30,887 nucleotides of DNA, taken from positions 1-30,887 of IMG/VR virus record IMGVR_UViG_3300033153_016005; one strand, written 5' to 3'. Below the pieces are notes generated by a model, which was given only the letters and a program-made list of their open reading frames with translations, ran no database searches and had not been told where the DNA came from. Below are positions 1-30,887 of the stretch, piece by piece; the first letter of the stretch is position 1, and every line of letters starts with the position of its first letter. Both the position numbers and the translations under genes were made by a program. The stretch comes from a virus.

Positions 1-7
1 CCGAAAA

Positions 8-13
8 CCTCCT
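8..13 (-). promoter_or_regulatory. Ribosome binding site of the next tail gene, outside the window
   Basis: The minus strand reads AGGAGG here, followed by seven bases to the window edge. The matching start codon would lie immediately beyond position 1. This shows that the late operon continues to the left and that the window does not end at a phage terminus on this side. Confidence 0.6.
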
Positions 14-1646
14 AAATGATCAAAGTGGGAGGATCGCCGTTCGGCATTAGCTCGGTGGCGGTATTGCAGATATATGCCCACTTCCGTTCCTCCTCGTCCG
101 CATCCGCATAAGTCGGCCAGCCATTCGGGGCGATCATTCCTCCTTTGCCCTCGAGTCGGCTATCCAGCACCTCGATGTCTATCTCTCCGCGGTCCGGATC
201 GGGACGCACGCGCACTATCTCCATCAAGTCGGCGGCCACTCCCCGCGCTCCCCGCGCGATATCGGTGAGAAAATCAAGTGTGACCGATACGATGTCGCCG
301 GGGTCCCAGCGGAACAGGCCGAAGTCTATTCTTGCCCTGAAAGACACCGGCCCGTCGGCATAGCGCAAAAACATCCGGGTGATCAACCGCTCGACAATCG
401 CCTCGGCCTGGAGATCGGAGTAAAGGCCGTCGGACTCAAGCTTCCACGCCTTTGATAAGCCGTGCCGATTGATCGAAGAGGCCTCGAGATCGAATCGCTG
501 CAGCTTGTACTCGCCGTCAATCACCGACTTGTCGTATTTCGCATGGGCGTTGTTCACGACTTCCTTCAGGCCGCGCGACCAGCCTGAGAAGCGGGTGAAA
601 TGAGATTCGGTGAACTCGTCTGGGTCCTCGGCGAACGGCATGTGATACAAGACCAGGCTGATGGCGCCGTCGCCCGACACCACCGGATATGCGTTCATCA
701 CCCGGAAAATCTGCCCCTCGCTCCAGCTCTTGAAATCATCTATCGGCTCCTTGAGCACAAAACGGAGAGTGTCCGTGGGGATGAAACGGTTACGCTCGCG
801 CTCATATTTTTCTATATCGATCAGGGATTGGTCCACCCCCAGCCCCTGGTCAGACTCCCACACATCATAATCGCCGTTGGTTCCCGCGCCGGTCGAGCAC
901 ATGAGTTTCAGAAAGAGATTTACCGGATTATCTTCGATTATGATCAGTTCGCGCACCTGTGCGCCGTCGTCGTGGGCCGAGGCCGCCGAGCCTCCCGCCA
1001 CGCCGTACTGGCCGCGGGCGCAGCCGGTGAAGGAATTGGCGGTGTATCCCGTCGGCACCAATATCTCGTCATCTATCAGAAGCGCATAAGTGAGGCCGTC
1101 GCCTGCGCCAGCCGGGTCGTGGAAACCTTTGTCGCCGATTATCGAGCCGTCGGTCGAGTCAACTGCAATGATCGCGTCGCCTGCGGCGATTGCGCCATCG
1201 AGATGGGTGGCACCGAAGCTCCTCATCACCTGCGCGATCTTGTAGTAGCGTAAGTCGTTGATCTTGATTTTCCATAACCCGTGATCCGACTCTTCGCAGT
1301 CCTCCACCAAGCCGGTTATGAGAGAGGTGAAATCAGTCTCGGGTATGCCCTCAAAGCCGCCGAGAAGCTGCACGTGTTCCTCCTTTTTTATGAGAGGGAG
1401 GAGCTGGTGGAAACGCTCGTCTCCGATCACGGTGACGGTGACGCCGGACACATCCGCCCGGCCCTCATTGGGACGCACCGAGCCGGTCCAGGAGGGCACC
1501 TTTTCGATCAGGTCCCACCGATCGGGATTGGCCGGGTCCCGCCATGAAATGAGCTCGATACCGAGATCGGTGAAATCCAGGATGAATCTCGGTACGCGCC
1601 CCCGGCGCGAAGCCGCCTCGTCAAACACATGTGACGTGCTTTTCAC
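12..1646 (-). CDS. Distal tail protein, probable tail-tip or hub component
   Basis: A 544-residue protein with no signal peptide or membrane segment. It is one of the last genes in the tail module, after the tape measure and a distal-tail-like gene, where siphophages encode tail-tip or baseplate-hub proteins. I recognise no catalytic motif; the role is inferred from position and size. The start is GTG, overlapping the TGA of the upstream metallopeptidase gene in a GTGA, with GAGGG upstream. It ends at a TAG, so the gene is complete. Confidence 0.6.
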   Translation of the reverse strand: MKSTSHVFDEAASRRGRVPRFILDFTDLGIELISWRDPANPDRWDLIEKVPSWTGSVRPNEGRADVSGVTVTVIGDERFHQLLPLIKKEEHVQLLGGFEGIPETDFTSLITGLVEDCEESDHGLWKIKINDLRYYKIAQVMRSFGATHLDGAIAAGDAIIAVDSTDGSIIGDKGFHDPAGAGDGLTYALLIDDEILVPTGYTANSFTGCARGQYGVAGGSAASAHDDGAQVRELIIIEDNPVNLFLKLMCSTGAGTNGDYDVWESDQGLGVDQSLIDIEKYERERNRFIPTDTLRFVLKEPIDDFKSWSEGQIFRVMNAYPVVSGDGAISLVLYHMPFAEDPDEFTESHFTRFSGWSRGLKEVVNNAHAKYDKSVIDGEYKLQRFDLEASSINRHGLSKAWKLESDGLYSDLQAEAIVERLITRMFLRYADGPVSFRARIDFGLFRWDPGDIVSVTLDFLTDIARGARGVAADLMEIVRVRPDPDRGEIDIEVLDSRLEGKGGMIAPNGWPTYADADEEERKWAYICNTATELMPNGDPPTLII

Positions 1647-2008
1647 TTTTCACCCTCTGGATTGAACAATCCGCCTTTGCCGAAATATTCAGGGTTGTCC
1701 ATTAAGGTGTGCAAAAGTATTTCACTAAAACTCTGCACATCCTTCTCTCCGATCCCCTTCAAACCTATTTCAAAGCACAAGGCATGGATGATTTCATGGA
1801 GTAGAGTCTTGCGATAACGCGTATTCGATAAATCATTTGCAATGAAAATTCTTGTGGCTTTGTAGTATATACAACCATTTTCATTTAACTCGAGTCCGGA
1901 TATGCCTGTACCGGCCTGGACAATTTCCACCTCATAGCTCTGTGACCCGATCTTGATTTCTGGAAGTCGTTTGCTATCGGCGCGGACTGCTGTTTTTGAT
2001 TTCATCAT
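1643..2008 (-). CDS. Small zinc metallopeptidase-like protein (HEIIH motif)
   Basis: A protein of about 121-125 residues with the motif LLHEIIHAL (HExxH; His75, Glu76 and His79 numbered from the most upstream ATG at 2020). A later acidic position, Glu100 in FSEILLHTL, could be the third zinc ligand. This is the compact architecture of phage ImmA/IrrE-like or SprT-like metalloproteins. It sits between two tail genes, so it may process or help assemble tail proteins, but nothing shows activity. Base composition is visibly more AT-rich than in its neighbours, which suggests separate acquisition. The start is uncertain: several in-frame ATGs lie at 2003-2020, and GGAGGG best fits the one ending at 2008 or 2005. 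Confidence 0.65.
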   Translation of the reverse strand: MMKSKTAVRADSKRLPEIKIGSQSYEVEIVQAGTGISGLELNENGCIYYKATRIFIANDLSNTRYRKTLLHEIIHALCFEIGLKGIGEKDVQSFSEILLHTLMDNPEYFGKGGLFNPEGEK

Positions 2009-2044
2009 CATTCCCTCCATTTGGCTCCATGACTAGGTATATGC

Positions 2045-2830
2045 CTAGCGATCCTGCAGGTCTTCCAGGTCAATCGGTCCATCATTGTTCCCCGCTTGCA
2101 ATAATTTGATCCTATAGGTAAAGTTTTTGAACAGTGGGAGCCGCTCGCCCACGGCTTCGGCCTTGTTCTCGAGCATCACCTTCACCCACCGATGCATCCC
2201 CCACGCTCCCTGGTGCTGCCACCACCTGAAAGCTCCGCCTTTCAGCGCCCATTGCAGAAAGGTCCAGAAATCGTCGAGGTGAGAAAAATTGGGAAAGCGA
2301 ACCTCGGCCTCCCACTTCCGGGTGAAGGCCATGGGCATCATCGAACGGCGCCGGCCGGAGTAGCTTCGATTGTCCGTCCGTTCGTTGAAGTCCGGCGTGA
2401 AGGCGGGCGAGCGCACCGGCTCGAGAAAATCGAAGTACATTATGTCAGGCACGGGAATGTCACCCAGGTAGATGAACGCGCCCGAGCGCGGCAAGGTGGT
2501 GAACCCAAGCGTCGGGAAAATCGAGCTTGCGCAGGCCGCGCCCAGGGCGAAGATCGCCGAAGCGCTGGGAGAGATCATCTGGAAGTAATACCTTTCGAGA
2601 TCACCGTCGCGCCACACGGCGTAATTCTCCGAGCCGGCAGCTTCCATCGCCGCCTTGATCTCGGCGGCCAGCTCGAGGTCAGAATATGTCCCCATCGTCA
2701 CGGTAGCGGTGAGGAGTAGCCCGGGGCGCTCATACCAGCATAGTCTCCGATTGTCGCCTCCGATCACAAAGGCATCCTCCGGATCGCGCCATCCCACGCG
2801 GGGCCTTTTTATGAGAGGTTCAGTGGCCAT
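2045..2830 (-). CDS. Minor tail protein, distal-tail-like
   Basis: A 261-residue protein rich in aromatic residues and beta-strand-like segments. It lies directly downstream of the tape measure, the usual place of a distal tail protein (Dit). I see no enzymatic motif; the role is from synteny. The ATG start lies inside a short hairpin (2823-2838; stem GTGGCC, loop ACAT on the coding strand), so folding of the mRNA could affect initiation. A near-palindrome around CTAGG/CCTAG surrounds the stop codon. Confidence 0.55.
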   Translation of the reverse strand: MATEPLIKRPRVGWRDPEDAFVIGGDNRRLCWYERPGLLLTATVTMGTYSDLELAAEIKAAMEAAGSENYAVWRDGDLERYYFQMISPSASAIFALGAACASSIFPTLGFTTLPRSGAFIYLGDIPVPDIMYFDFLEPVRSPAFTPDFNERTDNRSYSGRRRSMMPMAFTRKWEAEVRFPNFSHLDDFWTFLQWALKGGAFRWWQHQGAWGMHRWVKVMLENKAEAVGERLPLFKNFTYRIKLLQAGNNDGPIDLEDLQDR

Positions 2831-2838
2831 GTGGCCAC
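2823..2838 (-). repeat. Hairpin enclosing the start codon of the distal-tail-like gene
   Basis: The coding strand reads GTGGCC-ACAT-GGCCAC, a perfect 6-bp stem with a tetraloop. The ATG at 2828-2830 uses the last two loop bases and the first base of the 3' arm. This is a member of the A-Y-R-Y-loop hairpin set. Confidence 0.6.
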
Positions 2839-2882
2839 CCCCATTTATGATATATATTCATCATATCCATCCGGGTGCGCCC

Positions 2883-2898
2883 GCGGGGGCGTCCCCGC
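2883..2898 (-). repeat. Intergenic hairpin after the tape-measure gene
   Basis: The coding strand reads GCGGGG-ACGC-CCCCGC, a perfect 6-bp stem in the short gap between the tape measure and the distal-tail-like gene. It has no following T run, so it is not a classical intrinsic terminator. It has the same loop as the hairpin at 18672-18687. Confidence 0.6.
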
Positions 2899-4769
2899 TA
2901 TTCTCGCTTTGTCTTGAGTTCGAGTTTGCCGGCGTTGACGGCATTCTCGATCAGCGGCGCGAAGGTGTTGACCGTCCACTCCGTCACCGCCTCTTCAGTG
3001 GCAAAGCCTCCATGAAAATGCACCTCAAAGGCCGCCGCCGGCTGCTCTCTGAGTTCCGGCTCCTCGCGGCCGGGGGTTTCGGTATCCCGGCGGCCTCCTC
3101 CGACGCCTCCGCCTCCGCCTCCGCGGCCGCCCCCGCCGCCTCCGCCCGACTTGGCCGCCTCGAGGTACTGCTTGGCCGCCAGGGCGTGCTGGAGTGATGA
3201 GAGCAGAAAGGTCGGGTCCTTGGTCTCGAGAAATTTTGCAAATGCCTTGGTGCCTTCCGCCACCTCGAAAGCGGCCATTATCTTGGATTGCGCGGCCACG
3301 TCATTTATCAAAAGCTGCACGCCCACCCGGGCCGATTGTTTATAGGCGGCGATTTTTTCCTTCTTGGCGGCAATCTCTTTTTCCTGCGCGGCCTGCATCT
3401 TGTCGGTGCGCTCTTTTTGTATGCGGGCCAGCTCGTCGTTGAGTTCCTGCTCCGCCTGGATCTCGGCCTTTCTGAGCTCGTCTTTTTCTAAATCGCCTTG
3501 CTGGAGTATCTCGAGGGTTTTGTCATAATGCTCCTGCGCGATCTGCTCTTCAGTCAGATACTGCTGCCGGAGCCGCTCAGCCTCTTCTTCCGCGGCCTCT
3601 TCCCTCGCCAGCCGCAGCCTTTTTTCCTCTTCGGTCTCGCCGCCATCGCCATCGTCATTATCATCATCGTCGTCGTCTATTTCGCGCTCTTTAATTGTTC
3701 TTTTTCTTACAGCATTCCATTCTAACTTTGCGGCGTTTGCCAATCCTTCGGCAACAACAAGCTGTGCTTCCAGGTTTTCCAAATATTTCTCTTCATCTTT
3801 ATAAAAAATTTTTTTAACAGCCGAGGCATTTCTATAAAATTCTTCCGCGTAGGCTATTTTATTTTTTAAATCTTCTACTTTTTTTTGGGCTTCTATCATC
3901 TTGTCGCTGGCTTTCACAAAAGAGTCATCGTTTATCAGCAGCGCATCCGAGATTTTTCCAAGCTGGGTCGCCCAGAATGTTAATGTGTCTCCAAGTATCC
4001 CCTTGCTTGCAATGATTTTGCCGATGGCAATTTTCATATTATTAAAAGCCGCCGTGGCTTTTTCTATTGCTATCGCCGTGTCAGCGCTCTCGTCGCCCAG
4101 GTCGGCTACCATATCGCGGCCGCGCTCCAGAACCGCGTTGGTAAAAGCCTGCTTTCTCTCCTGCTCGGAGAGCTGTTTGACGCTCTTTCCCACTGCGGCG
4201 GCATAATCCTTGTAAGCCTTTTCCGTATCAATGATGATTCCGAGGTTGTCGAGCCAAAGCTTCGATTGCCGCGCAGTCCCGGTGATGATGCTCTCGAGCA
4301 TCTGGGAGGTATCCTCTCCCATCGCCCGCGCCGCAGCCCGGGCGATCCCCGCCATCTCGATGAACTCATCCGGCTTGAGGCCCAGCGTCAGAGCCTGGCC
4401 CGAGCGCTTCAAGAGCTCGAGGTCGGACACCGCGCCGCCGGTGGCCTTTTTCATGGCCGCCCTCACGTCCTCCCATGTGCGGCCGTATTTTTCTAGCTGG
4501 ATATTATTGGCCTCGGTCAGACGCTCGGCGGTGCCGAAGTCCTTTACCGCCTCGGCGCCGAAGCGGGCCATCTGCCGGATGGCGTAGGCCAGCCCCAGGC
4601 CGGCAATGGCACTTTTCAAGGACAGCCAGGCCTTGCGGGTCTTTACCACCTGCTTTTCGGATTCCTGGCCGAAACCCTTGAAATCCTTCTTCACCCGCGC
4701 GATGGCCTTGCCCATCTCGCGATGGGAAAGCTCCATCCGGGCGACCACCGCTCCCGCATCAAAACTCAT
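2898..4769 (-). CDS. Tail tape-measure protein
   Basis: A 623-residue, largely helical protein that sets tail length and is packed inside the tail tube. It is one of the longest genes in the window and lies between the chaperone-like genes and the tail-tip genes, as in siphophages. Visible parts are a hydrophobic helix at about residues 50-66, an acidic Asp/Asn run at about 364-375, a long Glu/Lys/Arg-rich coiled coil at about 377-475, and a glycine-rich stretch at about 542-559. The middle of the gene (roughly 3690-4060) is clearly AT-rich compared with the flanks, suggesting a patchwork origin. The ATG has AGGAAC upstream. Confidence 0.88.
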   Translation of the reverse strand: MSFDAGAVVARMELSHREMGKAIARVKKDFKGFGQESEKQVVKTRKAWLSLKSAIAGLGLAYAIRQMARFGAEAVKDFGTAERLTEANNIQLEKYGRTWEDVRAAMKKATGGAVSDLELLKRSGQALTLGLKPDEFIEMAGIARAAARAMGEDTSQMLESIITGTARQSKLWLDNLGIIIDTEKAYKDYAAAVGKSVKQLSEQERKQAFTNAVLERGRDMVADLGDESADTAIAIEKATAAFNNMKIAIGKIIASKGILGDTLTFWATQLGKISDALLINDDSFVKASDKMIEAQKKVEDLKNKIAYAEEFYRNASAVKKIFYKDEEKYLENLEAQLVVAEGLANAAKLEWNAVRKRTIKEREIDDDDDDNDDGDGGETEEEKRLRLAREEAAEEEAERLRQQYLTEEQIAQEHYDKTLEILQQGDLEKDELRKAEIQAEQELNDELARIQKERTDKMQAAQEKEIAAKKEKIAAYKQSARVGVQLLINDVAAQSKIMAAFEVAEGTKAFAKFLETKDPTFLLSSLQHALAAKQYLEAAKSGGGGGGGRGGGGGGVGGGRRDTETPGREEPELREQPAAAFEVHFHGGFATEEAVTEWTVNTFAPLIENAVNAGKLELKTKRE

Positions 4770-4845
4770 GGTATGAGTTCCTATGCCCGCAAGTGGAAAT
4801 CGCGGTTGATTTACAGATGTGGCCCGCGCCGGGCATCTTTTTCAT
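4759..4845 (-). CDS. Possible 28-aa ORF between chaperone-like gene and tape measure
   Basis: An open frame starting ATG-AAA-AAG encodes 28 residues (begins MKKMPGAGHICKS) and overlaps the start of the tape-measure gene by 11 bases. It fills nearly all of the only gap between the two genes and is in the same frame as the upstream gene beyond its TAA, so readthrough would give a C-terminal extension. The upstream ribosome site is weak. It may be spurious. Confidence 0.3.
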   Translation of the reverse strand: MKKMPGAGHICKSTAISTCGHRNSYHEF

Positions 4846-4869
4846 ACTCTTCAAACTTTCAAATCCTTC

Positions 4870-5211
4870 TTACAGATTCCAAATAGAGACGATTCTCTCG
4901 TACGCCTCCATCACCTCTTCGCGGCTCACGTCCCTCCAGGCCTTCCTGAGCTTCCAGGCGTGCCGCAGATTTTTCACAACAGCCACTTTCACGAGTTCGA
5001 TGGTGAGCCAGTAAACCATCACCGGATCTTCGCTGTTGCGGATGCGATCGATTAGCGGCAGAAGCCTGCCAAAACGCTTGAGGTTCAGCGGCTGTACTTC
5101 CAGAAGATGCGGGCCGATCTTCACGCGGTCCGTCCGCAAAGCCTCCGGAGGCTCCGCCGGATTCCACTGCTCGGGCATCACCACGTTGGCTTCATCAGGT
5201 ATGTTTTCCAT
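4870..5211 (-). CDS. Tail assembly chaperone-like protein
   Basis: A 113-residue protein just upstream of the tape measure, where siphophages place gpG-type tail assembly chaperones that coat the tape measure before tube assembly. It has no known motif; the role is from position. The ATG at 5211 is chosen because AAAGGAG precedes it at good spacing; a longer frame to 5256 lacks this. It overlaps the end of the upstream gene by 17 bases. I found no convincing slippery site for a lambda G/GT-type frameshift. Confidence 0.55.
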   Translation of the reverse strand: MENIPDEANVVMPEQWNPAEPPEALRTDRVKIGPHLLEVQPLNLKRFGRLLPLIDRIRNSEDPVMVYWLTIELVKVAVVKNLRHAWKLRKAWRDVSREEVMEAYERIVSIWNL

Positions 5212-5878
5212 CCTTTTCTCCTTTCTGTATGCCCATTCTTTCTCTGGCCAGGGCAAAATGATCTCTCCATGGCGAGCCGTCCTTGTGCCTAATTTTCGCC
5301 ATCACCTCGAAAAACCCCGCCCGAATTTTTTCGCGGGAGTTCCTGGTGACGTGCGGATAGATCAACGCCTCGAGCAGGTCTTCCCGGAAGCCGGCCCACA
5401 GGGCTTCGGCCATCCTCTCGGTGCGGCGGTACTTGTGCATGGGCATCTCCAGGAGTTCTGCGGCCGGAATGCCCAGGAGCCTTGAGGTCCGATGGACGGG
5501 CAGCATGAGCTGCTCGCGGGTGTAGAGCTCGGGCTTGGTACCTGGCTCGGGCTGGAATGCGCCGGAAACCTCGTGATCGTCGGCCGGGATTTGAATTATC
5601 AAGTGGTGGGCGAGAACGAGGATGCTCTCGAGCGGCGCCTCATCGAGTGCACCCGCAGCACCCCGCGATCCATAGCTTTCCTCCACCGCCCGCGCCATCA
5701 TGGAATAGCCCTCGAAGCGCTCGCGCGGGGACTCGCCCGCGACCGCCGCCTGCATCCCCAGCATGATCTCGATGAAGTTTCTCAAAGAGATCACCGGCCC
5801 ATCAACGAACTTTATGCGCGCTGCGGTCGCGCGACCTCCCCTGGTCTCGAGTCTGCTATGTGCTTTTTTATCGCCCAT
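5195..5878 (-). CDS. Tail-module protein of unknown function
   Basis: A 227-residue charged protein between the tail tube gene and the chaperone-like gene. It has no membrane segment or catalytic motif that I recognise. Position suggests a role in tail assembly. Its start region is unusual: about 60 bases covering a hairpin (5900-5915), the leader and the first codons (MGDKK) are closely similar to the start region of the DNA methyltransferase gene 17 kb away (MSDKK, start 22574). Confidence 0.5.
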   Translation of the reverse strand: MGDKKAHSRLETRGGRATAARIKFVDGPVISLRNFIEIMLGMQAAVAGESPRERFEGYSMMARAVEESYGSRGAAGALDEAPLESILVLAHHLIIQIPADDHEVSGAFQPEPGTKPELYTREQLMLPVHRTSRLLGIPAAELLEMPMHKYRRTERMAEALWAGFREDLLEALIYPHVTRNSREKIRAGFFEVMAKIRHKDGSPWRDHFALARERMGIQKGEKDGKHT

Positions 5879-5915
5879 ATCTCGCGTCTATTTCTGCCTG
5901 GGGCCGCATGGCCCC
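5863..5915 (-). repeat. Dispersed gene-start repeat, copy 1
   Basis: On the minus strand a hairpin (GGGGCC-ATGC-GGCCCC, 5900-5915) is followed by a leader ending GACGCGAGAT, the ATG, and a GGCGATAAAAAA coding start. The second copy is at 22559-22611. The two differ in the stem by an exchanged base pair (G-C against C-G at stem position 2), so pairing is kept. Confidence 0.7.
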
Positions 5916-5926
5916 GCGGCTCCGTC

Positions 5927-5943
5927 GGCAGCTACTAGCTGCC
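5927..5943 (-). repeat. Hairpin with the tail-tube stop codon in its loop
   Basis: A perfect 7-bp stem (GGCAGCT / AGCTGCC) with a 3-base loop. The TAG stop of the tail tube gene (5935-5937) spans the loop and the first base of the next arm. There is no T run. It could stabilise the 3' end of the tail-tube message or limit readthrough. Confidence 0.5.
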
Positions 5944-6459
5944 TATACCGGATGAGAGAATCGAGCCGTTTTCTTCGGATTCATCCACCAGGCCGACGAA
6001 CTCACAGCTCAGCGTCTGGTTCTCATCATGGCGGTGTATCATCTCGAGGTCCGATACCAGCACCGCGTCGTTCAGGACGAAGTCTTCCTCGCCGGCAGGA
6101 TAGGCGAACGGCCGATGCACCACCTTGCCGCGCTTGGTGATGTTCGCACCCGGCACATTGCCCGTTCTGAGAGTCGTGCCGTCGAGGTTGAGTTTCGGAT
6201 CGATCCTCACCAGCTTATCCTTGGTAGTCTCGAGCATGATGAGGGAGAGCACCGCCCGCTCGCCGCCGTACTTGACGTTGAGCGGCATAGCGCCCGCCTC
6301 GTCCGCCGTGTCCTCCTGCACGTTGCCCTCGATCCGGAGAGTGGCCCCCTCCTGGGTGTAGCCCAGGAAGAGAAGGCCGGTGGCGTCGGTCCAGAACGCA
6401 CAGCCCGGCAGGTTCCGGATGTTGGCTTTATCAAATCCTGCTCCATACGGTGTTCCCAT
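5935..6459 (-). CDS. Major tail tube protein
   Basis: A 174-residue protein, likely the subunit of the tail tube. It lies between the terminator/completion genes and the chaperone-like genes, the usual place. The sequence is predicted beta-rich with few cysteines and no membrane segment. The ATG at 6459 is preferred over an in-frame TTG at 6465 because GGAGGT sits 8 bases before it and it avoids overlap with the upstream gene. Two hairpins (5900-5915 and 5927-5943) crowd its 3' end. Confidence 0.7.
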   Translation of the reverse strand: MGTPYGAGFDKANIRNLPGCAFWTDATGLLFLGYTQEGATLRIEGNVQEDTADEAGAMPLNVKYGGERAVLSLIMLETTKDKLVRIDPKLNLDGTTLRTGNVPGANITKRGKVVHRPFAYPAGEEDFVLNDAVLVSDLEMIHRHDENQTLSCEFVGLVDESEENGSILSSGIGS

Positions 6460-6461
6460 GA

Positions 6462-6806
6462 TCAATTACCTCCCTTTTTTGCGGAGATGCCTCCGCCGGC
6501 AGACCCGGGTTTCGCTTCAGTGGTTGATCCGTCGCCACGGCCCGAGCCGTAATCAGTGCCATCTTTTTGCGGAGATAGCTCCACAAAAAAAGGCAGCCCA
6601 TTGAAATTCAGCGACATCATTTCCTCCAGTTTTCCGGACGATATGTTCTCAAGCACAGGGGCGTAGCACGTTCCCTTTTTGAAAACGCGGCCCCCAACGT
6701 GCACGGCATGACCCTGGATCTTCGGGTTGACCGCGAACGGCGCGGGCCGCTCGATATAGCCCAGCCTGCGCGCTTTCTCCAATCGCCGTTTTATGCGATC
6801 CAGCAT
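6462..6806 (-). CDS. Head-tail or tail completion region protein, unknown
   Basis: A 114-residue protein between the tail terminator and tail tube genes. The N-terminus is basic (KRRLEKARR), a middle segment contains GRVFKKGTCYAP, and the C-terminal 30 residues are Gly/Ser/Lys-rich and probably disordered. Its start shares one base with the upstream stop (TAATG), implying coupled translation. I do not recognise the family. Confidence 0.5.
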   Translation of the reverse strand: MLDRIKRRLEKARRLGYIERPAPFAVNPKIQGHAVHVGGRVFKKGTCYAPVLENISSGKLEEMMSLNFNGLPFFVELSPQKDGTDYGSGRGDGSTTEAKPGSAGGGISAKKGGN

Positions 6807-7195
6807 TACAGGCTCCTGTAAGAGAGCAGGAGGTTGAAAACGTACTGCTCGCGGCCCTTATCGTCTCTGCCTAAAGCATATGGCCTCTGCGAAGCCTCCG
6901 ACCATTTGATTTGGTGTCCCGCCAAATCGAGGTGGTGCGCACCGTGATACCGGCGGTAAAGCCGCTCGATAAGGTCGAGGCCACCCTCGGGATCATTGGG
7001 AGCTGAGGTTACCAACACCTGTATGGTCTCGTCGGCCCAGGCGAAATCTATCCGGTTGGGAGCGCCCGAAGTCTGCGTCACAACCACCAGCGGGAACTCC
7101 GCGTCGCGCTCGTCCATCGAGTTTATATATACTCGATCTATGAGGCCGAAATTCGCTATCATGTCGGACGCGATATCATCAGCAAGATGGCTCAT
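6806..7195 (-). CDS. Tail terminator-like protein
   Basis: A 129-residue protein in the position of the tail terminator, after the gp10-like protein and before the tail tube. Features such as FPLVVVTQTSG and an IQVLVTS strand followed by a helix resemble the alpha/beta fold of lambda gpU-type proteins, judged by eye. It caps the finished tail and joins it to the head connector, if the assignment is right. Confidence 0.55.
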   Translation of the reverse strand: MSHLADDIASDMIANFGLIDRVYINSMDERDAEFPLVVVTQTSGAPNRIDFAWADETIQVLVTSAPNDPEGGLDLIERLYRRYHGAHHLDLAGHQIKWSEASQRPYALGRDDKGREQYVFNLLLSYRSL

Positions 7196-7656
7196 TTTGC
7201 ATATCCCTGCGCTCTGGCAATAGACTCAGAAATCCATTGCATCCATCTCTGAGTGTTTTCGAGCAGCACCCGCTCGACGTATTTGCCGCCGCCGCCCCTG
7301 GTCCCAGGTTCGTCCAGTTCATGGCGCCTGGCTGCGTAATGGGCGTTGAAGCCGAACAGGATCACCGTGGCCGACGGCTTCTTGCCCTGCGGTACCTCTC
7401 CTGTGACCGCAACTTGTGCGCCCTCGTCCGGCGGAGGTCCCGCCATGATGAAATCGCCGTTCACATGCGCCGATGCCGAACCGCGCAGATAGCCGGTCAA
7501 CACTGGCGCGGCCTGGATCATCTTGCCCAGGCCGTCGTGCGCGATCTTCCGGCCCGCGTCCGCCGCGGCATACGGGACTGTCTCATGATAACGGTCCAGC
7601 CCGTGGAACAGATCGCTATAATCGAACTTCAGCTTTATGTCCCCTTTATCAGCCAT
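7192..7656 (-). CDS. HK97 gp10-like tail completion protein
   Basis: A 154-residue protein matching the pattern of gp10-type head-tail proteins: an N-terminal helix, APVLTGYLRGSA (the family's typical P-x-x-T-G-x-L-R-x-S element), then strands around ILFGFNAHYAARRHE. It acts at the head-tail junction. The ATG at 7656 overlaps the upstream TGA and has AGGA at six bases; an adjacent ATG at 7659 is possible. The longer open frame to 7911 is antisense noise over the upstream gene. Confidence 0.75.
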   Translation of the reverse strand: MADKGDIKLKFDYSDLFHGLDRYHETVPYAAADAGRKIAHDGLGKMIQAAPVLTGYLRGSASAHVNGDFIMAGPPPDEGAQVAVTGEVPQGKKPSATVILFGFNAHYAARRHELDEPGTRGGGGKYVERVLLENTQRWMQWISESIARAQGYAK

Positions 7657-7976
7657 CATTCTTCCTCGATGAGATAAGCTTCCACGTGATCCGGGGCGCC
7701 CGTCACCCTGGGCGCGTCCATCATCTTCACCACCCTGTAGGCTACGCCCGATATGGTCACGCGGTAGTTGAGGCCGATGCCGACTCCGGGCCGGAGGAAA
7801 AGCCTCGCCGCGTAAGGCGCGCTCTGCTTGCCTCCCAGTTCGGTCTCGCTCTGGTTCCACTCGATCCGCGCCTTTTCCATCACCGCGGCGGCGTAAGTCT
7901 TTACGTTCCACTTGTTGACGCCGGTCACGGCCTCGATCGACACAATATCATTCAAAAGGTGCGCCATTGGGCTCAT
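7656..7976 (-). CDS. Head-tail joining (head closure) protein
   Basis: A 106-residue protein upstream of the gp10-like gene. Length and sequence pattern (ARIEWNQSETELGGKQ, then RVTISGVAYRVVKM) fit SPP1 gp16-like head closure proteins, which seal the portal after DNA packaging. It overlaps the next gene at its stop (ATGA). The assignment rests on synteny and general pattern. Confidence 0.6.
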   Translation of the reverse strand: MSPMAHLLNDIVSIEAVTGVNKWNVKTYAAAVMEKARIEWNQSETELGGKQSAPYAARLFLRPGVGIGLNYRVTISGVAYRVVKMMDAPRVTGAPDHVEAYLIEEE

Positions 7977-7979
7977 TTT

Positions 7980-8606
7980 CTAAACCCCGAACTTTCCGCG
8001 CTCATTGTTGTATACCCAGTTAAAATATTCAGAGGGTGGAATTTCATACGGCCACGCGCGCGGCGCGGCTATATCAGCGTTGGCAGCGAAAATCAGCCCT
8101 GCGAACGATCCCACTACGAAGTTAGACGGTTGCGAAAGGTCGTCTCCTCCCACGGGTACGGCCGCGATGTTTTCAGCCACGTGCGCTCCGTCCAGCCATA
8201 AGTTCATCCTGTCGGGCGCCCACGAGCCGGCTATGAAGTGCCATACGTTCTGAGTCAGGTTTCCCGCTGCCGCTATCTGAGCCCAGGCCAGTCCGCCCGC
8301 GCCATCGTCATATCTAATCTGGAGCATATCGCCCCCACCCGCACCCATTTTGGCGATGCCTATATAGCTGAGTCCCATCCCGGGAATCGTCGGTCCTGCC
8401 AGGATATAAAAATGGGGATTGCCGTCAGCGGGTGCATGCAAAGGCCGCACCCATGCCGCCATGGCGCCATGGTCGGAGCGTATATCATGATCGAGATCAA
8501 AAATTTGCGTGTCCCCCAGGGCATTAAAGCGCGCGTTCAGGCCGGGGCGGGCGAACTTGGGCGGATACCGCCGATGTATGCGGCGGCTGTATGGAAAGCC
8601 GCCCAC
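7980..8606 (-). CDS. LamG/concanavalin-like jelly-roll protein
   Basis: A 208-residue protein whose body looks like a LamG or laminin-type lectin domain: AMAAWVRP (first strand), WHFIAGSW with a following NLWLDGAHV strand, then FVVGSFAG. Such domains bind carbohydrates or form virion decorations. It lies within head-tail connector genes rather than with tail fibres, suggesting a head decoration or neck appendage. The start is GTG, with GGAGGT six bases upstream, next to the upstream TAG. Confidence 0.6.
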   Translation of the reverse strand: MGGFPYSRRIHRRYPPKFARPGLNARFNALGDTQIFDLDHDIRSDHGAMAAWVRPLHAPADGNPHFYILAGPTIPGMGLSYIGIAKMGAGGGDMLQIRYDDGAGGLAWAQIAAAGNLTQNVWHFIAGSWAPDRMNLWLDGAHVAENIAAVPVGGDDLSQPSNFVVGSFAGLIFAANADIAAPRAWPYEIPPSEYFNWVYNNERGKFGV

Positions 8607-8908
8607 TACATGACCTCCACTATGTAGAGCCAGCCATTCGTGTTATAGCGGGTGAAATGGATGTGGCGATACGTCTCGCTCGAAATGTAGAGCGGCGTCA
8701 TACCCGGCCAAAGCATGCCGTTGGCCGCGGTCACTCCCGCCGCGGGATCGTTGTTCATCAAGAAGTAGAAGTCGAACTCCGATACCACCAAAAAATTTTT
8801 TGCGCGCCCGAGATCGAGATGATCGGAATCGGACTGTACCCGGATTCTCCGGGGCGCCGCCGCTGGTCCCACGATCTGGATCGGCATTACATTATTGTCA
8901 TTTATCAT
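8606..8908 (-). CDS. Small virion-region protein, unknown
   Basis: A 100-residue beta-rich protein directly upstream of, and translationally coupled to, the LamG-like gene. It contains FLVVSEFDFYFLMNND and a Trp/Tyr-rich C-terminus. It may be a partner or anchor of the LamG-like protein. A stem-loop at 8917-8942 precedes its ribosome site (GGAGGAAGGA). Confidence 0.45.
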   Translation of the reverse strand: MINDNNVMPIQIVGPAAAPRRIRVQSDSDHLDLGRAKNFLVVSEFDFYFLMNNDPAAGVTAANGMLWPGMTPLYISSETYRHIHFTRYNTNGWLYIVEVM

Positions 8909-8916
8909 TTCCTTCC

Positions 8917-8942
8917 TCCGCCGGGGTATCCCGGCCGGCGGA
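8917..8942 (-). repeat. Intergenic hairpin before the 100-aa protein gene
   Basis: The outer arms TCCGCCGG / CCGGCGGA are perfect over 8 bp. An alternative inner stem CCGGG-ATAC-CCCGG (8921-8934) has an A-Y-R-Y loop. It fills the gap between two late genes and ends directly at the ribosome site. Confidence 0.55.
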
Positions 8943-8956
8943 TCCGATGTCCGCCC

Positions 8957-9520
8957 TTAAATGGCATGGCTTCTCCTGATGAGCGGCCGGAGCCAGTTTT
9001 CGGCTTCCGGACACAATGCGTTCGCCTTGCCGCTGTATTTCTCCCGGGTGTTCCCGATTCCGATCTCGGCAACCCCCTCGGCCTGGAGCATGGCCCTGGT
9101 TCCCCCTCCGGGCACCGGGCCGCCAACGCCGCTCACCTCGACTTGCCACACGAGGTGAATCGCCTGGGCGACCTGCGCCTTTTTTACCCGCTTATCGATC
9201 TCATAATCCCCGGCGCTTCTGTATGCCTCAATATTGGCCTTGCCGCCCCGGTAATTAAATGAGAATCTCGGGAATTCCAGGGCCTGCGCCTCCTCGTCCG
9301 TCAATTCCGTCACCCGCCGTCCGATGTAGCGATGAGCCGCGTCGATCATCCGGCAGGCCTGGATCAGGTAACGCCGCTTGTCCGCTGCCGCCAGCGCGGC
9401 CCACGCGGTCTCGGCATCGCCCTGGATGCGGTCCTCGATTAGAGCCTCGGCCTCGGCGAGCGTCACGTAAGTGTTGGCATCCGGGTCTGCCGCAGTGGCT
9501 ATTAAAGCGCTTACCGCCAT
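8957..9520 (-). CDS. Head-tail connector, DnaT-like domain family
   Basis: A 187-residue protein with an N-terminal element ANTYVTLAEAEALIEDR, a helix YLIQACRMIDAAHRYIGRR and QALEFPR. This is the pattern of phage head-tail adaptor proteins often annotated as DnaT-like ssDNA-binding. It probably forms the adaptor ring under the portal. It lies directly after the major capsid gene. The ATG is preceded by AAGGTG at five bases. Confidence 0.65.
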   Translation of the reverse strand: MAVSALIATAADPDANTYVTLAEAEALIEDRIQGDAETAWAALAAADKRRYLIQACRMIDAAHRYIGRRVTELTDEEAQALEFPRFSFNYRGGKANIEAYRSAGDYEIDKRVKKAQVAQAIHLVWQVEVSGVGGPVPGGGTRAMLQAEGVAEIGIGNTREKYSGKANALCPEAENWLRPLIRRSHAI

Positions 9521-9540
9521 TTATTCACCTTTACGCTCAG

Positions 9541-9586
9541 GAGGGGGGATGGGGGATCCTTTGGAAAGGATCCCCCGTTTCCCCTC
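9541..9586 (-). terminator. Strong hairpin after the major capsid gene (possible attenuator)
   Basis: Arms GGGGGATCCTTT and AAAGGATCCCCC pair perfectly over 12 bp with a 2-base loop, extended by outer GAGGGG / CCCCTC arms. It lies between the capsid gene stop and the next start. On the transcribed strand it is not followed by a T run, so it is more likely a partial terminator, pause or mRNA-end protector that raises capsid expression relative to downstream genes. Confidence 0.55.
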
Positions 9587-9594
9587 TGAGACTC

Positions 9595-10953
9595 TTATGG
9601 TGTCCAGTTGTAGCAATAGGAGTGCCAGCCCTGGGAGATGCCTTTCATCTCCAAGGTGTACTCTCCCACTATCTCCTCGGTCTTGCGGTCGCCTGTCTTT
9701 CCGATCGGTATCGAGAAGAAAGAGCGGCCTTGGAGGTTCAAGACCTTGACGAACTTCCTGGTCAGGAGTATCGAAACATTGCCGAATACGCGGAGCCTCG
9801 GAACCATCAACACGGTCACCGTCCCGAAGTCAGTCAGCACCGTGCCTACGAGCTGGGCCACGTTCTCGGCGTTCATATCGGCATTCACCGTCGCGATGTT
9901 GCCCTTCCATCCCGCCACGCTGACCTTCAGCGCTGGCGGTATCAGCAGAAGGTCGGCCTGGCCCTCTTCCGCTCCGTTCTGGTAAATTACCTGCTGCTGC
10001 AGGGTGCGGAAATTATTGAAGGTGAAGGCCGCACCTCCGACGTTTCTGAAGCAGTTGGCCGGAGGCGTCACCGCTGCGCCCGCGCCGGTCAGCGCCCCGT
10101 GCCGGAGATAGCGCATGATGCCCCGCATCGTTCGCACCTGCGTCGCCGAGCCCAAACTCGGAACGCCGCCCACGAAGTTCCAGTCGGAGAAGAGCACCGC
10201 TGCCTCGAGGTCGCGCATGGCCTCGGTCAGCCTTTTCTGCTTGGTGTAGGCGAACTCGTCTCCCACGTCTCCCAGGTGCTGGTCGATCAGTGCCTCCCGG
10301 GTGCCGGTCATTTCGACCGCGTAGTTGAAGATGTGAGAGATGTTGTAGAGCCGGTCCATGTTGGACTTCTGCGCGTCAGGAGCATCGTCGCCCTCGATCG
10401 ACACCTCGCCTCCCAAGAGGATTTCCTCGCCGGATGCGTGCGCGATGGCGGTGGACTGCCCCCAGCCGCGCGACACGCCCACCTGGTTGGTGGTCGAGTT
10501 AATCGAGGTGATGCGCATGATCTCGTCATTCGGCACCTGCCCGACCGTGATCAACTCGCCCACCTGGAAAACGTCGGCGTCGGGAACGGTCAGGAACCCT
10601 CCAGCCGCGCCCACCGCGCCCTGGAGGGTCACCACATCCGCCAGGAGCTCGTCCTCCAGCCATTCGTGGCGGATGTTGCGGGCCGGGTACGGCCCCATGC
10701 CGAGAGCCGAAAGAAGAGGCGTGGTCTTCGGGGATATTATCTCGATCAGAGGCGCAACGTCCTCCGCGTGCTCTCCGCCCGGCTGGACGGTGTCGAACAT
10801 CGCCTTGCCCGGAAAGCCCGCGGCGAGCACCGTGATGCCCACCACTGTGAGCATCCCGAACAAAAGCATGTTCGAGGGATTTGTGAGGTTTTCAATTATG
10901 GGGGTTATAAGGGGGCTGATTGCGGCCCATAGGGCCATCAGCCAGATTTCCAT
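9595..10953 (-). CDS. Major capsid protein, SU10/DUF5309-like
   Basis: A 452-residue protein with the DUF5309-type pattern: GGEHAEDVAPLIEIISPK at about residues 59-76, then ARNIRHEWLEDEL at about 91-103. It forms the HK97-fold shell. It follows the scaffold gene. The N-terminus is odd: residues 3-20 and 29-46 are strongly hydrophobic, like a membrane hairpin, before the conserved body starts near Met52. The upstream start has a good AAGGAG site, so this extension looks real; the internal ATG at Met52 has only weak support. Confidence 0.85.
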   Translation of the reverse strand: MEIWLMALWAAISPLITPIIENLTNPSNMLLFGMLTVVGITVLAAGFPGKAMFDTVQPGGEHAEDVAPLIEIISPKTTPLLSALGMGPYPARNIRHEWLEDELLADVVTLQGAVGAAGGFLTVPDADVFQVGELITVGQVPNDEIMRITSINSTTNQVGVSRGWGQSTAIAHASGEEILLGGEVSIEGDDAPDAQKSNMDRLYNISHIFNYAVEMTGTREALIDQHLGDVGDEFAYTKQKRLTEAMRDLEAAVLFSDWNFVGGVPSLGSATQVRTMRGIMRYLRHGALTGAGAAVTPPANCFRNVGGAAFTFNNFRTLQQQVIYQNGAEEGQADLLLIPPALKVSVAGWKGNIATVNADMNAENVAQLVGTVLTDFGTVTVLMVPRLRVFGNVSILLTRKFVKVLNLQGRSFFSIPIGKTGDRKTEEIVGEYTLEMKGISQGWHSYCYNWTP

Positions 10954-10984
10954 TTTCGTTTTTCTCCTTTTTTCACGTTTTGTT

Positions 10985-11755
10985 TCACTTTTTGAGTTCT
11001 TTCACTCTTTTCATGAGCTGCGTCCGGGCGATATCGTCTCCGGCCGCGGCCCGCTTTTTCAGATCCTCGAGGTCCGCATTCTTAGGCGCGTTCGGGTCCG
11101 GATCTGATCCCGGAGGGGTCCCCCCGCCGGGAGGTGAAGCGGCCGGTCCCTTGAACAGGTAGGCCTTGTTCTTTTTCAGCTCGGCCACCGCCTCGGCCGC
11201 ACCCTTGACCTCGCCAGTGTCGAGGTCCACCTCGATCCCGTCCTTCCCGGAAAGGATCAAAAAAATGTCCGCAGGGTCGGTTGCGCCCTCCCGGGCCGCG
11301 GCCGCGGTCAGAGCGGAGCGCAAAAGCGCCGATTTTGCCCTGGCCTCGAGAGAGGCGGCACGCTCGTTCGCCACCCGCGCGATCTCCGCCGGGTCCGAGT
11401 CGTCCGCCGCGTTCGGATCGAGGGCCGCGAGAAGATTCTTCCGGAACTCCTCGTCCTTTTTTTTCAGCTCGACGATCTGAGACTCGAGCGCCTGGCGCTT
11501 CTTGCGCTCTTGCGCAACCTCGGCCACTGGCACCAACCCCTTCTTATCGTCTTTTCCCTTGCCGCCGCCGTCTCCGGCGCCGGGCTTGTCGGTAGGTTCG
11601 CCCGCGCCATTGTTGTCATCCTTGGTCTTGCCGCCGCCGGCGCCGGCCTTATCGTCGGCCGGGGGGTCTCCCTCTCCGGTCCCGTTTGTCCCCATCCCGC
11701 TGCCGCCGGCGGCGCCGGGATGGAAAAGCAGCCTTTCCAGCAGTGATTTGATCAT
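10985..11755 (-). CDS. Capsid scaffolding protein
   Basis: A 256-residue, highly charged, helical protein directly upstream of the major capsid gene, as usual for scaffolds. Residues about 14-72 are Gly/Asp/Lys-rich and probably disordered. Residues 75-110 form a Lys/Glu-rich coiled coil, followed by Ala-rich helices and a Gly/Pro linker. It resembles GP20-type phage minor structural/scaffold proteins. No separate prohead protease was recognised nearby. The ATG has AGGAG six bases upstream. Confidence 0.75.
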   Translation of the reverse strand: MIKSLLERLLFHPGAAGGSGMGTNGTGEGDPPADDKAGAGGGKTKDDNNGAGEPTDKPGAGDGGGKGKDDKKGLVPVAEVAQERKKRQALESQIVELKKKDEEFRKNLLAALDPNAADDSDPAEIARVANERAASLEARAKSALLRSALTAAAAREGATDPADIFLILSGKDGIEVDLDTGEVKGAAEAVAELKKNKAYLFKGPAASPPGGGTPPGSDPDPNAPKNADLEDLKKRAAAGDDIARTQLMKRVKELKK

Positions 11756-11826
11756 CTCATTCTCCTCTTTAATTATGCCTCTCGACCACCAAGAGGCTGT
11801 TCAAAACGTTCATAAACACCAAGCCG

Positions 11827-12009
11827 CTACCTTCGGGCGCCGGCGTTACTTTTAAGCTCTTTTTTAAGAAATTCCGCCACCCCGTCAACATCGGTGAACA
11901 CCTCCACGATCTCCTTGGAAATGCGGTCACCGTCGTCATCGTACTCGGCCCAGATCCTCACTACATATCCGTCATTGTCCGTTATCTCCACCTCTGCCTT
12001 TCTCGCCAT
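11827..12009 (-). CDS. Small acidic protein, unknown
   Basis: About 60 residues with alternating acidic residues and a short C-terminal helix (VAEFLKKEL). It lies between the minor head protein and scaffold genes. The ATG at 12009 suits the AAGGG site better than the one at 12015. A weak hairpin (11777-11797; GCCTCT / AGAGGC) follows in the gap before the scaffold gene. It could be a head accessory protein. Confidence 0.5.
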   Translation of the reverse strand: MARKAEVEITDNDGYVVRIWAEYDDDGDRISKEIVEVFTDVDGVAEFLKKELKSNAGARR

Positions 12010-12021
12010 TTTCATCCCCTT

Positions 12022-12915
12022 TTAAGCGGCTTTCTTAAGGCTTCTCAATCCGGCCTCGGCCGCCTGTTGGCCGTCTTGTATCTCCTCGGGCCTCGCCAGC
12101 TCCTCTACGAACGGCGCCAGCACGTCCACACAGTTGGGGTGCCAGGGCGGAGGGCCGATGGACGCGAGGCTCGGGTAGCCGGGATGTTCTCCCTTGATCG
12201 AGAGCACCGCCCCCTGCCAGGGTGCGCAGATCGGACATGCGCCCCCGTGCGACGGCACCCGCACAAGCTCGATTCCATATTGGTCATATCGTATCAGCGC
12301 CCCCGCGGTCTGTGCCTCCCGGGTTCTGGTCCGCGCCAAGAGCTCGGCGTATGAGCGCAGGGTGCCGCGATACCCCCCCGGAATCACCTGGCCGGCCAGT
12401 ATGTCCAGAAGCTCCTGTTGAATGCCTTTGATGCCCTTGCCGGTCACGAGCCCCGTCCCTATCGCCTTCGATGAGGCGATGTCTATCTCGATCGGCATCT
12501 GCGATGCCCTGATCACCCGCGTGATGTTTCTCTCGATCCCGTCGAGCATCACTGCCAAATCGTCCGCCATGGACTCGGTAAGCGCATAGATCGAGTTTCT
12601 GTCCACCACCGCGAAGCCCGCCCGGAGTGCGGTGTCGTCTGCCACTCCCAGTTTATGGAGCGACCTGGTGGCGTACAGGGTCCCGTTGCCGTACGAGCGC
12701 GGCAGCCAGGTCTCGATCCATTGCGCCGCGGGGTCGTAAGCCGCATCGAGTATCTCGTCAATCTGTTTCGACAAAACGCGCAGCCTTCCCAATTCCGCCC
12801 CCGGCAATTGCAATGCCTGGTAGTTGGCCAGGAGCGAAGTGATCTCGCGCTGCGCATCCTCGAAAATGGCGCGGAACTGCTCGATGGCGCGCTCGCTAAT
12901 CGCTTCTGCGGCCAT
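12022..12915 (-). CDS. Minor head protein (phage minor capsid / MuF-like)
   Basis: A protein of about 297 residues with the C-terminal signature SHGGACPICAPWQG and PPWHPNCVD: two Cys plus His/Cys positions typical of phage minor capsid proteins related to SPP1 gp7/MuF. Such proteins sit inside the head near the portal. It follows the portal gene. The ATG at 12915 has GGAGG seven bases upstream; the longer frame to 12936 does not. A weak inverted repeat (ACCGCA / TGCGGT) lies just upstream. Confidence 0.8.
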   Translation of the reverse strand: MAAEAISERAIEQFRAIFEDAQREITSLLANYQALQLPGAELGRLRVLSKQIDEILDAAYDPAAQWIETWLPRSYGNGTLYATRSLHKLGVADDTALRAGFAVVDRNSIYALTESMADDLAVMLDGIERNITRVIRASQMPIEIDIASSKAIGTGLVTGKGIKGIQQELLDILAGQVIPGGYRGTLRSYAELLARTRTREAQTAGALIRYDQYGIELVRVPSHGGACPICAPWQGAVLSIKGEHPGYPSLASIGPPPWHPNCVDVLAPFVEELARPEEIQDGQQAAEAGLRSLKKAA

Positions 12916-13000
12916 GTAACCGCCTCCATACCGCAAGAATTGCCTGCGGTTCGTTTCGGCTGGTGACCCACGCTGACGTTTTCATCTTTTCAAACTCTTT

Positions 13001-14749
13001 TTATCTTGACTGCACTTGTTGTCCCGCCTGCTCTTGCCCCGCATTAATTTCGGGCTCTTTCCGCGGCGGAGTCGCCGCTTTTTCCGCTCCATCGAGGTCG
13101 GGATTCAATCCCCTTTGCAGCCGCCTCTCGCGGGCCGCCTGGCCGGTGCCGATCAATTCGGCCCGCTCCTGCTCGTTCTCGGCGAAGATCGCGGCCACTG
13201 TCTCTTTGGCGCCGTCGATCCCATCCATGTCCTGCACCGCCTGCATTACGGTGGCGGTCTGTCTCTGCCCGGTCCTGATCTGCCATATCCGGGCCCGCTT
13301 CTCGGCGTCCATGGGGAAGCCGTCTCCCCAGCTTACGCTGACCTCGACGCCCTCCGGGTCTTCGATTGCCTCCGGATGCCCGATCATCTTCTCCACCGAC
13401 AAAGCGCTCCGGAAGATGCGCTCGATCGACTCGTTAAGATAGACTATGCGGCTGGTGTTGCGTAAAAGCGTGTTGACGCACGCCAGTCGCAAGGTGTCGA
13501 ACGCCTCCTCCGCGGCCCCGGCCTTGTAGCCCAGAAGCCGCGGGGACATCCTCATCTGCCTGACGATCTCTTCGGTCAGGAATTCGATCTCTTCCTTGAT
13601 GTACTGGAAATGGCCGACGGGCATCTCGATGTATTTGGGCTCCGGGTCCTCCTTGTCGCGCTCGATGTACTTTCCCCCCGTTCCCCGGTTGGTGCGGTTA
13701 TCTCCGTCGGGATTCTCGGTCTCTTCGCCCTCGAGATAAGGCCCGCTCATGCCGAGGTCGCCGTGTTTATCGAGTTGGTGCCCGAGCTGGGTCAGCCGAT
13801 GGTTGAGTTCGTCCGCCAAGGTGAGAACGCCCCGGCCGTAATCCGAGTCGCCGTAGGGGTCGGCGTCGTCTCCCATCTTATTGGGTGTGTGAATTACCGC
13901 GGGGAGCGCCTCCGGCAGCTCGTACTCGCGCTGCGCATCCGCGCCAAAAGCCGCCCGGAAAATCCCTTCGGGCGCCTCTCCCTTGAAAAAGTTGCCCGTT
14001 TTTGAATCGAGCTCCTGCACATCCAACAAAATTTTATTTTCGCTGTATCGCTCTCTCGCCACATAGGTCGTCTTGTCCAGCTTGAACTGGTGGGCGAAGG
14101 CCTGTTCAGAGAAATTCATCCGATCCATCGGGTCCACCGTCGGCAGCCAGGTATCGGCCCGGCGAGAGCGTATCCATACCCTCTTGTCCGCGGCCGACCA
14201 GCCCAGGCTCCAGATAATGTCGCCCTTGTAGGAGCCGGTCACGGTCGAAAGATGGAGGAGCTTGCGAAAATTCGAATTCTTGAAAATGCGATTGATCGCC
14301 GCCTGCGTTTTCTCGTCAGGACTCTGCACGTCCTTCAACGCCTCGACCATCAGATCGGCGAAGGTATCGGTAGTAAGGCTGAAAAGATTCATGGCGACGA
14401 ACAGAATGTCGAGGCCGCCCTGCCCGAAAAGCTGTCCCAGCCGCACGTCATCGGCGATCATGCCTGAGCGGTAAAGATACTGCGCGTACCGGAAAGCATT
14501 GTAATGATCGCCCTTGTAAAGGGCCGAGTTGAATTTGTAGAGCTCGAGCCGAAACTGGTCATGCTTCGAGAGATATTGATTCTCCGCCCTATAATAGGGG
14601 TCCTTCCCGGAGGTGGACAGCTCCGGCATATCTGAAAGCCATTGATAGGTCTCTGCATAGAAAGAGCTGCGATCTCGGTACCGGCCCGAGAAGCGGCCTC
14701 CCCAGTTTCTGAAGGTCAGCCGGTCTTTTATGTCACTGAACCAACCCAA
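13001..14749 (-). CDS. Portal protein
   Basis: A 582-residue protein between the large terminase and minor head genes, the canonical portal position. It forms the dodecameric DNA-entry ring. A long helical C-terminal part contains EEIEFLTEEIVRQMRMSP and SRIVYLNESIERIF, as in portal stems and crowns, and the last 50 residues are Gln/Glu-rich. The start is a TTG one base after the terminase stop, with GAGGG seven bases upstream; the longer frame to 14821 overlaps the terminase with no ribosome site. Confidence 0.8.
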   Translation of the reverse strand: MGWFSDIKDRLTFRNWGGRFSGRYRDRSSFYAETYQWLSDMPELSTSGKDPYYRAENQYLSKHDQFRLELYKFNSALYKGDHYNAFRYAQYLYRSGMIADDVRLGQLFGQGGLDILFVAMNLFSLTTDTFADLMVEALKDVQSPDEKTQAAINRIFKNSNFRKLLHLSTVTGSYKGDIIWSLGWSAADKRVWIRSRRADTWLPTVDPMDRMNFSEQAFAHQFKLDKTTYVARERYSENKILLDVQELDSKTGNFFKGEAPEGIFRAAFGADAQREYELPEALPAVIHTPNKMGDDADPYGDSDYGRGVLTLADELNHRLTQLGHQLDKHGDLGMSGPYLEGEETENPDGDNRTNRGTGGKYIERDKEDPEPKYIEMPVGHFQYIKEEIEFLTEEIVRQMRMSPRLLGYKAGAAEEAFDTLRLACVNTLLRNTSRIVYLNESIERIFRSALSVEKMIGHPEAIEDPEGVEVSVSWGDGFPMDAEKRARIWQIRTGQRQTATVMQAVQDMDGIDGAKETVAAIFAENEQERAELIGTGQAARERRLQRGLNPDLDGAEKAATPPRKEPEINAGQEQAGQQVQSR

Positions 14750-14750
14750 G

Positions 14751-16175
14751 TTACATCCCTCGCGGCTTATGCGTGCGTCTCGCGCCGCGCTTTCCGGCCT
14801 TGCCCGCGGTCTCGAGCGCAATCAAAAAGGCGTCCATCAAATCGATGTCTTTTGCGTCCTTCATGTCTGGCCCGAAACGCAGAAGCTGCTCCTCGAGCCT
14901 CTCAGTTCCCTCCATGGGGAAAAACACCTTGCCGTTCTCGAAATGGGGTTGCGCCCGCAGGGCGCGGGTCATCTTGTCCTTGTGGGTGTGCACCGCCTTC
15001 ACCGGCACCATCGAGCTGACCCGTATGTTCTGCGCCAGGGCCGCTTGATACTGGTTGGACTCGATCCCGACGCGCATCACCGGCGAGCGGCCCCGATCAT
15101 GAAGTTCGAAAAGCTCCTTGACCTTCTCCTCCTGCTGCTTGAATGTAAGCCGGCCCTGGAATTCGGACACGACGTAAATTTTCCCGCTCTTTTGGTCGAC
15201 CCCCACGGTCGCGCCTGCAAACTTGTTTGCGAATTCCTTGTCCGAAATCGCGAGGTCATAGCCCTGATACTTCCGGAGGCCGGCGGGGAGCTTCTTGTAG
15301 CGCTTGAACCACTCGGCCTTGAACACCGAGCCCTTCATGGCCTCTACGTCGTTCTGGTACTGGGCGTTGAACTCGACCGGGCCGAGGTTGGCCCGGAGCT
15401 TCTCCAGAAGCTCCAATGGATAGTAGCTCTCCCATAGGGCCGCGCCATCGTCGCCGATGGCTTTCGAGCGCAGCATTTTCACCCCGGTCTTCCAATGAGC
15501 GGGATCGAGCAGCCTTCCGTAGAGATCGTCGAAATGATAGCGGGTGCCTATCACCCATAACTGGCCGCGGGCCACCACCGGGATGAGCGTCATTTTAAGC
15601 CACTCGAAAGTCTTGTCGCGCTGAAGCTGCGTCCTCGAGTTCTCCAGGTCCACCACGTCGTCTAGGATCACCCGCTCGTAATGGCCGGAGGTGACCGGAC
15701 CGCCCGCGGAAAGGATGGTGATTGTTGCCTCCTTCTCATCGAGGGTCGAGCCCGAGAGCGTCATCTCCGTGTCCGACCACTTGTCGCCTCTCACATCTCC
15801 CCATCGTGACCTGACCTTATCCGAGGTGAGAATGCTTTTTATCCGGCGACCCATCCTCTTGGCCATGTCACTGGTATCGGATACGATGGCGGTTCTGAAA
15901 TCAGGATTTGCAAGAGAGGCGATGGCGGTCTCGTTGGCCGTTATCTGTTGCGTTTTTGCGTGTTCCCTGGGAGCGAGCAACATCCTGATCTCGCCGGGGC
16001 CACATGAGCGCATGTGGCGCGCCCAGGCCTTGTGAAAGGCCTCACGCGGCCAGCGGGTGAAATGTTCGGCGAAATAATCCGAATCACGCTCGGCCCGCTC
16101 ACGCTCGTCGCGATAAATGTCCTGTGAGATCAGGCCTGAGAATTCATTGAGATGTTCAATCGCGTCCTGCATCAC
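14751..16175 (-). CDS. Terminase large subunit
   Basis: A 474-residue packaging motor. The ATPase half has a deviant Walker A (APREHAKTQ, residues 68-76, Ala where Gly is usual), Walker B (VILDDVVD, 169-176) and a coupling-type WVIGTRYHFDDLY. The nuclease half shows the RNase H-like acidic triad: D307 (GYDLAIS), E372 (VGIESNQYQ) and D448 (DIDLMDAF). It cuts concatemeric or integrated DNA and pumps it into the head. It overlaps the small-subunit gene. GTG at 16175 or ATG at 16172 could start it. A perfect 8-bp hairpin (15999-16018) lies in the coding sequence. Confidence 0.92.
   Translation of the reverse strand: MMQDAIEHLNEFSGLISQDIYRDERERAERDSDYFAEHFTRWPREAFHKAWARHMRSCGPGEIRMLLAPREHAKTQQITANETAIASLANPDFRTAIVSDTSDMAKRMGRRIKSILTSDKVRSRWGDVRGDKWSDTEMTLSGSTLDEKEATITILSAGGPVTSGHYERVILDDVVDLENSRTQLQRDKTFEWLKMTLIPVVARGQLWVIGTRYHFDDLYGRLLDPAHWKTGVKMLRSKAIGDDGAALWESYYPLELLEKLRANLGPVEFNAQYQNDVEAMKGSVFKAEWFKRYKKLPAGLRKYQGYDLAISDKEFANKFAGATVGVDQKSGKIYVVSEFQGRLTFKQQEEKVKELFELHDRGRSPVMRVGIESNQYQAALAQNIRVSSMVPVKAVHTHKDKMTRALRAQPHFENGKVFFPMEGTERLEEQLLRFGPDMKDAKDIDLMDAFLIALETAGKAGKRGARRTHKPRGM
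15999..16018 (-). repeat. Coding-region hairpin in the large terminase gene
   Basis: Arms GCCACATG and CATGTGGC pair perfectly over 8 bp around a 4-base loop (AGCG on the plus strand). It lies about 160 bases into the gene and may be chance in GC-rich coding DNA. Confidence 0.35.
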
Positions 16176-16777
16176 GCCAATCCCACCTCACGTCTGGCGT
16201 AGGCGAGTTTCTCTTCGGCTATGAGCGACTGCACCTCTTCCAACACGTCGCGCCGGGAGAGCAATTTCCCGATCTTCGGATGTTTTTTCAGCGCGGAGAA
16301 GATAGCCTCGACCGGGGTTTTGACCGCCTCCGCGGCGCGGGCCTTCCGCAAGTTCTCGATCAGAAGCCCCTCAGTCTGGGCCAGCCGATTGTAGGCGTAA
16401 AAATCTTGCGAGTTCGACTCCTTGATCTCGAACACACCGTCGTTTTCGCGCACTATCTTTTTATACGCTACGTTCCTCATGGTCTGGACCTGCGCGAGGA
16501 GCTTCTCGAGTTCGTCCTTATCCTCGAGGTCTTCGGCGCCCGCGATCTGGTCGTTGATGGTGAGCGCTTCCTTCCAGCCCTCCTCGTCGCGCCACTCGGT
16601 CAGGGTCTTCCTGTTGGGCGGATGCTTATATCCGCGGGCCTTCAATGTGCGAATCACCCCCGCCAGCGTGCGCTGCTCCATGTAGATCAGCTTGCACTCG
16701 CGCCGGAAACGCTGTCCGTACGGGCATGTGCCCGTTCCCGAACCCAGCTTCCCGCTCTGTATTTTCTTCTTGCTCAT
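16172..16777 (-). CDS. Terminase small subunit
   Basis: A protein of about 201 residues directly upstream of the large terminase. The N-terminal region has the look of a helix-turn-helix DNA-recognition unit (TLAGVIRTLKARGY, then NRKTLTEWRDEEGW), followed by a long charged helical region for oligomerisation. It recognises viral DNA and presents it to the large subunit. The ATG at 16777 overlaps the previous gene's TGA (ATGA). A hairpin with loop ACAT (16720-16735) lies in the early coding sequence. Confidence 0.75.
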   Translation of the reverse strand: MSKKKIQSGKLGSGTGTCPYGQRFRRECKLIYMEQRTLAGVIRTLKARGYKHPPNRKTLTEWRDEEGWKEALTINDQIAGAEDLEDKDELEKLLAQVQTMRNVAYKKIVRENDGVFEIKESNSQDFYAYNRLAQTEGLLIENLRKARAAEAVKTPVEAIFSALKKHPKIGKLLSRRDVLEEVQSLIAEEKLAYARREVGLA

Positions 16778-17064
16778 GTCCAACTTTTTATTCCCAGGCT
16801 GGCCAGAAAGCCCATCAACGCTCCCATAAAAGCTCCCCAGGCTGAGGCCTTTCCTTTTATCTCGCTTACATCGTTGCTGTTCTTTTTTATGTCCCCCGCG
16901 ATGTTGTCCATCCTATTGAAGATCGCCTGGTGAGTCTCGTGGTTTTCGTCAAGCCTCCGGCACATGTCCTTGTGGTTGGCCTCCATCGCCCCCAGCTTGG
17001 TCAGCACCTCCAAGCGGAACTTGTGGTCGTCCCGCGCGATTACGTCTTTTTCCCGATCGTTCAT
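16774..17064 (-). CDS. Small coiled-coil protein with C-terminal membrane helix (XhlA-like)
   Basis: A 96-residue protein: a charged coiled coil at about residues 10-75, then one hydrophobic helix (AWGAFMGALMGFLASLGI). The layout matches haemolysin XhlA-like phage proteins, which assist lysis. It lies at the end of the lysis cassette, which supports that role. The start overlaps the upstream TGA (ATGA). An alternative is a simple membrane-anchored accessory protein. Confidence 0.6.
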   Translation of the reverse strand: MNDREKDVIARDDHKFRLEVLTKLGAMEANHKDMCRRLDENHETHQAIFNRMDNIAGDIKKNSNDVSEIKGKASAWGAFMGALMGFLASLGIKSWT

Positions 17065-17771
17065 CTCGGCCACATCCTGTAGCGCAGCCGCACGGCCAGC
17101 GCCGCATCGCCGGATACCTGTCCGGACCCGTATAAATCGGCCTGTGCCATGGCGCCCACCCCGAGCTTCCACCTCCTGCCGGTCTCGATAAATACGCTCG
17201 CACCCGCGTGCGCGCCCGCGAAACCGTAAGCGCCGGAGCCCTCGGCCAACAGCCTCACCGGATGGTAGCGCTCCGAGCGGGTCAGCTCTGACTTGCAGGC
17301 GCCGTAAGCGTCTTTGTAGGGCCCGATGATCATCGAGTCGTAAGGCTCCTTGATCTCCACCCGCAGCGGCTCACTCCATGCATCATCGGTCCAGCAGCGC
17401 CGATAACGGTTGTCGGTCTCGAGAGGGAAGGGAATCTGTGCGCAAGTCCCGCAGGCCTCGGGGACCTCGACCTCGGTGTTTTTCGCCCCCTGGTTGATCC
17501 GTCTTTTGAGTTCAGCCACCCGTTCGTTCTCTTCGGCCAGCTCGGAATCCAGAAAAGCGATCCGGGCACGCGCATCCTCGAGATCATTCAGGGTTGCAAG
17601 ATGTTTCTTACCGAGGACCGAAAGCTCCCCGGCCGCGGCCTTCCGCAGGCTGTATTGTCTTGCGGACCCCCACAAAGCCGCAACGAGGAAAAGGGCGAGA
17701 ATGACGATCCCGCCATATGTGATTTTACGAGCCAGTAGTTGCCTCCACATAAAGCTCATAGGCTTTTTCAA
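17061..17771 (-). CDS. Spanin-like membrane protein with predicted beta C-terminus
   Basis: A protein of about 232-236 residues with a membrane helix near the N-terminus (YGGIVILALFLVAALWG), a periplasmic coiled coil at about 45-95, and a C-terminal part of alternating polar and apolar strands rich in Gly, Tyr and Trp and ending RYRMWPR. In the lysis cassette this suggests an inner-membrane spanin. The beta-rich end could reach the outer membrane. The start is uncertain: TTG at 17771 has GGAG at seven bases, ATG at 17759 has none. It overlaps the upstream gene. Confidence 0.55.
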   Translation of the reverse strand: MKKPMSFMWRQLLARKITYGGIVILALFLVAALWGSARQYSLRKAAAGELSVLGKKHLATLNDLEDARARIAFLDSELAEENERVAELKRRINQGAKNTEVEVPEACGTCAQIPFPLETDNRYRRCWTDDAWSEPLRVEIKEPYDSMIIGPYKDAYGACKSELTRSERYHPVRLLAEGSGAYGFAGAHAGASVFIETGRRWKLGVGAMAQADLYGSGQVSGDAALAVRLRYRMWPR

Positions 17772-17913
17772 CCACGCGCTCCACGTCGCAGATTAGCGCC
17801 GCGGCGCTCTCGCAGCCGTCCTCCCATAGAGCCTCTTTGACCTCGTTCCTGAAATTCTCGTCGCCTACGAATTTCTTGGTCGTCTCGATCGCTTTTGGTA
17901 TCCAGTCGAACAT
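17725..17913 (-). CDS. Small helical protein in lysis cassette, unknown
   Basis: A 62-residue acidic, amphipathic protein (MFDWIPKAIETTKKF at the start) between the holin and spanin-like genes. It has no membrane segment or signal peptide. It has AGGAGG close upstream of the ATG and overlaps the spanin-like gene. It may be an antiholin-like or regulatory part of the cassette; that is only inference. Confidence 0.5.
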   Translation of the reverse strand: MFDWIPKAIETTKKFVGDENFRNEVKEALWEDGCESAAALICDVERVVEKAYELYVEATTGS

Positions 17914-17924
17914 TCCAAAACCTC

Positions 17925-18161
17925 CTAAGCCTGTCCGTTCTTCCCCTTGTGGTAGAGCATGGCGATTATTGCCTGCACAAAGCCGTAGAAGGCCGCGGCT
18001 TTTGCCAGGGCCTCGACAAACAGATTATCCGGGAGCATGGCGATCCGGACCAGCACCATCACCATAAAGCCGGTGGTCACCATGAAGATTGCAAAAAGCC
18101 AGAAGGCCGTCTTTGAGGCCTTGTCGCCTTTCTTGTAAAGAAAAGAAAACCCGCGTTTCAT
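17925..18161 (-). CDS. Holin, two membrane segments
   Basis: A 78-residue protein with a basic N-terminus (MKRGFSFLYKKGDKASK) and two hydrophobic helices, about residues 18-41 and 50-71, and a short basic tail. This is the class II holin layout. Holins make the membrane holes that release or activate the endolysin. The ATG overlaps the TGA of the endolysin gene (ATGA), so both are made from the same message. Confidence 0.78.
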   Translation of the reverse strand: MKRGFSFLYKKGDKASKTAFWLFAIFMVTTGFMVMVLVRIAMLPDNLFVEALAKAAAFYGFVQAIIAMLYHKGKNGQA

Positions 18162-18604
18162 TCTTTCGCCCACCTGTATTTTCTGTCGCCGTAGGTCCAC
18201 AGCGCCCTTGTGCCGTCGGCCTTCCTGGGCCGGGCATCAACGTGTATCTTGGAGTGTCCTATGCCGAGGCCCCCGAAGCCGTCGGGGACCCCCCCGCTTG
18301 TGGATTTGATTGGGCCGACGCGTTGCGCCAGCTCCATCACCTGGCCGGGGGTGAGTCCGGGCACGGCGATGTCAGCGGCATCACGGTAGAGATGCCTCGA
18401 ATGCCTGGCGCCTTCCACCGCCTTATTGTGGAGGGAGCAGCGGCAGCCGGAGAGGATTTTTATGGGACGCTCGCCATGTTTGTCGGCAATGAATCTGCGG
18501 AGGGTTTCGAGGGCTTCGATCAGCTCGGGCCTCGGGCAATCAAAGCCGCAGCCGCAGCCGCATGTGAATTCCGAGCTTGAAAAATGCTGCGAAAGGTCGC
18601 CCAT
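18158..18604 (-). CDS. Endolysin, M15A-type zinc peptidase
   Basis: A 148-residue protein of the peptidase M15A (D-Ala-D-Ala-type) fold that cuts peptidoglycan cross-links. Zinc ligands are visible in SRHLYRDAADI (His and Asp seven apart, matching SxHxxGxAxD but with Arg for Gly) and in KIHVDAR. A GCRCSLHN segment is typical of the family. The N-terminus has a Cys-rich element (CGCGCGFDC). It is the first gene after the late promoter. The ATG has GAGG five bases upstream. Confidence 0.85.
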   Translation of the reverse strand: MGDLSQHFSSSEFTCGCGCGFDCPRPELIEALETLRRFIADKHGERPIKILSGCRCSLHNKAVEGARHSRHLYRDAADIAVPGLTPGQVMELAQRVGPIKSTSGGVPDGFGGLGIGHSKIHVDARPRKADGTRALWTYGDRKYRWAKE

Positions 18605-18622
18605 GTGCGCCTCGCATCGCGG

Positions 18623-18703
18623 GGGGCGAAATCAAGGGAGCTTTATATTGCGAGGGCTATCAGTTCGGGGGCCGGGCGCGTGCCCGGTGATTTCCGGCGC
18701 CCC
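18623..18703 (-). promoter_or_regulatory. Structured 5' leader of the late operon
   Basis: Between the late promoter and the endolysin ATG is an untranslated leader of about 145 bases. A perfect hairpin CCGGGC-ACGC-GCCCGG (18672-18687) is enclosed by arms at 18623-18634 and 18688-18703 that pair (GGGGCG and AAATCA halves, with a 4-base bulge). It could be a regulatory leader or RNA stabiliser. No T run follows. Confidence 0.55.
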
Positions 18704-18757
18704 TCCCCGAGGATGGGAAGAGCGCCCGTTGAAGCGGAAGCGAGAACCTATGTATTA

Positions 18758-18787
18758 ATTATAAATGGTATATTCAGCTTTTGTCAA
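18758..18787 (-). promoter_or_regulatory. Late promoter, exact sigma-70 consensus
   Basis: On the minus strand TTGACA (18782-18787) and TATAAT (18758-18763) are separated by 18 bases; both boxes match the consensus exactly. It lies just after the XRE gene and points into the endolysin, holin, terminase and head-tail genes. Such a promoter needs no activator, so it must be repressed in a lysogen, perhaps by the adjacent XRE protein or the phage repressor. Confidence 0.75.
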
Positions 18788-18797
18788 GCGCCGCCGC

Positions 18798-18992
18798 CTA
18801 GCCATCGACAAGTTCCCGCCAATCGATTTGCAGAACCTGCCCAAGGCGAACCAAGTGATCCAGGGTCGGCCGGGCCGATCCGCTGAGCCATCGGTGGATG
18901 GAGACGCGGTCCACCCTGACCTGGTCGGCCACCTGTTGGTGGGTGAGCCCGAGGGCCTCGCGGGCCTCATTGTAGCGCGCGCGGTTGAACAT
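18798..18992 (-). CDS. Small XRE/Cro-type regulator
   Basis: A 64-residue protein that is almost entirely one XRE helix-turn-helix domain: REALGLTHQQVADQVRV followed by DRVSIHRWLSGSARPTLDHLVRL. It lies between the middle promoter (19338-19366) and the late promoter (18758-18787), so it is well placed to control the switch to late genes, in the slot where Mu has its Mor/C activators, though it is unrelated to them. The ribosome site is weak; the start is 8 bases after the upstream stop, which suggests coupling. Confidence 0.75.
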   Translation of the reverse strand: MFNRARYNEAREALGLTHQQVADQVRVDRVSIHRWLSGSARPTLDHLVRLGQVLQIDWRELVDG

Positions 18993-19000
18993 TCGAGCGA

Positions 19001-19264
19001 TCAGGAATCCCAGCGAAATTGATTTTTATCATCATCAAATTTGGCTGATGCTTGGAGTGTGAGATTAAGTTGGCCCGGCCGCACAGATTCCGGATCGGGA
19101 AAATCGCTCACCCTCCATTCCTCTATAATGATATTGCTGCCAGCCTCCAAATCTGATGCAAATTCCTCGCGTGCGAAATTCTCAACCTCATCGCGATTAT
19201 TGAATTGCATGAAAGGATCCGCCGGCCCATAAATCCTGTTCTCGATGAAGATTCTAAAAATCAT
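19001..19264 (-). CDS. Small protein of unknown function, first gene after middle promoter
   Basis: An 87-residue acidic protein (begins MIFRIFIENRIYG) with no motif I recognise. It is more AT-rich than its neighbours. It is the first gene of the transcript from the promoter at 19338-19366 and precedes the XRE regulator. The ATG at 19264 has AGGAGG seven bases upstream; an ATG at 19270 is too close to it. It could be a partner of the XRE protein. Confidence 0.55.
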   Translation of the reverse strand: MIFRIFIENRIYGPADPFMQFNNRDEVENFAREEFASDLEAGSNIIIEEWRVSDFPDPESVRPGQLNLTLQASAKFDDDKNQFRWDS

Positions 19265-19337
19265 TTTCATTCCTCCTCTTTCTTGTTGCCACTTGAGCGG
19301 TCAGTTGTTTTTGTTTTCTTCCCTTCCATCTGATAAT

Positions 19338-19366
19338 AATGTAACACGATATGTTACATTTGTCAA
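19338..19366 (-). promoter_or_regulatory. Middle promoter with embedded operator
   Basis: On the minus strand TTGACA (19361-19366) and TACATT (19338-19343) are 17 bases apart. The spacer and the -10 box are covered by a 19-bp inverted repeat, so bound protein would block RNA polymerase. It starts the short transcript for the 87-aa protein and the XRE regulator, in an otherwise gene-free stretch (19265-19493). Confidence 0.7.
19340..19358. promoter_or_regulatory. 19-bp inverted-repeat operator
   Basis: Arms TGTAACA and TGTTACA are perfect over 7 bp with a 5-base spacer. A third TGTAACA half-site is at 19386-19392. The likely ligand is the nearby XRE protein or another phage regulator. Confidence 0.65.
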
Positions 19367-19395
19367 GAAAAAAATGGGGTAAAATTGTAACAGAA

Positions 19396-19404
19396 TAGAC
19401 AATT
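19396..19404. promoter_or_regulatory. Partial copy of the early operator
   Basis: TAGACAATT repeats the first nine bases of the palindromic early operator at 30045-30058. Lying just upstream of the middle promoter, it may let the main repressor also act here. The second half is degenerate. Confidence 0.4.
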
Positions 19405-19453
19405 TCCAGCCTAAAAAAGCCTTATAAATCGAGCCTTTCCAAGGGGAGCCGAT

Positions 19454-19479
19454 TTTGTACCCAGCCTTTATTTGTACCC
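19454..19479. repeat. Direct repeat TTTGTACCC, 17-bp period
   Basis: TTTGTACCC occurs at 19454-19462 and 19471-19479, between the lipoprotein stop and the middle promoter. It could be an activator or regulator site. No protein is known to bind it here. Confidence 0.4.
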
Positions 19480-19493
19480 GGCCCCCAGCGGCG

Positions 19494-19949
19494 TCACTGG
19501 CAGAAGTTGAAGGCTTCCGGATACCAATCTAGCCGGCCGCCGCTCACGGTATCCGATTCGCCCGCCTCATTCCAGGCGGTCACATAGAAAGAGCAATAAG
19601 TCGGCCCGGCGTCCCCCAACGTGATCTCGACGAATGCGCGGTCCGAGTCGGCCGGCATTTCACGCAGGATGTAGTCCGAGCCTCCTTCAAACGTCACCTC
19701 CACGTCGTAGCCGTCCTCATTGTCCGCGCTGTCTCCCCACCGCACCCTGACCTTGATAATCCCCCACGAGTCATGGTTCTCCAGACACTCGACTTTTTCG
19801 TAATACACATCGACCGGGGCCGCGGGAGGCTCGAGCCCGGGGCCGGGATTGGAGCCGCCGCCTCCGCCGCCGCTATCTCCCCCGCAGGCTGTGCACACGG
19901 CGAGGCAAAATCCGATCAAACTCAGTGCCGTTAAAAAATTCCTTTTCAT
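19494..19949 (-). CDS. Secreted lipoprotein with Fn3-like domain (probable accessory gene)
   Basis: A 151-residue protein with a signal peptide (MKRNFLTALSLIGFCLAVC) and a lipobox-like TAC-GG, a Gly-rich linker, then a beta domain resembling fibronectin type III (WGIIKVRVRWGDSADNEDG; CSFYVTAWNEAGES). It would be anchored to a membrane and exposed. It lies at the end of the early region, after GemA, so it may be a lysogenic-conversion or superinfection-exclusion factor. That is inference. AGGAGG lies eight bases before the ATG; a frame to 20009 is longer but lacks the signal. Confidence 0.65.
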   Translation of the reverse strand: MKRNFLTALSLIGFCLAVCTACGGDSGGGGGGSNPGPGLEPPAAPVDVYYEKVECLENHDSWGIIKVRVRWGDSADNEDGYDVEVTFEGGSDYILREMPADSDRAFVEITLGDAGPTYCSFYVTAWNEAGESDTVSGGRLDWYPEAFNFCQ

Positions 19950-19966
19950 TTTCAGGTCCTCCTCGC

Positions 19967-19978
19967 GGGGGCGCCCCC
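19967..19978. repeat. G/C palindrome upstream of the lipoprotein gene
   Basis: GGGGGCGCCCCC is a 12-base palindrome about 20 bases upstream of the lipoprotein start, next to the ribosome site. It could form a stem that modulates initiation. Confidence 0.4.
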
Positions 19979-20015
19979 CCCTTTCTGTGGCCCGCGCAAC
20001 ATGTCCCATCCGCGT

Positions 20016-20519
20016 TCATCTATGTTCATCTGTGGATTGTTTTATCCTCTTCTTCAAAGCCTCGATCACCTGCTGGGCCTCCCACACCTTCTGCGGCCAA
20101 CCCCTTCCTATTATACGATGCACAAATGCAAATCGCCACTGTTTCGAGGCCGCGTTGCGTTCGTACTTCTCAAGCTGTTCCCAGAGCTGATCTATGAGCA
20201 ATTGCTGCTTGCTGGTTATTAATCTCACGCCGCTTTGCCTGGCTCGAGCTGCTGGCTGTGGGCCGTTCTGGCGTCCCGGTCGGCCATGGGTCCGGGCGCC
20301 CGCCCGATAAGCTCCTTTTTTTGCCAGATCTTGGATGAGCAATTTTCTCTGGTGCGGGGTTAATTGTGAAATGGAACGTTTGCCTGATAAGTCTTCCACC
20401 AGGTCGCGCAGGGTCTCCTCGTCCATCCCTAGCCACTTGGCCCCGCCCCATATCCGCGCAAGGTCGCGGCGATACGGATCACCTCCTGAGCCCGGGCGCC
20501 GACTTTGTGGTTTAGTCAT
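20016..20519 (-). CDS. gemA: GemA-like regulator (DUF1018)
   Basis: A 167-residue protein matching Mu GemA: N-terminal DLARIWGGAKWLGMDEETLR, then a Gly/Arg/Gln-rich linker and the C-terminal IDQLWEQLEKYERN and FVHRIIGRGWPQKVWEAQQ. GemA is an early/middle Mu protein that affects host gene expression and DNA supercoiling; its mechanism is not settled. In Mu, the Mor gene follows; here the lipoprotein gene does. It overlaps the upstream small gene by eight bases. Confidence 0.85.
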   Translation of the reverse strand: MTKPQSRRPGSGGDPYRRDLARIWGGAKWLGMDEETLRDLVEDLSGKRSISQLTPHQRKLLIQDLAKKGAYRAGARTHGRPGRQNGPQPAARARQSGVRLITSKQQLLIDQLWEQLEKYERNAASKQWRFAFVHRIIGRGWPQKVWEAQQVIEALKKRIKQSTDEHR

Positions 20520-20694
20520 GATCGGTTCTCACGCCATGTTTTTGCAGCCAGACTGTCGTGCCGAATTCTCGTGTCTCAAAAAAAACCGGCGTCCACCCCG
20601 GAGGAGGATAGTAAGGCTTGTCCTCGTTTTTTCTCGGGATCGCGGCGCTCATGTAGACGCCTGTTAAATATTCATCAGCAGCGTTTTCCGCCAT
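20512..20694 (-). CDS. Small protein, unknown
   Basis: A 60-residue protein with a Pro-rich middle (KPYYPPPGWTPVFFETREFG) and no known motif. It overlaps both neighbours: 20 bases with the MazG-like gene and 8 with gemA, which supports real translation within the operon. Confidence 0.5.
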   Translation of the reverse strand: MAENAADEYLTGVYMSAAIPRKNEDKPYYPPPGWTPVFFETREFGTTVWLQKHGVRTDHD

Positions 20695-20998
20695 GCATCT
20701 TCTCTCTCGATCTGTTCAATTTACATTTTTTCAGGACTTCTGCCTCCAGGTTGATCCCCATGGCCTCGCAAGTATCCATCAGCCTGATTTGAATATCGGC
20801 AAGCTCCTCTTTAAAATTATCAAAGTCGTTCTGCCGGTAAGCCTCCATGGCCTCGGCGGCTTCGCTCACAATGAGCATTAGCCATCTGGGAATGAGGTCC
20901 TGAACCTCGAAGCAGAACTCGGGCGCCGGATCGTGATCATGAAACCCGCGGTCATGGACGATCATGTAACAGATGGATTGAAGTTCTTTGAAATCCAT
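20675..20998 (-). CDS. MazG-like nucleotide pyrophosphohydrolase
   Basis: A 107-residue all-alpha NTP pyrophosphatase-like protein. The metal-binding pattern is visible as SEAAEAMEAY (Glu46, Glu49) and KEELADIQIRLMD (Glu65, Asp68), with the family's typical end KCKLNRSRE...HGGKRC. Such enzymes hydrolyse (d)NTPs and in phages may lower alarmone or aberrant nucleotide levels. The ATG follows directly on the TGA of the upstream HTH gene, with GGAGG five bases upstream. Confidence 0.8.
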   Translation of the reverse strand: MDFKELQSICYMIVHDRGFHDHDPAPEFCFEVQDLIPRWLMLIVSEAAEAMEAYRQNDFDNFKEELADIQIRLMDTCEAMGINLEAEVLKKCKLNRSREKMHGGKRC

Positions 20999-21355
20999 TC
21001 AAACCTCCGCATCCTTGCGTCGTTGCGCTTCAAACAAGGTGAGTTGAGCGGCCTTGAAGATATCCATTTTGTTGAGCGCCGCCAGCCGCTCGAATAGGTC
21101 CACCGCCCGGCTCTTCAAATGCCTGGTGGCGAGCTCCATGTCGTCCCGGTCCACTATCCAGAAATAGCCCCTTGATGGATGTGAGCCGATGGGTTTCTTT
21201 TGGACCTTCACCATGTGCCCGACGGCCTCCCTCACCTCCCGCTCGCTGCACCCGGCGAGCCCAGCAAGCTCCTTGCCGCTGACAGCGCGCGCCCTCCCGC
21301 GGTGAGCTTCAAGCTTCCTCGAGATGATACGCATTATTTCCAGATAAGAAGACAT
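20999..21355 (-). CDS. HTH-domain regulator
   Basis: A 118-residue protein with a helix-turn-helix-like segment VSGKELAGLAGCSEREVREAVGHM and a wing-like SHPSRGYFWIV, then a helical tail. It is probably DNA-binding and acts within the early region. The ATG at 21355 (MSSYLEIM) overlaps the end of the 48-aa membrane protein by 22 bases. A longer frame from a TTG at 21466 runs over that ORF and has no ribosome site. Confidence 0.65.
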   Translation of the reverse strand: MSSYLEIMRIISRKLEAHRGRARAVSGKELAGLAGCSEREVREAVGHMVKVQKKPIGSHPSRGYFWIVDRDDMELATRHLKSRAVDLFERLAALNKMDIFKAAQLTLFEAQRRKDAEV

Positions 21356-21480
21356 TTTTTCCGCCTTTTCGCCGGTCGAATCCTGCGGTTTTTCCTTGGC
21401 CGTTTCGGTCCCAGCTCGTACTCGATCACCACCAGCATCAGGCCGACCAGAATCAGGATTATCCAAACCGAATCAGCCAT
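21334..21480 (-). CDS. Small single-span membrane protein
   Basis: A 48-residue protein: one membrane helix (VWIILILVGLMLVVIEY) followed by a very basic tail (PKRPRKNRRIRPAKRRKK). The ATG at 21480 has AAGGGG eight bases upstream, and the stop lies inside the next gene's start. The helix-plus-basic-tail layout argues against chance. It could be a membrane effector, a superinfection-exclusion protein or a small lysis regulator. Confidence 0.65.
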   Translation of the reverse strand: MADSVWIILILVGLMLVVIEYELGPKRPRKNRRIRPAKRRKKCLLIWK

Positions 21481-21501
21481 CGGGAACGCCCCTTTTTGAA
21501 G

Positions 21502-21525
21502 TGCAGAGATGCAGAGACGCAGAGA
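21502..21525. repeat. Three tandem 8-bp units
   Basis: TGCAGAGA, TGCAGAGA and CGCAGAGA lie end to end in the gap after the methyltransferase gene. This is a simple tandem repeat without evident function. Confidence 0.5.
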
Positions 21526-21566
21526 CTTCTCGAAGAATGTCGGCCTGTACCATCCTTCATCCGCCT

Positions 21567-22574
21567 CTACGGGCCCGCCGCGGCCCTGATCCTCTCGCGC
21601 GCCATCTCGCAGTATTGCGGGTTGAGTTCAATGCCGACGAATTTCCTCCCGAGGCGCTTTGATACCGCTCCTACCGTGCCCGAGCCTGCAAAGGGATCGC
21701 ATACCGTGTCTCTCGGCCTTGATCCCGCCAAAATGCATGGCTCTATGAGATTTTCCGGGAAGGTGGCGAAATGCGCCCCAGGAAACGGTTGGATGGCCAC
21801 GGTCCACACGCTGCGTTTGTTTCGCGTCAGCGCTGGCATTGAGCAGGCCGCGGCGAAACTCCTGTTCTGCTTAATTCCCCGGCCCGGCGCCACGCACTTG
21901 GGATTCGCTCCCGCTTCTATCTGTTGGCCGCCGAGTTTCTGCTTCATCGCCTTGCGGGAAATCCTCGGGTGGGTGTTCGAGCCGCAGGGCTCCATGATCG
22001 CCACATGGTCATAGTAATATCTGGCGGACTTTGTAAGCAGAAATATGTACTCGTGGGACTTGGTGCAGCGGTCGCGCACGCTCTCCGGCATGGGATTGGG
22101 TTTGGCCCAGATGATGTCCTGGCGAAGCCACCAGCCGTCGGCCTGGAGAGCCAAAGCCAGCCGCCACGGCATGCCGATGAGGTCCTTGGGCTTCAAGCCG
22201 GGCGGTGTTTTCGGGCGCGGCAGTTCGTTCTGAATCAGATGTCCTTTATTGCTCGAAGCGCCGCTCCTGTATTTTGCTCGCCCGCCAGAGGAGTAGCCGT
22301 CTCCCATGTTGAGCCACAGCGTCCCGTCCTTACAGAGCACGCGCCGCACCTCATGGAACACCTCGACCATTTTTGCGACGTATTCTTCCGGTGTTTTTTC
22401 CAGGCCGAGTTGGCCCTCCACCCCGTAATCCCGCAGGCCCCAGTACGGCGGCGAGGTCACCACGCACTGCGCCGATTCGTCCGGTATGCCGCTCAATATA
22501 TCGAGCGCGTCCCCTTGTATGATCTCAAGTCGCACATCCCGCCCGGCTGGGCTATTCAGTTTTTTATCGCTCAT
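21567..22574 (-). CDS. DNA methyltransferase, beta class (N4-C or N6-A)
   Basis: A 335-residue S-adenosylmethionine-dependent methyltransferase. Motif IV is TSPPYWGLRDY (residues 40-50) and motif I is DPFAGSGTVG (about 293-302), in the beta-class order IV then I. SPPY is used for exocyclic amino methylation of C or A. There is no restriction partner nearby, so it likely protects phage DNA from host enzymes or marks it. It follows Gam. Its start region is homologous to that of the tail gene at 5195-5878. Confidence 0.9.
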   Translation of the reverse strand: MSDKKLNSPAGRDVRLEIIQGDALDILSGIPDESAQCVVTSPPYWGLRDYGVEGQLGLEKTPEEYVAKMVEVFHEVRRVLCKDGTLWLNMGDGYSSGGRAKYRSGASSNKGHLIQNELPRPKTPPGLKPKDLIGMPWRLALALQADGWWLRQDIIWAKPNPMPESVRDRCTKSHEYIFLLTKSARYYYDHVAIMEPCGSNTHPRISRKAMKQKLGGQQIEAGANPKCVAPGRGIKQNRSFAAACSMPALTRNKRSVWTVAIQPFPGAHFATFPENLIEPCILAGSRPRDTVCDPFAGSGTVGAVSKRLGRKFVGIELNPQYCEMARERIRAAAGP

Positions 22575-22611
22575 GTCTCGCGTCCATCTTTGTCTGCGGC
22601 CACGTGGCCGC
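22559..22611 (-). repeat. Dispersed gene-start repeat, copy 2
   Basis: The minus strand reads a 16-base perfect palindrome (GCGGCC-ACGT-GGCCGC, 22596-22611), a leader ending GACGCGAGAC, ATG and AGCGATAAAAAA. It is the counterpart of 5863-5915, with a compensatory stem change. Confidence 0.7.
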
Positions 22612-22619
22612 GCCCGCCC

Positions 22620-22696
22620 CATGCTGGCAGGCCTGGAGGTAGGCCTTTGGCGCGGCCCCCGCTCACGCCCTGATCGCCTCCAGGCCTCCCAGCATG
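22620..22696. repeat. 18-bp inverted repeat, Gam-methyltransferase gap
   Basis: Arms at 22620-22637 and 22679-22696 pair at 17 of 18 positions around a 41-base spacer. It is flanked by three further hairpins. No gene is seen in the 22575-22749 gap. Confidence 0.65.
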
Positions 22697-22715
22697 GCGC
22701 GGCCGGAGCCGCGCC
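22696..22715 (-). repeat. Hairpin with UNCG-type loop
   Basis: The coding strand reads GGCGCGGC-TCCG-GCCGCGCC, an 8-bp perfect stem closed by C-G around TCCG. As RNA this is a UNCG tetraloop, known to be very stable. Confidence 0.6.
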
Positions 22716-22730
22716 GGGCCGGAGTATGGT

Positions 22731-22746
22731 CCATGCGCATGCATGG
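22731..22746 (-). repeat. Hairpin just after the Gam stop codon
   Basis: CCATGC-ATGC-GCATGG on the coding strand, a perfect 6-bp stem starting 4 bases after the Gam gene. It belongs to the A-Y-R-Y-loop hairpin set. Confidence 0.55.
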
Positions 22747-22749
22747 CGA

Positions 22750-23208
22750 TCAAAGCGCCTCCACGTAAGCGGTTTGCTCGGTCTCGACTTTGATTCCCAG
22801 GGCCGAGAGCTGCTCGGGCGTGGCTTCCGCCCGGATGCGATCCTTGTTGAGCTCTTCCTTTACGCGGACGAACTGGCCGAGGGAGAGTTTTTTGGCTTTG
22901 TCGATCACCTTTTGAAGCGGGCTCGGATATTTGTATCTCTCCGTCGTCCTGATGGTGATCCGCGTGTGGGTCAATGTGATCTGTCCCCTGGTGCCCTCGT
23001 CGCGCTCATCGGTGGTGAGCGCCCAATCGCCTAATGCCTCCAGGAGGGTCTTATCCTTTTTTTCCAGGGGATCGATCTCCTTCTTTGCGGCCGCTTTTAT
23101 GTTCGCGATTTTTTTGTCCCGCTCAGCTTTTGCCGCTTCGATCTTGCGCTCGAGCTCGAGATGCTCGAGGCCCGCCTTGTCAGCCTGTTCAATGTTTCGT
23201 ATCTGCAT
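22750..23208 (-). CDS. gam: Gam-like host-nuclease inhibitor
   Basis: A 152-residue protein like Mu Gam, which coats double-stranded DNA ends and blocks host exonucleases; Mu Gam is a homologue of Ku. The N-terminal coiled coil (KIEAAKAERDKKIANIKAAAKKEI) is followed by the beta core around RGQITLTHTRITIRTTERYKY and the helical QLSALGIKVE end. It lies after the transposition activator, as in Mu. The ATG has AGAGGA upstream, and a hairpin (23239-23254) lies further upstream. Confidence 0.85.
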   Translation of the reverse strand: MQIRNIEQADKAGLEHLELERKIEAAKAERDKKIANIKAAAKKEIDPLEKKDKTLLEALGDWALTTDERDEGTRGQITLTHTRITIRTTERYKYPSPLQKVIDKAKKLSLGQFVRVKEELNKDRIRAEATPEQLSALGIKVETEQTAYVEAL

Positions 23209-23238
23209 TTCGTCCTCTTTTTCGGGAGCATGGGGGCT

Positions 23239-23254
23239 GCCGGCATGTGCCGGC
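23239..23254 (-). repeat. Hairpin upstream of Gam
   Basis: GCCGGC-ACAT-GCCGGC, a perfect 6-bp stem in the 100-base gap between the MuB-like gene and gam. Nothing else was recognised in this gap. Confidence 0.6.
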
Positions 23255-23310
23255 CACCCGACCCGGCTTCTATTCTTCCGGGTCCTTACTGCCTGTAGCG
23301 CTCGCGGGTG

Positions 23311-24438
23311 CTATCCGGGGGCCGTGGCGACCAATTCCGAGTCGATCTTTTTCTTTTGCAGCTCGCAGGCCTGGTTGACCAGATACGAGCAGAAGTTGTT
23401 TATCGCGAGCGGCGGCGCGCCTTTTTTGAAATACGAGGCCACCCCTTTGAGTCCGCCGTCGTCGAATACCCGGGCCGCGCTCTCTTTCACGCGCGAGAAT
23501 TTCCATTCGATGTATTTGGGAATCTCGGCCGGGCGGAGTCCGGGGAGCTCGACCAGGCGGCACCTCCTGGTCACCTCCCTGATCCGCATGTCTTGCCACA
23601 TCTCGCGGAGCTCCGACTGCGCCAGGAGCACTATGGCCAGGGGAGAAGAGTAACCGAACTGTATCTCGTGCAGCCTCTTCAGGGCCTTCACCGTCCTCAT
23701 GGGCAGGCAGTGGGCCTCCTCGATCGCAAGGACGGCGCTGATCCCCTCGGAGTCATAGAGATTGAGGAGGTCCCGAATCTGCCGATCGCGGGCCTCCTTG
23801 GTGCCCCTGATGCCCTCGTTGTAATCCTCACGCTCGGAGCCGAGGTCGCGGATGATGGCCTCCTGCAAGTTGTAAACCGTGAGTCTCTCCTTTTCCATGA
23901 TGAGAGGTTTTATGATGCGATAATTGTCCCCCAACCGCTCGGCCATCTCGGTCCACATGAGCGTCTTGCCCGCGCCCACGTCTCCCCACAGGGCGCAGAA
24001 CCCCTTGCGGCTGACCGCCTTTTCGATCACCGCCGCGGCCCGCTTCCAGCCCGCCGTCTTGAAAAGGTCGGCTGCGCCTGCGACCGCGTTCCGGTCAAAA
24101 GGATCTTCTTTGAGATTGAAATGGTTCATTGCTTCCGTGCTTATCATCTCTCCCTCCCACGCGAGAGCCTCGCGGGACACGGCTTTGCCGGCCTCCGCGG
24201 CTCTCTCGTTTTTTGCCGGCGTGCCGCGCCAGATCATGAACAGCCGTTCCTCCGGGACTCCCGCCTCCCGCAGGTAACTCTCGATCCTTTTCTTGAGTCC
24301 GTTTTTTTTGTCCTTTTGCGTGAATTCTCCTTTGTTTATCACATTCGAAAGGTTGGTGGCCGGCACCCGGAGGTCCCTGGCCATCTGCCTCGTGCCGATC
24401 TGCGCCTCTTCCATCACCGCTTTCAGCATAATTTTCAC
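23311..24438 (-). CDS. AAA+ transposition activator (MuB role)
   Basis: A protein of about 375 residues. An N-terminal HTH-like segment (TRQMARDLRVPATNLSNVIN) precedes an ExeA/TniB-like ATPase: NHFNLKEDPFD, Walker A GDVGAGKT (about 152-159), Walker B AVLAIEEAH (about 235-243), sensor LLAQSEL. MuB-type proteins bind target DNA, stimulate the transposase and give target immunity. It follows the transposase and precedes gam, as in Mu. GTG at 24438 with AAAGGTG eight bases upstream is preferred over ATG at 24489, which would overrun the 44-aa gene and lacks a ribosome site. Confidence 0.88.
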   Translation of the reverse strand: MKIMLKAVMEEAQIGTRQMARDLRVPATNLSNVINKGEFTQKDKKNGLKKRIESYLREAGVPEERLFMIWRGTPAKNERAAEAGKAVSREALAWEGEMISTEAMNHFNLKEDPFDRNAVAGAADLFKTAGWKRAAAVIEKAVSRKGFCALWGDVGAGKTLMWTEMAERLGDNYRIIKPLIMEKERLTVYNLQEAIIRDLGSEREDYNEGIRGTKEARDRQIRDLLNLYDSEGISAVLAIEEAHCLPMRTVKALKRLHEIQFGYSSPLAIVLLAQSELREMWQDMRIREVTRRCRLVELPGLRPAEIPKYIEWKFSRVKESAARVFDDGGLKGVASYFKKGAPPLAINNFCSYLVNQACELQKKKIDSELVATAPG

Positions 24439-24445
24439 TTTTGCA

Positions 24446-24580
24446 TCACCTTTCTGCTTCGTACGTTCTTTTTGTCTGCAGGGGTGCATACCACTTGATC
24501 CAGCCGAGATGCTCCTCGGCGTTGTTCAACAGTATCCAGCGCCGCGTCTTCCCGGGCGGCTCGACGTGCTGCTCAATCAC
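24446..24580 (-). CDS. 44-aa protein with LGWIKWYAP motif
   Basis: A short protein with a conserved-looking core (RRWILLNNAEEHLGWIKWYA). The LG-x-I-x-WY-x-P pattern is familiar from small phage and prophage proteins of unknown function. It starts with GTG overlapping the upstream TGA (GTGA) and ends just before the MuB-like gene, so it exactly fills the gap. The usual ending after the motif (WRxYCFFP in relatives, from memory) is replaced by a basic tail. Confidence 0.65.
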   Translation of the reverse strand: MIEQHVEPPGKTRRWILLNNAEEHLGWIKWYAPLQTKRTYEAER

Positions 24581-24801
24581 TTTGAGGTATTTCCCATCCC
24601 TCCGGAATCGGGGGATTCGCCTTGTTCAACGTTCATGTGGTATATTTCCCCGCGCTCTCTCTCAATAGCTTCAGCGCAGAGATCCACGCAGTAGTTGCAT
24701 ATCCAAGCGGTCGCATCCCTGCCGGGAGCGCCGTTAGAGATCATCAGGAAGACGCTTTTAAGCGGCCGCTGACAAAAATTGCAATGCACCCCTCCCGTCA
24801 T
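24577..24801 (-). CDS. ClpX zinc-finger-like small protein
   Basis: A 74-residue protein with a C4 zinc finger: Cys7-x2-Cys10 and Cys35-x2-Cys38. The second half, ICNYCVDLCAEAIERE, closely resembles the ClpX N-terminal zinc-binding domain (ICxECVDLCNxII in ClpX). No AAA+ part is present. In ClpX this domain dimerises and recognises adaptors and substrates including Mu proteins, so the phage version may divert or tune host ClpX. It lies just upstream of the 44-aa and MuB-like genes. AGGAGG lies seven bases before the ATG. Confidence 0.75.
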   Translation of the reverse strand: MTGGVHCNFCQRPLKSVFLMISNGAPGRDATAWICNYCVDLCAEAIERERGEIYHMNVEQGESPDSGGMGNTSK

Positions 24802-24971
24802 TTCTGGACCTCCTCTTTTCCCTTGGCGTTCTCTTCCGGCGTGAATCTCCTGTTATGATTGTCCGCCCATGCGAAGCTCTCGGTCTGGGCCTCCGAGTGC
24901 CTGATCGATTCATTATAAGCATGAGTATTTATCGCTTTCAGTCTGGAGACTGTAGCCGGGGACATTTTCAT
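24798..24971 (-). CDS. 57-aa basic protein, unknown
   Basis: A small charged, hydrophilic protein (begins MKMSPATVSRLKAINTHAYN) coupled by ATGA overlaps to both neighbours. The start at 24971 is chosen for the overlap with the DUF5131 stop and the AGAGGAG upstream; a longer frame to 25046 overlaps that gene. I recognise no motif. Confidence 0.5.
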   Translation of the reverse strand: MKMSPATVSRLKAINTHAYNESIRHSEAQTESFAWADNHNRRFTPEENAKGKEEVQK

Positions 24972-25627
24972 CTCTCCTCTGGATACTCCTGAATCTTCTC
25001 CGGCCAGCCAAGGTTGTCCTTGAGAAAAATGGGCGAGCCGCACCATCGCGCATAATGGATCAAGTACTCAATCCATCCGGGATCGGGCTGATAATCTTTG
25101 GAGCGCGGGCCCGTAAGCGCGCCGATGATGATCCAATCGGGCGTGAACAAACCCGGCTCGATAGGTCGCAAAAGCGGCTCGCAGGAGACAAACTTGATGT
25201 GGCCCGGAAGCATGTCATCGAGCTGAAGGGCATTATAAGCGTTATCCCATTGTGCCTGGTCGGTGGCCGTGGCCCCCAGCCAGCAGTTGGCCGGAATGCG
25301 GCCGACGAATTCGCGGTAGCGATGCGGATTCTTGGTGAGAAAAATGAATGTGTGTTGCGGATAGCCAGCCGCCGCGGCGAATATGCGTTCTATCGTGTCC
25401 CATGGCACCCACTCGCCGAAGATGTCCGTCATGCTCCCGACAAAAATCCGGGCAGGTTTTTTCATCTTGCGCGGCCCATCGAGATCGTCCAGATGCGCCT
25501 GCTTGCGATAATCATGCCCAAACCTTTGGATTATCCCGGCCGCATAACAATACCAGCATCTGTGGCGGCAGACGGTACGCAGGGGATTCCATGTAAAATC
25601 GCACCATTCGATTTTTGTGTGATTCAT
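24968..25627 (-). CDS. DUF5131 (phage Gp37/Gp68) family protein
   Basis: A 219-residue protein with the family start TKIEWCDFTWNPLRTVC and a Cys cluster C20-x3-C24-x2-C27 (CRHRCWYCYA), the spacing of radical-SAM iron-sulfur sites. Further family elements are RIFVGSMTDIFG and FIFLTKNPHRY. The substrate of the family is not known to me. The ATG overlaps the transposase stop by one base (TGATG). It is an insertion between transposase and MuB-like genes, absent in Mu. Confidence 0.85.
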   Translation of the reverse strand: MNHTKIEWCDFTWNPLRTVCRHRCWYCYAAGIIQRFGHDYRKQAHLDDLDGPRKMKKPARIFVGSMTDIFGEWVPWDTIERIFAAAAGYPQHTFIFLTKNPHRYREFVGRIPANCWLGATATDQAQWDNAYNALQLDDMLPGHIKFVSCEPLLRPIEPGLFTPDWIIIGALTGPRSKDYQPDPGWIEYLIHYARWCGSPIFLKDNLGWPEKIQEYPEER

Positions 25628-27423
25628 CAGGCCCCCTCTTCCTCTATATTCTCCGTGTCTCCATATTCTCTGTGTGAGATATCTTCCGCCAGTTCCATCA
25701 CTTGGTCGCGCGTCCGGCATAAGGCGCATTGATCGGCCTCGTCCTCCGTGAGCGGCCTCCCCAGCTCGCGCCGAAGGATCATCAATGCCTGGGTGTTCGA
25801 TATCTCCGGCGGCCGGGAGATATCCGTCTCCAGGGAATGTCGATGTCCCTGCAACGAGATGTCCGCCAACGGCGCTACCTTGTCCAGATGTCCCTCGAAC
25901 GGCCGCAGGCCATTTGCCGTCTCGGCCTCAATCTGCTCCAGCGTGGGGAGCTCTTTGATGTTGCGCTGGGTGTCGGTGTCGCGCCAGCTCGAATATTCTT
26001 CACCCCACACCGCGGTCTTCTCGCCGATCCGGAAGCCCGACTCCGGATGCCTCAGAACCTCCAATGCTTCGTATTTGTGTATTTCTCCATCCGGACTCAC
26101 CCACGTCACATCAACAGCTCTCCGCGGGCATGTGCCGGTAAGGTCCCGCGATGTTTCATCCGGATCTGCGTGCGCCTGTGCAGGCGCCCAACGATATGGA
26201 TTGAGAGAGATCAGCACTTTTTTGCCCTCGAGGTTCGGGTCGGGGACCCGGAACTCGGAGCCTTTATATTTCACGATCAAGTTGCTCATTACCGTGCGCT
26301 CCTCGGGCTTTGAGCGCAGGAGTTCTTTGCACGTCTCCATCGGCGGCAGGGTCCTGAACTTGTCGGGCGGGATGGTGAGCCACATCTTCGAGCGCGAGAT
26401 GCCCGTGCGGGAAAGCGGCTTTTCGGCGTTGAGACGGGCGCACATCTCGAGGGCCCATCGGTTCAGCGTGTCGAGATCGGGCGCGGGCTGGATCGAGAGC
26501 CGGCTCTCGAACTGCTGCTCCCAAAACCACATCATGCCCTCGACCGACCCCTTGGCCCTCGGGTTGCCCGGCAGGTGCGGGATGGTGCGCACGTTGAGCG
26601 AGCCGGTGAGATGCGATACCATGTCACTCACGTTTGCCGAGCCGCCGTCAAAAACCAAAATCTCGGGCAGTCCTCGAAGCGGGTATATACCCGCTGGTAA
26701 AGCCACATTCTGGTCACAGTCCGAGCCGGGCCCGGCCCAGACTTCAAGGAGGAATTCACACACATCGATGGCTCGCTCTCCCGCGGCATAGCGATACTGC
26801 ACGTAAAAGGCGTTGGAATAATGGTCTACCAGCATGAAGCGCAGGAGTGATTTTTTTATTTTTTTGATGTTCTCAGGTTTTTTGATGTAGAACTCTTTTT
26901 TCATATCTCTATGCTTCAACGCGGCAGAGGGGCCGTCCCTGCCGAAAAAATACTGGACGCAATTGGTGATATCGAACTGGTGCACGTGGTTGGGGTGCTT
27001 GGAGATCATATTGATGTGGGGTCCGAGATCGGTATCGTGCTCGATCTGCCGGCGCGTCATGCGGTCTTCTCTCAGATAACGATTCAGGGTGGAGCAGGAT
27101 ATGGGCTCGGATATGTATCCAGCTCCGATTGCCACATCGAGCGCCACGTTCATGGGCATGATGGTGTGGCGGTCTTTTCTCTTGGAAAGTTGAACGAAAC
27201 GCTCTATTGTTTCGATCTGCGCATTGTCTAGGCTGCGCCTGCCCTTGTCTGAACGGGTGCGGCGGCCGCTGCTCCAGCCGCCGGCCCGCGCCAGACGATA
27301 CACCGTCCGCTCCGAGCATGACCACAATCGCATCAACTGCTGAGCAGCCATCTTCCGCTTTGCCGCGTCATCTCCCGCTTCGGTGAAGGCGTGGAAGGCG
27401 ATCTTTTTGCGCTCGTCTTTCAT
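25627..27423 (-). CDS. DDE transposase (MuA role)
   Basis: A 598-residue transposase. An N-terminal HTH region (LMRLWSCSERTVYRLARAGGW) is followed by a further DNA-binding part and an rve-like catalytic core: D151 (HQFDITNCV), D259 (LVFDGGSAN) and E295 (KGSVEGMM), with the classic 35 residues between second D and E. A beta-barrel-type region (SNLIVKYKGSEFRVPD) follows. It cuts and joins phage ends for integration and replicative transposition. The C-terminal tail (ISNTQALMILRRELGRPLTEDEADQ) may hold MuB/ClpX contacts. A perfect palindrome lies in the coding sequence at 26678-26695. Confidence 0.95.
   Translation of the reverse strand: MKDERKKIAFHAFTEAGDDAAKRKMAAQQLMRLWSCSERTVYRLARAGGWSSGRRTRSDKGRRSLDNAQIETIERFVQLSKRKDRHTIMPMNVALDVAIGAGYISEPISCSTLNRYLREDRMTRRQIEHDTDLGPHINMISKHPNHVHQFDITNCVQYFFGRDGPSAALKHRDMKKEFYIKKPENIKKIKKSLLRFMLVDHYSNAFYVQYRYAAGERAIDVCEFLLEVWAGPGSDCDQNVALPAGIYPLRGLPEILVFDGGSANVSDMVSHLTGSLNVRTIPHLPGNPRAKGSVEGMMWFWEQQFESRLSIQPAPDLDTLNRWALEMCARLNAEKPLSRTGISRSKMWLTIPPDKFRTLPPMETCKELLRSKPEERTVMSNLIVKYKGSEFRVPDPNLEGKKVLISLNPYRWAPAQAHADPDETSRDLTGTCPRRAVDVTWVSPDGEIHKYEALEVLRHPESGFRIGEKTAVWGEEYSSWRDTDTQRNIKELPTLEQIEAETANGLRPFEGHLDKVAPLADISLQGHRHSLETDISRPPEISNTQALMILRRELGRPLTEDEADQCALCRTRDQVMELAEDISHREYGDTENIEEEGA
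26678..26695. repeat. 18-bp perfect palindrome inside the transposase gene
   Basis: AGCGGGTATATACCCGCT is its own reverse complement. It lies about 730 bases into the transposase gene. It could be a protein site or a hairpin with an ATAT loop; it may also be chance. Confidence 0.45.
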
Positions 27424-27435
27424 TCGTGTTTGCCC

Positions 27436-27451
27436 GCCGGTGCGTGCCGGC
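27436..27451 (-). repeat. Hairpin before the transposase start
   Basis: The coding strand reads GCCGGC-ACGC-ACCGGC, a 5-bp stem with one closing mismatch. It fills most of the 28-base gap between the DUF3102-like gene and the transposase ATG. Confidence 0.45.
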
Positions 27452-28228
27452 CTATGAAGCCATCAATTTGTCTGCGGCTTCCTGCGAGAGTTCGTCAAGA
27501 GCCTGGTGACAATTCTTAAAAAAGCCGGAGATCATCACCTTCTGCCGCTTGGAGAAGCGCTGGCCGTCGCAGTCCGATGCCGTCCGGGCCAGCGCGGAGA
27601 AGACAGCATTGAAACGCTTCTCGAGTATCTCTTCTATTTTTTTGTCGGACTGTCCGGGAAGTCCCTCCTCGAGGATTTTTATCCGGGCCCGCGCGTTCTC
27701 GAGCTGCTCCCTGCCCTTTTTCAGATGCTGGGTCTTGTCGTCGTTCAGGCGCCGGAGGGTGGCGAGCTCGGCTTCGAGCTCTTTGAATTTCTTGGCCTTG
27801 AGCTCCTCCGGGGTGAAGCCGTAGATCGAGCCGTCCTCCCCGATGTCCTCGGGGTCCGCGGCCGCGAGCATGAGCTGCTTCATCCTGGGAAGATCCTTGT
27901 AATAGGAGAGCTGGGGAGAGCCGTTGGCGATGTACCATCTGGCCACTTTCATCGAGCGCTCTATGGTCCTCAGGGTCATAATCCCCGGGTCCTCGAAGCG
28001 TTGTTTCATGATCTTCTCGAACTCGCCGTGGCCGTGCACCGCCTTGATGGCCAGGGCGCATTTGCCGATGTCAATGTAGCACCGGCTGATGGAGCCGATG
28101 TTCGCGCCCATCCGCTCGAGTACCTCCTCCAATCGGTAGGGTTGGCCATCGAGATATTGGATGGAAGCGTTGTGTGCCAGCTCGATCTTGTCCCTGGGGT
28201 CGGCTACTGGTTTTTTCTTATTGGCCAC
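27452..28228 (-). CDS. DUF3102-like phage protein
   Basis: A 258-residue protein. Residues about 48-100 (DIGKCALAIKAVHGHGEFEKIM, then RTIERSMKVARWY) follow the DUF3102 pattern found in phages and plasmids, function unknown. The remainder is a long Glu/Lys/Arg coiled coil (about 145-195) and a helical end. The start is GTG with AGGAGG six bases upstream; it overlaps the previous gene by 11 bases. It lies directly before the transposase, so it may act in transposition or partition. That is inference. Confidence 0.65.
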   Translation of the reverse strand: MANKKKPVADPRDKIELAHNASIQYLDGQPYRLEEVLERMGANIGSISRCYIDIGKCALAIKAVHGHGEFEKIMKQRFEDPGIMTLRTIERSMKVARWYIANGSPQLSYYKDLPRMKQLMLAAADPEDIGEDGSIYGFTPEELKAKKFKELEAELATLRRLNDDKTQHLKKGREQLENARARIKILEEGLPGQSDKKIEEILEKRFNAVFSALARTASDCDGQRFSKRQKVMISGFFKNCHQALDELSQEAADKLMAS

Positions 28229-28610
28229 AATATTCCTCCTTCATCCCCGCGCTTGCCTCGTCGATTTCGTTGAGCTTTTGGTTGAGGTCCTTGAGTTCTT
28301 GTGTGAGTCTCTTGCGCTCGGCCAGGAGAGCCCGCGCCTTTTCAGCCAATTTGTTTCCTTTCGGTTGCCTGTTATCTGATCGCACAACGGCTGGTCCAGG
28401 CCCGCCCGCGGACGTATGCCTGCAATGAGGGCAGATGTCCAGCTCGAGGTTGGTCCCGTCCTTCACTGTCGTCCATCCCGCGCCCGCGCCAATCCGGCGG
28501 GCCTTTGACATGGATGAGCCGTTCGAGCTGGCCCGAAAGCAAAAATGGCACCCCTCCGCCCGCACGTTGCAGAACAACCATGTACCCGACGGCAAAGCTT
28601 TCACGCTCAT
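28218..28610 (-). CDS. Cys4 zinc-binding protein with coiled coil
   Basis: A 130-residue protein. Cysteines at about 14, 21, 24 and a CPHC at about 61-64 make a zinc site around GWTTVKDGTNLELDICPHC, a pattern common in phage proteins. A Lys/Glu/Leu coiled coil follows (LLAERKRLTQELKDLNQKL). The ATG overlaps the upstream TGA (ATGA) and has GGAGGT six bases upstream. It is probably nucleic-acid-binding or a protein-contact module. Confidence 0.65.
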   Translation of the reverse strand: MSVKALPSGTWLFCNVRAEGCHFCFRASSNGSSMSKARRIGAGAGWTTVKDGTNLELDICPHCRHTSAGGPGPAVVRSDNRQPKGNKLAEKARALLAERKRLTQELKDLNQKLNEIDEASAGMKEEYCGQ

Positions 28611-29155
28611 ATGATCACCTCCATGGTCATGCGCCCCCTCTTTTTGTATTTTCCGGTGCGGGACTTGTAGGGCAGGTATTTGCGCTCGCGAAGGTGGACG
28701 TCGAGTATTTCGTTCACCAGCCGGGCAAAGGTGATGCGCGTCCCCGCGCATTTCAGATCCCTCTCGTATTGGGTAAGGGCGCGCTTTATATCGGGCTCGA
28801 GCCGGACGCTCCGGCCGTTCTTGCGATATTCTTTAAGCCAACATGCCTGGCACAGGCCCGCTGTATGGCGGCGGGCCTTCTTTCCGCAGTGGGGGCAGGT
28901 GATAGGCAGTTTTTTCTGTGCCCGGTCATGGCATGATTTGCATACGCGGCCGGTGTTGCTCCTATATAGAAGAGGTCGGAGCTTGCCGCATTCGGGGCAG
29001 AGCGCGGTCAGCTCTTTGCGCCGCACCCGCAGGTAACAGGCGCCGCACAGTCCGCGCCCCAGGTGCGGGAGGGCCCGTCCGCACTCCTTGCAGATGATGA
29101 GCGGCCTTTCTGGGCGCGCGGGCGGGCGCCGCGGCTTTCCTTGCGGGTCAGTCAT
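28607..29155 (-). CDS. Triple zinc-ribbon protein with RHH-like end
   Basis: A 182-residue basic protein with three Cys4 ribbons in a row: CKEC/CGAC, CPEC/CKSC and CPHC/CQAC. A C-terminal segment (GRSVRLEPDIKRALTQYERD, then FARLVNEILDVHL) resembles a ribbon-helix-helix DNA-binding unit. It is likely a nucleic-acid-binding regulator of the early region. The ATG overlaps the upstream TGA and has GGGGAG eight bases upstream; the frame to 29500 is overrun. Confidence 0.7.
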   Translation of the reverse strand: MTDPQGKPRRPPARPERPLIICKECGRALPHLGRGLCGACYLRVRRKELTALCPECGKLRPLLYRSNTGRVCKSCHDRAQKKLPITCPHCGKKARRHTAGLCQACWLKEYRKNGRSVRLEPDIKRALTQYERDLKCAGTRITFARLVNEILDVHLRERKYLPYKSRTGKYKKRGRMTMEVII

Positions 29156-29538
29156 GGGTGGTTCTCCCCGGCCTGTTCCGCGATCTCTTTCTCGCGCTCG
29201 TCCATGATGGCGTTCGCCCTCTCCTGGGCGTTTATGGGCCGGGCTTTTTGAGTTGGCGCCCCATCCGGGCACATGCCCGCAAATCTTTGGGCGAGACCCA
29301 GCGCCAGGCGGTGGGGAAGATGTGTCTGGAGATATTCGGTCAACCTCCACAATGAGCCGCGCTGCTCGGCGATCCCGAGGCGTTCCCACGTTGCCAGGAT
29401 GCGGCGGATTTTGGTTTGGGTGAGCCCGGTGTCCGCGGCAAGCTCGGCGATGGAGGCCAGGTCGTACTGGCGCTCCGCCAGGGCCTCGATCACCCGCCAC
29501 GATTCAATCTGCAGCCCGTTTATCAGTTGTTCCGCCAT
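29152..29538 (-). CDS. Winged-helix DNA-binding protein
   Basis: A 128-residue protein whose N-terminal half is a winged helix like IclR/MarR: LASIAELAADTGLTQTKIRRILATWERLGIAE, then a wing (RGSLWRLT). The C-terminal half is helical and charged, without a ligand domain. As one of the first early genes it probably regulates transcription or replication steps. Confidence 0.65.
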   Translation of the reverse strand: MAEQLINGLQIESWRVIEALAERQYDLASIAELAADTGLTQTKIRRILATWERLGIAEQRGSLWRLTEYLQTHLPHRLALGLAQRFAGMCPDGAPTQKARPINAQERANAIMDEREKEIAEQAGENHP

Positions 29539-29563
29539 GGTTCCCTCGCTTCCGTATTGATTT

Positions 29564-29752
29564 TCAAAGCGCCCCCGGCGTCACTGCCGTGAGGCGTATG
29601 TTTGCCCGGAGGCCCGGCGAAGGAGAGGCGGCGAAGGAAGACCGCCCGAAGGAAAACCGGGCCTCCGTCACAGCGGTAAAAAAATATCCGCGCGGGTCGC
29701 ATTTTACGTTGCCGTCGTCCAGGAGTTTTTTTGGATCGGAAAGACTTGACAC
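29564..29752 (-). CDS. Possible 62-aa ORF after the ner-like gene
   Basis: An open frame from a GTG (MSSLSDPKKLLDDGNVKCD) fills much of the 250-base gap between the Ner-like and winged-helix genes. The C-terminal half is Ser/Phe/Ala-rich and overlaps an inverted repeat, so it may be noncoding. The start codon overlaps the -35 box of a plus-strand promoter. AGGG is close upstream. Confidence 0.35.
   Translation of the reverse strand: MSSLSDPKKLLDDGNVKCDPRGYFFTAVTEARFSFGRSSFAASPSPGLRANIRLTAVTPGAL
29607..29667. repeat. 11-bp perfect inverted repeat
   Basis: CGGAGGCCCGG (29607-29617) and CCGGGCCTCCG (29657-29667) pair perfectly around 39 bases that contain repeated GAAGGA units. It lies in the gap after the Ner-like gene and could be an RNA stem, an attenuator, or part of a dispersed host repeat. 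Confidence 0.55.
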
Positions 29753-29774
29753 CTTGCCCTGCGTGCCATATAAA
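29746..29774 (+). promoter_or_regulatory. Plus-strand promoter facing the repressor (pRE-like position)
   Basis: TTGACA (29746-29751) and TATAAA (29769-29774) are 17 bases apart. Transcription would run antisense through the Ner-like gene and the early operator into the leader ORF and repressor, as lambda pRE does across cro. No other convincing promoter for the repressor was seen. Confidence 0.55.
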
Positions 29775-29790
29775 ATTGTTGATGATCGTT

Positions 29791-29985
29791 TCAGGCCGCC
29801 AGGTCCGTGGGCCAGAATTCCGGGGGTATGCCGGTGGCATCTTCGATCTTCTTGACATATTTTCGCGGCATTTTGCGCTCGCCGCGGACGATCTGGCGGG
29901 CGAATGCGTGGGAAACCCCCATGGCCTCGGCGATCTCCTTGATCATGACCTTGGTGATGATTTTTCCATCTGAAATGAGAATCAT
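29791..29985 (-). CDS. Ner/Cro-like early regulator
   Basis: A 64-residue protein that is mostly one HTH domain (IKEIAEAMGVSHAFARQIVRGERKMPRKYVKKI). It is the first gene of the leftward early transcript, the position of Mu Ner and lambda Cro, which shut down the repressor and early transcription. The ATG has AGAGGA upstream. It is transcribed against the plus-strand promoter at 29746-29774, so each can interfere with the other. Confidence 0.8.
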   Translation of the reverse strand: MILISDGKIITKVMIKEIAEAMGVSHAFARQIVRGERKMPRKYVKKIEDATGIPPEFWPTDLAA

Positions 29986-30040
29986 CTTGAATCCTCTCTA
30001 TGGGGCCGGTTCTGGGGGCTGCTTCCTGCATCGTGCTAAT

Positions 30041-30069
30041 ATTGTAGACAATTGTCTAAAAAATGTCAA
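30041..30069 (-). promoter_or_regulatory. Leftward early promoter
   Basis: On the minus strand TTGACA (30064-30069) and TACAAT (30041-30046) are 17 bases apart. It starts the early transcript beginning with the Ner-like gene about 50 bases downstream. The operator at 30045-30058 sits in the spacer and touches the -10 box, so repressor binding would exclude polymerase. Confidence 0.8.
30045..30058. promoter_or_regulatory. Early operator, 14-bp perfect palindrome
   Basis: TAGACAATTGTCTA is self-complementary. The core GACAATTG recurs at 30141-30148, and TAGACAATT at 19396-19404. The probable ligands are the phage repressor and the Ner-like protein. Confidence 0.75.
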
Positions 30070-30138
30070 GTAAAAAATAGATGTTTGTGTGAAAATTTTA
30101 TATGCGCCTGATATTATTATTATTTTTCGACTTGAAAA

Positions 30139-30152
30139 ACGACAATTGACGG
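30139..30152. promoter_or_regulatory. Second operator-like site, before the repressor leader
   Basis: Contains GACAATTG (30141-30148), the core of the early operator, but with degenerate flanks (9 of 14 matches). It lies 20 bases upstream of the leader ORF, suggesting repressor autoregulation. Confidence 0.45.
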
Positions 30153-30168
30153 TTTTGCAGGGGGAGCC

Positions 30169-30249
30169 ATGAAAAAAATAAACTCGTCCGAGATGTTGGT
30201 CTTCGGGAATTATCCTGGAAGATATATCCAGGGCGAGAGAAATACTTAA
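30169..30249 (+). CDS. 26-aa leader peptide coupled to the repressor
   Basis: ATG at 30169 after a GGGGGAG ribosome site opens a 26-codon frame (begins MKKINSSEMLVFGNYPG). Its TAA shares one base with the ATG of the repressor (TAATG). The repressor start has no good ribosome site of its own, so translation of the leader may deliver ribosomes to the repressor. Confidence 0.6.
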   Translation: MKKINSSEMLVFGNYPGRYIQGERNT

Positions 30250-30755
30250 TGAGCCAGCGGCCCAAATCTGAATTTGGTCGGCGGCTAGATTCTCTTCGCA
30301 AAGAGGGGGAATTGAAAGGAGAGTTCGCCGGCAGAATAGGAGTTCATTATACCAGTCTGTCTAACTATTATTCTGGAAGAATTCCCGCATCCACAGTGAT
30401 CTTACAAATCTCCCTCCGCACCGGCGTCTCTCCCGATTGGCTCCTGACCGGGCGCGGGCCAAAATTCATACCCCCGGACCATTTGGCAAACCAGGTCCAA
30501 GGCTTCGACCCCGCCCACGAACGCGCCCGCGTCCTGGGCCATAGACATAATAGGGCCATGACGGACAGGGACCGCGTCGAATACATCCACGCCCTCATCC
30601 AGGAGCTCGACCTTAAAAAAGAAGACCGCGACGACCTGGCCGTGCTCTTCTCCGACCTTATCACGGATCCCGATCTCCGTCGGCTCGTCCTCCATTATTA
30701 TACATACCTCTCGCAGGCCAGGCCAGGACAAAAAAGGAAAAAAAGGAGGCCCTAG
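30249..30755 (+). CDS. Phage repressor, XRE-type (C/CI role)
   Basis: A 168-residue protein with an N-terminal HTH (GEFAGRIGVHYTSLSNYYSGRIPASTVILQ) followed by PDWLLTGRG, typical of phage repressors. The C-terminal part is helical and charged (DRDDLAVLFSDL) with a very basic end (GQKRKKRRP). There is no S24 self-cleavage domain, so induction would not be by LexA-type autocleavage. The basic tail might be a protease-recognition region, as the C-terminal end of the Mu repressor is for ClpXP; this is inference. It is divergent from the early operon. Confidence 0.8.
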   Translation: MSQRPKSEFGRRLDSLRKEGELKGEFAGRIGVHYTSLSNYYSGRIPASTVILQISLRTGVSPDWLLTGRGPKFIPPDHLANQVQGFDPAHERARVLGHRHNRAMTDRDRVEYIHALIQELDLKKEDRDDLAVLFSDLITDPDLRRLVLHYYTYLSQARPGQKRKKRRP

Positions 30756-30887
30756 ATGAATTATGTCATATCAAAAGCGGCCGTAGAGCCGAACAGAGCC
30801 GAACAGAACCGAATAGAATTTGCTATGTCATTTGTTATGTTATTTGCTATATTGTTTGCTTTGCTATATTGTTTGCTATGTTTTTGA
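30756..30887 (+). CDS. 43-aa membrane protein at the window end
   Basis: ATG directly follows the repressor TAG, with AAGGAGG six bases before it. The 43-residue product has a polar N-terminus (MNYVISKAAVEPNRAEQNR) and one hydrophobic C-terminal helix (about residues 24-43). The TGA is the last codon of the window. The hydrophobic half is encoded by degenerate repeats. It is co-transcribed with the repressor, so it would be made in the lysogen; superinfection exclusion is one possibility. Confidence 0.6.
   Translation: MNYVISKAAVEPNRAEQNRIEFAMSFVMLFAILFALLYCLLCF
30784..30881. repeat. Degenerate tandem repeats at the right edge
   Basis: Three units of about 10 bp (GAGCCGAACA, GAGCCGAACA, GAACCGAATA) are followed by about six units of about 12 bp beginning TTTGCTAT or TTTGTTAT. 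They lie beyond the repressor, where Mu-like phages have the end carrying transposase sites, but also encode the small membrane protein. Confidence 0.6.

Follow-up and report, generated by a model that had tools for sequence, protein, structure and literature searches.

A stand-alone ClpX-type zinc finger gene in the predicted transposition operon of a B3-like phage

Introduction

ClpX remodels the Mu transpososome (PMC3562280), and MuA is contacted by the ClpX N-domain (PMC3983244, PMC5415555). In the zinc-binding domain (ZBD) of E. coli ClpX, Phe16 belongs to a hydrophobic side pocket that is used by TF and overlaps the sites for lambda O, SspB and RssB (PMC7804408). The XB peptide RGGRPALRVVK binds the ClpX N-domain and blocks several substrates (PMC3983244). 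The isolated E. coli ZBD cross-links as a dimer and, supplied in trans, inhibits RssB-mediated ClpXP degradation of sigma-S (PMC7226468).

Lone ClpX fingers are an already known kind of phage protein, encoded by the P2-like phage P88, the P1-like phage D6 and Caulobacter phage Cr30. The P88 type carries the RefSeq label 'ClpX C4-type zinc finger protein' and is found in 109 of 5,426 complete E. coli genomes. No paper on phage ClpX zinc finger proteins or on the function of the lone domain was found in the literature searched. Here we describe a diverged lone finger of this kind that is unusually placed, its gene lying in the early operon of a B3-like phage. The phage is represented by a single entire IMG/VR virus record, 30,887 bases long (hereafter the window).

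Results

The finger gene occupies 24577..24801 on the minus strand and encodes the 74-aa product MTGGVHCNFCQRPLKSVFLMISNGAPGRDATAWICNYCVDLCAEAIERERGEIYHMNVEQGESPDSGGMGNTSK, in which the stretch HCNFC...ICNYCVDLCAEAIERE contains two CxxC pairs and the fifth cysteine typical of ClpX. The domain spans roughly residues 5-50, and the tail (residues 51-74) is predicted with low confidence. A Shine-Dalgarno sequence, GAGGAGG, lies 7 bases 5' of the ATG at 24801 (24801..24815, minus strand). Read on the minus strand, the start overlaps the stop of the upstream ORF as ATGA and the stop overlaps the start of the downstream ORF as GTGA. With this ribosome-binding site and overlaps with both neighbours, 24577-24801 is a convincing gene. 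Its small size, together with a single-protein scan of viral_contigs that returned no close relative of the finger, would fit the remnant of a captured and degenerating clpX gene or a spurious ORF. We consider this highly improbable given the clean Shine-Dalgarno sequence, start and stop, the coupling overlaps on both sides, the intact zinc ligands and the many phages that share the same lone-finger architecture; moreover, neither the NCBIfam models nor the PDB sequence search found ClpX-like sequence past residue ~60.

Residues 6-47 match Pfam PF06689 (zf-C4_ClpX) with an E value of 2.9e-8 and a score of 33.9 bits, above the gathering score of 27. The NCBIfam ClpX models scored only 20.1 and 18 bits against cut-offs of 359 and 371, with just their first ~50 positions matched, and ClpX ZBDs were the best, albeit weak, hits in a PDB sequence search (top hit the E. 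coli ClpX ZBD 1ovx, E 0.024). The C4 finger is thus real and ClpX-like, and it lacks the ATPase; the AAA+ module that follows the ZBD in the ClpX unfoldase is absent from the 74-aa protein. The first-pass annotation had described it in these terms, and the family searches bear it out. In an alignment of 24 sequences, the zinc ligands C7, C10, C35 and C38 and the fifth cysteine C42 are invariant, as is Phe9. At 33.9 bits the window finger is the most diverged of the lone fingers analysed, the others tested scoring 51-69 bits.

The comparison of predicted structure with the ClpX domain that had been proposed as a check was carried out, with the ClpX ZBD fold as the best match. The AlphaFold model had a mean pLDDT of 82, exceeding 90 over most of the domain, and every confident Foldseek match in the PDB was a ClpX ZBD (probability 1.00). 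VIA-align superimposed the model on 2ds8_B with a Z score of 5.7 and an rmsd of 1.4 over 41 residues, the best unrelated fold reaching 4.2; the rmsd to 1ovx was 1.8 over 38 residues. The modelled fold is not independent proof of the assignment because the 24-row alignment of relatives from which it was built included ClpX, and a model from the single sequence was poor (pLDDT 54).

Beyond the zinc ligands, the core of the finger retains the ClpX-type residues F9 and V39-D40-L41-C42. By our own residue match, which assumes that the numbering in PMC7804408 omits Met1, Phe9 corresponds to the pocket residue Phe16 of E. coli. A second pocket residue, Ile46, is replaced by Ala45; the phage-encoded full-length ClpX L226 and the lone finger L236 have alanine at this position as well. 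The two cysteine pairs are separated by 5-6 residues more than usual, and a similarly long loop is present in a genuine full-length ClpX (L336) and in two lone fingers (L340:8001-8144 and L344:8001-8135).

The genes around the finger, all on the minus strand, run in the order transposase A, DUF5131, a 57-aa ORF, the finger, a 44-aa ORF, the B ATPase and, further on, Gam. Transposase A (25627..27423) is a B3-like DDE enzyme (phrog_310, E 6e-47) whose catalytic residues D151, D259 and E295 are kept in the alignment. It is followed by a DUF5131, radical-SAM-like protein with a CX3CX2C motif (24968..25627; PF07505, E 8.1e-39; phrog_2045), whose likely start at 25627 overlaps the stop of A. This gene is interposed between A and B beside the finger, and its relatives are located elsewhere in some B3-like loci. 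The 57-aa ORF directly upstream of the finger (24798..24971) starts at an internal ATG at 24971 in an ATGA overlap with the DUF5131 gene; it had no Pfam match and no relative among the loci compared. Downstream, the 44-aa ORF (24446..24580) begins with a GTG within the GTGA overlap with the finger gene and had no family match in Pfam or phrog searches. A resemblance of this ORF to a truncated small phage protein was set aside, as no family match backs it. The MuB-like B ATPase of the AAA_22 family (23311..24489; PF13401, phrog_296) may start near 24429, as the family alignment suggests, and a Mu Gam-like end-protection protein is encoded at 22750..23208 (PF07352, E 9e-17). A divergent repressor-like HTH protein on the plus strand (30249..30755; phrog_4, phrog_2328) probably controls the early operon. 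The window also holds a pyrophosphatase-like gene at 20675-20998 (phrog_3301) and, at 28607-29500, a gene whose product contains several CxxC repeats resembling zinc fingers.

By these homology assignments the phage is B3-like (Mu-like) and the finger sits in its early operon, between transposase A and the B ATPase, in agreement with the earlier placement of the gene beside transposition genes. Such an arrangement is uncommon. A and B are directly adjacent in B3, JBD67, Ps60, KP12, Mae-JY22, Lsp-JY19, Komp_PAO1_1 and Bhz63, and the gap of 1,102 bases in the window is the longest among 162 same-strand A-B pairs from viral and phage loci. One longer gap, of 2,281 bases, occurred among 77 pairs drawn mostly from bacterial genomes (L302), where the transposase match is unusually long. 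The finger probably arrived as an accessory gene, along with its DUF5131 and 57-aa neighbours. Other B3-like phages hold different small, cysteine-rich, zinc-ribbon-like ORFs between A and B (L160:5191-5436, L164:7255-7641 and L115:3183-3416), so the A-B interval may generally accommodate small accessory genes.

No close relative of the window transposase was returned by a single-protein scan of viral_contigs. The nearest relative, L010, has an A protein only 35% identical, with A and B adjacent, and the transposase tree places the window on a long branch in a well-supported clade with 24 members. The best-scoring relatives in bacterial genomes come largely from MAGs of Deltaproteobacteria, Geobacteraceae and Nitrospirae, which makes a host of this kind probable.

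A pattern search of ~158 viral A/B loci detected no ClpX-type finger, nor did a PF06689 search of 50 whole viral records. Across more than 230 related A/B loci, a lone finger was present in only one besides the window, the B3-like prophage L250 of a Deltaproteobacteria MAG (SKS3.bin12); with this single further B3-like element, the association of lone fingers with transposition genes recurs but is rare. The 53-aa protein of L250, MNIVCSFCGASLGETKQMITGKDQSAICNECVKLCVEILFDQIPKMEVLKHGQ (L250:12641-12802), matches PF06689 with 50.9 bits (E 6.8e-13). Its gene lies in the early operon ~1.7 kb downstream of B and shares a TGATG overlap with the preceding ORF; the transposase A of this element ends in HLRAV, and the genome also has its own full ClpX. 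Among the matches listed for 277 genomes of the host's class, the L250 finger was the only extra match proven to be lone, the other extra matches being full-length ClpX copies or one sub-threshold fragment.

Lone fingers were found more widely outside transposable phages. Two IMG/VR scans recovered further examples (L179, L184, L205, L219, L220, L228, L231, L234, L240, L340, L344, L351 and others); many further viral contigs had a full-length ClpX gene. None of the IMG/VR lone-finger loci contained a match to the B3-like A or B models, and the domain therefore recurs in non-transposing phages. A Mu-transpos_C search of 18 records with lone or fused fingers gave 0 matches and its control likewise gave 0, so that the A/B models alone count here. 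In one viral-contig protein of 303 aa (L177:2400-3311), a near-canonical ClpX zinc finger is joined to an N-terminal region resembling ParB, and the finger gene of L179 adjoins HTH/LexA-type genes.

These last two contexts, and the divergence, pocket alanine and longer loop of the window finger, would suit a domain reused as an ordinary small zinc module, in a regulator or a DNA-associated protein, with no ClpX role left. We think this unlikely, though it deserves weight: the core of the finger keeps its ClpX-type residues beyond the zinc ligands, the finger fused to the ParB-like region is itself nearly canonical ClpX, and no nucleic-acid-binding feature was found. That many unrelated phages, and the early operon of another B3-like element, also have a lone finger argues for its selection as a separate protein.

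Many B3-like transposases end in a tail with the consensus xLRVVGG (for example L007:4932-6719, L166:6167-7948 and L162:6152-7939) that resembles the ClpX-docking XB peptide of SspB. The tails of JBD67 (SRPALRVVGGNS) and L166 (NQPALRLIK) are close to the SspB sequence RPALRVVK. Of 181 non-redundant A proteins, 59 have the motif L[RK][VAL][VI] in their final 14 residues, whereas shuffled sequences would give 1.5; because the A proteins share descent, this expectation yields no probability for the enrichment. In the comparison sets the motif was found in 1 of 128 B proteins and in 1.5% of other ORFs. The resemblance suggests that many B3-like transposases may dock ClpX through this tail, and a hook for the B ATPase could also fit it. 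The A protein of the window ends in TENIEEEGA and has no LRVVGG-like tail, as is true of most of its nearest kin, and nothing convincing as an XB-like C-terminus was seen among the other likely gene products of the window. A scenario in which A lost a ClpX-docking tail and the cassette took its place was dropped, L010 and most of the window clade being tail-less as well.

The first-pass annotation had gone further and suggested that the free domain could compete with, recruit or inhibit host ClpX and so time transposition or induction. What stands of this is a free, PF06689-matching ClpX-type ZBD in the transposition operon, between A and B, and its plausibility as a competitor; the link to transposition as such was not supported. 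A finger that competes with host ClpX for the transpososome or the repressor would agree with the gene position, with the second lone finger in the L250 early operon, where transposase A terminates in HLRAV, with the published contact of the ClpX N-domain with MuA (PMC3983244) and remodelling of the Mu transpososome by ClpX (PMC3562280), and with the XB-like tails of many B3-like transposases. Yet the window transposase is tail-less, which means that the target of the free finger is not simply a tail of this type on the phage's own transposase; L250 is the sole further case in more than 230 B3-like loci; and lone fingers are commoner in non-transposing phages, most of them belonging to P2-, P1- and T4-type phages or to contigs with neither a B3-like A nor a B3-like B. 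We therefore regard a role in timing transposition or induction as improbable. A broader scenario strikes us as a long shot: B3-like phages would use ClpX ZBD docking, many via the SspB-like LRVVGG tail of transposase A, and a few, the window phage among them, would additionally encode a free ZBD in the same operon, a competitor that could be tuned to slow or restrict the disassembly of the transpososome by ClpX.

Discussion

Taken together, the published behaviour of the ZBD, the XB peptide and MuA and the anatomy of the window lead us to infer that the finger, as a free ZBD, most likely competes with the docking domain of host ClpX or associates with it. A role as competitor for host ClpX is plausible, its one precedent being the trans inhibition by the isolated E. 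coli ZBD (PMC7226468). The fuller picture, in which a free ZBD is produced at an early lytic stage from a coupled gene of the transposition operon and acts in the host ClpX network, is one that we favour tentatively, at somewhat under even confidence. The finger would be translated early, through translational coupling, and would act by protein-protein contact. It might bind docking peptides that the host ZBD otherwise binds, such as the XB tails of the SspB type, RssB, the transposase or the repressor; alternatively, it might pair with the ZBD of host ClpX, a natural dimer. By either route, the action of ClpX(P) on ZBD-dependent substrates would be lowered or redirected during infection.

A small, clean finger in a transposition operon, with a partner as well studied as ClpX and biochemical assays at hand, makes it directly testable whether phages control ClpX by a free docking domain. 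If ClpX docking by the transposase tails were confirmed, the Mu-ClpX paradigm would extend to another group of transposable phages, with a different recognition signal.

Among known systems, the window finger has in common with the N-terminal ZBD of ClpX (PF06689; PDB 1ovx, 2ds5-2ds8) the zinc-ligand pattern, the fold, the CVDLC motif and the docking-pocket Phe. It differs in the absence of the AAA+ ATPase, the loop longer by 5-6 residues, the Ala at the Ile46 position and an identity of only ~33%. The P88-type protein is likewise lone and ATPase-free and comes from the non-structural part of a temperate phage genome, but its finger is near-canonical, its gene lies close to replication and partition functions in a P2-like phage and it carries ~60 extra N-terminal residues, an extension that the window protein lacks (6 residues ahead of the first cysteine in the alignment, against ~65 in P88). 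Caulobacter phage Cr30 (T4-like) and Escherichia phage D6 (P1-like) also have lone ClpX fingers and, unlike the window phage, no transposition operon. The L250 finger is the closest parallel in setting: it is a small lone finger whose gene, too, is translationally coupled and belongs to the early operon of a transposable phage of the B3-like type, whereas at 53 aa and ~51 bits it is shorter and nearer to ClpX, and its gene lies downstream of B and not between A and B.
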